From: Haladaptatus halobius | Lineage (GTDB): Archaea > Halobacteriota > Halobacteria > Halobacteriales > Haladaptataceae | NCBI RefSeq assembly: GCF_020618475.1 | Contig: NZ_CP085341.1 | Span: forward strand, 1 to 64,000 | Direction of reading: 5' to 3' | DNA length: 64,000 bases | Part shown: positions 1-64,000 of the stretch, in pieces | Numbering within the stretch: the first letter of the stretch is position 1 | How the letters are laid out: every line of letters starts with the position of its first letter | Position numbers and translations under genes: made by a program | Notes under the pieces: generated by a model | The model's database searches: none | The model's input: the letters and a program-made list of their open reading frames with translations, nothing else | Told to the model about the DNA's origin: nothing

Positions 1-18
1 TGTGTTGAGCGGACACTC

Positions 19-321
19 GTGAGAACCAACATGTCGCCGGAGTATGTGTATCTCACCCGGGAACGCTCGCGGAGCTGGATTGCGCGTGAAACGCTAAGCC
101 TTATGGAGTGGAACGCGTTACTTCAGCGGGTGAACGAGTCTGACTACGCCGACGTGGCGTACACGAATCGGGATATGACTATCCTTGAAGTTGAACAAGC
201 GGACTCCCCGGAGAGTGTGACTGGGACTCCCGTTAAGTCGTCCGAGTTTACCGCGTCAGCGCCGCTGGAAACGTTGGCGTCCAGAACGATGTCGTCTTCA
301 ACCTCAATCCCTTTGATTTAG
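19..321 (+). CDS. Hypothetical protein, possibly frameshifted and partial
   Basis: I do not recognise this 100-residue frame. Its first two thirds are acidic with ordinary haloarchaeal codon choice. After about residue 72 the composition turns Ser/Thr-rich, while another frame across the same bases reads a plausible tail (GNVGVQNDVVFNLNPFDL) ending at a TAG at 342-344. A frameshift near 250-260 is therefore likely. It lies at the window edge, so it may be the 3' remnant of a longer gene. No domain could be assigned. Confidence 0.35.
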   Translation: MRTNMSPEYVYLTRERSRSWIARETLSLMEWNALLQRVNESDYADVAYTNRDMTILEVEQADSPESVTGTPVKSSEFTASAPLETLASRTMSSSTSIPLI

Positions 322-438
322 CGACTTACTCCGACGCCGCCTAGTGATTCACCAGAGCCAATTGATCCAGATTCACTCATCATGCTAAGTCATTTGCTTT
401 GCTCGTAAACAGGTATTGACGTTAGTACCTACGCAGGT

Positions 439-576
439 TCACCACTTCTGGCTGAACTCGTGGATGCCGCGGAAGTGCGGGCTGACCTCGGGTGCGACGT
501 CCGGATACTCCACCGTGAACGTCGCCCCGTCCAGCGCGTGTTTCAGCGTCGTCATCGATTTCAGTATCCCAATCAT
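439..576 (-). pseudogene. nuoI: NADH dehydrogenase subunit I (NuoI), N-terminal remnant
   Basis: The ATG overlaps the nuoCD stop codon (ATGA). The 45 codons begin MIGILKSMTTLKHALDG and continue through a VEYPDVAPEVSP segment and FRGIHEFSQ, matching from memory the start of haloarchaeal NuoI. The frame stops after FSQKW, just before the first CxxCxxC ferredoxin motif would appear. Both [4Fe-4S] binding motifs are therefore missing and the product cannot carry electrons. nuoH, normally between nuoCD and nuoI, is absent, so a deletion fused nuoCD directly to nuoI before or while nuoI was truncated. Confidence 0.75.
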
Positions 577-2228
577 CGGTCGACACTCCCGAGCACGATA
601 TCGAGACTCCCGAGCGACGCGATGAGATCCGGCACCAACTCGCCCTCCGACATCTCCGGAAGCGCGGAGAGGTTGTGGAAACACGGGCTGCGAATCTTGA
701 AGCGTGCCGGTTTCGGCGTGTTGTCCGAGCGGATGTAGACGCCGAGCTCGCCCTTCGCGGCTTCGACGGCGCGATACGTTTCGGCGTCCATCGGCGGTTT
801 GAGCGTTCGGGGGACGTTCGACTGGAGCTGGCGGTCGTCTTCCGGCCACTCTTCGAGCAGTTCGACGCATTGTTCGACGATTCTGGCTGACTGCTCCACT
901 TCCCGAAGCCGAACCAGTACGCGAGAGTAGTTGTCACCGCCATCTTCGGTGACGACCTCCCAGTCAAGTTGGTCGTAGTAGCCATAGGGGTCGTCGCGGC
1001 GCAGGTCGTAATCGACGCCCGATCCGCGAGCGACCGGTCCCGTCACGCCGTACTGCTTCGCGACATCAGGTTCGAGGACGCCGGTGTCGACGCACCGAAG
1101 CTGGAATATCTCGTTGTTCGTGAGAAGGTTGTGATACTCTTCGAGCGCCCGCGGCAGTTCGTCGACGAAGTCCCGAGTCTTGTCGAAGAACTCCTGCCGA
1201 GGCACGGGAACGTCCCAGATGACCCCGCCGAGGCGGAAGTAGTTGAACATCATGCGCTGGCCTGTCAAATCCTCCAGAATGTTCTGGGCCTTTTCGCGGT
1301 CGCGGAACGCGTACTGGAAGATGGCGGTGAAGTCGCCGTATACGTCCAGTGCGAACGTGCCGAGGGCGAGGAAGTGGCCCGCCATTCGCGAGAGTTCGAC
1401 CCCGAGCGTCCGAAGCACCTTCGCGTAGTCGGGAACGTTGATGTCCGCGAGATCTTCGATGGCTCGCGCGTACGCCCACTCGTTGGTCATGTTCGCGGTG
1501 TAGTCCCAGCGGTCGGGGTACGGCATTATCTCGTGCCGATATTTGCCCGACTGGGCCATCTGCTCCTCGCAGCGATGAAGATAGCCGACGTCGGGTCGCA
1601 CGTCGAGGACTTGCTCACCGTCGAGCACGGTCGCCAAGTGAAGAACGCCGTGCGTGGCAGGATGATGCGGGCCGATGTTGAGGAGGATGGTATCGGCGTT
1701 CTCCGTGACGTGGTCTTCCTGAAGCGGATTCTGGTGCTCTTCCAGCGTCACTATCTGTGGTCGGTCTTGGTCGTAATCCAGCGAAAGCGGGTGGCCCTGC
1801 CACGTCTCGGGCAACAGAATCCGACGCATATCGGGATGTCCCTCGTACTCGATGCCGACGAGGTCGTACGCTTCGCGTTCATGCCACTCCGCGGTGCGGT
1901 AGACGGGTTCGGCTGTCTGGCTCACCGGATTTTCCGTGGAAGTCGGCACGACGACACTCACCTCCTGCCGGGGGTCGTCGAACTTCTTTAGGTGGTAGAT
2001 GCTCTCGTATCGGTCATCGTACTGTTGGGCCGTCAGACACGAGAGGTGGTCGAACCCGGCCTCGTCGCGGAGGATGGTGAGCACGTCCTGCACCTCGTCC
2101 GGGCGAATCACGAACCCGCGCGTGTTCGAGTGGTCGTCCCGTCCGATGACGTGATCGCCGAGCTGCTCGGCGAGTGCGTCACCGTCGGCACCCTCAACCC
2201 TAGTCGGTACTTCTTCTTGCGAACTCAT
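573..2228 (-). CDS. nuoCD: NADH-quinone oxidoreductase fused subunits C/D (NuoCD)
   Basis: This 551-residue protein is the fused 30-kDa (C) and 49-kDa (D) subunit of the complex I peripheral arm, which helps form the quinone-reduction site. Residues about 1-165 are the C domain, with the RTAEWHEREAYDLVGI signature. The D domain starts near 180 with GPHHPATHG at about 186-194 and ends with the usual DIVLGSVDR. Length is normal and the frame is intact. It overlaps nuoB by 4 nt, so the two are translationally coupled, and it is followed only by a nuoI stub. Without nuoA and nuoH-N nearby it can work only if those are encoded elsewhere. The segment is visibly more GC-rich than its surroundings. 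Confidence 0.95.
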   Translation of the reverse strand: MSSQEEVPTRVEGADGDALAEQLGDHVIGRDDHSNTRGFVIRPDEVQDVLTILRDEAGFDHLSCLTAQQYDDRYESIYHLKKFDDPRQEVSVVVPTSTENPVSQTAEPVYRTAEWHEREAYDLVGIEYEGHPDMRRILLPETWQGHPLSLDYDQDRPQIVTLEEHQNPLQEDHVTENADTILLNIGPHHPATHGVLHLATVLDGEQVLDVRPDVGYLHRCEEQMAQSGKYRHEIMPYPDRWDYTANMTNEWAYARAIEDLADINVPDYAKVLRTLGVELSRMAGHFLALGTFALDVYGDFTAIFQYAFRDREKAQNILEDLTGQRMMFNYFRLGGVIWDVPVPRQEFFDKTRDFVDELPRALEEYHNLLTNNEIFQLRCVDTGVLEPDVAKQYGVTGPVARGSGVDYDLRRDDPYGYYDQLDWEVVTEDGGDNYSRVLVRLREVEQSARIVEQCVELLEEWPEDDRQLQSNVPRTLKPPMDAETYRAVEAAKGELGVYIRSDNTPKPARFKIRSPCFHNLSALPEMSEGELVPDLIASLGSLDIVLGSVDR

Positions 2229-2947
2229 GGCGAATCAACCCAGTTGTAGCGCATGACGAGCGTGTCCTCGTCGATCTGGTCGGCGAGCGATTCGACCAGT
2301 TCGTCGCGTTCGAGGTCGCCGAACTGCTCCAGTTCGTACGGCTTCACGACGACCGGACTCGCCTCGCCGTGTGCGATTCGTTCCTGTAATTTGGCGATGC
2401 CGTAGATGAGCGCCTCGGGACGCGGCGGACAGCCCGGAACGTGGATGTCGCACGGGATGACCTCCTCTGCTCCTTTGATAACGTTGTACCCTCCTTGGAA
2501 CGGTCCGCCAGAGCAGGTACACGATCCCATGCTGACGACGAACTTGGGTTCGGGCATCTGGTCGTAGACGCGCTTCATCCGGGGCGCGAACTTCGAGACG
2601 ATGGTGCCCGGCACGATGATGACATCGGCCTGTCGCGGCGAGGCGCGCGGCACTCCCGCCCCGAAGCGGTCTAAGTCGTGTTTGACGGCGTAGGTGTGCA
2701 TCATCTCGATGCTGCAGCAGGCGATGCCGAACTGGAGCATGAACATCGACGATCCCCGCACCCAGTTCATGAACGAATCGAACTTCGTGAGGATGAACGG
2801 CGTGGTTCCGAGCGCGTCTCGGAGCTTCGAGTCGAACCGACCCGGCAACTCCTCTTTTGCCCGAGCACGACTGGCCGGTGCCGCAAGCTGTTCGTCCGAT
2901 GGACTGTCTTCCTGTGTTGGCTGTGATTTTTCACTCACGGTTCCCAC
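2225..2947 (-). CDS. nuoB: NADH-quinone oxidoreductase subunit B (NuoB)
   Basis: NuoB carries the N2 [4Fe-4S] cluster that passes electrons to quinone in complex I. The 240-residue frame shows the tandem cysteines in IACCSIE (about 77-78), C143 in GSCTCSGGPF and C173 in PGCPPRPEALIYG, which together make the N2 ligand set. The N-terminal 35 residues are a polar extension of the kind seen in haloarchaeal NuoB. The frame opens with GTG at 2947; a second GTG at 2938 (MSEKSQ) is an equally good start. nuoA, its usual upstream partner, is not present in the next kilobase, so this is the broken upstream edge of an operon fragment. Confidence 0.93.
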   Translation of the reverse strand: MGTVSEKSQPTQEDSPSDEQLAAPASRARAKEELPGRFDSKLRDALGTTPFILTKFDSFMNWVRGSSMFMLQFGIACCSIEMMHTYAVKHDLDRFGAGVPRASPRQADVIIVPGTIVSKFAPRMKRVYDQMPEPKFVVSMGSCTCSGGPFQGGYNVIKGAEEVIPCDIHVPGCPPRPEALIYGIAKLQERIAHGEASPVVVKPYELEQFGDLERDELVESLADQIDEDTLVMRYNWVDSP

Positions 2948-3073
2948 CTCATTGCCCGTCTCGACGGGTATTAAAAATCGTTAGGGATGGACAGCCATGA
3001 ATATTTTGGAAATTTAAACTGAGACAGTGTCGGAGTACCCTACTCACGCAGTATGAATTGCAGGTCGTATCTA

Positions 3074-3349
3074 TTAGCGCACATCGTCGAACCGTTCGGC
3101 CATTTCGACGTCCTTGTCGGTGATGCCACCTTCTTCGTGGCTCGTCAAGCCAACTTCGACTTCTTCATATCGAACGATAATCACGGGGTGGTGGAACTCC
3201 TCGTCGGCAACTTCGCCAACATCGGAGGCGAACGCGATACCGTTTAGGTAATCGTCGAATTCGTACGTCCGGACGATCTCATCGTCGTCGCGTTCCCATC
3301 CGTTTGGAATGCGCGTCTGTATTTCCTCATCCGAAAGCAGATCAACCAT
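3074..3349 (-). CDS. 4a-hydroxytetrahydrobiopterin dehydratase (pterin carbinolamine dehydratase)
   Basis: PCD-family enzymes dehydrate 4a-hydroxytetrahydropterins, or act as small pterin-binding proteins. The 91-residue product has the family layout: LLSDEEIQTRIPNGWERD, an EFDDYLNGIAFASDVGE helix, then EEFHHPVIIVRYEEVEVGLTSHE with the active-site EFHHP motif and ITDKDVEMAERFDD at the end. I chose the ATG at 3349 because upstream codons give a hydrophobic stretch not seen in the family. It is a single-gene unit, convergent with nothing obvious. Length matches the family. Confidence 0.9.
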   Translation of the reverse strand: MVDLLSDEEIQTRIPNGWERDDDEIVRTYEFDDYLNGIAFASDVGEVADEEFHHPVIIVRYEEVEVGLTSHEEGGITDKDVEMAERFDDVR

Positions 3350-3556
3350 ACCGATGACCACGACCGCGAAGTAAATAAAATCGATTGCCACTGGTTCAGC
3401 CGTCCACCGTAATCTGGCTCAATTTCGTGATGAGTGCGGACAGATTCTCCGTTAATTTGGGCCGAACAGCTGGAGGATAGCATTTGATGGGCTCACACTG
3501 ACTGTACTCCAAAAACAATTCTGAAAGTGTCGCGAATACGGTTTAACAATGACTGG

Positions 3557-3828
3557 GGCACTGTTAACTTAGTCGGCTAAAGTAGGTTGAGTTTCCCTAC
3601 ACATGATAGAGGAACTCCAGTTGGTTGATACGGACGCCGGTACTGTACCGTTTTTGGTTGGAGAGCGCATGCCAGCCTGATCAGCAAGGCTGGCGCGTGT
3701 TCGGTGCTTCCAAAAAGTCCACGTCTGAAAACTCCGATACTTCCACCTGGAGTTTTCCGAGCATGCTTTCTAGCCACCTCGAAGAATTCCGTCTGCTTCA
3801 TCCTCAATCTAGCTGTGTCAACAGTGCC
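3557..3828. mobile_element. MITE-like element with IS6-like terminal inverted repeats
   Basis: The left end at 3557-3572 reads GGCACTGTTAACTTAG. The right end at 3813-3828 is, on the opposite strand, GGCACTGTTGACACAG. Both start like the IS6/IS26-family terminus GGCACTGTTG. The 272 bp contain no transposase frame, and I see no direct repeat in the flanks. It is best read as a non-autonomous derivative or decayed remnant of an IS6-family element. A second element with nearly the same end lies at 8436-8651. Confidence 0.55.
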
Positions 3829-3990
3829 TAATTCTCGAACAGAGTTACACGCTAGCTGTGCACATACTTCACTCGGTCTGTGCAAAAGGGCCAGGATGAC
3901 CTGACCAATTCGAAGTACTGGATGCAGTGATTTATCATCGGCCAGAGCGTGTTTATCATTCTGCACGCTATTCCCGATGGAGAGTTAAAA

Positions 3991-4320
3991 ATGACCCCTG
4001 AATCATCGACGACGAAATGGCGAGAGTTAGGCGTTGACTTTGGTGAATTTGGCGCACAGCTTGAGGATCAGACCTATCCCATAACGACTGACGAGCTGCT
4101 TGAAGCGTATCGGGAGTATGAGCTTGATTTAGCTGCTGGCACGGAGACCGTCGAAGAGATCCTTGAACCTCTACGAAATGAACAGTATGACTCAGCGGCA
4201 GAGGTTCGTCAAACAGTGTTGCTCATGGTTGGCGATCGTGCTATTGGACGGAAATATTACAGTGATCGAACGCCACCAGCGATGGGCGAATATAGTCTCA
4301 ACGACCAACTATCCTTCTGA
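3991..4320 (+). CDS. DUF5789 family small protein
   Basis: This 109-residue acidic haloarchaeal protein resembles the one at 5558-5812. Both share FGEFGAQLEDQTYPIT (or FDEILEAQDYPVT), a DELLEAYREYE-type helix, a GTETVEEIL motif and a YDSAAEVRQ-type helix, the DUF5789 pattern as I remember it. Function is unknown. The ATG at 3991 follows an AGAGTT purine run and matches the paralogue start better than the upstream ATG at 3949. The C-terminal 25 residues (GDRAIGRKYYSDRT onward) extend beyond the paralogue. Confidence 0.75.
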   Translation: MTPESSTTKWRELGVDFGEFGAQLEDQTYPITTDELLEAYREYELDLAAGTETVEEILEPLRNEQYDSAAEVRQTVLLMVGDRAIGRKYYSDRTPPAMGEYSLNDQLSF

Positions 4321-4586
4321 TTTGCAATTGACCATCTGAGGACAGAAATGATGAGTTAATACTCACCTACTCTGACATGATAATCAAGGAGGCGGTTCCG
4401 GCTATGGCAAGGGGTGGATCTCGATCATTGCCTCTTCAAGAAAAAGAGAGCAGTAGTCTTTCTTATTGGAAATTCAAGACAAAAATCCTGCTCTACAGAG
4501 TGGGGAGGGTATCGATGGGTTCTCCCCTTTCCTATAAGAGTTCATGCGCCAGAACTACTTTCAGCGAGAATGGCTAGCACTCACGC

Positions 4587-4961
4587 ATGAGCGCTCCCTT
4601 ATCCGATGAAACAACCGAGGAGGTAGTGCGAGCGTGCCGGACACAGATCGGCGATGAACTGCGAAGTATAACGTATTTTGCCCCGACTGATGCCAAGCAT
4701 CTGTACCTCCGTTAGAATCTCGAACGTGGCGATAAACTTGATTTCGTTAAGACGGAGCGCGCCGGGTTCGACCTCCAGCGCACCTATAACTGGTCTGAAC
4801 TCGGCGAGTACAACTTCACACTCAGAGATTTCGATAATGGGTATCTCGTTCGCGTGATCGCTGGTACCAATGGAATGTATCTCACCACTGATTCACTAAC
4901 CATGACTCAGTTTGAGGAAGTGACGAGTGCCGTCAAACGCATTTTTGACGAACTCGACTAG
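4587..4961 (+). pseudogene. DUF7522-like protein interrupted by an in-frame TAG
   Basis: A single frame of 125 codons starts with MSAPLSDETTEEVVRACR and reads to the TAG at 4959-4961, with one internal TAG at 4713-4715 (codon 43). Sequence on both sides is coherent: DELRSITYFAPTDAKHLYLR, stop, NLERGDKLDFVKTERAG, then GEYNFTLRDFDNGYLVRVI. This is the haloarchaeal DUF7522 pattern. Only one base appears wrong, since a sense codon such as TCG would restore it. A fresh nonsense mutation or sequencing error is most likely; amber readthrough is possible but unsupported. Confidence 0.65.
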
Positions 4962-5094
4962 GCAACGTAGCATTTCCAACACCGTACCTGACGCAAACGA
5001 GTGTCCACTTTTATACTGGGTAAGTGAACTTGATTTTCAACTGTAATATTTTATATTTTTTATTAGTTATTGCCTTGTTTGTTGGTGTTCATAA

Positions 5095-5382
5095 CTACTC
5101 GCCACCGACGCTGGTTACCTCTCCGAGTCCAATCCAGTCATCCTGATCAGGAGTGTACCGCCGAGCCTGTGGTGTCGTCCACTCGTTGTTCTCAAGCTCG
5201 GCAGATATGTCGTATCGAACCCGTGAGTCTTCATCTGCGTTCTCGATTTCAATACGCAACCGTTTTTCGGGATCATAGTCGATGAGACTCGCTTCTCCCC
5301 TAATGGTCGACCCATCGTCAAGCAATACCTCGATCTGCTCGCCGAACTGTAGATCTCCTAGTGTTTCAACGAGACTGGTCAT
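5095..5382 (-). CDS. Hypothetical haloarchaeal protein (95 aa)
   Basis: The acidic 95-residue product has an N-terminal region rich in alternating hydrophobic residues (FGEQIEVLLDDGSTIRGEAS, then KRLRIEIENA and VRYDIS), suggesting a small beta-barrel, possibly Sm-like or OB-like. I could not assign a family. It starts at an ATG 12 nt from a TATAATAGAG-like run on the minus strand and stands alone between two short intergenic regions. Confidence 0.6.
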   Translation of the reverse strand: MTSLVETLGDLQFGEQIEVLLDDGSTIRGEASLIDYDPEKRLRIEIENADEDSRVRYDISAELENNEWTTPQARRYTPDQDDWIGLGEVTSVGGE

Positions 5383-5557
5383 CTATGATCTCTCAAAACA
5401 TTGCCGAACTGACTCTTATTCACTCTCTATTATATTTCCGTCAACAGACACATACGATCGACTCAACTAGCAAGCGATCACGGTGAGCACCGTATCAGAC
5501 GATAGCCATCCAACTACAGATACTATATCAAAACAAACGTACTGCGAAACTGGTCTG

Positions 5558-5812
5558 CTATTCTTCTCGGTTTAACTGATTTAGTATGTCGTTTTGGACT
5601 TCGTCTATGGAGTCGTATGTTTTATTGTCGACTGAACTAAGCACTTCCTCGACAGATTGTGTGCCGCCCGACGATTCGACCTCATAATTGCCATACGCTG
5701 CAACCAACTCGTCTAATGTCACTGGATAGTCTTGAGCCTCGAGGATCTCATCAAAGTCACCAAGTTCACCGCCTTGTGATCGTTCCTCGATTGATGGTCG
5801 ATCGTCACTCAT
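5558..5812 (-). CDS. DUF5789 family small protein
   Basis: This 84-residue acidic protein is a paralogue of the one at 3991-4320. It shows GELGDFDEILEAQDYPVTLDE, AAYGNYEVE, GTQSVEEVL and YDSIDEVQNDILNQL. It has the usual DUF5789 length, unlike the longer paralogue. The start is set at MSDDRPSIEE because the upstream in-frame codons are not family-like. Function is unknown. Confidence 0.78.
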   Translation of the reverse strand: MSDDRPSIEERSQGGELGDFDEILEAQDYPVTLDELVAAYGNYEVESSGGTQSVEEVLSSVDNKTYDSIDEVQNDILNQLNREE

Positions 5813-6071
5813 AGGCTTGTTTAGATTCACAAGCCAGAATAAACTGTTGGCTGATTCACCGGATGATTAGCAGCGATGTACTAGATGCGAGTAAGTGATC
5901 AACCATCCATTGGTTCTAGTGGTTGTTATAGGCAACTTTGCTTTCGTTCTGTTCGAATATCCGATCGTCAGTTGGGACTGACGTTACCGATTGGGCTCTT
6001 ATTGGAATGGACAAGTATCCCAGACCAAATTCGTCACCCTATCGCTAACTTATCCGCCAGCCTCATTAGGA

Positions 6072-6302
6072 TTAGAGTGAATCATTGTCTTGGTCAGCCG
6101 GATCCTGCTGGTCGTCGACAGCCTGCGTAAATAAATCGTCAGCCAGCTCCTCGTCGGATTCATCATCTGTTTTCTGAGCTGACACACCGAGTGATAGAAG
6201 TTTTTCGATCGCTTGTTCTCGATTCAAGAAATCATCCTGTTCGACAAGACGATTGATATCATTCTCAATACGGTCGGGCAGTGCTACCTCAATCGTAACC
6301 AT
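6072..6302 (-). CDS. Ribbon-helix-helix (CopG-like, DUF7120-type) protein
   Basis: The 76-residue product starts MVTIEVALPDRIENDINRLV, a beta strand followed by the first helix of a ribbon-helix-helix fold. FLNREQAIEKLLSLGV is the second helix. A Glu/Asp-rich C-terminal tail follows. Proteins of this type bind DNA as dimers or act as small regulators or antitoxins. No toxin gene is adjacent. The start is at 6302 rather than 6308 because MVTIEV is the conserved beginning. Confidence 0.72.
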   Translation of the reverse strand: MVTIEVALPDRIENDINRLVEQDDFLNREQAIEKLLSLGVSAQKTDDESDEELADDLFTQAVDDQQDPADQDNDSL

Positions 6303-6419
6303 ACACACTATTTTCTCTTTAGACAGATTAGCTCTCGGGCTATCCTCACGACGCGTAGTACCGCTATTCCACGGTTCTTGCTATTCTATGTTCTTCTCCA
6401 TGAACAATTCCAAAAGTCG

Positions 6420-6743
6420 ATGCCAACGAAAACGGTATGGGTCGATGTGATTGCCGAGACGGCATAGAGACACGTCCAGTGGGAACAATTCATCGTCAAC
6501 GTCGATGCCCCTGGAGTAATCGACGTCACCAATGAAAACCATGAGAAGCTTGCAGACCACCAGTACGTTGTGTCGATCGACGACGTGACCGACGAGCTAA
6601 TGGCCTGCATGTGTCCGCATCACGTCCTCCGCAATGCCGTCTACAAACACATAGCTGCAGTTGAGAACACAACCGACGACGACACACTCAATGTCTTTCT
6701 CTCGGAGAATGATAAGTCAACTTCGGTTCTTCGGGAATTATAA
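6420..6743 (+). pseudogene. SWIM zinc-finger-like protein with in-frame TAG
   Basis: The frame starts MPTKTVWVDVIAETA and meets TAG at 6465-6467 (codon 16). It continues RHVQWEQFIVNVDAPGVIDVTNE, DELMACMCPHHVLRNAVYKHIAAVEN and ends at 6743. This matches a family of haloarchaeal proteins with a CxCPHH...CKH zinc motif related to SWIM fingers. Here the third cysteine is tyrosine (VYKH), and the C-terminal Cys-rich tail I recall in the family is missing. Three independent lesions mark a pseudogene. Confidence 0.6.
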
Positions 6744-6904
6744 GATACAGTCTGGTGAACTCCATACGAATGGTAATTATTTGTTGTTAAAATATTCTTG
6801 TAAGAAAATATTAGTTCAAGAGCTATCCTTTCTGTTTCACAATGAGGCAACTGAATCGTAGTACCGCGATTGCTATCAGAGCAGCTGCCCAGCCGCGGAA
6901 GGCT

Positions 6905-7010
6905 GAACTAAATTATAGGCGTTTAAATCCCGTCTTTCAGGGCGGGATACAGTGCGCTACACAGCAAGCCATAAGAGAGGGGGATTTAAACCACCTTGAT
7001 CACAGGTGGA
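6905..7010 (+). mobile_element. IS200/IS605-like end remnant (two hairpins)
   Basis: A stretch with GTTTAAATCCCG...CGGGAT (stem 6927-6932 with 6943-6948) and GATTTAAACCACCT...AGGTGG (6991-6996 with 7004-7009) looks like the right end of an IS200/IS605 or TnpB-only element. In those, short hairpins next to TTTAAA-like sites mark the terminus. The bases before it read AAAQPRKAE and VFQGGIQC in one frame, as in decayed ends of such elements. No tnpA or tnpB remains. Confidence 0.35.
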
Positions 7011-7152
7011 GGGCATGTTTAATCCAGTTGAGAAAAGGAGTGATCAGTTCTGTTAAGTTAGGAAAAATCACGACGGAGAGAGGTGGACGACAGGCCGTGG
7101 AATACTGGGTGAAATATATGCGTTAGTCGAGATCCATCGCATCGATCCGTTC

Positions 7153-8085
7153 TTAATAGCGATTGCGGATGGTGACTTCAGTTACCTGCGCAACCGCGGC
7201 AATCTCATCCTGTGTTTGTTGTTCATTACACAGCAGTGAGGCTGCATAAATCGCGGCAGCAGCGTAGCCAGTGGGTGATTTTCCTGAGAGTAGGCCTTTG
7301 GCTATCGAGATGTCGAGGATTTCGTTCGTTTTTGCTTCAACTGCGTCACTGCTTCCGAGTTCTGAGCAAAACCGAGGGACATATTGTTTTGGATCAACCG
7401 GTTGTATCTCGAGACCAAGCTCTCGTCCAAGATAGATGTATGATCGACCGATTTCTTTCCGTTCCACCCGCGACACATCCGAAACCTCCCCAAGACTGCG
7501 GGGAATATTCTCGCTGCGACACGCCGCATACAAACAAGATGTTGCAATTCCCTCAATCGATCGGCCTCGAATCATGTCTTCATCCAGTGCACGACGGTAT
7601 ATCACACAGGCAACTTCGCGAACTGAGCGCGGGATACCGAGTGCGCTTGACATCCGGTCGATCTCACTGAGTGCGAACTGGAGGTTGCGTTCACTCGCGT
7701 CCTTTGTCCGGATGCGCCCTTGCCACTTGCGTAGTCGATGCATCTGACTGCGCTTTTTTGACGAGAGCGAGCGACCAGAGGCATCTTTGTCCTTCCAGTC
7801 GATGGTCGTGGTTAGCCCCTTGTCGTGTATCGTCTGTGTGGTTGGCGCGCCCACGCGAGATTTCTGTTGGCGTTCTTGATGATTGAAGGCGCGCCACTCA
7901 GGCCCATGGTCGACAGTCTCTTCCTCAACAATCAAGCCACATCTCTCACAGAGAGTCTCACTCCCGTCTGCACTTGTGATAAGAGTATCCAATTTGCACT
8001 CAGGACAGCTCTGGACGCCCTCTTGTTTCTCGGCAGTGCGTTCCGTCTCAGTGTCGCGTTGTTGCCGACGAGTCGGGCGTATCAT
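7153..8085 (-). CDS. tfb: Transcription initiation factor IIB (TFB), C-terminally clipped
   Basis: TFB bridges TBP-bound promoter DNA to RNA polymerase. The product has a zinc ribbon (CPEC at 27-30, CERCG at 46-49), a B-reader/linker (HGPEWRAF, SRVGAPTTQTIHDKGL) and two cyclin-like repeats (about 115-200 and 210-300). It is close to the intact paralogue at 41856-42818. TAA at 7153-7155 follows VTIRNRY, but the same frame continues ERIDAMDLD to a TAA at 7123-7125, so a Gln codon probably became a stop and 10 C-terminal residues are lost. The ATG at 8085 matches the paralogue start. Partial activity is possible because the lost part is only the tip of the last helix. Confidence 0.88.
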   Translation of the reverse strand: MIRPTRRQQRDTETERTAEKQEGVQSCPECKLDTLITSADGSETLCERCGLIVEEETVDHGPEWRAFNHQERQQKSRVGAPTTQTIHDKGLTTTIDWKDKDASGRSLSSKKRSQMHRLRKWQGRIRTKDASERNLQFALSEIDRMSSALGIPRSVREVACVIYRRALDEDMIRGRSIEGIATSCLYAACRSENIPRSLGEVSDVSRVERKEIGRSYIYLGRELGLEIQPVDPKQYVPRFCSELGSSDAVEAKTNEILDISIAKGLLSGKSPTGYAAAAIYAASLLCNEQQTQDEIAAVAQVTEVTIRNRY

Positions 8086-8361
8086 TAGCTCAGTTATATA
8101 GATTAAGCCGAAGCGGTTAAGCTCTCTGTATAATTCTGGGGGAACCCTATCGAGAGCGATAGCGACCCCATGTCCATCTCGAATACAATCCGACTTCAAT
8201 GACTGTATTCAAGTATCCTGTGCTTAGCAAGTTGTGGTAACACGTGGTTGATTAGGATGATGTGTACCTGTCTTGGCAAAGACGTAGTCACAACGTCTGT
8301 ACAGATAGATGTAATCAGATGGGCAGCGGCGCCCAATCACCTCGATGAGACGAGTAACCCT

Positions 8362-8410
8362 CACGCATATTTTCGAGTGCCCTTCCCGGGGTGGTTACAC
8401 TTCCGCTTAT
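8362..8410 (+). repeat. Dispersed CACTTCCGCTTA element, copy a
   Basis: This copy runs CACGCATATTTTC, then CCCTTCCCGGGGTGG, and ends ACACTTCCGCTTAT. It is nearly the same as the copy at 10888-10937, and its end is shared with copies at 14325-14385, 41114-41162 and 42993-43053. It lies about 280 bp upstream of the TFB start, on the promoter side. No frame is conserved among the copies, so it is non-coding. Confidence 0.6.
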
Positions 8411-8435
8411 CAAATTGTGGAGAAGTGTAGAAGGG

Positions 8436-8651
8436 GGCACTGTTAACTTAGATTGAAACCGTCACAGGGCAGCCGGATAAATCTGCTCTCTGTTCGTCTC
8501 AATCGGTTCTACTAAGCGGGCTTTGACACTGGCGATCCGCTCACGCAGTCGATTTCAATTGTGTGAGCGGTCGTCCCAATCATCCAACATCAGGCAGTGG
8601 ATTGGATCACCCCGCTGCAGCCTGCCGATTTTTTGCTAAGTTAACAGTACC
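8436..8651. mobile_element. MITE-like element with IS6-like terminal inverted repeats
   Basis: The left end GGCACTGTTAACTTAG (8436-8451) is matched at the right end (8636-8651) by CTAAGTTAACAGTACC, an inverted match of 15 of 16 bases. The left end is identical to that of the element at 3557. The 216-bp interior has no transposase frame and differs from the other element. I see no clear 8-bp target duplication. It is probably a non-autonomous IS6-family derivative. Confidence 0.6.
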
Positions 8652-8846
8652 ATGAGGGGAAAGCAAGATCGTACTCATCACTATCGTCCTTAACTGAACA
8701 TGACCTTCTGAGAGAAAGGGCAAACTTTTATTATGAGAGTTGACGGATACCGACGTGGGATCTCATTTGATGCTCCAGCGGTAACCGAGCAGCAACCACA
8801 TGACCCAAGTCCAACATGCGACTTCGTCACTCCGGCTTGCACTCTA

Positions 8847-10772
8847 ATGACATCTACTCACAGTATTGACCATGAAAGTCAGAGCCAGCCGCCTCTCGAA
8901 GCGTATGGCATCATTGGCAATTTAGAGACATGTGCGCATGTATCCCGAGAGGGAAGTATCGATTGGTGTTGCTTCCCGGCTGTCGATTCGTCGAGCGTGT
9001 TTACCAAAATTCTCGACTGGGACGACGGCGGATCCTGGTGTATTCAACCCGCTACTGAATTCAGCTCAAAACATGTCTATCTCGAAGATACGAACGTGCT
9101 GAAAACCACATTCGAAACCGACGTCGGCCGTGTCTCGCTCACTGATTTCATGCCGGTAGTCGATCATTCATATAATACGAATACGCCACCGCGGGCGATT
9201 TACCGGCGAATTTCTGGAGAGGCTGGAACCGTCGACCTAACGGTCGAATGTTCGCCTGTAATCGACTATGCGCGAGCCATGCCGGACGTCAAACATGAAG
9301 GCACGGCAGTCATCGTCGATCACCCCGATCAGCTCGTTCTCTCGAGTATGCCCTCGGTTTCACTCAAGAGGAACGTTGCAACGGCATCCCTGTCAATTGA
9401 TGCGGGCGAAGATCGGTGGTTCGTCCTCGAGTACGGATCGACTGACCCAACTGATGGCATCTCCCACCAGGATGTGCTCGACGAGACCATTGAGTACTGG
9501 CGTGACTGGGCCCACCTCGAGAATGAAACCGTGTTTCAGCGAGCCTTACTTGAGGGACCGTGGCGCGAGTACGTTATTCGCTCGAGTCTTGTGCTCAAAC
9601 TACTCATAAGTAACGAGACTCAAGCGATCTGCGCGGCACCCACAACCTCACTTCCGGAAGAAATAGGGGGCGTCCGTAACTGGGACTATCGGTACAACTG
9701 GCTTCGTGATAGCGCGTTCACCACACAGGCATTATACAAGACAGGCCACAAACAGGAAGCGAGGGCGTACTTGGATTGGTTTATCGAATTGTGTGACGAG
9801 TACGATCCGGAAACGCTCCAGCCAATGTATGGGTTACGAGGGGAACCAGTCCCCGACGAGGAGGTCCTCGATCATCTTTCCGGCTATCGTGGTTCGACTC
9901 CCGTTCGAACTGGGAACGCGGCGAAGGAACAACGCCAACTGGATATGTACGGCGAAATCGTCGAGGCCGTGTATGAGACGTCACGACGTGGAGAGATGCT
10001 CCGGCCGTCGGACTGGTGTGCTATTCGAACACTCGTCGAGTACGTCTGTCGTATCTGGGACGAGCCGGATTCTGGTATCTGGGAAGTACGATCTGATCCG
10101 CAGCACTTCGTCTATTCGAAGGTCATGTGCTGGGTTGCCCTCGATCGAGCTATCGAGATCACCGAGACGACTCGCTTCGACGGGCCAGTCGATCGGTGGC
10201 GAGAAGAGCGATCTGCGATCAAGCGCGCGGTTCTCAAGCGAGGATACAACGAGTCGATGGGGAGTTTTATTCGCTCGTTCGACGAGCAGTCCAAGCTCGA
10301 CGCAACCGGGCTTCTCATTCCACTCACTGGCTTTCTGCCGTTTGAAGACGAACGAGTCCAGGGAACGATCGAGACAACGATGCAGCGACTCGTCACTGAC
10401 AACGGGCTGGTACAGCGGTACGAAGGCCGTGACGGGGTGGCGGGCGACGAAGGCGCGTTTCTGCTGTGTTCGTTCTGGCTTATTGACGCGCTTGCGCTCT
10501 CAGGACGAACCGAGGAGGCCGTTTCCATCTTCGAGAACGTCCTCTCGTTTACGAACCCGCTCGGGCTCCTCTCCGAAGAGATCGATCCGTCGACAGGAAT
10601 GCACCTCGGGAATACGCCACAAGCCTTCAGCCACATCGGACTGATTAACAGTGCCCTCTACATCGAAAGTGTCCGCCGTGAGGCAGTACCGGAGCCGATT
10701 CCGCGAGGGGCGGCGGGGTCGGACGTACTTGAGGGAACGGCCAGCTCGCGGGATCAGACTTCCGAGCGGTGA
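8847..10772 (+). CDS. Glycoside hydrolase family 15 protein (glucoamylase/trehalase-like)
   Basis: GH15 enzymes release glucose from alpha-glucosides or trehalose by an inverting mechanism with two catalytic acids. The protein opens with EAYGIIGNLETCAHVSREGSIDW, the conserved N-terminal strand of archaeal/mycobacterial GH15 proteins. The (alpha/alpha)6 barrel includes NWDYRYNWLRDSAF near 275 and SEEIDPSTGMHLGNTPQAFSHIG near 576; the Glu pair is the likely catalytic base site. There is no signal peptide, so it is cytoplasmic. I prefer the ATG at 8847 (641 aa); the frame is open to 8733 but that extension is not family-like. The frame is intact and neighbours are unrelated. Confidence 0.9.
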   Translation: MTSTHSIDHESQSQPPLEAYGIIGNLETCAHVSREGSIDWCCFPAVDSSSVFTKILDWDDGGSWCIQPATEFSSKHVYLEDTNVLKTTFETDVGRVSLTDFMPVVDHSYNTNTPPRAIYRRISGEAGTVDLTVECSPVIDYARAMPDVKHEGTAVIVDHPDQLVLSSMPSVSLKRNVATASLSIDAGEDRWFVLEYGSTDPTDGISHQDVLDETIEYWRDWAHLENETVFQRALLEGPWREYVIRSSLVLKLLISNETQAICAAPTTSLPEEIGGVRNWDYRYNWLRDSAFTTQALYKTGHKQEARAYLDWFIELCDEYDPETLQPMYGLRGEPVPDEEVLDHLSGYRGSTPVRTGNAAKEQRQLDMYGEIVEAVYETSRRGEMLRPSDWCAIRTLVEYVCRIWDEPDSGIWEVRSDPQHFVYSKVMCWVALDRAIEITETTRFDGPVDRWREERSAIKRAVLKRGYNESMGSFIRSFDEQSKLDATGLLIPLTGFLPFEDERVQGTIETTMQRLVTDNGLVQRYEGRDGVAGDEGAFLLCSFWLIDALALSGRTEEAVSIFENVLSFTNPLGLLSEEIDPSTGMHLGNTPQAFSHIGLINSALYIESVRREAVPEPIPRGAAGSDVLEGTASSRDQTSER

Positions 10773-10887
10773 TGAGCATGTTCACAAGAACGTATTCGCA
10801 GACATTCTATATCTCAGTACAGAGTCTCCATGTGACGTCGACGAGCATTGCGGTGAATGCCTTCAAAGAGAGATATAAGGTAGCCGC

Positions 10888-10937
10888 CACGCATATTTTC
10901 CGTGTCCCTCCCGGGGTGTTCTACTTCCGCTTACCAT
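10888..10937 (+). repeat. Dispersed CACTTCCGCTTA element, copy b
   Basis: CACGCATATTTTCCGTG (a 4-bp stem CACG/CGTG around the loop) is followed by TCCCTCCCGGGGTG and CTACTTCCGCTTACC. It directly abuts the broken 3' edge of a DUF7344 gene fragment at 10939, so the element end coincides with a gene breakpoint. Confidence 0.6.
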
Positions 10938-10938
10938 G

Positions 10939-11031
10939 CGGTAACATCGTCGACTTCCTCGTTAACGTGGTCGACCAACGCGTCGAGTTCGGCGGTGGCT
11001 GTCTCTTGGTCAATGAAATTCTCCGACACCG
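10939..11031 (-). pseudogene. DUF7344 (wHTH) gene fragment
   Basis: Read on the minus strand the bases give SENFIDQETATAELDALVDHVNEEVDDVT. This aligns with YFTAEETAVAELDELIDHIHEKVNDVT in the intact DUF7344 protein at 27533-27889. Only the middle of the domain is present; the recognition region and both termini are gone. The break at 10939 falls at the end of the dispersed repeat copy b. Confidence 0.65.
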
Positions 11032-11260
11032 TTAACTGTGCCGTCCACGGCTATTCTACATTCTGTTTCCGAAGGACAACCGACCATAATGGCTATGATG
11101 TTAGATAACCTATGTATCCTGAACGGCATGACTCAGTTATTTGCGTTTCGTCGTGTTTCGGTAGCAGCGACATGACTGGCCCAAAGTTCCACGTCGAGCG
11201 GGGATTCGGCTGCGAACGACAGCGTCGAGTAGCGATGCGATATTCTGGGGTCCGAGGACG

Positions 11261-11878
11261 ATGAGTTTCCTCCGAGTCCTTCCGCTGGCGTTCGTCATGA
11301 TTGCGGGGCCGCAATTTCTCAGTGCCATCTTCCTCGCCACAAGCGAGAATTGGCGACGGAATTCCGCTGCGTTCATCTTCGGCGCGGCGCTCTCCATCAC
11401 CCTCCTCGTCTCGCTTGCGTACTTCCTCGGCATCGGCGCGAACCGCCAGCGCGGTTCGAACACCACGCTCTCGGTCATCGTCCTGGTCATTCTGCTCGTC
11501 GCTATGGTACACACCTACCTGACGCGCAAGGAATCGGAACCGCCGAAATGGATGGGGACGTTGACGACCGCGAACCCACGATTCGCGTTCAGACTCGGCT
11601 TCCTCCTGCTTGGGTTCTTCCCGTCCGACATCCTCACCTCGGTCGCCGTTGGATCCTACCTCGCTGCGAACGGTCTGCCGTGGACCGACTCGCTCGGGTT
11701 TATCGCCCTCACCGTGTTCTTTTTGTCCCTCCCGTCGCTCGTCCTCCTCGGCTTCGGCAAGCGGGCCGAAGCCGTCCTCCCGAGGGTTCGGGAGTGGATG
11801 AACGCGAACTCGTGGGTTGTCAGTGAAGTCGTCATCCTCCTGTTCGTCGGCATGATCCTCAACGATCTTCTCGGATAG
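11261..11878 (+). CDS. GAP family (SfLAP-type) membrane protein
   Basis: The 205-residue protein has about six hydrophobic segments (near 1-27, 35-57, 68-86, 110-132, 142-163 and 185-204). It has the pattern of the GAP/SfLAP family, whose mycobacterial members are tied to lipid export; haloarchaeal members have no known role. The GFFPSDILTSVAVG and LGFGKRAEAVLPRVREWMNANSW segments are typical. Base composition is clearly more GC-rich than the neighbours, suggesting separate ancestry. A C-terminal fragment of a relative lies at 13863-13991. Confidence 0.8.
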   Translation: MSFLRVLPLAFVMIAGPQFLSAIFLATSENWRRNSAAFIFGAALSITLLVSLAYFLGIGANRQRGSNTTLSVIVLVILLVAMVHTYLTRKESEPPKWMGTLTTANPRFAFRLGFLLLGFFPSDILTSVAVGSYLAANGLPWTDSLGFIALTVFFLSLPSLVLLGFGKRAEAVLPRVREWMNANSWVVSEVVILLFVGMILNDLLG

Positions 11879-12057
11879 CCGGTGTTCGTGCCCCATGCTC
11901 GAAACAGGACAGTCATCGGCGCAACGTCTCGATGGGCAAGTTCGAGAAGACTCTTGAGTCGACCCAGCGCGTTAGTATATTATATTAACCAATGAGAATC
12001 CACTTGCAGACTACAGAGCGTCTCTCCATTAGTGATGGCGCCAAGGACGGGTATAAC

Positions 12058-12212
12058 TCACTCTGACGAGAGTGTCTCAACCGCAAAGTCAAATAGTCGT
12101 TCGAGATGCGGCTACGTTTCGGACAGGTGACCCTCCCGCTCATCGGGGCCGACGTAGTTTTCGGCCTGCCGGAGCGCGCTGCCAACAGAGCGTTGATTGA
12201 GCAACCAGTTGG
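12058..12212 (-). pseudogene. C-terminal gene fragment with in-frame TAG
   Basis: One minus-strand frame reads NWLLNQRSVGSALRQAENYV, then GPDEREGHLSET, TAG at 12112-12114, and PHLERLFDFAVETLSSE before a TGA at 12058. The codon choice and acidic tail look like real haloarchaeal coding sequence, with the TAG probably replacing TGG (Trp). I do not recognise the family. There is no start nearby, so it is a 3' remnant. Confidence 0.4.
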
Positions 12213-12219
12213 CGTCGTG

Positions 12220-12435
12220 CTACAGGTATTCGTCGGGGAGTTCGCCACCGTGATCATCCGGGAGATCCGACACTGGAGTGATGGCGTCGAATCGGGGGCC
12301 TTTCTTCACGAAATTCTCGTCGTGATCCCAGGTGAGAAAGCCGTGTTCCACCAAGGTAGAGAGGTCGGTATGGCAGAGTGCAAGCCGGAGTCGTGCTACC
12401 TCTTCGTCAGCAGAGGGTGGGTCATCGTCGAACAC
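12220..12435 (-). pseudogene. DUF7344-like wHTH protein, C-terminal remnant
   Basis: The frame includes EEVARLRLALCHTDLSTLVEHGFLTWDHDENFVKKGPRFDAI and ends DDHGGELPDEYL. It aligns with the C-terminal half of the intact protein at 37971-38282 (MQHVHLPVLADHGFIDWE...TKGPQFDEI). The N-terminal DNA-binding half is missing. DNA upstream (to about 12540) is also similar to 19436-19700, so a larger unit was duplicated and both copies decayed. Confidence 0.5.
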
Positions 12436-12871
12436 GTAGAACCATTAGTTCCCCAAACGTGTAAACGAGGGATATTTTCACGGAGACGTAACGTGTGAGG
12501 AACGGGTAAGAGAGAGGGAAAACAGGAGACTCCCGAATATTTCTCTCCGTTGGTTTCGGCTTGTAGCAACATCACGTTGATTTGAAGAGCGTATTTGCTC
12601 TGTTTGCAGTATCAAATGATGAGTCTCATTTCGGACTCCCATTTCACCCCCTCGTACCGAGGTTTGTGTCCAGCCGGCCGGGAGTTGCTGCTGTTCCAAA
12701 AGCGGTAGCATAAATGTCTATTCGCTCGCTAGTCTAATCCCTCTTCTGGAAGCAGGCACTCTTAAACAGCCTCTTCGAGGTACATCAACTCGTTTATCTA
12801 CCCTCTGGGAAATTTACCGGACAAAAATATTGGTCATGAGTTACATGAAAGCGTAGAACGGCAATTATCGT
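12436..12871. other. Intergenic, no gene seen
   Basis: The first 100 bases are similar to 19590-19700 and are probably degraded upstream parts of the DUF7344-like unit. The rest shows nothing I can support. Confidence 0.4.
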
Positions 12872-13066
12872 CTACTCACGTTGTGGGTCGCTGGCCATGC
12901 CAGCTTTGACATCAGTTGCGCTCATACAATTTAAGCAGCCCTGGACAGTGTTTTGATTATCGCCGAAGACCCGTGCGAAATCTCGAGTGATGAAGCTCCC
13001 GCAGTTCTGACACCGATTATCAACGATTCGTGACTCCATCCCTCTTTGTGAAGTGGTCTTTGCCAT
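12872..13066 (-). CDS. Small zinc-ribbon protein (DUF7563-like)
   Basis: The product is up to 64 residues. Its core is RCQNCGSFITRDFARVFGDNQ, then VQGCLNCMSATDV, giving two CxxC knuckles (CQNC and CLNC) about 22 residues apart. This is the small haloarchaeal zinc-finger layout. An internal ATG (MESRIVDNRCQNC) at 13039 is an alternative start. It lies 15 nt downstream of the gene at 13082-13282 on the same strand, so they are likely co-transcribed. Confidence 0.72.
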   Translation of the reverse strand: MAKTTSQRGMESRIVDNRCQNCGSFITRDFARVFGDNQNTVQGCLNCMSATDVKAGMASDPQRE

Positions 13067-13081
13067 GGGTCAACACCTATG

Positions 13082-13282
13082 TTACATATCATTCATCCGC
13101 TGTTTGCTTGTGGCCGCACACTGCTGGCACTCTGTAATCCGATAGGGTTCCCGCGAAAATGCTGCATTTTGGCTCTCCTCGCTCTCAGTGATGAGCTTGA
13201 TCATCACTTGGTGTGGCGTCATCGCAGCATAGTTATCACATCGTTCTACGAGCTGACTGTCAGCGGATCTCTTTGCTCCCAT
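13082..13282 (-). CDS. Small conserved haloarchaeal protein with CxxC
   Basis: The 66-residue product reads RSADSQLVERCDNYAAMTPH, then QVMIKLITESEESQNAAFSR, EPYRITECQQCAATSKQRM. One CxxC lies near the C-terminus and a single Cys near the middle. The codon pattern is coding-like. It is the first gene of a two-gene unit with the zinc-ribbon protein at 12872. I do not know its function. Confidence 0.6.
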   Translation of the reverse strand: MGAKRSADSQLVERCDNYAAMTPHQVMIKLITESEESQNAAFSREPYRITECQQCAATSKQRMNDM

Positions 13283-13862
13283 AGGTTTGTGGTTTCTCCG
13301 TCTGGGGTGGTTTCAGCGCAGCACTGGCATCAGGTGGTTGTCTCTGTCTTGTTCACTCTAGACACGTGTTAACGTATGGATAGGGAACCTCTCTACTGGG
13401 CTGAATATGCAGGCTCATTAACCGCCAGTAAATGATTATACTTATGTGTAGATTGAGCAACCGTTGGCAACACGTCTCAAGTGATGGATTTTGGGCAAAG
13501 AGGCGGAGTGACGCCACCACCTATCTGTGGTTTGAGAGACCACTTTGATTTTCACGATCCCATCGCCTCAGAGCGTGACTATCACTGTCGAAAGGTGCTA
13601 TCGTCTTCGCGGAGCACAAGCGTCACGGAAAATTGCTGAAGCAGACGCGGGAGTTTGCCTCGAAACAGCAATCGAGTCTAATGACATCGTCGTCAGCGGC
13701 GACCTAGGTATCCCCGTCAGTGAACACCCTCTAGAATAGTCACCAACCAAAGGGGATGCGAATTTCCCTAACACGAACCACTGTAAGCAATACTCTTCTA
13801 CTGCACAGTATACCTTGTTTTGCGGTTGTAGAGGAGACGGTGGTACGAGAAATGGTTCTGAC
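13283..13862. other. Intergenic, no supported gene
   Basis: A frame at 13545-13739 has a coding-like end (AEADAGVCLETAIESNDIVV) but no recognisable domain or start, and may be another gene fragment. Nothing else is evident. Confidence 0.35.
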
Positions 13863-13991
13863 GATGTCGGTAAGCGAGCGGAGGCCTTCCTTCCGAAAGC
13901 CCGTGACTGGATGAATACGCACTCGTGGATCGTCAACGAGGTCGTACTCGTATTCTTCATTGTCCTCACCGTCAACAATCTCGTAGGGTGA
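13863..13991 (+). pseudogene. GAP family membrane protein, C-terminal fragment
   Basis: The bases encode DVGKRAEAFLPKARDWMNTH, then SWIVNEVVLVFFIVLTVNNLVG and a TGA. This aligns with GFGKRAEAVLPRVREWMNAN...LNDLLG at the end of the protein at 11261-11878. Only the last helix and the preceding loop remain. The two copies differ at many positions, so this is not a recent duplication. Confidence 0.75.
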
Positions 13992-14324
13992 ACTAACTCC
14001 CTTCACCTGGCTCTGTTGAAATCCTATCGGTTAGACATTCTCATGGGTGAAGCGTCCGACACATAGATGTGCGAAGTCGCCGAAGTGTCATTCTCATACG
14101 AGTTCATTTTCTCTTTTTGAATAGTATGCAATTGAGGAATTCTTGCATCCGAACTTCTCGAAGAATGCCTGTGAGTCGTTATTATCCTCTTCGATTCTGA
14201 CTAATAACCGCTCCATAGTACAATCTACTAACTTTTGACCGACTGCTAGCCTTCCATCTCGATATCTTCAGTCAAAATCAGGGGGAGTCATCGGGGAATT
14301 CCCAGTTTGGAGACGGTGAGTGGT
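13992..14324. other. Intergenic, no gene seen
   Basis: An AT-richer spacer with no coherent frame or repeat apart from the dispersed element that starts at 14325. Confidence 0.4.
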
Positions 14325-14385
14325 GCGAACGGATGAAATATGCTTCGCTGAGGGCGACATGGTGACCATTTCCACTTCCGCTTAT
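14325..14385 (+). repeat. Dispersed CACTTCCGCTTA element, copy c
   Basis: A hairpin GCGAA (14325-14329) with TTCGC (14344-14348) is followed by AGGGCGACATGGTGACCATT and CCACTTCCGCTTAT. Copy g at 42993-43053 has a different stem (GGGAGA/TCTCCC) in the same place and the same downstream words, so pairing rather than sequence is kept. Confidence 0.55.
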
Positions 14386-14643
14386 CGCCGAATGAAGGTA
14401 CTATCCTTGTGCCGTCCGGTTTTTATTCCACGTTAATTATCATTTTCGTGCAATACAGTGATTTGGATCGTCGGATGAAATCTGAAGCGAGTGATTTCTG
14501 AGTGCCCAAGGAGTTTCGGCCCGATCGCGATCGATTGCATGTTTCTATACGAATACACAATCGACCCAACCGGCTACACTTGGTCTGCCATTCACATGCT
14601 TTTTCTGTGCCGACTGAGTAGCTGTACTGTAGGGTGACAGCCA

Positions 14644-14793
14644 GTGGCAAACTGTGATTCAATTTTGGGAACGTGTCCGTTCTGTCGAGCGACGATTCCC
14701 ACCAGTAGTCTCCGCATTGAATACGAGGCGAAGACCGTCAGTACTGTCTTTGCAGAGTGCCCCGGCTGTCGCGAAGTTGTCCAGCCCGAGTAA
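14644..14793 (+). CDS. Small zinc-binding protein (DUF7837-like, 49 aa)
   Basis: A GTG-initiated frame reads MANCDSILGTCPFCRATIPT, then SSLRIEYEAKTVSTVFAECP and GCREVVQPE, ending TAA. Two CPxC knuckles (CPFC and CPGC) about 30 residues apart and the QPE end match small haloarchaeal zinc-ribbon proteins of the DUF7837 type. Such proteins are common and uncharacterised. No close upstream gene on this strand. Confidence 0.65.
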   Translation: MANCDSILGTCPFCRATIPTSSLRIEYEAKTVSTVFAECPGCREVVQPE

Positions 14794-14969
14794 CTGGGCT
14801 CGTCGTTGGAGAGCTACGAGACGAAGTGCTTCGGCGATTATGCTGATTCCAGCTCATAGGGATCCTAATGGCCTCTAGCCCAGAATTAGTGGGTATTTAG
14901 ATGAAGAACGGTGATTAGCTGAACACTGGGGCTACGTTTCTTATTATGCGAACAATTACTCGGGAACTC

Positions 14970-16460
14970 TTAATCGTCTCCAGGGATCTCTAATTGGTTC
15001 CTGACTGGATGTCCTTTTGTGAGATCGGTGTTCCGCCAGGTTCCGCGACGGAACCAGAGGTAGGCAATGATCCCACCGATCACGTTTGAGGTAGCAAAGG
15101 CAAGCCAAATACCAGGTGATCCAACCACATCTGCACCAACCCACGCGATTGGAAACCGGATCAGTCCTAGAGTGAGAATAGCAACAACAGCCGCAAGAAG
15201 TGTCTTTCCAGCGCCACGGAATCCGCCACTATATGCGCGCATCACACCAATAAACCCAAACGTCAATGCTGTATAGCGCATAAACGTTGCGCCGATATCA
15301 ACGACCGTAGGATTCGTCGTGAACACAGCGACGATGGGTTCGGCTGCAAACAGTACAAGCAGACCGAACGCAGTGAGCGTCACTAGCATTACCTTTGCAC
15401 CGTAGTGATTTGCCTGCTCAGCACGGTCAATTTTACCGGCCCCAATGTTCTGGCCAGTCATCGTCTCAATCCCCTGTGAAAACGCGATTGCCGGTAGGAA
15501 GATAACCGAAAACACGCGCGTTCCAATCCCATAGGCAGCGACCACCGTCTCGGGGAACGTAGCGATCACCACCAACATGAGATTAACCGAGAGTGCGCGA
15601 CTGGTTCCCTCCACCGACGCAGGAAGCCCAATATCGACGAGCTGCCTGGCATAGGTGAAGTCTGGCACCATCTGGTTGAGGTGAATCTGGACACCACGTG
15701 TTCCCTGGAACATAATGACGAGGCCAATACCAAGCGCTAGTACGCGAGAGAACACGGTCGCGATGGCAGCTCCCTTGATACCAGACCCAGTATAGCCAGT
15801 GAGTGCGAACAAGTGCGTCTCTAAACCTTGGAGGCCAAGGTATCCGAATACGGGGTTCTGTTCAAACCCGAAGATGAGGAATGGATCAAGTATGATGTTG
15901 AGCACAACAGAGCCAAACATGACAAACATTGGCGTCACTGTATCGCCATAGCCGCGCATCAGCGCGATGAACACGGCAAATCCAAAGACAGCGACTAATC
16001 CAAGGGAGAAGACTCGCATGTACGCCGTCGCGAGCGGAGCAACAGTTTCAGAGGCACCTAAAAGTGAAAGGAATTCATCGACGAGCAGGTAGCCAGCCCC
16101 GCCGAGGAGCAGCGAGACGATAACCGAGAAGGTCATTGTCTGAGATGCTGCGTACTCAGCTTGCTGTTCTTGGCCAGCGCCGATGTGTTGAGCGACGAGC
16201 ACGCTGCCTGCCACCGAGAGGCCAAGTGCGAGCGCGATGAGCAAGAAGACCATCGGGAACGCGAAGCTGATCGCGGCGAGTGCGGACGTACTGTATTGCC
16301 CGAGCCAGAATGTATCTGCCAGATTGTATGCCGTTTGGAAGAGATTTGTGATGACGATCGGGAACGAAAGATACAGCAGGGGCTTCGCGATACTTCCCGA
16401 CGTGAGATCGAGTTCTTCAGGCGATTTGAAAAGGCCATGTAGTCGAGTCCGAATACTCAC
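14970..16460 (-). CDS. MATE family multidrug exporter
   Basis: The 496-residue protein has about twelve membrane segments and the MATE pattern: PLLYLSFPIVITNLFQTAYNLADTFWLGQ at the start, and a second half-repeat with ATFPETVVAAYGIGTRVF and QNIGAGK. MATE proteins export cationic drugs or metabolites using Na+ or H+. The start is GTG at 16460, overlapping by 4 nt the stop of a 28-codon frame (16457-16543), so translation may be coupled to it. A perfect inverted repeat at 16560-16579 sits just upstream of that small frame and is a likely repressor site. The gene is divergent from the Gdx exporter at 16903. Confidence 0.92.
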   Translation of the reverse strand: MSIRTRLHGLFKSPEELDLTSGSIAKPLLYLSFPIVITNLFQTAYNLADTFWLGQYSTSALAAISFAFPMVFLLIALALGLSVAGSVLVAQHIGAGQEQQAEYAASQTMTFSVIVSLLLGGAGYLLVDEFLSLLGASETVAPLATAYMRVFSLGLVAVFGFAVFIALMRGYGDTVTPMFVMFGSVVLNIILDPFLIFGFEQNPVFGYLGLQGLETHLFALTGYTGSGIKGAAIATVFSRVLALGIGLVIMFQGTRGVQIHLNQMVPDFTYARQLVDIGLPASVEGTSRALSVNLMLVVIATFPETVVAAYGIGTRVFSVIFLPAIAFSQGIETMTGQNIGAGKIDRAEQANHYGAKVMLVTLTAFGLLVLFAAEPIVAVFTTNPTVVDIGATFMRYTALTFGFIGVMRAYSGGFRGAGKTLLAAVVAILTLGLIRFPIAWVGADVVGSPGIWLAFATSNVIGGIIAYLWFRRGTWRNTDLTKGHPVRNQLEIPGDD

Positions 16461-16543
16461 TCAGCGATGCCCTCCGTTACAATCTCAATACGTTCAGAAA
16501 ATGATTCCTCAATCGGACGAAAATTTTTGCTGATTTTTGCCAT
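16457..16543 (-). CDS. Leader mini-ORF of the MATE gene (28 aa)
   Basis: MAKISKNFRPIEESFSERIE followed by IVTEGIAE is encoded immediately upstream of the exporter. Its TGA overlaps the exporter GTG. ATG lies directly after a TATTAT run and 17 nt from a 20-bp inverted repeat. It may be a translated leader that couples exporter expression, the remnant of a regulator, or an unrecognised N-terminal part of the exporter separated by a frameshift. Confidence 0.35.
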   Translation of the reverse strand: MAKISKNFRPIEESFSERIEIVTEGIAE

Positions 16544-16559
16544 ATAATAGTTCACCTGT

Positions 16560-16579
16560 GGCTGACTAGTGAGTCAGCC
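16560..16579. promoter_or_regulatory. Inverted-repeat operator candidate upstream of the MATE gene
   Basis: GGCTGAC and GTCAGCC form a perfect 7-bp inverted repeat around TAGTGA. A related half site, GTCAGCC, recurs at about 16602-16608. Position just upstream of the leader start fits a repressor or activator site for drug-responsive control. No TetR or MarR gene is adjacent. Confidence 0.5.
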
Positions 16580-16902
16580 TCAATCTATACTAGTGTACTC
16601 GTCAGCCAGATAAAAAGGATTCGTGAGATATAATCACATTCGTTGAAGCCGAGAAGAGAGCGGTCGAACAGCATTCAGACCGAAACATCGGTTATTCTCG
16701 CCTACCGTTGGGTACTTGCATGGTTCTAAAATACCACGTACTTGGCGGAGGCGCAGCCACTCCCGAAGCCACGAGCACGAAAGCACGAGTGAACACAGTG
16801 CCATTGTGAGAAGCGAGTTGGACAAGCAATCGGACTAGAACGCACGTGACTACTGATGCGTTTTCGCCAGTGTTTATATCGGTGACCAGCTGCTCTTCTG
16901 TA

Positions 16903-17226
16903 ATGGTCTCAGCATGGCTTATTCTGGTGCTCGCCGGTCTCTTTGAGATCGGTTGGGCGATCGGCCTTGAATACTCACAGGGATTCACCAAACTCTGGCC
17001 GAGTGTCATGACTCTCATTTTCCTCGCCATTAGCATGCTCTTGCTGGCAAAGGCTGTTCAATCGCTTCCCATCGGCACTGCTTATGCGGTCTGGACTGGC
17101 ATCGGGGCAGTTGGCGCCGCCACGCTTGGAATACTTTTATTTGATGAACCGGCCACCGTGATACGGATTGGATTCCTCACATTGATCGTGGTCGGCGTCG
17201 TTGGCCTCAATTATGTCTCACACTGA
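16903..17226 (+). CDS. sugE: SMR family guanidinium exporter (Gdx/SugE type)
   Basis: Small multidrug resistance proteins have four helices and work as antiparallel dimers. The Gdx clade exchanges guanidinium for protons. The 107-residue product has the essential Glu in LAGLFEIGWAIGLEYSQGF (about residue 14), the Gdx-like TKLWPS segment and the conserved SLPIGTAYAVWTGIGAVGA. The ATG at 16903 gives the usual length. A TTTATATC box about 28 bp upstream fits a leaderless haloarchaeal transcript. It is divergent from the MATE gene. Confidence 0.9.
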   Translation: MVSAWLILVLAGLFEIGWAIGLEYSQGFTKLWPSVMTLIFLAISMLLLAKAVQSLPIGTAYAVWTGIGAVGAATLGILLFDEPATVIRIGFLTLIVVGVVGLNYVSH

Positions 17227-17248
17227 GTCTGATGGCAATGGATGCTAT

Positions 17249-17488
17249 CTACTGACGGGGACGTTCAGAGGAGTGTTTTCCTTCGGTTGACCAGACATCC
17301 TCATCGAGGAGCCCGTAGTGTTGCTCCAATTCTATCCACAATTCATCAACATCTTCTGTTGAATCCACATCAGTAATTTGTTTGTGAAATTGCTCTGTCT
17401 CGGAGGGCGTCAACACATCCTCAGTCTCAGCTGTCGTGATCAGGTTGATGAGAAGATTCCGTTGATAGGTGATCGCTCGAGTTTGCAT
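17249..17488 (-). CDS. Hypothetical acidic protein (79 aa)
   Basis: The helical, acidic product (AITYQRNLLINLITTAETED, then LTPSETEQFHKQITDVDSTE) resembles short uncharacterised haloarchaeal proteins. It overlaps nothing and is convergent with the Gdx gene with 22 nt between the stops. No domain recognised. Confidence 0.55.
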   Translation of the reverse strand: MQTRAITYQRNLLINLITTAETEDVLTPSETEQFHKQITDVDSTEDVDELWIELEQHYGLLDEDVWSTEGKHSSERPRQ

Positions 17489-17781
17489 ACTACAGCATCT
17501 ACCTTATCCTTTCTCAAATACATTAGGGCCACAACCTCACGCGTTTCGAAAATGATGGAGAATCCGTTCTCTTGCAAGAATATTGGGTGAAGACTAATCA
17601 AGGGTTGTAAACTAACTCATATGATTTGGATGTTTTTAACTTGTCTTTTTAATATTTTATCAACTGTTGGTATTCTGTGAGCCGATATAGCTTACGTAAG
17701 AGTATTCGTCGTTCCTAGGCTAGGCGTTTGATTATTGCGTCGACGTTACCCAGGCGTGCAGTCGAACTCATCCACCCTCCG

Positions 17782-17925
17782 CTAGAGGTTACGACCTGTG
17801 TCCTCATTGCCAGAGATATCTAGAATGACTTCCTTGAGAATCCCCTTCGTCCCCCGGCGAAGCCGTTCGGAAGCGCTTGGTGTGATACGCCAAGTTTCTC
17901 GGCCAATTCAGATTGATCAATTCAA
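17782..17925 (-). pseudogene. Bat-type HTH_10 regulator, C-terminal fragment with frameshift
   Basis: The minus strand reads DQSELAEKLGVSHQAL in one frame and then, after loss of one base, SERLRRGTKGILKEVILDIS in another. Joined, they give the HTH_10 helix-turn-helix that ends Bat-type regulators, as at 25576-26226 (EIAQDFNISRQSLADRLRRG). The rest of the gene is missing. Confidence 0.65.
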
Positions 17926-18639
17926 GCATAATCAAGCCGAGAAAAACAGCTACCAGTAAACTACCGATGAGAACTCACCGATATCTCTCCAGTAAAAACC
18001 ACTCGCGAACGTTGGTGAGGGTTGTCTCGTCTTCGATCACCGACGGAAAGTGGAACGATGCCGGGCTGACACGACTGAGCGACGGAGATCGACTTCAATA
18101 TAGAATTCTAGACTTTTTGCTGGATTTTTGTCGGTGAGCGTCGAACCACACTAACGAAGCCTGTCTCGGACGACGCGCAGTTCGCGTGGATGACGTCCTA
18201 GCCGATGAGTTACTTCTTGGTGGTTCGATTGAACGCTTACGAGAGTCATCGCCTCGTTGCTGAGTAGTATCACTCCTGGATTCGAGACGCAGGGAGACCT
18301 AGTAAACATTCAGGTTCACGGCTAGTTTCACGGTCTAAAATACACGGAAGCCGTGTATAACCCAAGCTGTTTCCTAATGGCGTATCTTGAATAAAATCCG
18401 ATATTTTCGCTTACATAAATCCTTCCTCATGATGGCGGTAAGTGTCTTTGGGCTGCTGTTCGTCTACTGTAAGCTGTGACTTACCCATCATTTCAACTTG
18501 ACTGCATTCGGTAATCAGGCCGATTAGCGGGTTCAACCCCCGTGTGTAGTCCTCGGCGGCACGATAGCCGCCAGTGAGAACGATGAAAACGAATGTAGAA
18601 AAACATGACACACAGATCCAGCCAAATCCGCTTTCAGGC
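17926..18639. other. Intergenic, one short hairpin
   Basis: No supportable gene. ATACACGG/CCGTGTAT form a perfect 8-bp hairpin with a 3-nt loop at 18340-18358, about 280 bp before the PadR gene; it could be a terminator or protein site. Scattered coding-like words suggest further decayed genes. Confidence 0.35.
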
Positions 18640-18933
18640 ATGACAGGATTCCAACGAGATCTACTGCTCACTGTAGCGCTCCTCTCAGGGACAAACCCGT
18701 CGGGGAAAGACATCATGCATGAACTTGAGTCAGAGTACGGAGAGGCCGTCAACCATGGACGTCTCTACCAAAATCTCGGTGAGCTCGTCGATTCAGGTTT
18801 CATCCGGAAGCTTCCGCTGGATGGGAGAACAAACGTTTACCGGCTGACTGAACGAGCAAACACGCAACTGCATGACCACTACATATGGGCGGAGAAGTGT
18901 CTACGATTGATCGACGAGGAGACCGTCGGTTAA
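18640..18933 (+). CDS. PadR family transcriptional regulator
   Basis: PadR proteins are winged-helix dimers, often repressors. The 97-residue product has TGFQRDLLLTVALLSGTNPSG, GKDIMHELESEYGEAVNHGRLYQNL (recognition region) and a wing, GRTNVYRLTERAN, followed by a C-terminal helix. It is related to the protein at 46390-46665 (LTAFQRDLLYVL...HHGRLYPNLDALVDKGLV). I start at the ATG 18640 by comparison; an upstream ATG at 18583 is possible. A small membrane protein follows on the same strand. Confidence 0.85.
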   Translation: MTGFQRDLLLTVALLSGTNPSGKDIMHELESEYGEAVNHGRLYQNLGELVDSGFIRKLPLDGRTNVYRLTERANTQLHDHYIWAEKCLRLIDEETVG

Positions 18934-19042
18934 ATGCGACGATTATCCGCAAAGTGGTCAAATGCGAGGGTAATTCGTAGTGCAACGTCATCCAGACGGT
19001 CACCCTCTCACGTCGAACGTCAGCGAACGTCGATATAGAACT

Positions 19043-19333
19043 ATGAATACGAATATCGCGCTCGGGATTCCACCGATCGCGGTGCTGATAAAGATGCTTC
19101 GTCGGTCGAAGAATTTAGCTTGGCGTTACCAGCAGGCGAGCTTAGTACTGGCACTGTCGAGTATCGCACTATTTCTCACTATGGGTGGGGCGGTGTTTGC
19201 CTATCTGCTGTTGAATGTTCGGCTTTCACCGCTTCTTATGGTAGCATTAGCGTTCACGGTACTAGGGTTGGTACCATTTGCGTTGTTCACTGGCATACTG
19301 TACAAAGAACATAAGATGACTTTTGGATCGTGA
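19043..19333 (+). CDS. Hypothetical membrane protein (96 aa)
   Basis: Two or three hydrophobic segments are visible: ASLVLALSSIALFLTMGGAV and LSPLLMVALAFTVLGLVPFA. A basic stretch, KMLRRSKNLAWRYQQ, precedes the first. The ATG at 19043 follows an ATATAGAA run. It lies 110 bp after the PadR gene and may be its target, a common arrangement. No family recognised. Confidence 0.6.
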   Translation: MNTNIALGIPPIAVLIKMLRRSKNLAWRYQQASLVLALSSIALFLTMGGAVFAYLLLNVRLSPLLMVALAFTVLGLVPFALFTGILYKEHKMTFGS

Positions 19334-19435
19334 TTATAGAACTCAAGCGAGAGTATCGAATAAAAGAACAAAATTACGGCAACACGACACTGAAAAGGAG
19401 ATGGAGCCGGCCGAGACGACACTTCATCTCACTTT

Positions 19436-19690
19436 TCCAGTGTACCTTTTCACGAGATTCACGTCATGATCCCAGGTGAGAAAGCCGTGGTCCACTAGGG
19501 TAAAGAGGTCGGTATGGTAGAGCGCAAGACGGAGTCGTGCCACATCTTCGTCGGCAGAGGGTGGGCCGTCCTCGAGCATACAGAACCACTGGTTGACAAA
19601 CGTGTAAACGAGTGATATTTTCACGAGGGAGTGACGTTTGATGCACCGGGTGAAAGAGAGGGACAAGCGGTAAACTCTCGAGATAGTTTG
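19436..19690 (-). pseudogene. DUF7344-like gene remnant (second copy)
   Basis: The minus strand contains DEDVARLRLALYHTDLFTLV followed by DHGFLTWDHDVN, clearly related to the remnant at 12220-12435. DNA similarity continues upstream through KISLVYTF. The C-terminus here diverges to KRYTGKVR and stops early. Both copies are probably inactive. Confidence 0.5.
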
Positions 19691-19701
19691 TCTCACTCAC
19701 C

Positions 19702-20019
19702 CTAGGCGGTCACCTTGAGTAGAGCTTCACTCGCCGTACTCCCCCGATACCGAATTGTCTGACTCCGTGTGTCGTATTCGATGAGTCGGTGATCGGCGAG
19801 AGCTGGGAGATGCTGATGTACCAGGCCAATCTGAGCCTGGTGGTGTGAGGTGATCGCCTCCACGTTGTTCTGAACGTAGCCAGCCAATTCGTCGAGTGTA
19901 GCACTATCCGTATCCTTCGTTCGAAGATATGAGAACACTGTGCGACGACATGGGTCAGCGAGTACTTTCAACAGTGCGTCGACCGGGATGTCGTGCGTGG
20001 TGTGATTACAAAGTGTCAT
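19702..20019 (-). CDS. DUF7344 winged-helix regulator
   Basis: The 105-residue ArsR-like domain protein has LLKVLADPCRRTVFSYLRTK, TLDELAGYVQNN, IGLVHQHLPALADHRLIEYD and a wing strand, TIRYRG. This is the DUF7344 pattern repeated through this window. It should bind DNA. It is divergent from the HalOD1-DUF7504 gene at 20310, with about 290 bp shared upstream region. ATG 20019 chosen because upstream codons are not family-like. Confidence 0.85.
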   Translation of the reverse strand: MTLCNHTTHDIPVDALLKVLADPCRRTVFSYLRTKDTDSATLDELAGYVQNNVEAITSHHQAQIGLVHQHLPALADHRLIEYDTRSQTIRYRGSTASEALLKVTA

Positions 20020-20309
20020 TTTGTCTCCCTTCAGTGTGACGAATCTCACTGGAACACCACCACTGGGTGCCCACGAGTATCGTCCAGCCGAAATCCACAC
20101 CAGTAGATATCCACAGTCGTGCTATCGTCTTAGTCTCTCTAACCAGATGGTCAAAACACCACATGTTCTGCTCTTACCTGATTTTATAGTGCTTTCTTCG
20201 GAATAATTGTTCAAAACAGCTACTGCGATCGTTTCTCTACTCACTACGTTGTATGGGGACACACGTGCCAACGGAGTTTTTACGCCTCGAAGGCGAAAAG
20301 GATACACCA

Positions 20310-21593
20310 ATGACCAGTGAGCAGCACCAGCCTCAAAACCTCTTTCACCTCGACCACTGCTATCAGGTCTCTGTCGACGAAAACGGCCATGAGACGCTGA
20401 GTATGCAGGTGAGTGAGGCGATGGCAACTGTTGTTGAGAAAGATTTGCATGAAATCCCACCCCTCTACGATGTCATCGACCCAGACGCACTCAACAACAT
20501 CTTTCATCCTCTCTCGGCGGATACACAACAGTCAGGACAATCACCCACTGAGATTGTATTTTCATGGTGTGACCACGCTGTTCGCGTGCGGCAAACGGGT
20601 GAGATTCGTATCACAAACCAACCCGTCATTCTTGAGATCGGTACAGACGCCGCCTCATCTACTGTATTCTCTTGTGAAGCATTATCTGGCACAGATGGGG
20701 TCGCTCATGAGTATGCCCCAGCCGAGGACGTAGGGACGACAGTTATCCTCGCGATTGCCGATGAAGTCGGGACTGAACCACATGCATTGCGAGAACAACT
20801 ATCGGATCGCATCAATCCGGATGCACTCACCAACTTGTTCCGCCCAAAAGTCGACGGAACGCCGCGGACTGGTGGCTATGTTTCATTCGCGTTCCAGGGG
20901 TATGTTGTCACAGTTTCAAGCGACGGGACAATCACACTACAGTCAGAGCTAGCCCAACTGAAACGAGATGGTGGGAATGTCCTTGTGGTTGGAGATGTCC
21001 CTGATGATGTCTTCACCACTGCACGCTCATTCCTCGGTGGGGAGTCCAAGCAAATCCAACACGATCTATTTGCGTTACTTGACCGTTCGCCAGTGGCGCT
21101 CCAACAGTCTGCAACGCCAGCACAACCCATCCTAGGTACTAGTGAGATTCTCGATTATCAAATACCAGTAAGAGCGGCGGGGGTACATGAGTCTCTAGCA
21201 GAGCAACAGACACAAAACACCCAGATCACTCAAATTACGGGCGAACTGTTCGACCTTCGCAGGGCACTGATTCAGTCACTCGCACGATACGAGTATGACA
21301 CAGCTGATTATGATGTAGCTGATCTCCGGCTCTACATGGATTCGCTTCGCCCGATCCTTGATGATGTTGACATTGACGTCGCCACGTTTTTACAGCCACT
21401 CCAGCAAACTGTGAGCGCTGTGAGTGCAGTCGGCTATTATCTGCTCCCAAGTGATCGAAATGCGCCGTCGATCCGCGAGCTTGAAGCAGACTTTGATGCT
21501 GTGATCGAACTCCGCATTGGGACGTCCGGTCCTGAACAACGATGGCGGCTTCGCAACACGGGATATACGACGCGGTGGTTCTCGCTCGACTGA
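20310..21593 (+). CDS. Tandem HalOD1 domains fused to a DUF7504-like domain
   Basis: The 427-residue protein begins with two HalOD1 output domains: one near 15-110 (EIPPLYDVIDPDALNNIF) and one near 125-215 (ADEVGTEPHALREQLSDRIN, VSFAFQGYVVTVSSDG). A region starting GGNVLVVGDVPDDVFTTARSF then resembles DUF7504, a KaiC-like nucleotide-binding fold, but lacks a recognisable Walker A lysine. The C-terminal 130 residues are helical and end in a winged-type RWRLRNTGY. HalOD1 is a predicted signalling output module of unknown activity. An upstream ATG at 20253 is possible. It precedes a truncated Bat-type protein on the same strand. Confidence 0.72.
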   Translation: MTSEQHQPQNLFHLDHCYQVSVDENGHETLSMQVSEAMATVVEKDLHEIPPLYDVIDPDALNNIFHPLSADTQQSGQSPTEIVFSWCDHAVRVRQTGEIRITNQPVILEIGTDAASSTVFSCEALSGTDGVAHEYAPAEDVGTTVILAIADEVGTEPHALREQLSDRINPDALTNLFRPKVDGTPRTGGYVSFAFQGYVVTVSSDGTITLQSELAQLKRDGGNVLVVGDVPDDVFTTARSFLGGESKQIQHDLFALLDRSPVALQQSATPAQPILGTSEILDYQIPVRAAGVHESLAEQQTQNTQITQITGELFDLRRALIQSLARYEYDTADYDVADLRLYMDSLRPILDDVDIDVATFLQPLQQTVSAVSAVGYYLLPSDRNAPSIRELEADFDAVIELRIGTSGPEQRWRLRNTGYTTRWFSLD

Positions 21594-21673
21594 AATTTTG
21601 ACCCCTTGTAACCGGACATAGCCACTATAATTCAACATCATGTTCATTGATATACGGAAGGGAGGTGGATCAA

Positions 21674-22165
21674 ATGCCAACGCTCTTTGCCGCAGTCATC
21701 CCTGCATCCGAGGTCCCCGCCAGTCAAGTCTTTGCTCTTCGAGAGGACTCATGGATCGAATTTCCTATCCTCCAATTGACTACTGGCGACTTACTGCCGC
21801 ACGTCTGGGCATATGGTGCTGACCGGGAGCGACTATTCACGCAGTGTAACTCGAGTTCGGTCGTGAGGCACATAACTCGACAGCAGGTCTGTCTAGACCG
21901 GATTCAATACGTTCTTCAGTGGGAGACAGACGCACTGACTGCGATTGCACGCCTTGTCGCGGAGCTACAAAACAATGAGATAGAACTACTCTTCGGGCGA
22001 GCCGATCCTGATCAGTGGACGGTGCTTCTCGAATGCCCATCACCACGGCAGGCCATTTCGTTCTATATCGAGTGTTCGTTTGATGGACTCGAACTTCACC
22101 AACGGTCGACCGATGAGTGTACGACGTTCCTTTCCAACTCACCAGAAGATGATCGGCATTGTTGA
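21674..22165 (+). CDS. Bat-type regulator lacking its DNA-binding domain
   Basis: The 163-residue product resembles the sensory N-terminal part of Bat-type regulators at 25576 and 26751: MPTLFAAVIPASEVPASQVF, PHVWAYGADRERL, and WTVLLECPSPRQAISFYIEC. It ends about 50 residues before the HTH_10 motif expected at the C-terminus. It may be a truncated pseudogene, or a domain that competes with full-length paralogues. It follows the HalOD1-DUF7504 gene by 80 nt. Confidence 0.6.
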   Translation: MPTLFAAVIPASEVPASQVFALREDSWIEFPILQLTTGDLLPHVWAYGADRERLFTQCNSSSVVRHITRQQVCLDRIQYVLQWETDALTAIARLVAELQNNEIELLFGRADPDQWTVLLECPSPRQAISFYIECSFDGLELHQRSTDECTTFLSNSPEDDRHC

Positions 22166-22451
22166 TCGGGTTTTTTCGGCTATTACGCCATGGAGAGTAT
22201 GTGATTTGGTCAGTTGAAAGAAGAACACCATGATGAAGAATGTCTTTGCCATGGAAAAAGCCCGACAGTGAATAACGGGTTTCCCTGCTTGGGACGACGC
22301 TGTAATACCGTGTCCACCGTCGGCACAGCTGAGTTTGGTCTCTCAGTGAGCTTGTTTCGCACGGAGTGTTCGTTAGTGTATTTTAGAATTTTGTCGCTAG
22401 TAAGACGACAGAATCGGAACAGCTACGACTCATGCTCTCCGTCAGTCAGAT

Positions 22452-22649
22452 ATGGACATCGCACTTCGGTTGCAAGACGGTGCACAGTTAGAACTGACAG
22501 ACATTGGTGTCTCGACAACAGACGAGATGATTTCATTCAGTATTGATGGCCGCATCACAAACGTTGAAGACGAAGTGTTGAAGCAATTCAGCGGCAAGCA
22601 CGTCACACCCGTCGAAATCGTGTTCGCCGTTGAGGAACCCGAAGCATAG
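22452..22649 (+). CDS. Hypothetical protein (65 aa), paralogue of the 36541 remnant
   Basis: The product is a compact mixed alpha/beta sequence (LQDGAQLELTDIGVSTTDEM, SIDGRITNVEDEVLKQFSGK, VTPVEIVFAVEEPEA). An interrupted relative lies at 36541-36717, so the family is real though unnamed. The size and the DGRIxNxxDE motif hint at a small dimerisation domain. Function unknown. Confidence 0.6.
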   Translation: MDIALRLQDGAQLELTDIGVSTTDEMISFSIDGRITNVEDEVLKQFSGKHVTPVEIVFAVEEPEA

Positions 22650-22821
22650 CATATGAGTCGTGCCCCATAGGTAGTTCTCTGCCTGACCAGCACACACGAT
22701 GGTTCGTATGAGAATAATCCCATGTAATAGGGAACGTATACGTGTCTGTTGCTCCGTGCTGTGCCTTGCTCTCAAGCATGTTCCTGAGGGTGACCGGCGC
22801 TCCAGAAAAAGTCTCGAATCG

Positions 22822-22989
22822 TTACAAATCGCGTGGTTGGACGGTTTTGCGGTCGTTTTCCTCGGCACGTCGAGCGGCGTTTTCAAGAACCGTCGAAACT
22901 TCATCGTCGAGTGCATCGTAGAAGTCACTCGCGACATTCTTATCGTCGAGCTGTTCTTTCACTGCGACTTTGACAATCAAATCAGCCAT
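22822..22989 (-). CDS. Small histone-fold (DUF1931-like) protein
   Basis: The 55-residue product reads MADLIVKVAVKEQLDDKNVA, SDFYDALDDEVSTVLENAAR, RAEENDRKTVQPRDL. The helix-strand-helix layout and the final KTVQPRDL are typical of the haloarchaeal histone-fold DUF1931 family. It may bind DNA or dimerise with other histone-fold proteins. A degenerate copy with three stops is at 34455-34622, including similar flanking bases, so the locus was duplicated. Confidence 0.75.
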   Translation of the reverse strand: MADLIVKVAVKEQLDDKNVASDFYDALDDEVSTVLENAARRAEENDRKTVQPRDL

Positions 22990-23182
22990 ACAGGCACCTA
23001 AACGGTATTATACTACAAAAAGCCAGTGGTAAAAATGGCCGTTTCACGATGGTCGCCGAGAGCAGTCTACGATATCACGCTTGATGAGCATGCCTGTCTA
23101 TTAGTTACATAATCGTTCAACTGGTATCCATCTTCTACTGGCCACTACAAAACACGGTTCTGACACATCATCAACAGAGCTA

Positions 23183-23518
23183 CTACACAGTGGTTTCGAG
23201 ACGTCGAGCGATGACGAGCAGCGCTTCAAGCCGTGATTCACCTCGATAGCGAACCGTCTCACTTCGAACGTCATACTCAAGCACATTGTGATCCACGAGT
23301 TTCGGGAGATGTTGATGGTGTAACCGGAGGTGGATCTGGTGTTCTGAGGAATCTTCATCAAGCGTGTTCTGGAGATGCTTGCAGAGATCATCAAGTGTTG
23401 CTATCTTCGTCTCTCCGTCGTGGAAATAGTAGAGAATATGGCGGCGATACGCATTGGTGAGCAATTCAAAGGCAGTGTCAAGCGGCAGTGCGGGAGAGGA
23501 GGTGGGTTCACGCGTCAT
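23183..23518 (-). CDS. DUF7344 winged-helix regulator
   Basis: The 111-residue protein shows LDTAFELLTNAYRRHILYYF, a TLDDLCKHLQNT helix, IHLRLHHQHLPKLVDHNVLE, and YRGESRLEALLVIARRLE at the end. It is a single-gene unit with a leader rich in A/T. Its sequence is closest to the 26311 and 27533 paralogues. Targets are unknown. Confidence 0.85.
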   Translation of the reverse strand: MTREPTSSPALPLDTAFELLTNAYRRHILYYFHDGETKIATLDDLCKHLQNTLDEDSSEHQIHLRLHHQHLPKLVDHNVLEYDVRSETVRYRGESRLEALLVIARRLETTV

Positions 23519-23981
23519 AAGTGGATCTAGACAGAGAGCATGTGCTGGTTGGCTGCGATGGTGACCAACCCCTTTCGATACTATACGACACGCTTTATTA
23601 TTTATCTACTGATGCACCCTAAGTATTGTGTTGTTTCGATGGAATCCCAGAGCAGTCTGGCAATGACGATACTTACGTCTACAGTGTTTCGGAGGGACTA
23701 CTTCTCCGTAGGAGCGGCATATATGTCGGGAGGAGTAATGTTCACTATCTTCTCTGTCGAGTAATTTCCGTCCTCTCTCGGATTGTCTTAACGAACTCTA
23801 AGAACCGTTGTTGATCTCTACGAGTATTGGTAACAACTATCTATATTTGTAGAGGGATTTTCCAGACTTGGAATCGCGATACTAAGGAGGGGTTCATCAC
23901 TAGTTACAGCAGCGATTAAGCAATCCATTTCTCTTTAGAAAGCACTTCGAAACTAAGTAAAAATATCCACTCTAGGTGACT
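23519..23981. other. Intergenic between divergent regulators
   Basis: This region separates a DUF7344 gene and tbsP, which are divergent. An AAAATAT run at 23961-23966, about 20 bp before the tbsP ATG, may be its TATA box. Nothing else is recognised. Confidence 0.4.
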
Positions 23982-24806
23982 ATGGCGACGTCAGCGACCA
24001 CACTCGAAAGCGACATTCGTGAACACCTCCAGACGATCTTCACTGAAACGACAGCCCCACTCGTCGTTGTGAATCCATCTGAAAACGTTTTAGAAGCACT
24101 CATCATCGCTGCAACTGAATATGATACTGACCTCCCTGAAGTACGGGTTTTAGCCGCCGAGTCAATCCTGAAGACCGTGGTTGAAGATTTCATCATCGCG
24201 AGCCACGCAGCAGATCTCATTGCCGATGACACGCTTGCACTGCGTACAGCACCCGAGATCTCACACAACTCGTTGCTTGTTACGTCAGAACAGATAATTG
24301 CATTCATCTCGATCGACGGCGAGATCCGGGGGGTAGCATCAGATGAATCAGAGGTTGTTGAACCTATGCATGAAACGTTTCTGAACGAGTGGGAGACTGC
24401 AGAGCCATTCACGCTTCGGACGCCACCATACTCACAGGTGCTCGATACCCTCGAGGAAGACATCGGCACAGAGACGAAGGACGATTTTGTCGCGCTGCTC
24501 GACTCAGTCGAGTCAGTCCGTGGAACCGGTGATGAGTTAGATGAAGTAGAGATCAGTCTTTTAGCGGCGGCGAAGAATGAGGTGCTCTTCTATGATATCG
24601 GTAAGTGGGGCGAAGATACCGGTGTTGCAAGTAAGGCAACCTTTTCCCGGGTGAAAACCATGCTCGAAGATCGCGGGCTCGTTGAGACAGAAAAAGTGCC
24701 GATCGAGGTTGGACGCCCGCGGCTCCGCCTCCGCTTAGCAACCGAGGACTTACAGAAGACAGATATCGAAGAGCTAGTGCATCGTGTCCAAGAGCAACTT
24801 GCCTGA
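23982..24806 (+). CDS. tbsP: Transcriptional regulator TbsP (DUF5821 family)
   Basis: TbsP was described in Haloferax volcanii as a partner of TrmB in controlling glycolysis/gluconeogenesis genes. The 274-residue protein has the family pattern: an N-terminal Rossmann-like part (PLVVVNPSENVLEALIIAAT, VRVLAAESILKTVVEDF), NSLLVTSEQIIAFIS, FTLRTPPYSQVLDTLEEDIG, and a C-terminal winged helix (NEVLFYDIGKWGEDTGVASK, ATFSRVKTMLEDRGLVETEK, VGRPRLRLRLA). Length is full. I use the ATG at 23982. A TrmB-family gene lies 15 kb away, which may or may not be its partner. Confidence 0.8.
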   Translation: MATSATTLESDIREHLQTIFTETTAPLVVVNPSENVLEALIIAATEYDTDLPEVRVLAAESILKTVVEDFIIASHAADLIADDTLALRTAPEISHNSLLVTSEQIIAFISIDGEIRGVASDESEVVEPMHETFLNEWETAEPFTLRTPPYSQVLDTLEEDIGTETKDDFVALLDSVESVRGTGDELDEVEISLLAAAKNEVLFYDIGKWGEDTGVASKATFSRVKTMLEDRGLVETEKVPIEVGRPRLRLRLATEDLQKTDIEELVHRVQEQLA

Positions 24807-24880
24807 GTATCCACGACGGTGGGCATGCGTCTGTCGCCAGGATTTCATCGTCAAATTACGGTCGGCTATGGTGGTTTGAG

Positions 24881-25042
24881 ATGGTTAATGTTGATGAGAT
24901 CGCGGAACGACTGGTGAGCGTCGTCCAAACACGTCTTCCGCGCACCTGTTTTTGTTTTGAATTGTGCTACCCGGCCGTTGTTCAGGATGCACTCGGAGAT
25001 ACACTTGTATTTGATCTCGAACTCACATTGCAGTCGCGCTAA
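24881..25042 (+). CDS. Hypothetical small protein (53 aa)
   Basis: MVNVDEIAERLVSVVQTRLP, RTCFCFELCYPAVVQDALGD, TLVFDLELTLQSR is encoded 70 bp after tbsP on the same strand. The amphipathic start and acidic bias look coding. No family recognised; it could equally be a remnant. Confidence 0.35.
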   Translation: MVNVDEIAERLVSVVQTRLPRTCFCFELCYPAVVQDALGDTLVFDLELTLQSR

Positions 25043-25054
25043 CCACTCCTATCA

Positions 25055-25228
25055 TCAGAACCCAAGTGGAAGGCAACTTACGACTTGTTCAGCTGGTCGC
25101 GCCACTGCATGCCCCGTTTCCCTGTAATGCGCGATTGCTTGGTTGGTGACCTCGTCACGCGGAATTCCGGTTCTCGTACTTGCTTGCCACTCACAGCCGG
25201 TACAGCACAGGGTGTAGTCGTTAGTCAT
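25055..25228 (-). CDS. Small zinc-knuckle protein (57 aa)
   Basis: MTNDYTLCCTGCEWQASTRT is followed by GIPRDEVTNQAIAHYRETGH. The CCxxC motif and the HYRETGH helix, with two histidines, resemble small haloarchaeal zinc-binding proteins. Its start overlaps the end of the HalOD1 gene at 25221 by 8 nt, so the two are co-translated. Confidence 0.6.
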   Translation of the reverse strand: MTNDYTLCCTGCEWQASTRTGIPRDEVTNQAIAHYRETGHAVARPAEQVVSCLPLGF

Positions 25229-25490
25229 CGCTCTCAACAGAGATTATTTCATCGGGTGTGATTTTGATATTGTGGCCGGCATACTCAAACTGGACAGCCA
25301 GTGAACCATGGGCGTAGAGTGCATCGAGTGCATCGGGATCAATTGCCTTATAGAGCGGGGGAAGTTCAGCGGGATCACACTCATCCGTCTTGGCAATCTG
25401 GTGGACAATAGTCACACTCAGTGGTGTCGTCTGCGACGTATGTGTGCGTGGTGATGGGTCATCTTCCGGCGTGTTGTTTCCAAAGGCCAT
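25221..25490 (-). CDS. HalOD1 domain protein
   Basis: The 89-residue product is a single HalOD1 domain. It has TIVHQIAKTDECDPAELPPL, YKAIDPDALDALYAHG, and the strand pair VQFEYAGHNIKITPDEI. Stand-alone HalOD1 proteins are abundant in haloarchaea; the module is predicted to be a signalling output or effector but its activity is unknown. ATG 25490 chosen. It overlaps the zinc-knuckle gene downstream. Confidence 0.85.
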   Translation of the reverse strand: MAFGNNTPEDDPSPRTHTSQTTPLSVTIVHQIAKTDECDPAELPPLYKAIDPDALDALYAHGSLAVQFEYAGHNIKITPDEIISVESDD

Positions 25491-25575
25491 TTGTGGTATA
25501 TGACTAATCGTGACTAAGCAAGTGGTCATCGATGGCTGACTATGTAGAATATATATAAAGCCTCATGCGGTGCAG

Positions 25576-26226
25576 TCAGTCAGTGCTGTCGATGAGCGTA
25601 TTTGCGATGAGATTGCGATGCCCACGACGGAGCCGATCAGCGAGTGACTGCCGGGAGATATTAAAATCTTGAGCGATTTCTTCGAGCGTCGCTTCCCGCG
25701 GGGAATTGAAATAGCCCGCTTCAAACGCCCGGATGAGTGCCGCTTCTTGCGCCGATGTTATTTGATAGACTTCACCTGAGCGCATTTCAGAGAGTGCATA
25801 GAGCCGCGTGACTGTAAGAGGGATGTCGTGCTCACGGCAGTACTGTTGAAACTGCGTGATTGCGTCATTGTCGTCTGCGCGGAGTTGGAACTCCCACTCA
25901 CGTTCAGTTCCAAGGGCCGACAGCAGGATAACGTCCATATCGGCGATTCCTGTAAAGATACTGTTGACCGTCAGATCCCACTCGCCACGAAAGAGGCCGC
26001 CACTCGGAACCGTGTCCACAAGTTCGATCATTTCGACTGCGGGGTGGCCCTCAAATCGGTCAGGAATCGCCTCAACGTCACTGCCCCACACCCAGAAGTA
26101 GGGAACGATCGCCCTCTTCGTGGGGATGATACGTTCGAGTTCCACTTCCACGTCCGGGAACTTCTGGAAGATTTGGCCAAGGGGGAATGCGTCGGCTGGG
26201 ACGGTGAACTCAACGATCGTTGGCAC
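25576..26226 (-). CDS. Bat-type (HTH_10) transcriptional regulator
   Basis: The 216-residue protein has the Bat-family sensor-like N-terminal domain (TIVEFTVPADAFPLGQIFQK, FWVWGSDVEAIPDRFEGHP) and a C-terminal HTH_10 (LEEIAQDFNISRQSLADRLR near 190). Bat controls bacteriorhodopsin in Halobacterium, and homologues regulate varied genes. No opsin or carotenoid gene is here. It forms, with the DUF7344 gene upstream (26311), the second copy of a duplicated [DUF7344-Bat] cassette. Confidence 0.87.
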   Translation of the reverse strand: MPTIVEFTVPADAFPLGQIFQKFPDVEVELERIIPTKRAIVPYFWVWGSDVEAIPDRFEGHPAVEMIELVDTVPSGGLFRGEWDLTVNSIFTGIADMDVILLSALGTEREWEFQLRADDNDAITQFQQYCREHDIPLTVTRLYALSEMRSGEVYQITSAQEAALIRAFEAGYFNSPREATLEEIAQDFNISRQSLADRLRRGHRNLIANTLIDSTD

Positions 26227-26310
26227 AACTCGTCTTATGGATGCATCGGCAAAAATGCCCAGCCTCGTCGTGACACTCCTCAGACACCACGAACACGGAT
26301 CGCAGTTGAC

Positions 26311-26649
26311 TTAGGTACTATACTCGTCGGTGGAAACCACTGTAAGGAGAGCTTCAAGTCGTGTTCCATCTCGATACCGCACGGTCTCACTGTGCTGATC
26401 ATAGTCAACGACACCGTGGTCGGCGAGTTTCGGGACGTGCGTGTGGGTGAGGGAAAGCCGTGCGTGACTGGGCGACGTGACCTCTTCGACTTCCTCATGG
26501 ACATGGTCGGCAAGCTCACCGAGCTCTGCGACATCGCTATCCTTTTTCTGGAGATACGAGAGCACCTCGCGGCGGTGTTCTTTGGCAAATATGGTATACA
26601 GGATCCCCGGTGCAAGAGAGTGATCTTTCCCGTCTCGAGAATCAGTCAT
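26311..26649 (-). CDS. DUF7344 winged-helix regulator
   Basis: The 112-residue product has LYTIFAKEHRREVLSYLQKK, ELADHVHEEVEEVTSPSHAR, LTHTHVPKLADHGVVDYDQH and TVRYRDGTRLEALLTVV. The LEALL-type end is the same as in the other DUF7344 paralogues. I start at the ATG 26649; the longer upstream reading is not family-like. It is 85 bp before the Bat gene at 26226 on the same strand. Confidence 0.86.
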   Translation of the reverse strand: MTDSRDGKDHSLAPGILYTIFAKEHRREVLSYLQKKDSDVAELGELADHVHEEVEEVTSPSHARLSLTHTHVPKLADHGVVDYDQHSETVRYRDGTRLEALLTVVSTDEYST

Positions 26650-26750
26650 TACGTTGAATATACAAGAACAACTCCCATAACGATAGGGGCTGTTCAAACG
26701 GGGGATTTTAAACAGGATCTGGATGCCACAACTTACGTGGATGGTGTGCT

Positions 26751-27404
26751 TCATGACCCATCGAGTAACGCACGTTCGAGGAGGGCTTCATTACCGCGGC
26801 GAATCAGATCAGAAAGCGGCTGCTGACTGATGTTGAATTCGTCTGCTAACTCAGAGAGTGTGACTTGCCGGGGTGTCTGGAAGTAGCCCTGTTGAAGTGC
26901 AAGCAAAAGCGCATCACGCTGTTTCTCCGTGAGGACGCTCTCTACGAGGCCATCACCGACTTCGGTGAGCGTCTGAATCCGCCCGACTGTATAGGGAATC
27001 TCATTGTCGCGACAGTGGTTATGGAATGTTGTGAGTTCCTCTTGTGAGGGAAACAGTACTTCGAACTCCCAGGTCTGCGTATCGTAGCCATAGGCACTGC
27101 GGATGATCGTTTCCGCCTCTGTGAATCCCTCGAAAAACCCGCCGTCAGGGATTCCCCAATTTAGGAGATACAAGCGACGATCCCCGACCTGCTCGATCTC
27201 GCTGAGCTCGTGGACGTGGTCGTCAGCACGCACGCGTTGTTCAAAGGCGTCGAGATCGTCATTCCAGGCCCAAAACAGAGGAATCACATTCGTGTTAATG
27301 GGTACGATTCGCTCGAATTCGATCTGAATCTCGGTCTCCGCCGTGAGTAACCGGCCAGGCGTGAAATCTGTGGCTGGGAGTGAGAACTCAACGAGCGTTG
27401 CCAT
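26751..27404 (-). CDS. Bat-type (HTH_10) transcriptional regulator
   Basis: The 217-residue protein is a paralogue of 25576-26226. It opens MATLVEFSLPATDFTPGRLL and contains FWAWNDDLDAFEQRVRADD. It ends in HTH_10 (LSELADEFNISQQPLSDLIR near 190). An upstream ATG at 27419 would add five residues. It lies between two DUF7344 genes, all on the minus strand. Confidence 0.87.
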   Translation of the reverse strand: MATLVEFSLPATDFTPGRLLTAETEIQIEFERIVPINTNVIPLFWAWNDDLDAFEQRVRADDHVHELSEIEQVGDRRLYLLNWGIPDGGFFEGFTEAETIIRSAYGYDTQTWEFEVLFPSQEELTTFHNHCRDNEIPYTVGRIQTLTEVGDGLVESVLTEKQRDALLLALQQGYFQTPRQVTLSELADEFNISQQPLSDLIRRGNEALLERALLDGS

Positions 27405-27532
27405 CAGTCCGTCTATCATCCAATCTGCAGCCGCTTAGTATTTAGTGTGGCCGCCGTCAGCCATGCTCTCGGCTGACAGATACTGTCAAAAGTGGATATC
27501 TGCGCGAATCAATCGCTCCTGCTCGCAGTGGA

Positions 27533-27889
27533 TTACGTAGTCGGCGTGCGGTCATAGTCAGCCGTGACCACTTCAAGGAATGTTTCAAGACGGTCGCTAT
27601 CCCGATACCGGATTGTTTCACTGCGCTCATCGTACTCGATAACGCCAGCGTCCGCGAGTTTTGGGAGGTGCATGTGGACGAGGGGGGTTCGTGCCTGTTT
27701 AGGGCCGGTAACGTCGTTGACTTTCTCGTGGATGTGATCGATTAACTCGTCGAGTTCGGCGACGGCTGTCTCCTCGGCAGTGAAATACTGCATGACGCTG
27801 CGTCGCGTGGCGTTCGCGAGCAGTTCGCAGGCGGTATCCAGCTCACGGCGCGGAGTCGATGCGTGGTCGTTATCTGGAGATGCAGTCAT
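27533..27889 (-). CDS. DUF7344 winged-helix regulator
   Basis: The 118-residue product shows LDTACELLANATRRSVMQYF, TAVAELDELIDHIHEKVNDV, TPLVHMHLPKLADAGVIEYD and ETIRYRDSDRLETFLEVV. It is the first gene of the minus-strand run DUF7344-Bat-DUF7344-Bat. The fragment at 10939-11031 most resembles this gene. A 14-bp inverted repeat lies about 120 bp upstream. Confidence 0.87.
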   Translation of the reverse strand: MTASPDNDHASTPRRELDTACELLANATRRSVMQYFTAEETAVAELDELIDHIHEKVNDVTGPKQARTPLVHMHLPKLADAGVIEYDERSETIRYRDSDRLETFLEVVTADYDRTPTT

Positions 27890-28010
27890 TGGTATGTGTT
27901 CGGAACAGTATGAGTTTGATTCGCGATCAGTCACTCTGTGGTCGCTCCTGGGTGGAGAGGCTAAGTCGACGTGGATTTGTGTTACTTGTTCGTATGGAAT
28001 ACAATCGCAG

Positions 28011-28055
28011 ACTCCGTAGGTTTTATCGGTGACCGTTCCACAAAACCTACGGAGT
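28011..28055. terminator. Perfect 14-bp inverted repeat (terminator or operator)
   Basis: ACTCCGTAGGTTTT (28011-28024) pairs perfectly with AAAACCTACGGAGT (28042-28055) around a 17-nt loop containing GGTGACC. It lies 127 bp after the HalOD1 stop at 28182 and 122 bp before the DUF7344 start at 27889, both minus strand. It could end the upstream transcript or bind a regulator. Confidence 0.5.
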
Positions 28056-28181
28056 TAACGGACAATTCTCGGGAATAATCCTCCGGCAATGATTCACGAT
28101 GAACATTCAAGAAATGTGGAACTTGGCGAAACAGGGCATCGGCCTTCAGACATATTGTTAAGAACAGCGCTGTCGGTCGTG

Positions 28182-28454
28182 CTACTTGATGTGGATTTCG
28201 TCTGACGTGACTATCACCTGCTGGTCATAATACCCAAATGTCACTGTTGGAACTGGATCAGACCCATCAGAGGTACTGAGCAATTGATCCATGGCAGCAA
28301 CATTGATCGTCTCATTGAGCCGATCTATTGCTAACGGGGAACATTCTGTTGCGTCGGCCACCGCAAAGACCACGGCTTCACTCGGTGTTTCGTCGGTACT
28401 AGATTGATATGTATACTCTGCGTCGCTTCGGGCTGACGTTCGTGTGGGAGCCAT
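28182..28454 (-). CDS. HalOD1 domain protein
   Basis: The 90-residue product has VVFAVADATECSPLAIDRLN, ETINVAAMDQLLSTSDG, and VTFGYYDQQVIVTSDEIHIK, a HalOD1 domain with a divergent middle: the usual LYxxIDPDALDALF has become LNETINVAAMDQLL. It starts 8 nt after the stop of the double-DUF7344 gene, so they form an operon. Confidence 0.8.
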   Translation of the reverse strand: MAPTRTSARSDAEYTYQSSTDETPSEAVVFAVADATECSPLAIDRLNETINVAAMDQLLSTSDGSDPVPTVTFGYYDQQVIVTSDEIHIK

Positions 28455-28462
28455 GAATGTGG

Positions 28463-29674
28463 TTAGGTGTGGGAGTTGAATTCTTGTGTCGTCTGCTCAA
28501 TCTGTTCGAGACGGGATCCTAATAACTGCCGGGTCGTCTCTCCCTCGCCAATGAAGGCCGTTTCCTCATAAACGCCCTCGTCCGTTCGCTCCCTGAGCGT
28601 GCCGAGCATGAGGGCATCACGGTCAGCCAGCAGCAGGCGAGCAACTCGGTCTTCTTCGATGGGGACATCTAGCCAGTCTTCGTCTGGCTCCCACAGGACG
28701 ATTTCTGGAGCGTTCTCGCGAATGAGTTCACGAACAGTCGGATCAGTTGTCCCGAGAAAGACGTCGACACCGCGCTGAGAGGCGTCCATGACGCGCGAGA
28801 AACATCCTGCTTCAAGCAATCCTGTTGCGGTGAAAATCGAGAAGAGTTCGTCGTCAACGCGCTCCAAAAGCGACTGGCTATATGCGACAACACCTTCACG
28901 ACCCTCGATCGTCCCTACCCCTTCGTCCGCAGTGGTTCCTGTGAGGCGTGTCCGGAAGTCGGGATCGAGGACCGAGTGCAGCCAGGCCACTCGTAGGAGC
29001 GGGTGACCGTTGTAGGCGACCAATTGCTTCTCAGTATCGTAGTCGATCAGATCCGCCTCAGCTAAGAGAGGTAGATGGACGTGACGCAGGTTACTCAGAA
29101 GCTGGTCAACGTCTGCTTTGGGGATGGCAGATTCAGCCGTGCGCTGTTCTCTGGCCCCGTCGTCTCGCGCCAGTGTCTCCAGGTGAATCTGTTGGAATGA
29201 ATGGTTGAGACTGGCAAGAATGGTCCGACGGCGCGAATCACTGAGTGCCGAAAAGAGTCCATCGAGAGATCCGGCGTCGATATCCGTCCGCTCTTGGGGA
29301 TGAATCGCCGCAAGGATACCGGGGTCGTGATACGCAGGATGGTTAGTGAGCGTGACGGTGCCACGGTCAGGATCGTGGTCGAATAACCCGGCAGCAGTGA
29401 ATTGCGACAAATGGTTGTGGTGTAATGTGACGAGGGCACGCTGAACGGCTTCGGTCGGAATGGTGTCTCGTGAGGGCTCGTCTCGCATTGACGCGAGATG
29501 TGTCGCGAGTTCTCGCTGTGGCACTGGATCAGGTGTCTGTTCAGAGACGGTTCCGAGGAGACAACGTCGAGGCTCGCTGGCAAGACAAGAGAAGAGAGCG
29601 GTGAGTGGGTCTTCTGTGTCTCCACCGGACTGTTTCTCATAGTCATCCACGGTGAGAAATTTGTCAATGCTCAA
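28463..29674 (-). CDS. Double DUF7344 regulator with C-terminal PLD-like sensor domain
   Basis: The 403-residue protein carries two DUF7344 wHTH units: about 25-115 (LFSCLASEPRRCLLGTVSEQ, HHNHLSQFTAAGLFDHDPD) and 130-225 (LFSALSDSRRRTILASLNHS, LRHVHLPLLAEADLIDYDTE). A C-terminal domain follows (SQSLLERVDDELFSIFTATG, MDASQRGVDVFLGTTDPTVR, VARLLLADRDALMLGTLRE), resembling the effector-binding half of TrmB-type regulators. It probably binds DNA as a pseudo-dimer and senses a ligand. The listed start is TTG; a GTG at 29651 is an alternative. It is co-transcribed with the HalOD1 gene at 28182. Confidence 0.8.
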   Translation of the reverse strand: MSIDKFLTVDDYEKQSGGDTEDPLTALFSCLASEPRRCLLGTVSEQTPDPVPQRELATHLASMRDEPSRDTIPTEAVQRALVTLHHNHLSQFTAAGLFDHDPDRGTVTLTNHPAYHDPGILAAIHPQERTDIDAGSLDGLFSALSDSRRRTILASLNHSFQQIHLETLARDDGAREQRTAESAIPKADVDQLLSNLRHVHLPLLAEADLIDYDTEKQLVAYNGHPLLRVAWLHSVLDPDFRTRLTGTTADEGVGTIEGREGVVAYSQSLLERVDDELFSIFTATGLLEAGCFSRVMDASQRGVDVFLGTTDPTVRELIRENAPEIVLWEPDEDWLDVPIEEDRVARLLLADRDALMLGTLRERTDEGVYEETAFIGEGETTRQLLGSRLEQIEQTTQEFNSHT

Positions 29675-29791
29675 AACAATACCGAATTATTACAGTCATC
29701 ATCACGATCTCAGCAGAAACGGTCGACAGAAAAACGAGATATTTCCTAGCTGACGCAGAAGAGATGAAAGATAGTAGTGAGAGGATACAAG

Positions 29792-30079
29792 CTACTCTGT
29801 CCCTTCCGTGAGCAGTTTCAGGTCGATCGTCCCATCGCTGGTAACCGTCACCTCGTATCCACAGTAAGTGAATATGACACGCCCGTTCGCTCGGGGCTGC
29901 CCATTATGGCGAGGCGCAAAAATCGCTTCGAGCGCCTCAGGGTCAACTGCCTCGTAGAGGGACGCTAGTTCCTCGGCAGGTTTTCCCTCACGTCGTGCAA
30001 TTTCTCGGACGATACTGGTACTCACTGAGTCGTCGTCTTCCGGCTCTCTTCCGTCACTTGGTGTTGAACTTACAAGCAT
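29792..30079 (-). CDS. HalOD1 domain protein
   Basis: The 95-residue protein has SIVREIARREGKPAEELASL, YEAVDPEALEAIFAPRHNG and VIFTYCGYEVTVTSDGTIDL. Every hallmark of a stand-alone HalOD1 domain is present, with a short acidic N-terminal tail. It is transcribed alone, 117 bp upstream of and in the same direction as the double-DUF7344 gene. Confidence 0.87.
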   Translation of the reverse strand: MLVSSTPSDGREPEDDDSVSTSIVREIARREGKPAEELASLYEAVDPEALEAIFAPRHNGQPRANGRVIFTYCGYEVTVTSDGTIDLKLLTEGTE

Positions 30080-30437
30080 TGTTTAGTGTTACTCCTACTG
30101 CCTGTAACGAATTGCTCCACCTCAATCCGTGAATGGCGTTCACTAGCACCCCACCAGCCACGTATAAAATAACTCTGAATCGAGATCCAGCCTCACCAAA
30201 CCCCGCAACACACCTCACGTATAGACTGCAAGAGAGGTATCGGAGTGAATGCACTTCCGCTTGCGATTTTATGCGACAGGAGATCGGCTTCTTGCTAAAT
30301 AGATAGTGTGAACGTATCACACTTGAACTTGATCTAACGTATGGTTGGTAGAAATCACGAGCTGAATACAGGACGTATGTCTGGCCTCATATTTTGCCCT
30401 GCTTTTAGTGGTGATAGACTCGCGTCAGTACTGAGAA

Positions 30438-30608
30438 TCACTCCGTTACATCATCCAATGCGAATGAGCCAAGCTCGATCTCTCCCGATCGCTCGTATCG
30501 AAGCATTTGCACCCCTGTACTCGATGTTTCCGCCTTCGTCAGTTCAAGGGCTCCAGGGATTGTCCCCTCCTCGAACAATCGTTTTCCGTCCCCAAATGGG
30601 CAGATATC
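30438..30608 (-). pseudogene. Dihydrofolate reductase family protein, C-terminal fragment
   Basis: The minus strand reads CPFGDGKRLFEEGTIPGALE, then LTKAETSSTGVQMLRYERSG and EIELGSFALDDVTE. This is like the end of RibD/DHFR-type reductases (GGGKRLFEDGTIP...STGVVLLTYER). All catalytic N-terminal parts are missing. It begins immediately downstream of the membrane protein at 30613. Confidence 0.6.
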
Positions 30609-30612
30609 GATT

Positions 30613-30999
30613 TTAAGCAGGTGTCTCAGCGTTGTAAAGGTATACCGCGGTAAGCGCAACAATTGCCTCCGCAATCTTGGCGATGATAGACATCGCATTG
30701 AGTGGACCAGCCATCACGAAGAACGCAATGATCGTCGCAAGTGCATATACGATCGCGATCAGATAGAATTCACGCCGCCAGTATCGACTCAGGAAGAGAA
30801 GAACGCCACCGATGAACCCGAGGGCATTCAAATAGAATAGAATTCCCGTTGTCTGATCGAATCCGATCACCATCGGTGCAAGAAATAAATGAATGACTGC
30901 CGAGACGAGGGCTGCAAGAATGGTGACGTAAGCAACTGTATTTGATGGAAGGCTCAACAACGGTTTTTGGGCTTCTGTAGTGGCTGGTTGACTGGACAT
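30613..30999 (-). CDS. Membrane protein (DUF7475-like)
   Basis: Four hydrophobic segments are clear: NTVAYVTILAALVSAVIHLF, TGILFYLNALGFIGGVLLFL, YLIAIVYALATIIAFFVMAG and IAEAIVALTAVYLYN. The 128-residue size and order match small haloarchaeal membrane proteins of the DUF7475 type. The ATG at 30999 avoids an unlike N-terminal extension. Function unknown. Confidence 0.75.
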   Translation of the reverse strand: MSSQPATTEAQKPLLSLPSNTVAYVTILAALVSAVIHLFLAPMVIGFDQTTGILFYLNALGFIGGVLLFLSRYWRREFYLIAIVYALATIIAFFVMAGPLNAMSIIAKIAEAIVALTAVYLYNAETPA

Positions 31000-31200
31000 A
31001 GAGCGCATTGGGCGGGGAGATCCAAAAAAACCATGCTCATCTAACATTTTCGCATTCTTTCAGGGATGTTTCCTGCTGGCCGTTCGTGAGAACGGGCCAC
31101 AAAGCACAGCTGAACAAACCTCACTTATCTTTTTACAACTCATCAACAGACGTTCTCAGCTATCACCGACCAGCGACTGTTTACGGAAAGTGTAGATGTA

Positions 31201-31425
31201 GTGACCGACGATATTCTCAAAACCCTGGCGGCTCTGTTTGATCGAGCGCGAATACATCTCAAGCGAGAAGCCCTCCATGAAGTTGAATTGGGAATCGAAC
31301 GGCGTCACCGAGTACACGCGCATCTCGTGGCGTTTCATCACAGTGCAGGAAGAGCAATAAGCCACTTAGCAGCGGCGGCGGATCTCCTCCATGAATGCGA
31401 CTATCATGACCTCGCTGAACACTAA
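31201..31425 (+). CDS. Hypothetical helical protein (74 aa)
   Basis: A GTG-started frame gives a helical protein: TDDILKTLAALFDRARIHLK, REALHEVELGIERRHRVHAH, FHHSAGRAISHLAAAADLLH, ECDYHDLAEH. Heptad-like spacing suggests a helical bundle. The antisense strand has an open frame too, but the + reading has better codon choice. It precedes the Lrp-type ligand-binding gene by 50 nt. Confidence 0.5.
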   Translation: MTDDILKTLAALFDRARIHLKREALHEVELGIERRHRVHAHLVAFHHSAGRAISHLAAAADLLHECDYHDLAEH

Positions 31426-31474
31426 CGCTATGATACCTGCGCCCATCTAGTATCATTCAAGGAGAAGCATTTCA

Positions 31475-31705
31475 ATGGTTATCGCATACGTCCTAATCAA
31501 GGCAAATGTACCAACTGTGGATCAAATACGAGATACGATTACAGAACTCGACGGTGTCGAGGAAGCGCATATCGTAGCTGGCGACGTCGATATTATCGCC
31601 AAAGTCGTCGTCGAGACACCAGCAGCTGTCAGAGAGATCGTCACGTCCGGAGTCTTGACTATAGATGGAGTCGAAAACACCTACTCATACATCGCAATGG
31701 AATAA
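31475..31705 (+). CDS. Lrp/AsnC ligand-binding (RAM) domain protein
   Basis: The 76-residue product is a stand-alone RAM domain: MVIAYVLIKANVPTVDQIRD, TITELDGVEEAHIVAGDVDI, IAKVVVETPAAVREIV, and DGVENTYSYIAME. It lacks a helix-turn-helix, so it probably forms oligomers that bind amino acids and may modulate full-length Lrp proteins such as the one at 37247. Length is normal for the type. Confidence 0.87.
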   Translation: MVIAYVLIKANVPTVDQIRDTITELDGVEEAHIVAGDVDIIAKVVVETPAAVREIVTSGVLTIDGVENTYSYIAME

Positions 31706-31992
31706 GTCTCCGCACGACCACCGCAGAAATATCTCTCGTCCGTGAGTCCGACGAAGAATAGTCGGGACCGGACTTAGAGCGGTTCTAAGAGAGGGGAAGA
31801 TGACGGACGGCAGTTGGAGAGCGAATGCGATGGCATCAAACTCGACGAAACGAGTGCTACTACATGAATTCAAATGAGCGTATCCAGAGGGGGGTCACCG
31901 CCAGGTCACTTGTCTCTCTCGTTATGAACGATGATTCTCGAGAAACGGTCGAAACCGCATCAATGCCTTGTTATTACTGGCGCTCTCCCTCT

Positions 31993-32300
31993 CTATTTGG
32001 CCATTCCTAATCCCACCAGAGTACTCTCCGACGAGAGCAACGCATCACGAACCAGCTCTTCGGTGGCGAGATCGATACCGAAGAGCCACCACTTCATTCG
32101 CGTGAAGACACCAGCCTCTGAACGTGCCTTCTCTCGTTCTGCCCGCCACTTCTGAAGCGACTTTTCTTCTTGGACGTACGCGACGAGCTCCTGGTGCTCG
32201 TCGTTCCGCCGACTCGCTACCCGAACCGGCTCACTGCCCGAAATTGGTCCTGCAACTCTTCGAAGACTCCTCTTCTATCTAAACTGAGAGCAGTAGTACT
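31993..32300 (-). pseudogene. Degraded coiled-coil gene fragment
   Basis: The minus strand reads VASRRNDEHQELVAYVQEEK, SLQKWRAEREKARSEAGVFT, RMKWWLFGIDLATEELVRDA and stops at 31993. Upstream, a second frame reads VFEELQDQFRAVSRFG, so a frameshift near 32240 is likely. A basic coiled coil and a Trp-rich motif are visible but no family is recognised. Confidence 0.35.
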
Positions 32301-32366
32301 GGAATCTCAGGAGGTCTGCATTTTTAGGCGCCGGAGGATATCACATCGCTAATGAGCGATCTCTTC

Positions 32367-33140
32367 TCAACAATCATCATCACCGTTTCCATTATTTCCA
32401 TTATTTCCATTATTTCCGCCATTACCGCCATCTCCGTTATCTCCGTTGTCGCCGTTATCCCCGTTATTTTCATCATCAGTCTCGGCTCGTTCGAGGTCGA
32501 CATCCAACTCGATCTCCACAGTGATCTCTGTTGGTGAGTTCGAGACTGCCTCTATTTTTGTATCGATGTCAACTTCTAGTTCCTCGACTGCATAGATTTG
32601 ATCCCTCAGTTCACCACTTGGGAATTCTGTCGTATGGACGTTCACATAGGCGTTCTTCGCATGGATCTCGTCGAGCAAATCCTCAATCGATCCACCTTCA
32701 AGTGGACCAACGAGATCCTCATCCGTAATCGTCCCAACTGCCCCAGCATTGTTCTCGACTATAGACTGATCGGCATCTGCCTGGTCACCAAGCAAGTGGA
32801 CCACAACGGGACCGTTTTCTCCTTTCTGGCCAAGATGGATATGTGCAGCTGTGACCGGCGCATTCGCATTGATGGCTAAAAGGACGTAGTCCAGCCGAGT
32901 TCTATCTGGACTTGCTTGGAAGGCAACAATCCCCTCTCCGTCACTGTCAACAGGTGGAACTTCGTTCTCACCCTCAAGGCGACCAGTACTGAACAAATCT
33001 CCCGGTAGTTGAAAACGTTGCTCATCTGCGTTCTGTACTTTCGCTGTGTTTGCGGTCGCAGTCCCTGCAGTGAGTCCGGCAAGCGCTGCGGCACTCGTAC
33101 CAATTATCTGTAACGTACTGCGTTTCTGTGTGTCAATCAT
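32367..33140 (-). CDS. Secreted CHRD domain protein with Asn/Gly/Asp-rich tail
   Basis: CHRD domains are extracellular beta-sandwich modules. The 257-residue product starts MIDTQKRSTLQIIGTSAAAL, a signal-peptide-like segment ending near ATANTAKV. The CHRD region (about 45-185) includes LEGENEVPPVDSDGEGIVAF, APVTAAHIHLGQKGENGPVV and AYVNVHTTEFPSGELRDQI. An acidic stretch and a low-complexity tail of NGDNGD/NGGNNGNN units follow. It lies beside other exported proteins (33749, 35035). Confidence 0.85.
   Translation of the reverse strand: MIDTQKRSTLQIIGTSAAALAGLTAGTATANTAKVQNADEQRFQLPGDLFSTGRLEGENEVPPVDSDGEGIVAFQASPDRTRLDYVLLAINANAPVTAAHIHLGQKGENGPVVVHLLGDQADADQSIVENNAGAVGTITDEDLVGPLEGGSIEDLLDEIHAKNAYVNVHTTEFPSGELRDQIYAVEELEVDIDTKIEAVSNSPTEITVEIELDVDLERAETDDENNGDNGDNGDNGDGGNGGNNGNNGNNGNGDDDC
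32384..32470 (+). repeat. Degenerate 9-nt tandem repeat encoding the CHRD tail
   Basis: Units such as CATTATTTC, and further on CCGTTATCT, run in tandem and encode Asn/Gly/Asp triplets on the minus strand. Such tracts vary easily by slippage. Confidence 0.6.
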
Positions 33141-33393
33141 AGTTTGACTCCAATTATATCTAAGACACTTATTGTAATTACTATATTGATCATAAATTGA
33201 TGAATACAACTATTGCTCAAGATGAACCATAGTACTGGTAGAGACTATCTCTCTATGATTCCCTCCGTTGTGACATCCGCACGCTAAACAGCGGTTGGGA
33301 ATCGAGAACCTCTTGCTGGCGATGATAGGTTTTATCCTTTATGGAGGAGGTCGGTTCGACTGATTTCACTTCTTATTGGAAATGAATTGGAGC

Positions 33394-33600
33394 TTAGGTG
33401 CTATCGCTGGAGTCGAAGCCGAGTGCGGCGGCCACGTCCAAGAGATCCGCGCCACTTTCATTCGCGGAGAGACCAATGTCTTCACCAGTGCTCTTCAGTT
33501 TCTGTCGAGCCTCATTATTCGTGAACCCGTTCGTCATGAGTTGTCCAGCAGCTCTTGAAACGTGCGGACACGCCATTGACGTCTCCGAGAGTGTCCATTC
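33394..33600 (-). pseudogene. Subtilisin-like protease (halolysin type), C-terminal fragment
   Basis: The minus strand reads ETSMACPHVSRAAGQLMTNG, then FTNNEARQKLKSTGEDIGLS, ANESGADLLDVAAALGFD. The catalytic-serine motif (GTSMACPHVSG in active enzymes) is present with changed flanking residues. The Asp and His catalytic parts are missing. Upstream sequence is out of frame. Confidence 0.7.
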
Positions 33601-33748
33601 GATGACTGATCTCCGGTCTGAGGTTCGAACTCATGGAGGACAGGGTCGTAATTGCCAGCACCAAAGTTTGGCTAGGCGTTTCGTGAAAACATGAACCATC
33701 TGCGGCCTTTATCGAGGCGTTCAGCATAGGCGGGAAGCGGAAGTGACA

Positions 33749-34138
33749 ATGACTAACCGAGAACAACAAGACATGAAAGATATCGATTCGGACGACCGCC
33801 GATCGTTCATGAAGAAGGGTGCACTCGCAACGAGCGCACTCGCATTAGGACTGGGCAGTGCTGGTAGTGCATCGGCACAGGACGATCTCGTCTTAGTGTA
33901 CACGTACGACTACCACCCGAACGTGCAGTTCCGTGTTGTTCAAGCACTTGAGCAGTCGACGACGGTGCGTCTCCTCCAGCGTCCCGGCGGCGGCGATGCC
34001 CCTGAAATCAGTCAGCCGGACGACTACAATGCGTACATCATCCGCTACCAGCTGGGCGGCGGTGACAGAGGACAGGGACAGATCTCCACATTCGTCTTCG
34101 GGCGCGATCTGTCACTGAACACTGGCTCCACTCGGTAG
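33749..34138 (+). CDS. Tat-exported hypothetical protein with possible stop readthrough
   Basis: The N-terminus carries DDRRSFMKKGALATSALALG, a twin-arginine signal ending near SASA. The mature part (LVLVYTYDYHPNVQFRVVQA, DYNAYIIRYQLGGGDRGQGQ) is short and beta-rich. The TAG at 34136-34138 may be a nonsense mutation: the same frame goes on FSGDASVFSSTLNLLSTSLR and a Thr-rich tail (DETTTTTTS) to TGA at 34235-34237. Such Thr-rich ends are common in secreted haloarchaeal proteins. An inverted copy of the CACTTCCGCTT word overlaps the start region. Confidence 0.65.
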   Translation: MTNREQQDMKDIDSDDRRSFMKKGALATSALALGLGSAGSASAQDDLVLVYTYDYHPNVQFRVVQALEQSTTVRLLQRPGGGDAPEISQPDDYNAYIIRYQLGGGDRGQGQISTFVFGRDLSLNTGSTR

Positions 34139-34454
34139 TTCTCTGGCGATGCATCGGTTTTCAGTAGCACGCTCAACCTGCTCAGCACGAGCCTTCGAGG
34201 GGGCGGTGACGAAACCACTACAACGACCACAAGTTGAACCTCGTCGTACTCTCTTTATCCTTCGTCCCCTTCGGAGTATTTTAGGGCGGCAACAAGGGGG
34301 TCACTCACTAGTCGCATACGTTCTTTCCGACGCATTTAATAGACAAATGTGATCTAGACTGTGTTCTCTCATGAACTCGATTACGGTACGTCTGACATTA
34401 CCTCATACGGAAGATGGTAATCGGTGTTCCAGAAACAGTGGGACTGTGGATCCG

Positions 34455-34622
34455 CTACAAATCGCGTGGTTGGACAGTTTTCCGGTCATTTTCCTCAGCT
34501 CACCGTGCGGCGTTTTCGAGGACAGTCGTGACTTCGCTATCGAGTGTATCATAGATGTCACTCGAAATGTTCTTATCTCCGATTTGCTATTTTATTACTG
34601 CTTTGATAATTTACTCGGCCAT
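34455..34622 (-). pseudogene. Degenerate copy of the histone-fold (DUF1931-like) gene
   Basis: Aligned codon for codon with 22822-22989, the minus strand gives MAE-stop-IIKAVIK-stop-QIGDKNISSDIYDTLDSEV, TTVLENAAR-stop-AEENDRKTVQPRDL. There are three internal stops (TAA, TAG and TGA) but no indels. Flanking bases downstream of the stop also match (GTTCCAGAAA region), so a block was duplicated. Confidence 0.75.
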
Positions 34623-35034
34623 ACATGCACCCAAACGGTATAATACTGTGAAAATCAGCGGTAAAAATCGGTCTTTACCGAATTTCGACGACAGATACTA
34701 CAAACCAATGGGGAGTTCTCCAGTAGCGAAGCTCTCTGAAAGAAATCATTTATTTCTACCTTAATGATCAGTGCTTTCCAAAATCAGTATCGTATAGTGC
34801 AGACACCGCGATACAGACGCCTGACTCGACTATTTCATCACCACCACAAAATACTATTCGGGATAGATAGTTAATGGAGAATATTTCTGGAACGGGCAGA
34901 TTCATCTTCGATAGAATCTGCAGTCCTCGCGTCAAACTCTTTGAACCGTTCTCCGGATTGAAGGCAAGCTGGGTAGTTGTACATCCGCAACGACGCTGAT
35001 CTTCGAAAGTCAGTCGTCGGGAGAAGGACTAACC
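34623..35034. other. Intergenic upstream of the repeat-protein gene
   Basis: AT-rich, with no frame I can support. It may hold the promoter of the gene at 35035. Confidence 0.35.
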
Positions 35035-36495
35035 ATGACAAAAAGCAAGCAATCAGATAGTGATTTAAGCGATGAGCCGGAGAACCTTCGACAAAGATCG
35101 TTAAAAAGAAGAACAATTCTCTCGGGGTTGATAGCCACAGTAGGCGTATCGAGTCTCGCCAGCGCACAACAAACAACGACAGAACAAGGCCAAACAACAA
35201 CTACCTAAGGTGGGGGTGGAAATCAGCAATCGTTAGTTCAAGCAGCCCAGCAGGGTGCTCAACAAGGTGTCGACAGTGTCGAAGATTCGTTATCGGAGGA
35301 CGAGCGGCAAGCGATTGTCGAGGGTGCTACCCAGGGTGCAATCCAAGGTGCTGTCAATCAGAACGTTAACGTCAATGTCGTACAGAATGCTGCGTTCGGC
35401 GCAGCCCAGGGTGCAGCTCAAGGGACGGTCAACCAGAATGCCAATGTCAACGTTCTCCAAAACGCCGCATTCGGCGCCGCCCAGGGCGCAATCAATCAGA
35501 ACGCCAACGTCAATGTCGTCCAGAATGCTGCATCCGGCGGTGCTCAAGGGGCAGTCCAAGGGGCTGTAGCAAATCAAAATGCGAATGTAAATGTTGTCCA
35601 AAATGCTGCCTTTGGTGCTGCGCAGGGATGTGCTCAAGCAGGCGTAATTAACCAGAACGTCAACGACAACGTTCTTCAGAACGCAGCATTAGGTGCGGCG
35701 CAAGGCGCAGTCAACCAAAATGCGAACGTCAATGTCGTGCAAAACGCTGCGTCTAGTGCAGCCCAGGGTGCGGTGCAGGGGGCTGTAACGAACCAGAACG
35801 CCAATGTCAACGTCATCCAAAATGCCGCGTTTGGCGCTGCCCAAGGTGGCGTTCGGGCTGGTGCAGCAAATCAAAACGTCAATATCAACGTTCTGCAAAA
35901 CGCTGTGGCCGGCGCAGCCCAGGGCGCGTTGCAGCTAAACCAGAACGTCAATATTAATGTAATCCAAAATGCCGCGCTTGGTGCCGCCCAAGGTGCAATT
36001 CAGGGCGCTGTGAACCAGAACGTCAACATCAACGTCATTCTGAATGCGGCCGCTGGTGCCGCTCAAGGCGCAGTCCAAGCTGGTGCCGTCAACCAGAATG
36101 TTAACATCAACGTCATCCTCAACGCCGCACTCGGTGCTTCCCAGGGAGCGATCAACGCAGCAGCGGGTGCTCAAGACGTCTCGCCCCAAGAGGTCCAAGC
36201 CGCAGCACTGGGTGGGGCAACAGGCGCTGTTGAATTCGCCGCGGTGAACCAGAACGTCAACATCAACGTCATCCAGAACGCTGCAGCAGACGGTGCTCAG
36301 CAAGGAGTACAAGCAGCAGCCACAGGTGCATCTCCCGAGGAAATTCAACAAGCGGCTGAGCAAGCAGCACAAGAAGATCAGGTCGACGGTACTCAACAAC
36401 CTGGTGAAGAAACCCAAGAACCAACGGCAGAACCAGAGCCAACAGCGGAACCAGAGCCAGAGCCAACTGCAGCACCGGACAATTCGAGCGCATAA
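35035..36495 (+). pseudogene. Exported Asn/Gln-rich 12-repeat (amyloid-like) protein with in-frame TAA
   Basis: One frame of 487 codons starts with MTKSKQSDSDLSDEPENLRQ, and a Tat-like signal follows (KRRTILSGLIATVGVSSLAS). A TAA at 35206-35208 (codon 58) lies in a Thr/Gly linker. Then twelve repeats of NQNxNxNVxQNAAxGAAQGA run at 21-26-residue spacing from about residue 105 to 410; one has a 26-residue insertion. The end is Glu/Pro-rich (EPTAEPEPTAEPEPEPTAAP). Alternating Asn strands followed by small-residue turns suggest a beta-solenoid or functional amyloid, comparable in style, not homology, to curli. If the stop is real the exported product is lost; the repeats remain clean, so the lesion is recent. 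Confidence 0.75.
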
Positions 36496-36540
36496 ATGGC
36501 CTAAAGCGGCAATACACCAAACTGCAATTTTTCGTTGAAT

Positions 36541-36717
36541 TATGGTGCTGACCTTGAATTGATAGACGTAGAAGTATCAACCGATGATCATTGAATCGCG
36601 TTGTCTATCGATGGCCGGATCGACAATATCGATGATGAACTCATGGACATCTTCAGTGACACAACGCTGCGACCGGTGGCAATCACGTTTGAGGCCGACG
36701 ATATCGATGCGGAGTAG
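36541..36717 (+). pseudogene. Remnant of a 65-aa hypothetical protein family
   Basis: The frame reads YGADLELIDVEVSTDDH, TGA at 36592-36594, then IALSIDGRIDNIDDELMDIF, SDTTLRPVAITFEADDIDAE. It aligns over its full length with the intact protein at 22452-22649 (LTDIGVSTTDEMISFSIDGR). No start codon is kept. Confidence 0.6.
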
Positions 36718-36731
36718 CTGCGTCGATAGAG

Positions 36732-37046
36732 CTACTCACGTTCGTCGTCGAGTGGATCAAGTTCGATCATGCCATCGCTGGTAACCGTCACGTGATACCC
36801 AGCATACGAGAATGTGACCTGACCGTCTGATCGTGTGTCACCCTGAGTAGTCGGTGCAAAGAGACGATCCAATGCGTCTGGATCGACAATCGCATAGAGC
36901 GGTTCAAGGTCATCGGGCGAGCTATCGGCGGCGTCGGTGATTGCGGTCACAACCCGCTCAGTGAGTGATGTGGAGTAAGGAGTCGGTGACTGATGCGAGT
37001 TGTCTCGGTGATTGTCCCGGCCGATTGGAGAATCCTCGCCGCTCAT
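36732..37046 (-). CDS. HalOD1 domain protein
   Basis: The 104-residue protein has a polar N-terminal tail, then LTERVVTAITDAADSSPDDL, EPLYAIVDPDALDRLFAPTT and VTFSYAGYHVTVTSDGMIEL. It resembles the proteins at 39648 and 40158 most, so these arose by duplication within this island. ATG 37046 chosen by comparison. Confidence 0.88.
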   Translation of the reverse strand: MSGEDSPIGRDNHRDNSHQSPTPYSTSLTERVVTAITDAADSSPDDLEPLYAIVDPDALDRLFAPTTQGDTRSDGQVTFSYAGYHVTVTSDGMIELDPLDDERE

Positions 37047-37246
37047 AGTTGCTCTGCCGTATGTTCGCAATGAGCATAAATCTAGTGTGAGAAAGTGAGT
37101 GAACGCGTTCGTAACTGTAGTCCCCATCCTCACTCCCGTCTCCGTCATCTTCACCGAACATATCGTCCATATGACTCCCCAGCACAGTCACTGCCGTTTA
37201 TGACAGTAACTGGGAGTTGTCTGTCCCCATCGAAAGCGAGTCGCGA

Positions 37247-37741
37247 TTAGTCGTCGCGCTCGTCGCTTTCGTCAAGCGCATGTGTGAAATAGAAGTGATT
37301 GAACGGCTGGACGCGCCGCTGGCGCATGAGCTCCGAACTGTCGATCGTTAACCCGAGCTCGTGCAATGCGTCCGTAATGCGCGTGATATCTGCCATGCTC
37401 GTCCCCACGACTTCCACATGGATATTCCGACGGCCAGTGAGCATCTCGCGGACATCGACGACGCCCTGCACGTCAAGTGCTTTTTCGACGAATGCAGCGC
37501 GTTCAACTGCCGGGGCGGTGCACACGAACAACACGTGGAGTGGGAGGTTCGCTGCCTCGTAGTCGATTTCGGGATGGTAGCCCTGAATGATCCCGTCAGT
37601 TTCGAGTTGCTCGATGCGGTTGCGAACGGTACTGGGTGAGACACCGACGGTCTCACCGATGTCTTGGGCGGTCGTATGCCGCGCATCTCGTTGGAGGCGA
37701 TAAAGGATACCGCGATCCACGTTGTCAAGCGCTCGGCTCAT
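37247..37741 (-). CDS. Lrp/AsnC family transcriptional regulator
   Basis: The 164-residue protein has an N-terminal winged helix (LDNVDRGILYRLQRDARHTT, DIGETVGVSPSTVRNRIEQL) and a RAM ligand-binding domain (LPLHVLFVCTAPAVERAAFV, VVDVREMLTGRRNIHVEVVG). Such proteins sense amino acids and control metabolism genes. It starts at 37741, as MSRALDNVDRG is the usual opening. It stands alone. Confidence 0.9.
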   Translation of the reverse strand: MSRALDNVDRGILYRLQRDARHTTAQDIGETVGVSPSTVRNRIEQLETDGIIQGYHPEIDYEAANLPLHVLFVCTAPAVERAAFVEKALDVQGVVDVREMLTGRRNIHVEVVGTSMADITRITDALHELGLTIDSSELMRQRRVQPFNHFYFTHALDESDERDD

Positions 37742-37970
37742 ACTGAAGATGTAGCGCACTGGCCAATTGACTGTTTCTCCAGTGATATCCCTGACAGAGC
37801 GTTGCCTCCAGAAGTGTCGATTCGTCGTCTGCAGTCCTCCGTGGGTCGATCCAGGAGACGTGACTCTTCAACACATACTGTACAACGAGGTGTCACTCAC
37901 TTCCTCACACGACTAGATTCCGTGAAATTGAGCGGTATTTATGGACATATAGATATTATTAACTATAATT

Positions 37971-38282
37971 ATGCTCAGTAAACAGTTAGCTGTGCTGTCA
38001 AGCGTCCACAGACGACAATTGCTCGTCGCTTTAGCACAGAGTAACCCCCAACACGACCAGACAAGTGCTTCCGGTGCATCGGAGACGACCAGCGACGAAC
38101 ACGATCAGGCGATCGCCATGCAACACGTGCATCTTCCCGTGTTAGCGGATCATGGGTTCATCGACTGGGAGCAAGAGACACAGACCGTAACGAAGGGCCC
38201 GCAGTTCGACGAAATTGAGCCATTACTCACAGCAGTGGGTGAGCATCAAGAGGTGCTTTCCGATGGGGGCGTCCCCGACTAA
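37971..38282 (+). CDS. ArsR-like wHTH protein (DUF7344-related)
   Basis: The 103-residue product has LSSVHRRQLLVALAQSNPQH, MQHVHLPVLADHGFIDWEQE and TVTKGPQFDEIEPLLTAVGE. It is a distinct subgroup from the LEALL-ending DUF7344 proteins. The remnant at 12220-12435 belongs to this subgroup. It is divergent from the Lrp gene across 230 bp. Confidence 0.8.
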   Translation: MLSKQLAVLSSVHRRQLLVALAQSNPQHDQTSASGASETTSDEHDQAIAMQHVHLPVLADHGFIDWEQETQTVTKGPQFDEIEPLLTAVGEHQEVLSDGGVPD

Positions 38283-38795
38283 GCGATCGTGATCGAAAAC
38301 TACCATGAATGTGGCAGCTTCGGCACGGAGCGACGATTGGTTGGGACCCTTTCGGCTCCGTGCCATTGAACGCTTCGTGCTACCCCAGTATAACCCTACT
38401 GTGATTATCTGAGTGAATAATCGAATATATGACAAACCGACCCACTGATACGTGGTCGCCGAGGGTGATGGTTCAGTGACGCCAGTCGCAGTACTCTCGT
38501 CGCACCAGCAGAGTATGGCCTGTACTGTCCCTTGTTAAAACCAGTATTTTGAACTAGTATTCTGTGTTTTCCGGATTTGTATACTGCGATTTCCTGAATT
38601 GACAGCGAGTTATGTGGGGAATCAGCAAGCTATTAGAAACGGTACGCGTGTGATTCATGGTGACTGAGCCGCTTCGAACAGATATGAACAAGAGTCCTGC
38701 CAGTCGCTCTCGATCAGCTGGACAGGAACTGACTTGTGAGCGGCGACACAACACCACAGATAGCACCGGAACCCCCGGTCGCATGGTTGGGACCC
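38283..38795. other. Intergenic, no gene seen
   Basis: About 510 bp upstream of the TrmB-type gene. The frames on both strands are short and not coding-like. Nothing recognised. Confidence 0.4.
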
Positions 38796-39629
38796 ATGAA
38801 CGACTTAACTAACCACCAACAAGCGGTCGAATTGCTCCAGCAACTCGGATTGAAAGAGTACGAAGCAAAGTGTCTTGTGGCATTATCACGCCTCCCGAAA
38901 GGCACCGCCAGGGAAATCAGCGAGTCTTCCGACGTACCGCGCACGCGCGTCTACGATGCGATCAGAGTGCTCGAAACCAAAGGCCTTGTCGAAATTCAGC
39001 ACTCGAACCCCCAGCAGTTCCGGGCCGTTCCAATCGAGGAGGCCGCCAAAACACTGCGCCAAGAGTACGAGTCACGGACGGACACACTCGTCGAGGCAAT
39101 GGAGAACATTGAACCAACAGTGCCGGCCAGTGATGAGGAAATCACCCACGAAGTGTGGGCACTGTCGGGGGTCACGCCGATTGCGAATCGGACAGGGCAA
39201 CTTATCGATGCTGCCGGCCAGGAGATCGTGCTTATCATCGGGCGGGAAGAGGTCGTCACAGAGGAGTTACTCGAGCAGCTCCAAACAGCACAGAACACAG
39301 GCCTGAGCGTCCTCATTGGCACAGCGACTGACCAGTTACGCGAGGAAATTCACGCAGCACTGCCTGAGGCCGAGGTCTTCGTCTCGGGGTTGGAGTGGCT
39401 GAATGGGTCACCAAGCGCTCGCACTGACGAGACAACAATTAGTCGATTGCTGCTGATTGATCAGAATACAATTCTGGTCAGTTCGGTGCAGGAGACGGAG
39501 ACTGGTGCAATTGACACCGAGAAAGCAGTGTTTGGTCGAGGTTTCGACAATGGGATTGTGGTGATTGCCCGGCGATTGATGGCGTCCGGTTTGCGTCCAG
39601 CTGCTGATCCTGATGTGCCCGACGAATAA
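38796..39629 (+). CDS. TrmB family transcriptional regulator
   Basis: TrmB-type regulators bind sugars or other metabolites through a PLD-like domain. The 277-residue protein has an N-terminal winged helix (AVELLQQLGLKEYEAKCLVA, TAREISESSDVPRTRVYDAI), a coiled segment, and a C-terminal domain (EVWALSGVTPIANRTGQLID, EIVLIIGREEVVTEELLEQL, TISRLLLIDQNTILVSSVQE). I use the ATG 38796 (MNDLTNHQQAVELLQ). It is convergent with the HalOD1 gene at 39648, with 18 nt between stops. Confidence 0.88.
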   Translation: MNDLTNHQQAVELLQQLGLKEYEAKCLVALSRLPKGTAREISESSDVPRTRVYDAIRVLETKGLVEIQHSNPQQFRAVPIEEAAKTLRQEYESRTDTLVEAMENIEPTVPASDEEITHEVWALSGVTPIANRTGQLIDAAGQEIVLIIGREEVVTEELLEQLQTAQNTGLSVLIGTATDQLREEIHAALPEAEVFVSGLEWLNGSPSARTDETTISRLLLIDQNTILVSSVQETETGAIDTEKAVFGRGFDNGIVVIARRLMASGLRPAADPDVPDE

Positions 39630-39647
39630 CGTGTGTGAAACGGCCAC

Positions 39648-39956
39648 CTACTCCCGGTGTTCGTCGAGCGGATCAACATCGATTCTGACGGCAGGACGAT
39701 CGCTGGTGACTGTCACAGAATACCCAGCGTACGTGAACGTGACTTGGCCACCGGGTCGGTCACTCCCATCAGTGCGCGGCACAAACAGTGCATCGAGTGC
39801 ATCGGGATCGATCGTTTCATAGAGCGGCTCGAGATCGTCGCTGGCGATCTCCGCCCGCGCAGCGATCCTCTCTACGAGTTTAGTCGATGGTGATGGTTCA
39901 GTGTGCCACGCTGGTTGTGAGCCGCTGTCGTCTCGTGAGAAGTTCTCTGATCCCAT
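39648..39956 (-). CDS. HalOD1 domain protein
   Basis: The 102-residue product has KLVERIAARAEIASDDLEPL, YETIDPDALDALFVPRTDGS and VTFTYAGYSVTVTSDRPAVR. The end (DPLDEHRE) is almost the same as in 36732-37046 (DPLDDERE), showing close relationship. Confidence 0.88.
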   Translation of the reverse strand: MGSENFSRDDSGSQPAWHTEPSPSTKLVERIAARAEIASDDLEPLYETIDPDALDALFVPRTDGSDRPGGQVTFTYAGYSVTVTSDRPAVRIDVDPLDEHRE

Positions 39957-40157
39957 TTGTGTAGTCTTCTCCCGCAGTCGCTGTCAGCTACTGTGTTAAT
40001 AGTAATAGTTCCTCTGATCGATTATTTCATGAGAAATATAGAATAATATATTTCTTCTCACAACAACTGCCAATTACTGAGAACCATGCTGTCACCCATT
40101 TTCTCACACATGAGTTAAGAGCGTCAAAGTACTACTCGAGATACTGGAGCATTCGCC

Positions 40158-40460
40158 ATGACTGCGCCCACCACCACACCAGCGAGCCCTCGTCGCCATG
40201 ACGCATCACAACAGCCACTCACTGAACAGATTGTCACGGCGATCACCGATGCAGCCGACACCTCGCATCGTGAACTCCCGCCGCTCTACGAGGTCATCGA
40301 TCCCGATGCGTTGGATCGCCTCTTCACACCAATCTATGAGGGAGCCACACGATCAAACGTCCGAGTGAGATTTGCGTATGCCGGCTACGAGGTTGTCGTT
40401 CACAGTTCGGGCGACGTGACAGTAAGTCCACTCGACGCGGCTGGTGACCAGCACGAGTAA
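40158..40460 (+). CDS. HalOD1 domain protein
   Basis: The 100-residue protein shows TEQIVTAITDAADTSHRELP, PLYEVIDPDALDRLFTPIYE and VRFAYAGYEVVVHSSGDVTV. It is divergent from the HalOD1 gene at 39648, with 200 bp of AT-rich DNA between them, and convergent with the DUF7344 gene at 40515. Confidence 0.88.
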   Translation: MTAPTTTPASPRRHDASQQPLTEQIVTAITDAADTSHRELPPLYEVIDPDALDRLFTPIYEGATRSNVRVRFAYAGYEVVVHSSGDVTVSPLDAAGDQHE

Positions 40461-40514
40461 GCCAGTTGGTCGGGCACATTCCCTTCGCCGCCAGACGGGG
40501 TGCGAGTAGCTTCG

Positions 40515-40853
40515 TCAGGCGTCGTAGGTGGCGGCAACCGCGAGAATGGCTTCAAGGAGCGGCTCATCCTGATACTGCACGATCTCGTCGTGCTGATCAT
40601 ACTCGATGACGCCAGTGTCGACGAGTTTCGGCACGTGCGTGTGGACAAGCGCGATCCGTGCGTGGTTGGGGTTAGGAACCGCCTCAATCTCCGCATGGAC
40701 GTGCGCAGCAAGCTCGTCGACTGCGGCGATGTCCGTTTCCTGGTCACTCAAGTACTGCAGGATGGTGCGTCGCTGAGTGTCAACGAGTAGATCGCAGGCG
40801 GTTTCAAGTGAACTGATTGGATTCGATGTGTGATCGGTGTCGAGTGATGTCAT
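40515..40853 (-). CDS. DUF7344 winged-helix regulator
   Basis: The 112-residue product has LETACDLLVDTQRRTILQYL, AAVDELAAHVHAEIEAVPNP, IALVHTHVPKLVDTGVIEYD and EIVQYQDEPLLEAILAVAA. ATG 40853 chosen because the upstream codons are not family-like. Upstream lies repeat copy f with its 26-bp palindrome (41137-41162), about 285 bp away. Confidence 0.86.
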   Translation of the reverse strand: MTSLDTDHTSNPISSLETACDLLVDTQRRTILQYLSDQETDIAAVDELAAHVHAEIEAVPNPNHARIALVHTHVPKLVDTGVIEYDQHDEIVQYQDEPLLEAILAVAATYDA

Positions 40854-41113
40854 CAGTGGCTCCGGGACTATCATGGGAGGTAGTGCCACCAGGGATCATC
40901 CACTCCATGGTCGCGTTGTCTCTCCATGAAGGGGTTACTCCCGTGGTGAAGCGATGCTAGCCATTCCCATGGAATACGATAACGTGAGACAAAGGTTTTG
41001 TCCCGTCTTCACCGACACAAGTTGATCGTTGACAGAAGATTCTCGATGGAGAGTTTTCTAGAAATACATCGCACTGAGACAGAATCGACGAAGTAGAGTG
41101 TGTGCATAGTTTC

Positions 41114-41162
41114 TGGTGACCCTCCCGGGGAGGTTGCACTGCCGCTTATATAAGCGGCAGTG
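41114..41162 (+). repeat. Dispersed CACTTCCGCTTA element, copy f, with perfect palindrome
   Basis: GGTGACCCTCCCGGGGAGG is followed by a perfect 26-bp palindrome at 41137-41162 (half CACTGCCGCTTAT and its complement). The half site is the element end with one base changed (ACTGCC for ACTTCC). In other copies only one arm exists. Confidence 0.6.
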
Positions 41163-41238
41163 AGTACCACACATTCGGAATCGTACGCGTCTCTATCAAT
41201 CCTCAGCCGATATTCGAGAAGAGAATGGGTGTGAGTTC

Positions 41239-41619
41239 CTATTGCTGATCGGCGTCGTTTTCGTTAGTTGCATGCTTGTTGTCATCGACAAGAACCTCAA
41301 CGTCGAGAATTGTGAGTGGGATCCCGTCCAATTGTTTCCCGATTTCCGCGAGTGCGATTCGCGAGGCGTGTTCTTTCTCTTCGGCATTGAAGACCGTCAG
41401 TTCGAGTTCTAGTGCAACGAGGGCGTCACCTGCTGCCAGGAACGCAGGAGCCAGTGGTTCACCGGATGGTGATGTCCGTGACCCGGGGGTGATCTCGACG
41501 TAGTTAAGATCAGGATTTAGCAGTTCGCCAGTTTTGGCGATGGCAATCCGGAGAGCCTCGTCCGCCGTGTCGACAGTATACACTTGGATCGCGGCTTCAA
41601 CGGTTACCTGGCAGTCCAT
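41239..41619 (-). CDS. UPF0212 (DUF555) family protein lacking its Cys motif
   Basis: The 126-residue protein matches archaeal UPF0212: EAAIQVYTVDTADEALRIAI, LLNPDLNYVEITPG, ALVALELELTVFNAEEKEHA, SRIALAEIGKQLDGIPLTIL. Family members have a CPxCG motif after the VEI strand; here it reads RTSPSGEP, with both cysteines lost. Function of the family is unknown. Start set at MDCQVTVEAA. Confidence 0.75.
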   Translation of the reverse strand: MDCQVTVEAAIQVYTVDTADEALRIAIAKTGELLNPDLNYVEITPGSRTSPSGEPLAPAFLAAGDALVALELELTVFNAEEKEHASRIALAEIGKQLDGIPLTILDVEVLVDDNKHATNENDADQQ

Positions 41620-41855
41620 CGAGAGAACACTTGGATGAGGAACGGGAAGTACCTTTGCTGGATCTCCATCGTGAGGGAAGTCGCTGATCCCTCCAGTCAC
41701 GCATTCGTATCACAGAGAGTTGTGCCACGATCTGTGACAGGGCAGCAGCACAGTGGAAATACGACCGGAAGTGTGACTGGATGTGAGGGCCGTCGATACG
41801 ATGGCTACTAGTTGCGGGTGGCAACCACTCGGCGCTTCGATACCACATGCTGCCG

Positions 41856-42818
41856 TCAGTCGATGCCCAGCGCGTCGAGTTGTTCTTGATAGCGGTTACG
41901 GATGGTGACGTCGGTGACCTGGGCAACTTCAGCGACCTCACGCTGTGTTTGTTTTTCATTGCACAGCAGTGAGGCGGCGTAGATCGCTGCGGCGGCGTAG
42001 CCAATGGGTGATTTACCCGATAACAACCCCTGTGCACTCGATGTTTCAATCACTTCGGTGGCTTTTGCTTGGACGGCGTCACTGGTTCCGAGTTCCGAAC
42101 AGAACCGAGGAACGTACTGTTTCGGGTTCACCGGTTCGATCTCGAGACTGAGTTCTCGCGCAACATAAATGTAGGTTCGTCCGATTTCTTTGCGTTCAAC
42201 TCGCGACACATCCGAGACTTCCGCAAGACTGCGGGGAATATTCTCGCTGCGACACGCCGCATATAAGCAACTTGTCGCAACACCTTCGATCGATCGGCCT
42301 TGAATCAGGTCTTCATCCAGTGCACGGCGGTACATCACACAGGCAATTTCGCGAACCGAGCGCGGGATGCCGAGTGCGCTTGCCATCCGGTCGATCTCAC
42401 TGAGCGCGAACTTAAGATTCCGCTCGTCTGCGTCCTTCGTCCGAATGCGCTCTTGCCACGTGCGCAGTCGATGCATCTGCCTGCGTTTTTTAGAAGAGAG
42501 AGAGCGGCCGTAGGCATCTTTATCCTTCCAGTCAATGGTCGTCGTCAATCCTTTGTCGTGCATCGTCTGTGTAGTTGGGGCGCCCACCCGAGACTTCTGT
42601 TGGCGTTCTTGATGAGTGAAGGCACGCCATTCGGGCCCATGGTCAACGATCTCTTCCTCAATAACTAAGCCACATCGCTCACAGACAGTCTCACTACCGT
42701 CTGCACTCGTGATAAGGGTCTGCGATTCGCACTCAGGACAGCTCTGGACGCCCTCTTGTTCATCGGCAGTGCGTTCCGTCTCGGTGTCGCGTTCTTGCCG
42801 ACGAATAAGACGTGTCAT
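41856..42818 (-). CDS. tfb: Transcription initiation factor IIB (TFB)
   Basis: The 320-residue protein has an N-terminal zinc ribbon (CPEC at 27-30, CERCG at 46-49), B-reader/linker sequence (HGPEWRAFTHQERQQKSRVG) and two cyclin folds (ALSEIDRMASALGIPRSVRE; VPRFCSELGTSDAVQAKATE). The C-terminus is full (RNRYQEQLDALGID), unlike the clipped copy at 7153. Haloarchaea use several TFBs with different TBPs to redirect transcription, so this locus could carry global effects. A dispersed repeat copy (g) lies about 175 bp upstream. Confidence 0.95.
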   Translation of the reverse strand: MTRLIRRQERDTETERTADEQEGVQSCPECESQTLITSADGSETVCERCGLVIEEEIVDHGPEWRAFTHQERQQKSRVGAPTTQTMHDKGLTTTIDWKDKDAYGRSLSSKKRRQMHRLRTWQERIRTKDADERNLKFALSEIDRMASALGIPRSVREIACVMYRRALDEDLIQGRSIEGVATSCLYAACRSENIPRSLAEVSDVSRVERKEIGRTYIYVARELSLEIEPVNPKQYVPRFCSELGTSDAVQAKATEVIETSSAQGLLSGKSPIGYAAAAIYAASLLCNEKQTQREVAEVAQVTDVTIRNRYQEQLDALGID

Positions 42819-42992
42819 TCGTTAACAATTGGTGGTTCGAAGCGGTTAAGTTCTCTGCCTGTTGCGCTGGTAGCCCTATTGAGGTCGACGTCGATCTGTC
42901 TCTCCTTTGACCGCGGATTTCACACTGATTTGTTCATGGAACTGGGACAACTGCATAATCGCCAACTTTCGGTGGTGACCCAGCCGCTCGCT

Positions 42993-43053
42993 GGGAGATG
43001 CGGATTTTTGCTCTCCCGAGGGCGTGGTGATGGACATTTTCACTTCCGCTTAC
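42993..43053 (+). repeat. Dispersed CACTTCCGCTTA element, copy g
   Basis: The stem GGGAGA (42993-42998) and TCTCCC (43012-43017) is followed by GAGGGCGTGGTGATGGACAT and TTCACTTCCGCTTAC. It corresponds to copy c with a changed but still paired stem. It lies on the promoter side of tfb. Confidence 0.55.
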
Positions 43054-43252
43054 GGAGTTAAGAAGATGCCACGAATGTTCTATAGCTTTCGTCGGGGATA
43101 CCGGGGATTCTTCACTGCTGCTTATGATCTAAACAGTAGTACACGTTGTGGAGAGAGTATTCGAACGGGATGGTTGGTAAGGGGGTTTAACCGGCTCTTG
43201 CTATTGATAAGTAGTTTATACTTATTTCCCATCCAATGGATACTTTGATGGC

Positions 43253-43480
43253 ATGACGGAACATCGGGCGACCGAGATCGCCTCAGAAGCTATTTTGTTA
43301 GTAAATAAGGAAGATGCTTTCAGGCTCCCAGAGCTAAAAGAGAACCTCGAGTTCGACGAGGAGCCCTCCAATAGTATGATCCGGGCCGTATTACGCCAAC
43401 TCGAGGAAGGTGATTGGCTTGAACGTGACCACCCAGAGGGTCGCATTTGGTATGCGAGCGACAATATTGAAAATCTATAA
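43253..43480 (+). CDS. Small winged-helix-like protein (75 aa)
   Basis: MTEHRATEIASEAILLVNKE, DAFRLPELKENLEFDEEP and MIRAVLRQLEEGDWLERDHP then EGRIWYASDNIENL look like a minimal wHTH: three helices and a wing. It is a tandem paralogue of 43663-43890, 180 bp away. No nearby partner gene. Function unknown; probably DNA-binding. Confidence 0.7.
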   Translation: MTEHRATEIASEAILLVNKEDAFRLPELKENLEFDEEPSNSMIRAVLRQLEEGDWLERDHPEGRIWYASDNIENL

Positions 43481-43662
43481 ATTGAATTCTTACTTCTCTC
43501 TTATAGAGTAATATCTTCTATCTTATCGATCTTTTTCGGCTTTTCTCCTATTTTAAGTCTTGATTATGGTATATTTCTCAAATGAAGAGAATTGGGTCGG
43601 TTTTAAGACGACAGATTCGAATGGTTATTAGGGTCTCTCCACCAACTTTGAAATAGATCACT

Positions 43663-43890
43663 GTGGTGGAACACCGAGCAGTCTCTATCGCCTCTGAGGC
43701 TCTTCTCCTTGCACGTGAACAGGGCCACTTCCGGCTCTCTGAACTCAAAGCTCGCTTATCGAGTTCGTTTGAAGACCCACCCTCTGAAAGTCTTATTCGA
43801 GCGGTGTTGCGCCAACTCGAAGCCGCTGACTGGCTCAAACGCGAACATCCACAAGGACGTGTTTGGCACGCCGGCCGGCATTTGAAATAG
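43663..43890 (+). CDS. Small winged-helix-like protein (75 aa), tandem paralogue
   Basis: The product begins VEHRAVSIASEALLLAREQG, has HFRLSELKARLSSSFEDPPS and ends IRAVLRQLEAADWLKREHPQ then GRVWHAGRHLK. It is about half identical to the previous gene, with the same length and wing (GRVWHA against GRIWYA). The start codon is GTG. Confidence 0.7.
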   Translation: MVEHRAVSIASEALLLAREQGHFRLSELKARLSSSFEDPPSESLIRAVLRQLEAADWLKREHPQGRVWHAGRHLK

Positions 43891-44414
43891 ATTGGTAGCT
43901 GAATCCCGCTCTGACATTCCTCTGGCGTTCAGTTATCGTTTGATAGCTGGTGGTAATGCAGAGTATAGTTCGCGCTAACCCTGTATATGAACTGTTGATT
44001 TTGACAGTTGCTCAGGTAACAACGCGTATAACCCGATAACTGGGGATTGACTGTGAATAAAAAGATTGAATTGACTTAGAACGATCATAAGACAGAAAGA
44101 ATGATTAATCGTGGATTATAGATCGCCAGTGGTGATGGAGAGCTCTATTTCGTGTGGAACGCTCCAGTTGCACCAAAATAACAAAATAAACGGTTGTTTT
44201 CTTGAGAGCTATAATCAGCAGCGGTGATTTTGAAAGCTGAGCAGGATTCGAAGTTTATTTCGGGCGAAGGCAGTAAAGTCAAATTGGACTCTTCAGAGGC
44301 CACGTAAACATTATCAACGGATATGCGTGTTTATTACTGCCACCATAGTGACTGGGACGTGGGTGGGCGAGAAAGCAAGACTCACCCATAGAAGAGAGAA
44401 AGACGTGAGAACCT
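43891..44414. other. Intergenic, AT-rich
   Basis: About 520 bp with no coding-like frame on either strand and no repeat that I could detect. Confidence 0.4.
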
Positions 44415-44681
44415 ATGAAACGGACACTACACATCTTGATGGCACTGGCAGTCGTCGCCACCGTGTTTAGCGGTGCCTTCGCGACGCCTGCACTGGCTGG
44501 CGGGTACGACAAGGCTGATGACCGCAAAAGTGGAGACACGCAATCGAATCAGTGTACGCAATCCGGTGACAGCGCATCCGGAAGTGGCACTGGAGGCTTA
44601 GCTGGTGTTGGTGTGGGCGCCAATGTGAACGCGCTCAACACTGGTGACAACCAGGAGCAGACCTGTTCGAACGTCGACTAA
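44415..44681 (+). CDS. Small secreted protein (88 aa)
   Basis: A Sec-type signal peptide is clear: MKRTLHILMALAVVATVFSG, ending AFATPALAG. The mature part is small and polar (DDRKSGDTQSNQCTQSGDSA, SGSGTGGLAGVGVGANVNAL, NTGDNQEQTCSNVD). It has two cysteines that could pair. GANVNALNTGDNQEQ recalls short Asn/Gln strand motifs as in the protein at 35035, though the similarity is weak. Confidence 0.7.
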   Translation: MKRTLHILMALAVVATVFSGAFATPALAGGYDKADDRKSGDTQSNQCTQSGDSASGSGTGGLAGVGVGANVNALNTGDNQEQTCSNVD

Positions 44682-44959
44682 AATCAGAAAGCCACTCTAA
44701 CGACTGGGGAGTGCTTAATTCCCTCGCACAGTTCTTTTATTGGGTGTCAACGATTATAGACGAAACTTTACCAGGCGAGCGAACGCTCTGAGATATACCT
44801 CAAAACTTACGTGCTGAATGCATGGAATTGGATGGGATGAGTAGTGGTGTAAGAGTGACGTTCCACCTATCAAGTAATGGGTTAGGACGGAGAAGCGAAC
44901 TTATCGTCAGTGACGATCTCAAGTCGGACACCTTCAGAATTACTGTCTGAGGTCTAACG
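44682..44959. other. Intergenic, no gene seen
   Basis: Short spacer before the membrane protein at 44960. Nothing recognised. Confidence 0.4.
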
Positions 44960-45415
44960 ATGAATGCACACCACGATGTGGTGGCGTGGGTGCGAGGTGC
45001 CGGTTACAAGATAATCTGCAACGAATATCAGGCTGTGATACTGGCTGGGTGCATGTGTACAAGCTGCATTGGTGGACACTGGATTCTTTTGGACGTTCTC
45101 CAGTGGCGTCGATACCTTGCTACTCCTGAGAGGGGTGTATGGCTTGTATCAGTGAGTGCTCTCTTCATCAGTGCGCTGTACACGGACGTCGTGCTGCCGG
45201 GACTACTCGAGCTCACGTTCATAGATGTGCGCGTGGCGAGAGGCGATCGATACGATGGTTGGCAACGGCGTGGCTTAGAGCTTGGTGCACTTGCAATGGT
45301 ATTGTTCGCCGTTGCTGGTCTCACGGCGAATTTCCTCATTTTGGTTGTTGCGGCCGGTATCATGGTCACGATGGCAATCGTATTTGTACTGGCCTACGTC
45401 CGGCGTGAGAAGTGA
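44960..45415 (+). CDS. Hypothetical membrane protein (151 aa)
   Basis: Hydrophobic segments are visible near 25-45 (AVILAGCMCTSCIGGHWILL), 60-82 (GVWLVSVSALFISALYTDVV) and 108-145 (a long stretch starting LGALAMVLFAVAGLTANFLI). RRGLELGALAM resembles haloarchaeal small membrane proteins. The first 25 residues may not be translated. No family recognised. Confidence 0.55.
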   Translation: MNAHHDVVAWVRGAGYKIICNEYQAVILAGCMCTSCIGGHWILLDVLQWRRYLATPERGVWLVSVSALFISALYTDVVLPGLLELTFIDVRVARGDRYDGWQRRGLELGALAMVLFAVAGLTANFLILVVAAGIMVTMAIVFVLAYVRREK

Positions 45416-45468
45416 GCCTACACCTTACCCTTTTATCCGAAACAGTACCAACAGGATCGTATCAGACG

Positions 45469-45624
45469 ATGATTGAACAACTTGACCAACGATTTTCTTC
45501 CCATACGGCCACGATAGGGGCAGTCGTGCTCGGTGAGAGCGTCTTTGGAGCGACTCTTCTTGCCGACCTCTCGTATCTGACTGCGCTCACCCTGGGGACA
45601 CTCACGGTGGGCGTCGTCTACTGA
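45469..45624 (+). CDS. Small hypothetical membrane protein (51 aa)
   Basis: MIEQLDQRFSSHTATIGAVV, then LGESVFGATLLADLSYLTAL, TLGTLTVGVVY contains one or two hydrophobic stretches. The ATG at 45469 begins 54 nt after the previous gene, so they may be co-transcribed. The abrupt end at a hydrophobic stretch suggests possible truncation. Confidence 0.45.
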   Translation: MIEQLDQRFSSHTATIGAVVLGESVFGATLLADLSYLTALTLGTLTVGVVY

Positions 45625-45690
45625 ACGCTTGCACAGATGGAGGAGTGACGCTACCCCGCCGGCGCTAGCGATTGTTATCACACTCTCCCT

Positions 45691-45830
45691 TCTCACTGGT
45701 TACAGTGAACCGAATGCCTAAGTGGTTTGTGAGCATACCTCACGATGTCGGGTCTTGCATCGACGTTCGGTCATACCCGACGAACGTGGATCGCACGGTG
45801 CAGCCAAATCACCTCTCTTATCCACGTTTC
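45691..45830 (+). ncRNA. Tandem-hairpin structured element, copy A
   Basis: P0 is TCACTG/CAGTGA (45693-45698 with 45703-45708, loop GTTA). P1 is GTCGGGT/ACCCGAC (45747-45753 with 45775-45781). P2 follows after one base: AACGTGGAT/ATCCACGTT (45783-45791 with 45820-45828). No frame runs through it. See the other copies at 45854, 57733, 57951, 62562 and 62757. Whether it is transcribed is inferred only from structure. Confidence 0.55.
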
Positions 45831-45853
45831 ACAGCCATGAACAAACGCCGCTG

Positions 45854-45987
45854 TGGGCACATCCGTGAGCCCAAGTAGCTAAGTGAGTCACTCACACACT
45901 ACGAGTGTCGGGTGGGTCGTACTGAGTTCGCCCGACGGACGTGGACTTCACGGTACCTAGCACCTACCTCTATCACTCCACGTTCCA
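45854..45987 (+). ncRNA. Tandem-hairpin structured element, copy B
   Basis: P1 is GTCGGG/CCCGAC (45907-45912 with 45931-45936). P2 abuts it: GGACGTGGA/TCCACGTTC (45937-45945 with 45977-45985, one G-U pair). A CTAAGTGAGT word precedes P1. The last 54 nt (45934-45987) are identical to those in copy E, 12 kb away. Confidence 0.6.
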
Positions 45988-46057
45988 AAGGAGGGGGGTT
46001 CACAGTCGGCAGATGACTATTGCTGAGGTAAGCATGGTTAGGTTCGTGAACTCAACT

Positions 46058-46118
46058 GCTAAGTGAGTGACTAGCATTCCCCTGTGTGTCGGGTGGGGTC
46101 ATAGTGAGTTCACCTTAA
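46058..46118 (+). ncRNA. Tandem-hairpin element, partial copy C
   Basis: CTAAGTGAGTGACTAGCAT and CCCCTGTGTGTCGGGTGGG match the leader and 5' P1 strand of copy E, but the 3' half is missing after GTGAGTTCACC. It shows that units are lost from the 3' side. Confidence 0.45.
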
Positions 46119-46389
46119 GGTTGAGAGAAGCAAGAGTCAGGATATTTTCGCCATCACTTGACCTATGTGCGCAAAGCATAGTTTGATTAAGAGAGACGCA
46201 TGATCCGTGGAGGACAATTAATATCCTGATTCTATAGACCACAGCGGCGGTGTACAACGATTTCATGGGGTGACAGTTGGACTGGCGATGACGCTGCTTC
46301 GTTCGTGAACTGCATAGCCCACGAATACGTATTGTGATCATATATGCGCCAGTGGTTTTATTGACTTGAGAGGTTGTTTTGGAGATGGT

Positions 46390-46665
46390 ATGAACGATCT
46401 CACCGCCTTTCAACGTGATTTACTCTACGTTCTTGCGGGACTCAATGATCCGCATGGGCTTGCACTGAAAGATGAGCTCGAAGACTATTATGAAAAAGAG
46501 GTGCATCACGGGCGGCTGTATCCAAACCTTGACGCCTTGGTTGACAAAGGACTGGTTGAAAAGAGTGAAAAAGATCGCCGGACAAACGAATACGTACTTA
46601 GCCAACGTGGCCATCAGGAACTTGACGCACGCCGCGAGTGGGAGTCACAATACGTCGAGATCTGA
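46390..46665 (+). CDS. PadR family transcriptional regulator
   Basis: The 91-residue protein has DLTAFQRDLLYVLAGLNDPH, LALKDELEDYYEKEVHHGRL, YPNLDALVDKGLVEKSEKDR and a wing, TNEYVLSQRGHQELDARREW. It is paralogous to 18640-18933. The ATG 46390 is preferred to the upstream GTG/ATG. It follows the structured elements A-C by 270 bp on the same strand. Confidence 0.88.
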   Translation: MNDLTAFQRDLLYVLAGLNDPHGLALKDELEDYYEKEVHHGRLYPNLDALVDKGLVEKSEKDRRTNEYVLSQRGHQELDARREWESQYVEI

Positions 46666-46885
46666 GCTGAATTGCAGAAATTCCGTCTCTAAATCGTGAT
46701 TGTCGATCGAAATTGGTGATTAAAGGCATACTATTCCGGATTTTCATACTATACTTATTCGGCTACTCATCGTAGATGAGTTCTCGGTTGGCTATTTCCC
46801 CTACAGGGAAATGGCGTCTTGGTTTGACCGGTATCTATGAGTGGTCTGCTCGTGACTTTGATCGTGTGGGGGACTCACGACAATC

Positions 46886-47311
46886 ATGTGTCTATTAGAT
46901 GAATTCCAGAGCGTGAGCCAGGCGATGTTGATCTGGCTCGTCGATCGCTGGGTCATGCTTGGACTCATCATTATTAGTATCGGTATCATGTCCGTTCTAT
47001 ACCGTCGCCGCAGGGGTTCAGAAGACGCTTCCGTCACTACTGGACAGAAATCGAATGAAGATTCACCAGTCGTCAGTAACCAAGCGCAGATCATTCGTCT
47101 CCTCATGAAACATGGGGGACAGATGCGTCAGCAACAGATTGTGACCGAAACCGGCTGGTCGAAAGCGAAAGTGAGTACGCTTCTGTCACGGATGGAAGCC
47201 GACGACCACCTCACAAAGATTCGGCTTGGGCGTGAAAACCTGATTCTGCTGCCCGGTCATGAACCACAGATACTCACATCAGCACTGAACACCGACGAAA
47301 ATCAGGACTAG
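46886..47311 (+). CDS. Membrane-anchored winged-helix regulator (DUF7343-like)
   Basis: The 141-residue protein has one N-terminal membrane helix (WVMLGLIIISIGIMSVLYRR), a polar linker, and a C-terminal wHTH (AQIIRLLMKHGGQMRQQQIV, TETGWSKAKVSTLLSRMEAD, DHLTKIRLGRENLI). Such proteins put a DNA-binding domain at the cytoplasmic face, and homologues may be released by proteolysis. Stand-alone gene. Confidence 0.8.
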   Translation: MCLLDEFQSVSQAMLIWLVDRWVMLGLIIISIGIMSVLYRRRRGSEDASVTTGQKSNEDSPVVSNQAQIIRLLMKHGGQMRQQQIVTETGWSKAKVSTLLSRMEADDHLTKIRLGRENLILLPGHEPQILTSALNTDENQD

Positions 47312-47696
47312 CCATCCAAATGGATCGACTTCGAGGTGGCTATTTTGGGGTCAACTATGCACATCCGAGGTGGTGGCGACTAGCGTTATCTTCTTCGTAT
47401 ATCTCTTCATGATCACTTTTGGAGTCAAGCCTCAGTTGATACTACTTCACCTTCCAAGTAAAATATCCAAAATACCGCTGATTCGCTAATCGTGACGATA
47501 GATCTCTGTTCAGAAAGATTATGAATTGTCAGTTCCCTGCGTGTCCGCTCTCGTTCGATGATGAAGTCATTTGCTGCGTTCGCCTATGAAATCAATCATA
47601 TATCTCAAATAGAAGAGTATGCAACACGTTTGTCCGGCCGAACTCAGTAGAAAGCGTAATAGCCAAGAGATAGGATGTACATTTCCATTAGAAGCC
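47312..47696. other. Intergenic, no gene seen
   Basis: No coding-like frame or repeat noticed in about 385 bp. Confidence 0.4.
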
Positions 47697-47822
47697 ATGA
47701 CGAGAGAAAGTTCTCCTACCGAAAGTGCATTCGCCGCCTCAGCGGTCGACCTAGATGAAGCATCATTCTTCCGAACGCTCGTCGAAGATACTTCAGAGGC
47801 GATACTCACGCTCGACGAATAC
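47697..47822 (+). pseudogene. PAS-domain sensor protein, N-terminal fragment
   Basis: MTRESSPTESAFAASAVDLD is followed by EASFFRTLVEDTSEAILTLD, the first helix and strand of a PAS domain in haloarchaeal sensor kinases (FRxLVExxxDAIxTID). The frame then runs into unrelated sequence and stops. Kinase and HATPase parts are absent. Confidence 0.5.
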
Positions 47823-47829
47823 AGATCTC

Positions 47830-47967
47830 ATGGGCTATTACCTCTCGTGCACGATCTGCACGTTCAAGCGTGAGGCTGATATGCTTGCGATGGCCTTGAA
47901 CTTTGAAGAAACGCACGTTGAGCAGTGGGGAATCGAGCATCTCATCGAAATCGAACATCGTGAATGA
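47830..47967 (+). CDS. Small CxxC zinc-binding protein (45 aa)
   Basis: MGYYLSCTICTFKREADMLA, then MALNFEETHVEQWGIEHLIE and IEHRE is a compact acidic protein with one CxxC knuckle and three histidines. It resembles tiny haloarchaeal zinc-finger proteins of unknown function. It starts within the tail of the PAS fragment in another frame. Confidence 0.6.
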   Translation: MGYYLSCTICTFKREADMLAMALNFEETHVEQWGIEHLIEIEHRE

Positions 47968-48321
47968 CTGCAATAAATCGAGTGTCCGAGTTTAATCCAT
48001 AGAATGCTCGATGATTTGTTGGTTGGTTGTTGCGTCGTATTTCTTCTCTTAGACGCCCCAGAACAGTGCGATACCCAGCGGCGTCACAACCGCAAACAAT
48101 AACTGCAACAACGCACCTCCTATTTTCAAAAAGTGTTGTCCTAAGTACTTCCACTATTGGTTATGGGTAGTCGTTTCATTCAGGTCGGCGTATTTTCTAT
48201 TCCAGGATTTTTTATTGAATACTATTGATGCCTATTTATAATCTTCTCTCCAGGAGAGATCTTCGTCGTTAGCCGTTCACTGCGGCAAGCTACTAGTAGA
48301 TAGTCGTCGTCGAAATGTGCA
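47968..48321. other. Intergenic, no gene seen
   Basis: About 350 bp upstream of the oxidoreductase gene, AT-rich toward 48190-48250. No frame is supported. Confidence 0.4.
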
Positions 48322-49416
48322 ATGTCAGCAATTGACTCACCTTCTGCTGATGCAGGCGATGAGCCAGTGCGGATCGGTATCATTGGACTCGGGAATATCG
48401 GCCACTATCATGCTGATCGCCTACGAGATCTTCCAGTGAATCTCGTGGGGGGCATCGATATTAGCGCCGAAGCGCGCGAACGATTTGCCGAGAAATACGA
48501 GACGCAGGTGTTCGACACCGCTGATGCGCTCTTTGCGATCGACGTGGATGGTGTGATCATTACAACACCGAATCAGTTTCATGAGGAATACGCGGTCGCG
48601 GCCTTCGAGGCCGATATTGCTGTCCTCCTTGAAAAGCCGTTGGCACACACGCTTGAAAGTGCTGAGCGCATCGCAGAGGCTGCTGAAAACGCAGACACAT
48701 TCTGCATGGTTGGGTTCCATACGCGGTTTTACCCGTCGATTCAGGCCATTAAGGGCTATCAAGACGAAGGCCGGTTTGGCGAGATTCGTCATATCGAAGC
48801 GGATTTCATCCGTCGTCGCGGCGTCCCCGAGCGTGGCACATGGTTTACAACGAAGGAGGTCGCTGGCGGTGGTGCACTGATCGATATTGGCGTGCACGCG
48901 ATTGATTTGGCGCTCTACATCCATGGGTTCCCAGCGCTTCTGGAGGTAAGCGCGACGACCCGCTCACAATTCGGCGCTCGCGAGGACTATACATATCTCA
49001 ATATGTGGGGCGAAGATACGGGAACAGGCCAGTTCGACGTTGAGGATTCGATCAGCGCGTTTCTCCGATGTGCTGATAGCAAAACGATTGCGTTGGAAGT
49101 TGCGTGGGCGGCCAATCGACCGGCGAGTGAAGCGTATTTCATCCGGGGAACGGAGGCCGGAGCCCGGTTCGATCGAGACACTGAGTCACTCACGGTCTAT
49201 GAATCAAGCCCGGTTGGCGCTGATCACCTGTCTGATACAACGCTTCAAACCCGGCTAGAAGATGCGTTTACGGCCGAACAGCGCGTATTCGTGGACGGGG
49301 TTCGAACGGGGACTGCCCCGAACCAGAACACTGTCGAGCAAGCACTGACTGTGCAGCGAGTGATTGATGCGATTTATCGGTCAGCTGCCGAGGAGCAGGC
49401 GGTATCGTCGTTTTAA
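48322..49416 (+). CDS. Gfo/Idh/MocA family NAD(P)-dependent oxidoreductase
   Basis: The 364-residue enzyme has an N-terminal Rossmann fold (VRIGIIGLGNIGHYHADRLR near 17-36; VDGVIITTPNQFHEEYAVAA) and the conserved VLLEKPLAHTLESAERIAEA, where Lys follows Glu (EKP). FTTKEVAGGGALIDIGVHAI includes the G-x-x-x-D-x-x-x-H catalytic signature. Members oxidise or reduce sugars or inositol. The substrate cannot be told. The DUF7344-like gene downstream is convergent, with the two stops almost touching. Confidence 0.92.
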   Translation: MSAIDSPSADAGDEPVRIGIIGLGNIGHYHADRLRDLPVNLVGGIDISAEARERFAEKYETQVFDTADALFAIDVDGVIITTPNQFHEEYAVAAFEADIAVLLEKPLAHTLESAERIAEAAENADTFCMVGFHTRFYPSIQAIKGYQDEGRFGEIRHIEADFIRRRGVPERGTWFTTKEVAGGGALIDIGVHAIDLALYIHGFPALLEVSATTRSQFGAREDYTYLNMWGEDTGTGQFDVEDSISAFLRCADSKTIALEVAWAANRPASEAYFIRGTEAGARFDRDTESLTVYESSPVGADHLSDTTLQTRLEDAFTAEQRVFVDGVRTGTAPNQNTVEQALTVQRVIDAIYRSAAEEQAVSSF

Positions 49417-49417
49417 T

Positions 49418-49777
49418 TCAATCGATGCGATAGCGATTCGGAGTCGGTGCATACGGCCGCAAGGATGGTTCGACATACTGAATGTTGCTCGTGAGCGAAA
49501 TAAGGAGGTGATCGCACCGTCGAGTTTGAGTAACTAAGCCAGCTTCGACTAATCGCGGAATATGCTCACGTTCGAGCGAAGCGTAAATATTTTCGTACAC
49601 AGTAGGTGAGATTGTTTCGTGTTGTGTATCAGCCTCCTGCTGAGTAATGTGGCGGGCAACCTCTGTGAGGGGGACTGTTCGATCTTGCTGTAGCAAGTAA
49701 CAAAGAGTCTCACGACAGTATGCCCGTTCGAGCAGGATGAAGATATCTGTGGGTGTGTCATCGGTAATCCTGGTCAT
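49418..49777 (-). CDS. ArsR-like wHTH protein (DUF7344-related)
   Basis: The 119-residue protein contains DIFILLERAYCRETLCYLLQ, LTEVARHITQQEADTQHETI, YASLEREHIPRLVEAGLVTQ and a wing, DHLLISLTSNIQYVEP. The domain order is DUF7344-like, but it is divergent from the other members here. It could regulate the convergent oxidoreductase. Confidence 0.72.
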   Translation of the reverse strand: MTRITDDTPTDIFILLERAYCRETLCYLLQQDRTVPLTEVARHITQQEADTQHETISPTVYENIYASLEREHIPRLVEAGLVTQTRRCDHLLISLTSNIQYVEPSLRPYAPTPNRYRID

Positions 49778-50100
49778 TATTTCTCTCTCCTTGTGGTGTT
49801 CTCAGTCGTCACGCGAACTGGTCTGCGGGTCGTGGATAGTGGTAGACGGGAACAGATAGCATAAGAATTTGGCTCTGTGCCTGACGCATATTTCGTAGGG
49901 CTGAAGAAACAGTTGAATCTGCGGTGGGATCTGGGGATTGTCGACTTCTACATCGTGGCTTCTTGCTTACTCTTCTCGCTCGCTTCACTCCGGCGGTGAA
50001 GAACAAGACAGTAGCGTCTGCAATTCAGGGAAAACAACCAGTAGGATTGTAGCGACGGGCCACGAGAGCTATAGACGTGGCTGGCGGACTCTGAGAGAGT
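49778..50100. other. Intergenic between divergent genes
   Basis: About 320 bp upstream of both the wHTH gene and the PAC2 gene. It presumably holds both promoters. No further feature seen. Confidence 0.4.
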
Positions 50101-50859
50101 ATGCCGACTGAGACCCCTACCACAACCTTTCATCAAGTATCAGAGCTTGAGTCACCCGCCCCAACCCTCATTGAAGGACTGCCAGGCCATGGGCTAGTCG
50201 CTTCAATTGCCGCTGATCACATTACCAAGCAACTCGGGCTCACTCACCACGGAGCGATCCGATCAGACGCATTCTCATCCGTTGCGTCATTTGCAGAAGG
50301 ACGCATTCAGGATACCATCCGCGTCTCCGCCGGGGCGGACCCAGCCGTGATGACACTGCAGAGTGACGTGCCGATCCCGGAAGATACATTCACTCCACTG
50401 AGTCAATGTGTGTTGGAGGAACTGGCCGACGGATTCAGTCGAGCTATCTTCCTTGCTGGTGCACCAGCACAAGCTGAGGATCAAATCGGCGATGTGCGTG
50501 GAGTAGCGACGACCGAGGCAGTGAAACAGGAACTTGCCGACGCGGGCATTCCCATCGCAGATGATCCCGGTGCTGTCAACGGAGTCACTGGCGCACTGGT
50601 AAATGCATGCTATCAGGAAGACGTTCCAGCGGCATTGCTACTCGTTCAAGCAGATCCTCGTCTTCCAGATCCAGCGGCTGCTCGCGCCGTCATTGAGAAC
50701 GCACTCGAACCACTGGTCGAGTTTGAGATCACGACAGACGAACTCCGTGAACAGGCAGATCGTATTCAAGAGCAGAAACAACAGATTTCCCAACAGTTCC
50801 AGCACGCACGAAACGATGAGCAAGCAGAGCCGCGCCAAACTAGAGGTATGTATCAATGA
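50101..50859 (+). CDS. PAC2 family (proteasome assembly chaperone-like) protein
   Basis: The 252-residue product matches the archaeal PAC2/PbaB-like family: TLIEGLPGHGLVASIAADHI, GAIRSDAFSSVASFAEGRIQ, RAIFLAGAPAQAEDQIGDVR, VNGVTGALVNACYQEDVPAA and ALLLVQADPRLPDPAAARAV. Archaeal relatives may chaperone proteasome assembly or bind ATP. A C-terminal Gln-rich coiled coil (REQADRIQEQKQQISQQFQH) ends the protein. A copy of the last 23 codons lies at 53621-53694. Confidence 0.85.
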   Translation: MPTETPTTTFHQVSELESPAPTLIEGLPGHGLVASIAADHITKQLGLTHHGAIRSDAFSSVASFAEGRIQDTIRVSAGADPAVMTLQSDVPIPEDTFTPLSQCVLEELADGFSRAIFLAGAPAQAEDQIGDVRGVATTEAVKQELADAGIPIADDPGAVNGVTGALVNACYQEDVPAALLLVQADPRLPDPAAARAVIENALEPLVEFEITTDELREQADRIQEQKQQISQQFQHARNDEQAEPRQTRGMYQ

Positions 50860-50909
50860 AAGAGTCGATGCTTTAGGGAACTGTAGCCGCGACGTCGCCA
50901 CAGACGGAG

Positions 50910-52841
50910 TTAATCGGCAGCGGTTGCGTGTGCGGTGGCGGTACCCTTGGACTGCGTCGTCCACAGTTGAGCGTAGATGCCATTGCGCGCACAGAGTTCA
51001 TCATGGGTGCCTGTCTCCGTAATGTGACCATCGTCCATCACGACGATTTCGTCCGCATCTTGGATTGTCGACAACCGGTGTGCGATCACAAGCGCCGTCC
51101 GATCAGCACACACCTCTTCGATATTTTCTTGGATGAGTTCTTCCGTCTCCGTGTCGACAGATGAAGTCGCTTCGTCGAAGATGATGATACTGGGATCGTT
51201 GAGCAAGGCCCGAGCGATGCTGATCCGCTGGCGCTGGCCACCCGAGAGTTTCGCGCCGTCCTCGCCGACGAACGTGTCATAACCGTCTGCTAGCTCTCGA
51301 ATAAACTTGTCTGCGCCAGCGGTGCTCGCCACCTTCCGCAGGCGTCGTGCGGCCGTCTCTGACAATTCCTCGCCGTCCGCTTTCGCAGCTGTTACCTCCA
51401 TAAAGAGGTTGCGGTCGCCATACGCGATGTTCTCCGCGATCGTGCCCGCGAACAGATATGGCGACTGTTCGACGATACCAACGTGCTCGTTGAGTTTCTG
51501 AACATCATACTCTCGAACGTCGATACCATCGATGCGGATAGCACCCGTATCACTGTCGTAGAATCGCGAGATGAGTTTGAGGAGCGTGGACTTCCCGGCA
51601 CCGCTCGGTCCGGCGAAGCCGACGGTGTCACCGGGTTCAATCTCGAGATCGATATTCTTCACGACCGGGTCGCCGCTCTCTTCATAGCTGAACGTAGTAT
51701 CGTCGAACTCGATGTGCCCGTCAAGATGGATAGGGGTGTGGCCATCCTCGTGAGAGGTAATCGTTGGTTCCTGCGCGAGAATTCCAAAGACGCGTTCAGC
51801 ACTCGCTTTCGTCTTCTGCCACTGATTCGCTGTTTTGCCGACGCGCTCCATCGGATCACGGAGCCGGCGGAGAAACATGAAAAATAGCGTGAAGGTTCCG
51901 ACAGTCATGGTGCCAGTGATAACCTGATTCCCGCCGTACCAGAGGAGGCCGACGAACACACCGCCAATGATGAGTTGGAGCGACGAGAAGAACAATTTCC
52001 GACTCCGTACCGCTTGCATTTTCGTGTCCCGATACGCTGCACTCTGCTGGGAAATTCGTCGTTGTTCGATATCGTAGCGATTGAACGACTTGACGACATC
52101 AATCCCGTTCAGGTTGTTGGCGAGATCGGTGTTGAGACGGGCGACAATTTCGCGGATTTGTTGATACTTCGGCCAGATCCACTGCATGAATTTCGCGGTC
52201 GCGGCAGCGATGAACAGCATCGGCAGGAGTGCGAACGCCGCCAGTATCGGATCGATGCTGTACATGACGGTACCGACAACGAGAACGAGCACTGTCGCCC
52301 TGATGAGTTCGCGAAGTTCGGTATTGAAGAAGCTCTCAAGGCGATTGATGTCATTGTTGAGAATCGACATCATCCCGCCCGTGTGATGATTATGATAAAA
52401 CCCGAGCGAGAGCTGTTGCATATGATCGTACGTATCCCGGCGGAGATCATGCTGAACGGACTGCGCTATCTTATGGAAGGTATACCGGGAGACGAACCGC
52501 GTTACTGCGAGCAACGCATAGCTCGCGATAGCAATGCCGATGAGCCGCTGGAGGATGGCAATGCGGAGTGCCGTGTGTCCAGCGGGGATCCCCGTCGTCG
52601 GAAGGAGTCCGAGGCCGGCGAGGATTCCCGGATTGCCGTTTGTGGCGATGACGCGATCGATCGCTGCGGCCACCACCAACGTTGGACCCAGCTGAAGGAG
52701 CCGCATCGTGAGACTGGTAAGTATGCCGAGACTAAGTTGTGGCCAATATGAATGCAGATACCGTAGCATATTCACCATTGGATGCCCATCGACGTTTCCC
52801 CTGATATCTCTAAAGCTGCCGTTATCTGGTTCGCGTGCCAT
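50910..52841 (-). CDS. ABC exporter, fused membrane and ATPase domains
   Basis: The 643-residue protein is a half-size type IV ABC exporter. Six membrane helices occupy about 30-335. The ATPase domain has Walker A GPSGAGKST near 410, Q-loop (VGIVEQSPYLFAGTIAENIA), signature LSGGQRQR, Walker B IIIFDEATS and the H-loop (IAHRLSTI). Such exporters pump lipids, peptides or drugs as homodimers. The substrate is unknown. Stop is 51 bp from, and convergent with, the PAC2 gene. Confidence 0.95.
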   Translation of the reverse strand: MAREPDNGSFRDIRGNVDGHPMVNMLRYLHSYWPQLSLGILTSLTMRLLQLGPTLVVAAAIDRVIATNGNPGILAGLGLLPTTGIPAGHTALRIAILQRLIGIAIASYALLAVTRFVSRYTFHKIAQSVQHDLRRDTYDHMQQLSLGFYHNHHTGGMMSILNNDINRLESFFNTELRELIRATVLVLVVGTVMYSIDPILAAFALLPMLFIAAATAKFMQWIWPKYQQIREIVARLNTDLANNLNGIDVVKSFNRYDIEQRRISQQSAAYRDTKMQAVRSRKLFFSSLQLIIGGVFVGLLWYGGNQVITGTMTVGTFTLFFMFLRRLRDPMERVGKTANQWQKTKASAERVFGILAQEPTITSHEDGHTPIHLDGHIEFDDTTFSYEESGDPVVKNIDLEIEPGDTVGFAGPSGAGKSTLLKLISRFYDSDTGAIRIDGIDVREYDVQKLNEHVGIVEQSPYLFAGTIAENIAYGDRNLFMEVTAAKADGEELSETAARRLRKVASTAGADKFIRELADGYDTFVGEDGAKLSGGQRQRISIARALLNDPSIIIFDEATSSVDTETEELIQENIEEVCADRTALVIAHRLSTIQDADEIVVMDDGHITETGTHDELCARNGIYAQLWTTQSKGTATAHATAAD

Positions 52842-53133
52842 ATGTTCCTCGTACCTCGTTCGCTCACTCTGCGAAGTGCCAACAACGAATTTCTGTCCGC
52901 ACGAAACTCAAAGAATCGCCTCAATTTATAAATAACGGTCCAAATCCTCGGTGTTTCTTGTCCTCGTATCCCAACCTGAGCATTATTAATGAACTAAAAT
53001 CAGAAAGGGCTAGGAACCGAACGAGCGAGAATTTTTGAGTTTCGTCCCAGCGTGGGGGAACTACAGTGACATGCATCCTCCGACCTACATCAATTAGTGG
53101 AAGGTATCTGCATCTAGGATCTCGTTTTTCGAT

Positions 53134-53490
53134 TCTACAGTGATCACTCAGTAGTGTTGCGAAACACTCCGCATGGGCCTGAGAGCCGGTGAGAGGGAGC
53201 GGTGACCAGGGCGGGCTGTACTGCATCATCAGACGAATCCGATTTGCAACTTGAAGTTCCCCCATCCGCCTGGCGAACTGAAATAGCGTGGCCGCCACTG
53301 TCGTCCCCAACCCCGGAATCACCGCAGGAACGATGTGTACAGCGGCGTCCTCATGAGTATAATATTCGAGAGCCAACGAGATTAGAATGTAGGTGCAACC
53401 GCCACTTGCATACCATCTGAGGAGCAGCGCCAGGTTATTGATTCCTCGCTTGGGATGTTTCTTCACATATACGATTCCAAGCGGTAACAA
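53134..53490 (-). pseudogene. Possible membrane protein remnant
   Basis: The minus-strand frame has coding-like hydrophobic parts (LALLLRWYASGGCTYILISL, VHIVPAVIPGLGTTVAATLF, FARRMGELQVANRIR). After about residue 115 it turns basic and Cys-rich, probably non-coding. No homologue recognised. I treat it as a decayed gene. Confidence 0.3.
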
Positions 53491-53620
53491 GCTCCTGCGT
53501 GAGTGATCCTGTGGCTAGCTTTCACTGCGCACACGCTACGAAATATCTATTCGCTTCAGTTAGCGTGCACTGAATCGGTGGTTGCCTGCACAACTGCCAT
53601 GTGACGGTTGAAACAATAGA

Positions 53621-53694
53621 TTACTCAACAGTTCCAACACGCACAGGACGATGAGCAGGCAGAACCACGCCAAGCAGAAGGAATGTACCAATAA
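53621..53694 (+). pseudogene. Duplicated 3' end of the PAC2 gene
   Basis: The frame reads TQQFQHAQDDEQAEPRQAEG, MYQ, stop, nearly the same as SQQFQHARNDEQAEPRQTRG, MYQ at 50789-50859. Similarity starts abruptly, so a larger duplication was deleted or only the tail was copied. The ABC gene lies between the two copies. Confidence 0.7.
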
Positions 53695-53901
53695 CCCACG
53701 CAGATGTTGATGTGTTTGAGGAGAGTGCTTGGATAGCTATTCTCAGTACGTCACAACGTTGGTTGGGGGGAATTGCTTACTGGGTAATAGTACGGGATAG
53801 AGAGCGGTTTGTCCGTGGCGATGCGCGAGTGGAATGAAGGGAAAGTCTCGAGCCATCGTACGAGAAGAATGACTCAGTATTAATCCATTCACTTTCCTAC
53901 A

Positions 53902-54414
53902 TTAGTCGTTGGGTGGAATCGTGAATTCTTGATGGTCGCCTGAGATCGGAACTGATCCGATTTCACGAGGCAATCGTGCTTGAGCCTGATAGGTATAGGT
54001 GGTGCCCGGTCGAAGTCGCCATTCTTCACTCTCTTTGCTCACTCCCTCATCTCCGTATGTGAATGTCAGTGAAAACTTCGGGCCTTGTTGGTCATCGGCC
54101 GGAAGCTGTGCTGGCGCCGCTTTTGGATCCCAAAGCTTGATTTCCTCGCCAATGCTGCCCGACATCGTTCCTTTCTTTTTGTAAGTAAACCCCGCCCAGA
54201 CATGATCATGACCACCAAAGTCGGTCATGGTGCCGAACAGGGTGACACACTGGCTTCCAGCCTCGGCGTCCTTCGTCATAACCTCTGTTGGTTGATTAGT
54301 GCCTGAAGCTGCAGCTCCCTGCCCACTGAGTACGCCAAGTCCACTGACACTCACAGCGGCAGAGCGAAGGAGTGTTCGGCGTGTCGATCGGAAATTACGG
54401 TTTGAATTCGACAT
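53902..54414 (-). CDS. Tat-exported hypothetical protein (170 aa)
   Basis: The N-terminus has RSTRRTLLRSAAVSVSGLGV, a twin-arginine signal, followed by GAAASGTNQPTE. The mature part looks like a single beta-sandwich: TLFGTMTDFGGHDHVWAGFT, KFSLTFTYGDEGVSKESEEW, LRPGTTYTYQAQARLPREIG. The WxxGFT and GTTYTYQAQA words recall fibronectin-III-like folds. One cysteine. It stands alone. Confidence 0.72.
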   Translation of the reverse strand: MSNSNRNFRSTRRTLLRSAAVSVSGLGVLSGQGAAASGTNQPTEVMTKDAEAGSQCVTLFGTMTDFGGHDHVWAGFTYKKKGTMSGSIGEEIKLWDPKAAPAQLPADDQQGPKFSLTFTYGDEGVSKESEEWRLRPGTTYTYQAQARLPREIGSVPISGDHQEFTIPPND

Positions 54415-54872
54415 CGCTACCTGGGAATCACAGTAACATCCTCCTTTGTTACGCGGTACATTCCAATCAAACTTTCAATAATTGGGAAGTTATGGAAAAT
54501 ATTTACTAGATTCTAATCCAGAGAATATGTACTTCTACCCCTACTAATACGTATTTTCAGATGGGTTCGCACTGTAGTCATCCAGTATTTTATGACCAGA
54601 CCCACGGATCACTCGTTTCCTTCTCCGCTCAGAGAGCGGGTCGTTCGCTGCAGAAGCACCATCGACTCGCGGTCGGTGTTACCGATCGATGGTTGGTACC
54701 TTCTGGTGGCCTCGATGATTCGACGCTATCTTCATTCGCTATACTTGGTTCTTTTTCGAGGTTACAGCAGCGGCTGTTTACAGAGTTTACTTCGTTCAAC
54801 ATTACAAACCATGCCAACTGACTAATACGCACATCAACAGAGGAGAGAATGGCATCCGATGCCATTCCGGTC
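54415..54872. other. Intergenic, no firm gene
   Basis: A + strand frame at 54592-54825 is open, but its Ser/Arg-rich product is not convincing. AT-rich at 54480-54560. Nothing else recognised. Confidence 0.35.
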
Positions 54873-55052
54873 TCATGGACGCTCTCCCTCTTTCCTGACG
54901 AACTGAGGAGGGAACTCACTGTCATCCACTCGGATGCCATATTTTCGATCCACGCTCGACGATAGCGATGCGTCTGAGCGAAGAATTTCCCCGAACAGGC
55001 GGATCGCATTTTTGCGATTCGGTTCCGTTGATGATCGCTCGTCTGCACGCAT
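54873..55052 (-). CDS. Hypothetical protein or fragment (59 aa)
   Basis: MRADERSSTEPNRKNAIRLF, GEILRSDASLSSSVDRKYGI, RVDDSEFPPQFVRKEGERP has coding-like codon choice but matches nothing I know. It may be the 3' part of a larger decayed gene, since the frame stays open upstream to 55214. Confidence 0.3.
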   Translation of the reverse strand: MRADERSSTEPNRKNAIRLFGEILRSDASLSSSVDRKYGIRVDDSEFPPQFVRKEGERP

Positions 55053-55315
55053 CTTGTGCCCGTGCTGCTCGCTGACTATGGGGATGGGATGAATGGAGCG
55101 CGGGTGACGAGTGGCAGAAGTGACGATGACGCTGTGGATGCTGGGCTCGTCCGCGCGTACTACTTCATACGGACTCTGCAGTGAAAGACGTCCGCCAAGG
55201 GGACTTTGAACCATTGGTTCGTGAACGGATACGGCATGACAGCATCCGCAGGAGTAAAATCGACTCGAATACCGTGACTAGAAACCATCATCAAAACAAT
55301 AATTCATGAGATACT

Positions 55316-55591
55316 CTACTCCACCACCCTGAGGGGGTCGATATCGATAGTTCGGTCACTGAAAACGGTAACCTGGTATCCACAGTACTGAAAGGTGACG
55401 CTTCCAGTTCGATCAGTGTCCCTTTGGGTTGAGGCAAACAATGCTTCGAGGGCATCGGGATCGATCACATCGTAAAGAGGTTCGCAGTCGGTAGTTTCTG
55501 TACGTGCAACGATCGCTTCGCGAATAAGCACACTTAGCGGTGGGTCGGTACTAGTGTGACAAGTGTTTGACTCGATGATCGTGTCTTCCAT
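55316..55591 (-). CDS. HalOD1 domain protein
   Basis: The 91-residue product has LSVLIREAIVARTETTDCEP, LYDVIDPDALEALFASTQRD and VTFQYCGYQVTVFSDRTIDI. The ATG 55591 (MEDTIIESNTC) gives the usual length; the frame is open to 55660. The gene is alone, with a remnant of another HalOD1 gene 260 bp upstream. Confidence 0.86.
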   Translation of the reverse strand: MEDTIIESNTCHTSTDPPLSVLIREAIVARTETTDCEPLYDVIDPDALEALFASTQRDTDRTGSVTFQYCGYQVTVFSDRTIDIDPLRVVE

Positions 55592-55849
55592 TGCGTGTCC
55601 TCCTGAAAGCCAGCGCGAATAGTCTCTTCTTGATGGGATAGGAATCCACTCGCTGGCCACCTCATCACAGCTAGTGGTCTTAGTTATAAAGAAGCTCTGC
55701 TTGTATATAAACTAAACCATTTATCATGGCGTTCCTCAGAGGAGAATATGAACCCACTCGACCAGCAAATCGCTCATTGATCGTGGCCCCAATCCCTGCG
55801 CCGGTAGAACACGTTAAGACATTCACTTCTGATACCATCTTCTGATGTC

Positions 55850-55968
55850 CGGGGAAGTATTGATCTACGCATCACTGTGGCAGTATTATACACTGGCTCG
55901 ATGTCTTTGATCGGCTGGTTTTCGTACTCGGCAAGCGCGCGTACGAGTGCGGTACTCAGTTGTAGTTG
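55850..55968 (-). pseudogene. HalOD1 domain, N-terminal fragment
   Basis: The minus strand reads LQLSTALVRALAEYENQPIK, DIEPVYNTATV, then departs from the family where IDPDALDALF should follow. It aligns with the first helix and PLY motif of the other HalOD1 proteins. It is a second, broken copy upstream of 55316-55591. Confidence 0.5.
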
Positions 55969-56290
55969 TCAAAACGAAACCACGGAAGAGTTGAAACTGA
56001 TTATGGATGGCATCGTCCCTACCGGTGATACCCAAGAGTAGGCAACTCCCTCAGTGAAAGACAGAGAGGGTGAACTGAACGCCTAGAACAGGTATTTGGA
56101 GCGTCTGTGTAGTCTAGCGATGGCCTCGACTGGCTCGTCTCAAATCTGCGCTACTGCATCACGAATCACGTTCGTTTCAAACATTTCTGTCGATCCTACC
56201 AAGTGCTTTCATGAGGTGACTTTGGCCATCAACATTAGAAAGAGTGGGTGGCCATCAAATTATCCTCACGATCGAAAGCGACCCAGTAAT
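55969..56290. other. Intergenic, no gene seen
   Basis: About 320 bp between a HalOD1 fragment and the PPOX remnant. No feature recognised. Confidence 0.4.
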
Positions 56291-56692
56291 TTACGCCTCG
56301 AAATGGCTGACGCGCTCTGGTCGGATCGCGATCAGGATGCGTTCCATTTGAATCGGATTCGGATATTCATCCTCGCCCATATGTCGCTGTGCTAGCTCGT
56401 CGATATGCTCGCCTGCCCCTTCCATAATAACTTCGTCAACCTCACCTGTGACTGAGAGCATCCGGTAGGGGCTATCCGGATCGGTCATGCTGATGGCGAC
56501 CCGCGGATCGTTTCGAGCGTTCTCCTCCTTTTGCTGGCCACGTTTCGTATTCACTAGTAGGCGATTCGTATCAGCGTCGTAATCGACCCACACTGGTGTC
56601 ACATGCGGTGCTCCGTTTGAGATCAGCGTCGCAAGGTGGGCGAACGTTGGTTCTTAGAATAGATCTTGGAATTCAGTTGGAATCGATGCCGT
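56291..56692 (-). pseudogene. PPOX class (pyridoxamine 5'-phosphate oxidase-like) protein, broken start and TAA
   Basis: The frame from 56692 reads (ACG for ATG) ASIPTEFQDLF, TAA at 56654-56656, then EPTFAHLATLISNGAPHVTP, VWVDYDADTNRLLVNTKRGQ, RNDPRVAISMTDPDSPYRML, SVTGEVDEV and ends FEA. This is the split-barrel fold of F420- or FMN-dependent PPOX enzymes. The start codon is mutated and one nonsense codon interrupts residue 13. Reinitiation at a GTG (56602) would give a 103-residue piece lacking the first strands. Confidence 0.75.
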
Positions 56693-56835
56693 AGAGCCAC
56701 TACGGGAGATTGATCTTAATACACACTCCCTTGTTTCGCACTTATGAATCCAAATTTCGAAGATCCGACTCCAGCATAATACCCAGCCCAAACAGATTTC
56801 CTGCTCGTAGTCGATACGGTATTCAGAGGAAAAAC

Positions 56836-57111
56836 ATGGATGAGCATTCCGAGCGACGGCGGTATTATTCGAAGGATACAGAAGCATCACTTAGCGAAGC
56901 AATCCTTGAAGCAGTCGAAGCTCATGAGAACGCCTCATTAGGTGAAGATGAGTTTACTCTCTATGATCATGTCAATCCTGACGCGATCGATATGCTATTC
57001 AAAGATACGACTGATATTGCTGTTTCTGTTCAAATTCATTTGACAAATGTAACCGTGAGTATTTGGAGCGACGGTGGAATCGATATTCGTGATACAGACA
57101 AAATTGACTAA
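56836..57111 (+). CDS. HalOD1 domain protein (divergent)
   Basis: The 91-residue product has SLSEAILEAVEAHENASLGE, LYDHVNPDAIDMLFKDTTDI and VQIHLTNVTVSIWSDGGIDI. The LYDHVNPDAIDMLF motif is a variant of LYxxIDPDALDALF, and the FEYAGY-like strand has become IHLTNV. The ATG at 56836 is preferred. Confidence 0.78.
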   Translation: MDEHSERRRYYSKDTEASLSEAILEAVEAHENASLGEDEFTLYDHVNPDAIDMLFKDTTDIAVSVQIHLTNVTVSIWSDGGIDIRDTDKID

Positions 57112-57353
57112 TAGGTGTTTAACGACCAAAAATTAACGCAATTTTAACAAGAAGGTGCGCTCTCGGTTACTGGCCACAGTTATTGAACAAGTTTAGCAGT
57201 AAATACAGATAGTTGTCGGCTTGCGATTTTCTTCACTTTCCTCTTCGTCCTTTGTTGGCATATACATAATATAGGTTATATTGTTACCACACGTAGTAAA
57301 GAGCAAGAAGTCAGGATGACGGCTTAGTAACGCCAATCTAGCCATGAGGACCC

Positions 57354-57620
57354 ATGATCGGGAAGGGAAACAAGATGACAGTGAACGTCGACGTGTGGCA
57401 ATACGGAAATCCGCAACATGAGCAGCTGACCCCTCCAATCGACGAACGGTGGTTCTATGGTGACCCTCAACATGACATAGCTACTCCAGTCAATGTTGAA
57501 CTTCGAGAGTCGCACACATATTTGCGTTCCTGGGCACGGTACACACAGCAGCAGCGGCATCGCGAACCCGACGCAAAGCGTCCAATTCCTACCTCACCAT
57601 TGGTTGCCACTCGACGGTGA
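57354..57620 (+). CDS. Uncertain ORF with short internal repeat
   Basis: The frame contains WQYGNPQHEQLTPPIDERWF followed by YGDPQHDIATPVNVELRES, a twofold repeat of YGxPQH. The rest (SWARYTQQQRHREPDAKRP) is basic, unlike typical haloarchaeal proteins. It may be spurious. No family recognised. Confidence 0.25.
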   Translation: MIGKGNKMTVNVDVWQYGNPQHEQLTPPIDERWFYGDPQHDIATPVNVELRESHTYLRSWARYTQQQRHREPDAKRPIPTSPLVATRR

Positions 57621-57732
57621 GGCAGTATTGAACGACAGTATCGCTGAGAGAGTCCCAAGTAAATCATATTAGTCAATTTGATGCTCTTTGTAACTTCCCA
57701 AAGTACTTTGCTACCACATCATGCTAACTTTC

Positions 57733-57820
57733 GTTGGGCTCTCATGACGGTTGTTAGATGAGCATGCTCGACGAACGTGGGCAGCGTACTCACCGCTTCA
57801 CCACCGCTTACTCACGTTTC
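57733..57820 (+). ncRNA. Tandem-hairpin structured element, copy D
   Basis: P1 is GTTGGGC/GCTCGAC with two G-U pairs (57733-57739 with 57766-57772) and an inner CTCAT/ATGAG. P2 abuts it: GAACGTG/CACGTTT (57773-57779 with 57813-57819). It is the most divergent copy, and pairing is kept by G-U and compensating changes. Confidence 0.5.
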
Positions 57821-57950
57821 AGTACTGCAACAAGTGTAGCGCTGGCACTTTCATCCACATTACTTCAATATATACCTTTTTGACCGATCAATTACTCGTT
57901 CAGGGTAGGAGACAGTCATGAGGAGACCATTCGCGCGCCCATGTCCCCTT

Positions 57951-58086
57951 CTCACTGCCGACAGTGAACCCAACCACTAAGTGAATGACTAGCATCCCCC
58001 TTTGTGTCGGGTGGGTCAGAGTGAGTTCCCTCGACGGACGTGGACTTCACGGTACCTAGCACCTACCTCTATCACTCCACGTTCCA
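57951..58086 (+). ncRNA. Tandem-hairpin structured element, copy E
   Basis: P0 is TCACTG/CAGTGA (57952-57957 with 57962-57967, loop CCGA). The leader is CTAAGTGAATGACTAGCAT. P1 is GTCGGG/CCTCGAC (from 58006 to 58035). P2 is GGACGTGGA/TCCACGTTC (58036-58044 with 58076-58084). Its final 54 nt are identical to copy B. Confidence 0.6.
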
Positions 58087-58594
58087 GGCAGTGTCATGCT
58101 CGTTGGAGAGGTATATTCGTTTTCAAAGAGTAGAACAAGTGTAATATCATGTACATACCTATGAAGAAGGAACCATTAGAAGGTAGATCCGCAACCACGG
58201 TATACGGTCATTGGCATGATATCGGGCGATGACCCTGATTCTCAATAGAACACGGCTACCAGCCGATCTCTAATAGATCTCGAATGGCCAGGATCTATAA
58301 GGCCGTGTCAATCCTACTCATGATTTGGGGCAGTTCTGTCCCACTGACGATAGCCAGCGTGAGTAGGAGTGCTTTGTTTCATGGGTTCTCCTGGTGGCGA
58401 ACGCAGAGGAGTTGGAGAGCGATTTCCCCTTCCAACCTCCTCCCGAAAAGTCACGTTATGAGGCTGTAGTCGTCAGTAGCTTGCTCTAGTGGCCATGCAG
58501 TAGGGTCGACATCGCTAGCGTCATAGCAATTTCCCCAACGATTAAATTAAAAAAATTTAAATAATTTTAACTTATATATGAATATGAGTTCGTA
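58087..58594. other. Intergenic with AT-rich tract
   Basis: A short + strand frame (58284-58469) has one hydrophobic stretch but is not convincing. An A/T-only run lies at about 58541-58578, just before the UspA fragment. Confidence 0.35.
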
Positions 58595-58924
58595 GTTAAT
58601 CAACTAGACGCCACAACCGATAGTCTCATCATCACTGCACCCACAGCTGCTGGGCTTATTGGCTTCGAGGAGGTGGTGGATGAGACCATAGAACGAGCAA
58701 ATCAGGCGTCGGTTGCGTCCGTAACTGGATCAGTTTGCCGCGGGGAGCCCGCCCAGACAATTCTCGATTACATTGAGACAAATGATATCGATCTCATCGT
58801 CATGGGCACCCATGGTCGAAGCGGGCTTGACCGACATCTTCTCGGAAGCGTCACCGAGAAAGCCGTTCGACATTCCAATGCGTCCGTCCTTACGGTGCGA
58901 AGAACTGATTCGGAACGTAAGTAA
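58595..58924 (+). pseudogene. Universal stress protein (UspA) family, N-terminally truncated
   Basis: The frame carries the C-terminal two thirds of a UspA domain: ETIERANQASVASVTGSVCR, GEPAQTILDYIETNDIDLIV, and MGTHGRSGLDRHLLGSVTEK with the ATP-binding GxxGxxxxxxGSVxxxV motif. The N-terminal beta strand with its MYxxILVPVDGS start is missing. Upstream is an AT-rich run. A GTG at 58673 could start a partial product. Confidence 0.7.
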
Positions 58925-59026
58925 CACTCCTTTCTCTACTTAGAATGAGTACAGGCCGAGCATGGTGGCCAGAGTACTGTATGGGTTGAGTGCTTGTTTG
59001 GTATTTGAACAGAGGACTGAAGTCTA

Positions 59027-59493
59027 TTATTCAAAATAATTTTGATATAGAGTAATATACTCTTGAGAGCAAATGATAGTCTTTGTATACCACGTAGCGG
59101 TTATTAGGCCGGTACTCACAAGAGAAACGATGAAAATAGTATAATATTGAAGAATAGAAGTTGACGAGAGGATGCGACCAGTTGACGATGTGTTCATCGT
59201 CCAAATCACAGCTACAAGGAGTATCGGAAACCCGAGTCCAAACACAAACTTTGCAGCGATCTCAGGAGCAATGATTTTGAGGCCGCTAAGACAGTACATT
59301 CCAGCGGAAAATAAAGCTAGTAAACCACTATATGGAATCCAAACGGTTCGCTATAATTGACTATCTGAACTGAAGGTGACGACATGAATACAGCAGGAGT
59401 AAGGACTGATAGAAAGAGTACCGTATTGATACCGACGCCAAGCAGTATGAAAATGTAGCCTCGGTTGGCCGTTTTAACTTGCTGATTGCTCAT
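59027..59493 (-). pseudogene. Membrane protein split by a frameshift
   Basis: From the ATG at 59493 the frame reads MSNQQVKTANRGYIFILLGV, GINTVLFLSVLTPAVFMSSP and, after a one-base shift near 59345, VWIPYSGLLALFSAGMYCLS, GLKIIAPEIAAKFVFGLGFP, YYTIFIVSLVSTGLITATWY. Four hydrophobic segments would form a protein of about 155 residues. It overlaps nothing and is divergent from the DUF389 gene. Family unknown. Confidence 0.5.
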
Positions 59494-59572
59494 GACCGCA
59501 TTGTTTACTCCGTCAGTTCTTATGAATCGAGCGTTTCACAAAGGTTTTTTCGTGTCTCTGAAATACGGTGGT

Positions 59573-60874
59573 ATGCGTCTCATTCAGATACGCGTTCCAG
59601 ATGACTCTCAAGACGACGTTCTCAATACCCTTGAGGAGGTGAACGCTGATTACGTCATCGCTGACGAAGCAGCGAATAACGACGCGTCAATCGTCTACTT
59701 CCCCCTTCCCGATGGCGCGGTGGATGAGATGTTGGAGAGGCTCCATAATGACGGGCTTGAGGATAATACTTTCACAATCGTCACGCAGATCGAGACGGCG
59801 ACGACACCGAACCTTGATGAGCTCGAGGGACGGTATACCCAGGGGCCAGAGGACGAAATCGGGCGCTCACACGCAGAACTACGGACGAAAGCCCGAGAAT
59901 TGACACCACAACGGTCGATGTTCGTTCTCTTCTCTGCAGTCAGTGCTATCGTCGCGGCTGCCGGCCTCCTACTTAACTCTGCAATCGTGATCACTGGCGC
60001 GATGGTCATCTCGCCATTTGCCGGTTCTTCACTTTCCGCAAGCGTCGGCGCAGTTATCGGAGACTATGAATCAATCGTTGACAGTTTTAAATCACAGCTA
60101 CTTGGACTCGTAGTTGCTATTGCTGGAGCAACTGCTGCAGGATTCGTGTTCAGGTGGGGGTTCCTTGTTCCGCCAACACTCGTTATCAAGAATATCGGGC
60201 AGATCAGCAGTTTCAGTGCGCCTGCCGTACTCACGCTCACAATAGCACTCTTTGCTGGCGGCGCGGGTGCTCTTGCGCTGGCAACCGATCTTCCGGTCGC
60301 AATCGCTGGCGTTGCGGTCTCCGCCGCAATCATCCCAGCTGCTGCCGCCGTCGGTCTTGGAGTTGTGTGGCTACAGCCACTGCTGGCGCTCGGTGCGCTC
60401 GCATTACTCCTTGTAAACGTACTGCTGATCAATATCACCGCCTTCATTGCACTTTGGGCGTTCGGCTATCGGTCATTTAATTCGAGCAACCTTCGGGATG
60501 TTATTTCACTCGACCTCCGGACGATCGTAGGGGTCGCGAGTGCCCTCGTGGTAGGCTTTCTTCTCGTTGGAATTCTCATCTCCACATACCAATATCTTCT
60601 CTTTGCACAGACAGTTAACCACAATGTCAACGAAGTGCTGACGCAATCGAAATATTCACAGTTAGAACTTGAACAAGCGTACACCGCGTACGGAGGCGGG
60701 AGGTTTTCGGGTAAGCAAGCAAGTGGGTCAGTCACTGTCGTCATTGGCCGCTCCTCGAATGAGAGTTATCCAAGGTTGTCTCAAACGCTTCAGCAACGGA
60801 TTGCCGAGGATACACCTCGAGCAGTTACCGTCCAAGTCCGATTTATCGACTATCAGCAGACAACTCCGACATAA
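59573..60874 (+). CDS. DUF389 (TIGR00341-like) membrane protein
   Basis: The 433-residue protein has a soluble N-terminal domain (RLIQIRVPDDSQDDVLNTLE, YVIADEAANNDASIVYFPLP). The DUF389 membrane core follows: SMFVLFSAVSAIVAAAGLLL, NSAIVITGAMVISPFAGSSL, AAIIPAAAAVGLGVVWLQPL and LLLVNVLLINITAFIALWAF. DUF389 proteins are widespread and of unknown transport role. I use the ATG 59573 (MRLIQIRVPDD); an upstream start at 59486 adds a non-family segment. The frame is intact. Confidence 0.9.
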   Translation: MRLIQIRVPDDSQDDVLNTLEEVNADYVIADEAANNDASIVYFPLPDGAVDEMLERLHNDGLEDNTFTIVTQIETATTPNLDELEGRYTQGPEDEIGRSHAELRTKARELTPQRSMFVLFSAVSAIVAAAGLLLNSAIVITGAMVISPFAGSSLSASVGAVIGDYESIVDSFKSQLLGLVVAIAGATAAGFVFRWGFLVPPTLVIKNIGQISSFSAPAVLTLTIALFAGGAGALALATDLPVAIAGVAVSAAIIPAAAAVGLGVVWLQPLLALGALALLLVNVLLINITAFIALWAFGYRSFNSSNLRDVISLDLRTIVGVASALVVGFLLVGILISTYQYLLFAQTVNHNVNEVLTQSKYSQLELEQAYTAYGGGRFSGKQASGSVTVVIGRSSNESYPRLSQTLQQRIAEDTPRAVTVQVRFIDYQQTTPT

Positions 60875-61017
60875 AATTGACAACGCTCTACTGTCGATCT
60901 GGTTCCGGTAATACTCTAGTTATTTACCCTTTCCTCAACTGTTGGGAACCTGGACTTCCGTTTTGTAGGACCTTCGTAACTCCCGATCTATGTTCACAAG
61001 CTTCTTTCAAACCTAAA

Positions 61018-62088
61018 TCACTTCTCTGATTGGATCTCGCTCGCCTCCTCGTGGCGAATTTCCTCTAGCTCCTGTGTGTCTCGAAGGATGAATGGCCCAA
61101 TTGCGAGCGTCCGCTTCATCACCGTAAGGACGCGGAGCAGGTAGGCAAGCAACACGGCGAACGGGATGAGTGTGAGCACATAGAGAGCACTGACGACGAG
61201 GTAGGCGGTGCTGACGCCGAACACCGTGCCAGCAATCTTCGAGGCATCGAACTCAAGCATCATGTACCCCGCGACCGCCAGCGCTGGCATCGCCCCATAT
61301 AGCACGCCCCGCGAGATGTTGATGATCTCCCACTGGACATAGAGGGTCTTGAAGTGTTCACGTGCTGGGCCGAAAAACCGAAGCGCTTCAATCAGATCGT
61401 CGAATGCCTCGTCCGCCTTGGTCGAGAGCGATTCCGTGTGTTTGTTCTGGAGGGTTCGCGCAGCGAATATCTTCCACGAGTAGTTATAGTTTAGGACGGG
61501 AAGCAGCGTCTCGAATGAGCCGAACTCTGCGCCTGCCAAATCGTCGCTGATGGTTTGACTGTGCTCAATGAGTCCATCTGTGTACTCAGCGACCTCTTCA
61601 AGCTGTTCCGAGTTGGCGGTTCCGGTGACCGCATCGTTGAGCGTCCTTGCGCGCGTATCCGCCGTTTCGATGAGCGTCCGGAGGAATCGAGAGGGTTCGA
61701 CTGGAACTACGCCGATGCCTGCGGCTTCCTCTACCTCCTCACGAAACTCGGTTTCGTTCGTCATGCGCTCGCGCTGTTGACCGAGTGGACCGATTTCCTC
61801 GGCGAGCACGAATTGTGAGATAGAGAGGACGAGGGTGACACTCGTAACAACGGCAATGACCATCGAGCCAAACAGTGACGCTACTCCGCTGGTCGTCGCG
61901 AGTTTCTGTGGTGTACTGGGACCAAGCAGGTGAGCAGTGAGGAGCAGTACATACGCACTCACGAGAATGACACCGGTGACGAGCCAGCGGTTCGCGCTAA
62001 TTAGGAACCATATCTTCACACGGGTTTCGCCGACGCGCTCGCGCATCGTATCGGCTGGCCGTGTGACGGTGTCCGAGTTGTTACTCAT
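61018..62088 (-). CDS. Hypothetical membrane protein (356 aa)
   Basis: Four membrane segments are visible: WLVTGVILVSAYVLLLTAHL (about 35-54), SLFGSMVIAVVTSVTLVLSI (70-90), VLYGAMPALAVAGYMML (260-278) and LVVSALYVLTLIPFAVLLAY (295-315). A long helical region lies between pairs (about 105-245). This layout is known in haloarchaeal proteins of unknown function. The gene is convergent with DUF389 and has a clean start. Confidence 0.75.
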   Translation of the reverse strand: MSNNSDTVTRPADTMRERVGETRVKIWFLISANRWLVTGVILVSAYVLLLTAHLLGPSTPQKLATTSGVASLFGSMVIAVVTSVTLVLSISQFVLAEEIGPLGQQRERMTNETEFREEVEEAAGIGVVPVEPSRFLRTLIETADTRARTLNDAVTGTANSEQLEEVAEYTDGLIEHSQTISDDLAGAEFGSFETLLPVLNYNYSWKIFAARTLQNKHTESLSTKADEAFDDLIEALRFFGPAREHFKTLYVQWEIINISRGVLYGAMPALAVAGYMMLEFDASKIAGTVFGVSTAYLVVSALYVLTLIPFAVLLAYLLRVLTVMKRTLAIGPFILRDTQELEEIRHEEASEIQSEK

Positions 62089-62561
62089 GTACTTCGTTAT
62101 ACGCTAACTTCTGAATTAAATACCCGGATATCAATTGGAGAGAGAACAGTAACCGCGCATAACAGATTCAGAACGTAAATCTACTGGTGAGAGTGCGACT
62201 GCGAGATGATGTGGTGATTTATTTTAAACTTCTATTAGTCAGCGATTTTCTCACTACCCAGTTCGATGGATGGGATTTCTTCCTCGAAAATATCGTACTT
62301 GAAGTAGGACATCTCCCCAGAGCAACAGCAGAACTGTGATGCTAATCGATTGACGTCTGTGCCTATAATCTTCGACCTCACACAGTCCACGCACCGACGG
62401 ATCAAACTTGATATTTATGTGTGAGATACGTCAGACGACTCGCTACATATCCACCCCGCTAAGAGTATCGTTTGGTTTCCCCCTCTTTCTCTCACCCATG
62501 ATTTATCCATTGACTATTTCCTTATCCAAAAATATTTTGGCTATGGGTGACAAGCAACAAT
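62089..62561. other. Intergenic upstream of structured elements
   Basis: No coding-like frame. It may contain the promoter for copies G and F. AT-rich stretches near 62215-62235 and 62500-62540 could hold TATA boxes. Confidence 0.35.
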
Positions 62562-62668
62562 TGTCGGGTGTTGATGGAGGGAAAGGAACGTGCGTCCCAC
62601 CCGACAAACATGGGGAACTCGTGGCGATGGAGAATCTGGTCAGTGCGCTTCGTACATCCCCATGTTCA
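62562..62668 (+). ncRNA. Tandem-hairpin structured element, copy G
   Basis: P1 is TGTCGGGTG/CACCCGACA, nine perfect pairs (62562-62570 with 62598-62606). P2 abuts it: AACATGGGGA/TCCCCATGTT, ten perfect pairs (62607-62616 with 62657-62666). Relative to the other copies, the P2 change from CG to CA on the 5' side is balanced by TG for CG on the 3' side. Confidence 0.6.
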
Positions 62669-62756
62669 GTGACTCTGCTCGGTAAGTGAGAGCTATCTCT
62701 CGATTAGTTTGCCGCTTTCCCCAATTTCCTTGAAATCCCTCACCATGCTACGTAGT

Positions 62757-62853
62757 GTCGGACGTGAACGGCGGCAGTTGGACTGCGCTATTCACGTCCG
62801 ACGAACGTGGGATTCGCAGTGATAGAGATATCCCATCCGCACCCACGTTCCAG
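62757..62853 (+). ncRNA. Tandem-hairpin structured element, copy F
   Basis: P1 is GTCGGACGTGAA/TTCACGTCCGAC, twelve perfect pairs (62757-62768 with 62791-62802). P2 abuts it: GAACGTGGG/CCCACGTTC, nine perfect pairs (62803-62811 with 62842-62850). P1 differs from GTCGGGTG in copy G at paired positions on both strands. Confidence 0.62.
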
Positions 62854-63168
62854 GAAGACAAAATCCTTCAACGGTGGTCAGCAGAGGGATACCCCTTCAA
62901 AATACGTCTGTCACAGGTTGGACGTAGATATGCATCCACCATACTGACACCGTCGTTAGAAGGATATCTTGTACTACTGTTTTCTCTATAAGAGTAGTAG
63001 AAGAGAGACCTCACAGTAGTTATCAAAGCATACAACCAGGTATATCATTAGTACGAAGAGGTGCAGACGGTACTCGCGAGGAACGGTCAGCTACGGCGGA
63101 ATTCGTCGATAAAGATCTCAGTTTCAGCGGCGATGCAAACACTCGGAGTGGATGCTGCTTCGTAGCTG
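62854..63168. other. Intergenic, no gene seen
   Basis: About 315 bp between the structured element and the acidic-protein gene, with no feature recognised. Confidence 0.4.
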
Positions 63169-63927
63169 TCAGTTCTTATTCGATATCGTTGAGTGGCGAG
63201 TCGAACGACCCATGTCTGGCCGAGAGGACGGCATCGTGGAGACATTGGTAGTGACCTGTCCGCGATCGCTGCCTCCATGTCCGCTATCCTGTTCTTCCTC
63301 GGGTTCTTCCACTGTTTCCTCGTCCGTGTTATCTTTCTCTCCTAATCCGGCGGCGTCGAATAGCGAACGAAGCTTCGCGATGGTTTTCTCGGTCGACGAA
63401 GATTCGTCTTCTTCATCGTCCTCGCTTTCCGCCTCGGTCTCGTCGCCTTCCACCTCGTCTTTGTTTCTCGCTTCGGTCGTCGTCTCCTCGTCGGAACTGA
63501 ATGTCGGCAACACTGCCGACAGCAAGTCGCTTACGCTTCTCTCGCTGGCGCTGGATGTTTCATCGCCGCCGATGCATTGGAGTCGTTTGACGCGCTCCTC
63601 TGCGTCAAGGTTCGACCACTCGTTCGAGAGGTCTGCCAGCTCGAGTACGCGTCGGAGGTCGAGCACTGCATCGGGGTCGGCATCTTGCATCACTATCGGT
63701 AGGTCAGTCGGAGCGATATCGTCCGATACGTTCGCGAACCCGGTGGCCGTGAGCAATTCGTCGAGCGACGCATTTGCTATCTCTTCGTCGATGGCATCGA
63801 CGGTGTCGTGCACTGATTCGGCTTTTTCGTCCGGCAGTTCGTCATCCTCAACGGCGTCGAGTGCCGTCTGAATTCGCTCCATCCCATCGGTGAGTAGCTG
63901 TTCGAGGTTAGATTCGTCATTACTCAT
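63169..63927 (-). CDS. Acidic hypothetical protein (252 aa)
   Basis: The first 125 residues are helical and fold-like (LEQLLTDGMERIQTALDAVE, ASLDELLTATGFANVSDDIA, DAVLDLRRVLELADLSNEWS, DAEERVKRLQCIG). The rest is an extremely acidic, probably disordered linker (EVEGDETEAESEDDEEDESS) ending in a polar tail. The bases are GC-rich like the nuo end. I do not recognise the family. Confidence 0.72.
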   Translation of the reverse strand: MSNDESNLEQLLTDGMERIQTALDAVEDDELPDEKAESVHDTVDAIDEEIANASLDELLTATGFANVSDDIAPTDLPIVMQDADPDAVLDLRRVLELADLSNEWSNLDAEERVKRLQCIGGDETSSASERSVSDLLSAVLPTFSSDEETTTEARNKDEVEGDETEAESEDDEEDESSSTEKTIAKLRSLFDAAGLGEKDNTDEETVEEPEEEQDSGHGGSDRGQVTTNVSTMPSSRPDMGRSTRHSTISNKN

Positions 63928-64000
63928 GGTTTGAATAGAATGTCCGCAGATTAGTCGCTGACGGCCACTATAATTAATTCCGCATCGGTTTATTCTTTGT

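What the first reader, a model, noticed from the sequence alone, without database searches (positions are those of the whole stretch)
62562..62853. Tandem-hairpin element with compensating base changes: a candidate new structured RNA family
Two adjacent units (G and F) each have two abutting perfect hairpins. P1 is TGTCGGGTG/CACCCGACA in G and GTCGGACGTGAA/TTCACGTCCGAC in F. P2 is AACATGGGGA/TCCCCATGTT in G and GAACGTGGG/CCCACGTTC in F. Substitutions occur in pairs (for example G-C to A-T at P1 position 6), while loops differ completely. With the copies at 45.7 and 57.7-58.1 kb there are six two-hairpin copies, all + strand, none in a gene. This is direct sequence evidence of selected structure. 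That it acts as RNA, rather than as a single-stranded DNA site for recombination or replication, is inference. I do not recognise it as a known class.
Basis: partly seen in the sequence, partly recalled or inferred. Interest (0 to 1): 0.9.

Follow-up and report, generated by a model that had tools for sequence, protein, structure and literature searches.

The report
Repeated twin-hairpin element in Haladaptatus
A short non-coding DNA unit whose one strand folds into two side-by-side hairpins is repeated, often in small clusters, on the extra replicons of a salt-loving archaeon and in sister species; evolution has kept the folds by paired base changes, so it is probably a new structured RNA or hairpin repeat family whose job is unknown.

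Summary
G (62562-62668) and F (62756-62851) are two abutting hairpins each, with four further intact copies and one truncated copy in the window. They belong to a wider family: 24 copies at E<=0.004 in this genome, six of them the model's own, none on its 2.87-Mb contig C1. At E<=0.05, 7 of 9 Haladaptatus genomes match, 6 without three chance-like rows. Wider searches, of limited depth, gave nothing convincing elsewhere.

The fold is selected: 14 of 16 pairs show two-sided changes; a tree-aware null gives 2.3 double-change events against 17.5; sequence-only alignment of 12 copies from other species gives the same fold. Per pair, significance is weak. G.T exceeds A.C 72:20, so the + strand folds. 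At one orthologous locus the core is 86% identical, flanks 38-65%.

Rfam has no match. IS110 and IS605 links failed. Best reading: a genus-specific modular structured RNA (0.5). Main rival: a mobile hairpin DNA repeat (0.3). Transcription is unshown.

The parts
62562..62668 (+). copy G: P1 (TTGTCGGGTG/CACCCGACAA, 62561-62607) abutting P2 (AACATGGGGA/TCCCCATGTT, 62607-62666)
   Evidence: (E 2.0e-10)
62756..62851 (+). copy F: P1 (GTCGGACGTGAA/TTCACGTCCGAC) abutting P2 (GAACGTGGG/CCCACGTTC)
   Evidence: (E 7.9e-18)
45746..45830 (+). copy A, first of a cluster A-B-C; near-copies of the A-B pair on contigs C6 and C5 and an A-like copy elsewhere on C7
45906..45986 (+). copy B; core 94% identical to E although the flanks differ
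46087..46127 (+). truncated copy C (5' flank and P1 5' arm only)
57732..57820 (+). copy D (P1 GTTGGGC/GCTCGAC with G.T pairs; P2 GAACGTGG)
58005..58085 (+). copy E
57690..58115 (+). composite D-E unit (about 430 bp) found at five places with different flanks; its linker carries further hairpin-like segments (weak evidence)

Best explanation
A Haladaptatus family of modular, multi-copy, structured non-coding RNA elements. Each module is about 40-60 nt of conserved 5' flank followed by two abutting hairpins, P1 (GTCGGG/CCCGAC) and P2 (GAACGTGG/CCACGTTC), with long variable loops. Modules often stand as direct-repeat doublets or short arrays about 150-340 nt apart in intergenic DNA, in this genome only on the accessory replicons. 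The + strand folds as a single strand (shown by covariation and G.T bias). I infer that it is transcribed, probably from a weak promoter about 55 nt upstream of the first P1. I further infer that the constant stems and C-rich P2 loop are bound by a trans-acting factor (protein or RNA), and that tandem modules make the RNA multivalent, as in a sponge or scaffold RNA. Copies spread by segmental duplication and recombination between copies. Shown: fold, selection, strand, distribution as far as searched. Inferred: transcription, partner, sponge or scaffold role.
For: Covariation: 14 of 16 pairs with two-sided changes, 0 of 500 shuffles reach the score (53 copies). Tree-aware null: 17.5 double-change events observed against 2.33 +/- 1.49, maximum 8 in 500. 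The same fold comes de novo from a sequence-only alignment of 12 copies of four other species, 8 of 15 pairs with two-sided changes, including P1 GCTGGATAC/GTATCCAGC in G003. G.T/T.G 72 cells against A.C/C.A 20, leaving out pair 9-97 (75 against 30 with it). Orthologous locus (G007:C7:89.6 kb and G000:C4:561.7 kb): core 83/96 identical, neighbouring DUF1328-like coding stretch 122/156, upstream intergenic 128/236, 5' flank 40/62, 3' flank 26/65, further 3' 69/180. TATA-like box (score >=4.5) at -60..-46 in 11 of 34 leading modules against 3 of 19 following ones; it is the highest bin of the leading profile, which rises gradually from -90 (7, 8, 11). No gene family recurs at a fixed place next to the copies: the commonest is in 8 of 22 neighbourhoods at 0.5-8.6 kb, which speaks against a simple cis-acting leader.
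Against: No transcript data exist here. No T-run terminator: T4+ in 13 and A4+ in 14 of 40 copies. All-pairs covariation test not significant. In 7 of 14 pairs of copies with cores at least 85% identical, the 3' flank is at background identity right after P2, and the unit is dispersed, which suits mobile DNA. The covariation alignments A2, A3 and A5 are fitted to the model (A1 and A6 are not), and the tree of the null is built from the same columns.
Confidence: 0.5

Rival explanations
1. A non-autonomous mobile DNA repeat that works like PATE/REP elements: the hairpins fold in single-stranded DNA of one strand and are recognised by a nuclease or transposase acting in trans; doublets are the two ends, single copies are leftovers of recombination between them.
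For: Dispersed copies with different flanks, direct-repeat doublets, no coding gene. In 7 of 14 pairs with cores at least 85% identical the 3' flank is at background level (e.g. B-E, C2:153k and G007:C5 with G007:C2:459k, B with its C6 counterpart), so the end of P2 is a recurrent break. A longer 5' end than 3' end is also described for PATEs. Absent from contig C1, dense on the plasmid-size contig C7.
Against: No dedicated enzyme seen: 4 Y1-transposase matches in 3 genes, each about 0.9-1.1 kb from a TnpB match, and no TnpB or Y1 match on C7, which carries the most copies. No precise empty site was found: at purL the extra 1.5-kb segment of G007 carries an ORF too and has no clean ends. A single copy at an orthologous locus is better conserved than its surroundings.
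Confidence: 0.3
2. A modular transcribed repeat of the BOX/ERIC type: parasitic in origin, folded as part of host transcripts, affecting stability or ends of neighbouring mRNAs, without a dedicated trans function.
For: Modular, intergenic, variable numbers of modules, as reported for pneumococcal BOX (passages of PMC3049150). Neighbouring ORFs (mechanical calls, output partly cut) lie in mixed orientations.
Against: Both helices are kept by compensating changes, and one fixed copy is strongly conserved, more than expected of a passive parasite. I did not test enrichment between convergent genes.
Confidence: 0.12
3. Guide RNA of a known recombinase or nuclease system (IS110 bridge RNA, TnpB omega RNA), with the variable loops as guides.
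For: Two adjacent hairpins with variable loops resemble a bridge RNA in outline (recalled). 57 TnpB matches in the genome.
Against: No IS110 recombinase in the genome (0 matches). The nearest TnpB match to a copy is about 1.3 kb away on C4. Loop matches in the roughly 0.48 Mb examined that reach 30 bits: loop 1 in 4 copies (plus strand) and 1 (minus), loop 2 in 0 and 2; of those printed, the L030 ones are its own unmasked copy and the others lie about 130-195 nt from a known copy, so they look like relic modules. Rfam: one sot0042 match near a G003 copy (E 7.9e-10, below the gathering score), 127 nt beyond the core, not in it.
Confidence: 0.03

Closest known systems
PATEs (palindrome-associated transposable elements) of Haloquadratum walsbyi (PMC3119063; passages read)
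   Same: Haloarchaeal, non-coding, dispersed, no terminal inverted repeats, palindromes near both ends that can be direct copies of each other, full and terminal-only forms.
   Different: PATE palindromes are related to IS605 ends; here no such link was found. Each module here has two abutting hairpins with 8-45-nt (P1) or 22-48-nt (P2) loops in the 40 copies measured.
Pneumococcal BOX elements (PMC3049150; passages read)
   Same: Modular structured intergenic repeats with variable module numbers.
   Different: No sequence comparison made; archaeal, and every module is the same two-hairpin type.
REP elements, GTAG and CGTC families (PMC3733652; passages read)
   Same: Short conserved palindromes in many places, often in pairs; CGTC REPs also lack a dedicated transposase and show TGTC variants of the tag.
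   Different: REP tags are unpaired, CGTC loops are 4-5 nt and dimers mostly head-to-head; here GTC is paired, loops are long and clustered modules are head-to-tail.
Large ornate RNAs GOLLD and ROOL (PMC12286853; search listing and start of abstract only)
   Same: Large structured RNAs, if the arrays here are one transcript.
   Different: No Rfam match, archaeal, built from repeated modules, transcription unshown.

Membership tests
Any Rfam 15 family | score at or above the curated gathering cut-off | tested here: not met
   0 matches in the 64-kb window; on 7 loci with copies, 2 matches with E up to 1, both outside the cores
Structured RNA family | covarying base pairs across homologues | tested here: met
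   (aggregate); per-pair test over all columns not significant, 1 of 16 pairs in the restricted test
Structured RNA family | a transcript of the folded strand | not testable with these tools
   no RNA-seq; TATA-like box modest; no terminator signal
PATE / IS200-IS605 derivative | ends related to those of an IS605-type element of the host | tested here: not met
   none of the places lies within 1 kb of a TnpB or Y1 match; the ends of each IS605 element were not aligned one by one
PATE / IS200-IS605 derivative | no terminal inverted repeats, hairpins near both ends, no transposase gene | tested here: inconclusive
   doublets in direct orientation without a gene between them, but the true ends of the unit are not defined
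PATE / IS200-IS605 derivative | precise insertion without target duplication | tested here: inconclusive
   purL locus gave no clean empty site; the G006 chromosomal site has no counterpart in the other 8 genomes
REP (CGTC or GTAG) | unpaired tag next to a short stem, CGTC loops of 4-5 nt, mostly head-to-head dimers | tested here: not met
   the G, T and C of P1 are paired in 51/52, 49/52 and 52/53 copies; loops 8-48 nt; direct orientation in clusters
IS110 bridge RNA | IS110 recombinase in the genome | tested here: not met
   PF01548: no match in the genome; 4 of 14 control genomes ring
TnpB omega RNA (sot) | lies at the 3' end of tnpB | tested here: not met

The most novel reading that the evidence does not exclude
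The arrays are single, large, multi-domain archaeal RNAs of accessory replicons, built by repeating one two-hairpin module (D, E and sometimes a third module, with linker hairpins between), working like an ornate scaffold or sponge RNA: an archaeal counterpart in kind, not in descent, of GOLLD/ROOL.
Probability: 0.15. Interest if true: 0.8.

Novelty: new variant of a known kind. Interest (0 to 1): 0.5.

Why it matters
To my knowledge few structured RNA families are known from archaeal plasmids, and the haloarchaeal hairpin repeats that I found in print are tied to IS605 (PMC3119063). A modular family with no known partner, a conserved fold and a fixed, strongly conserved copy gives a defined object for RNA-seq, structure probing and partner pull-down in a cultured species (H. 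salinisoli), and a clean test of RNA against single-stranded DNA function.

Tried and rejected
IS110 bridge RNA: no recombinase. IS605/TnpB/PATE descent: no TnpB or Y1 match within 1 kb of a copy. Tyrosine recombinase link: one integrase-like ORF (by eye) beside a G006 copy has no relative among the loci then in my search file, and the 9 PF00589 matches in G000 lie 6.8 kb or more from the copies. Loop-loop kissing within a module: no support (158 of 200 permutations at least as good; 40 of 52 copies, the 12 without two clean helices of 5 bp dropped). Loops as guides: no external targets seen in about 0.48 Mb. Cis-acting leader: neighbouring genes and orientations differ. Coding: no ORF seen to be shared by the copies (by eye). 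Viral origin: the IMG/VR scan gave 0 with an exact pattern that matches only 15 of 52 known copies. Attempts at an empty site.

Distant members: in 392 genomes of the order, 22 have matches at E<=0.01, of which 5 are Haladaptatus. The other 17 are weak (one, in G034, at 9.9e-6, the rest 4.8e-4 or worse). That search scored only 11 first-look candidates per genome, and the own-genome and genus searches 150 (of 1274-2738), so counts are lower bounds and absence outside the genus is not proved. I printed nine of the 17 places. Eight loci are 56-70% GC and the G034 match itself 67%. At least four of the nine, the G034 place included, do fold as two hairpins, as a model of this kind would select. 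I saw single GC-rich places without the conserved flanks and take them as chance; G034 stays open. In the genome-contig scan 5 of 21 stretches are Haladaptatus and 16 are other taxa; one of these (Poribacteria, 29.1 bits) scores above the true DYF46 copy (28.2) but was selected by the pattern.

Classing flanks as D- and E-type was circular for the TATA question, so repeats it by position in the cluster (34 leading, 19 following). Left out of A5: the truncated C9 copies, L030 and the G034 place. Left out of A6: two G001 copies found and L136.

Full report
What was checked. The two units at 62562-62853 are as described: perfect arms, P1 directly followed by P2. The window holds six two-hairpin copies (A, B, D, E, G, F), all + strand, plus a truncated C. 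A plain count of abutting perfect hairpins is not far above shuffles (2 against 0-2), so the case rests on homologues, not on the two units alone.

The family. A covariance model of the six copies (R1) finds 32 places at E<=1 in the host genome, 24 of them at E<=0.004 including the six: 10 on C7 (the window's contig, 270,724 bp), 4 on C6, 3 each on C5, C4 and C2, 1 on C3, none on C1 (2.87 Mb). Only 150 of 2738 first-look candidates were scored, so these are lower bounds. Taking the 24 as 15 separate loci, none on C1 has a chance of about 5e-4 if spread were uniform by length (my arithmetic). In other species copies also occur on the contigs numbered C1 (G007, G006). A second model from 35 copies (R2) finds matches at E<=0.05 in 7 of 9 Haladaptatus genomes: 30, 11, 5, 4, 4, 1 and 1 rows. 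Three of the weakest rows (L089, L101, L105) sit in GC-rich loci and look like chance; without them it is 6 of 9. G003 has a copy of the same sequence as one of Haladaptatus sp. DYF46. Outside the genus I found nothing convincing, with the limits told under Tried and rejected. BLAST of the plasmid collection with three element regions, one of them from H. salinisoli itself, matches only H. salinisoli.

Structure is selected. On a 35-copy alignment 11 of 16 pairs have two-sided changes. With 53 copies it is 14 of 16, 94.2% of cells paired, and no shuffle of 500 reaches the covariation score. Sliding the partners by 1-3 columns drops pairing to 27-48%. A null that rethrows each column's substitutions on the tree gives 2.33 +/- 1.49 double-change events (maximum 8 of 500 runs) against 17.5, and 87.1% pairing (maximum 92.5%) against 94.2%. 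These alignments are fitted to the model and the tree is built from the same columns. The independent check is: 12 copies from four other species, aligned by sequence only, fold into the same two hairpins, 8 of 15 pairs with two-sided changes. In G003, P1 has become GCTGGATAC/GTATCCAGC with the pairing kept. Against this, an R-scape-like test over all 3240 column pairs puts a P1 pair first but at E 0.165; within the 16 pairs, 1 passes (0.0008) and the next is at 0.068. The stems are too conserved for strong per-pair power (my reading).

Which strand. G.T or T.G occurs in 72 cells, A.C or C.A in 20, leaving out the ragged pair 9-97 (75 and 30 with it). Double-stranded cruciforms or two protein sites should give no such bias. 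The + strand is therefore the folded one, as RNA or as single-stranded DNA. P2 loops are C-rich and G-poor (C 0.33, G 0.17 in 35 representatives).

Architecture. Modules in clusters mostly start about 150-340 nt apart. Of the 15 loci, 8 have two or more modules within 350 nt, 10 with weak partners. Among 21 loci searched without filters, two apparently single copies gain an upstream partner at E<0.01 (L021, L023; 155 and 205 nt) and a third at E 0.12 (L100). G001 has doublets. The D-E doublet with its linker is a unit of about 430 bp found at five places with different flanks. Its linker shows further hairpin-like segments, but with five sequences covariation does not support them (covariation term unfavourable, 7 of 79 pairs with two-sided changes). 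In 7 of 14 pairs of copies with cores at least 85% identical the 3' flank is at background identity (0.50-0.60; shuffled 0.56), in the other 7 it is 0.70-0.97. So the 3' end of P2 is a recurrent break, by recombination between copies or by mobility.

Selection at one fixed place. G007:C7:89.6 kb and G000:C4:561.7 kb are orthologous (DUF1328 and PRC-barrel genes by the H. salinisoli annotation). There the core is 83/96 identical, the coding stretch 122/156, the upstream intergenic part 128/236, the 5' flank 40/62, the 3' flank 26/65 and the next 180 columns 69/180. This is hard to explain by a decaying mobile relic, though conversion by other copies is not excluded.

Transcription signals. A TATA-like box is most frequent at -60..-46 before the first module of a cluster (11 of 34; mean best score 2.70, the highest bin, rising gradually from -90) and less so before following modules (3 of 19). 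There is no T-run signal after the modules. I call this weak support.

Mechanism. I commit to a structured RNA made of repeated two-hairpin modules, binding a trans-acting factor through its constant stems and the C-rich P2 loop (confidence 0.5 for RNA action; the partner and sponge or scaffold role are inference). The main rival is a mobile single-stranded-DNA hairpin repeat like PATE/REP (0.3). The two can both be partly true, as discussed for BOX elements (passages of PMC3049150).

Known families. Rfam negative. IS110: no recombinase. IS605: 3 Y1 genes, each about 0.9-1.1 kb from a TnpB match, 57 TnpB matches, none on C7. REP: tag and loop features not met. PATE: anatomy similar, descent not shown. 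Literature searches that found no description: (open PMC papers only).

Noticed in passing
L055 (G000:C9:1-20000): C9 (21,460 bp) looks like a head-to-tail dimer of a 10.73-kb plasmid: the same ORFs and a truncated, A-like copy recur 10,729 bp apart. It carries a relaxase-like and a coupling-protein-like ORF (by eye only).
   Followed up: partly
G000 contigs C1-C6: 57 TnpB zinc-ribbon (PF07282) matches in one genome, 30 of them on the 600-kb C4 and none on C7.
   Followed up: no
window 46366-46665 and L056, L059, L061: PadR-like regulator genes of one family lie within about 1.1 kb of copies in 4 neighbourhoods (a fifth at 8.3 kb; 22 examined), in mixed orientations.
   Followed up: no
L102:1201-1374 (- strand): A sot0042 (TnpB-associated sRNA) match, E 7.9e-10 but below the gathering score, 127 nt downstream of a twin-hairpin copy; one TnpB query found no tnpB relative there.
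   Followed up: partly
L058:8855-9131 and L104:1247-1592: Doublets lie upstream of a purL-like gene (named by eye) in both G007 and G001. In G007 they sit in a 1.5-kb segment that G000 lacks.
   Followed up: partly
L057:8593-8686, L076:9692-9786, L136:1225-1333: Copies next to a DUF1328-like gene in G007, G000 and G003; in G003 the copy is upstream of the gene, not downstream.
   Followed up: partly
P2 loops, e.g. window 58060-58075: The CACCTACCTCTATCAC loop motif recalls the 3' tail of archaeal 16S rRNA (recalled, untested).
   Followed up: no
window 58673-58924: ORF matching only the C-terminal half of the universal stress protein family (profile 72-141 of 141), so probably a gene fragment.
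   Followed up: no
L109:2220-2288 (Poribacteria MAG): Pattern-selected match scoring 29.1 bits with R2, as good as a true Haladaptatus copy; probably chance.
   Followed up: no
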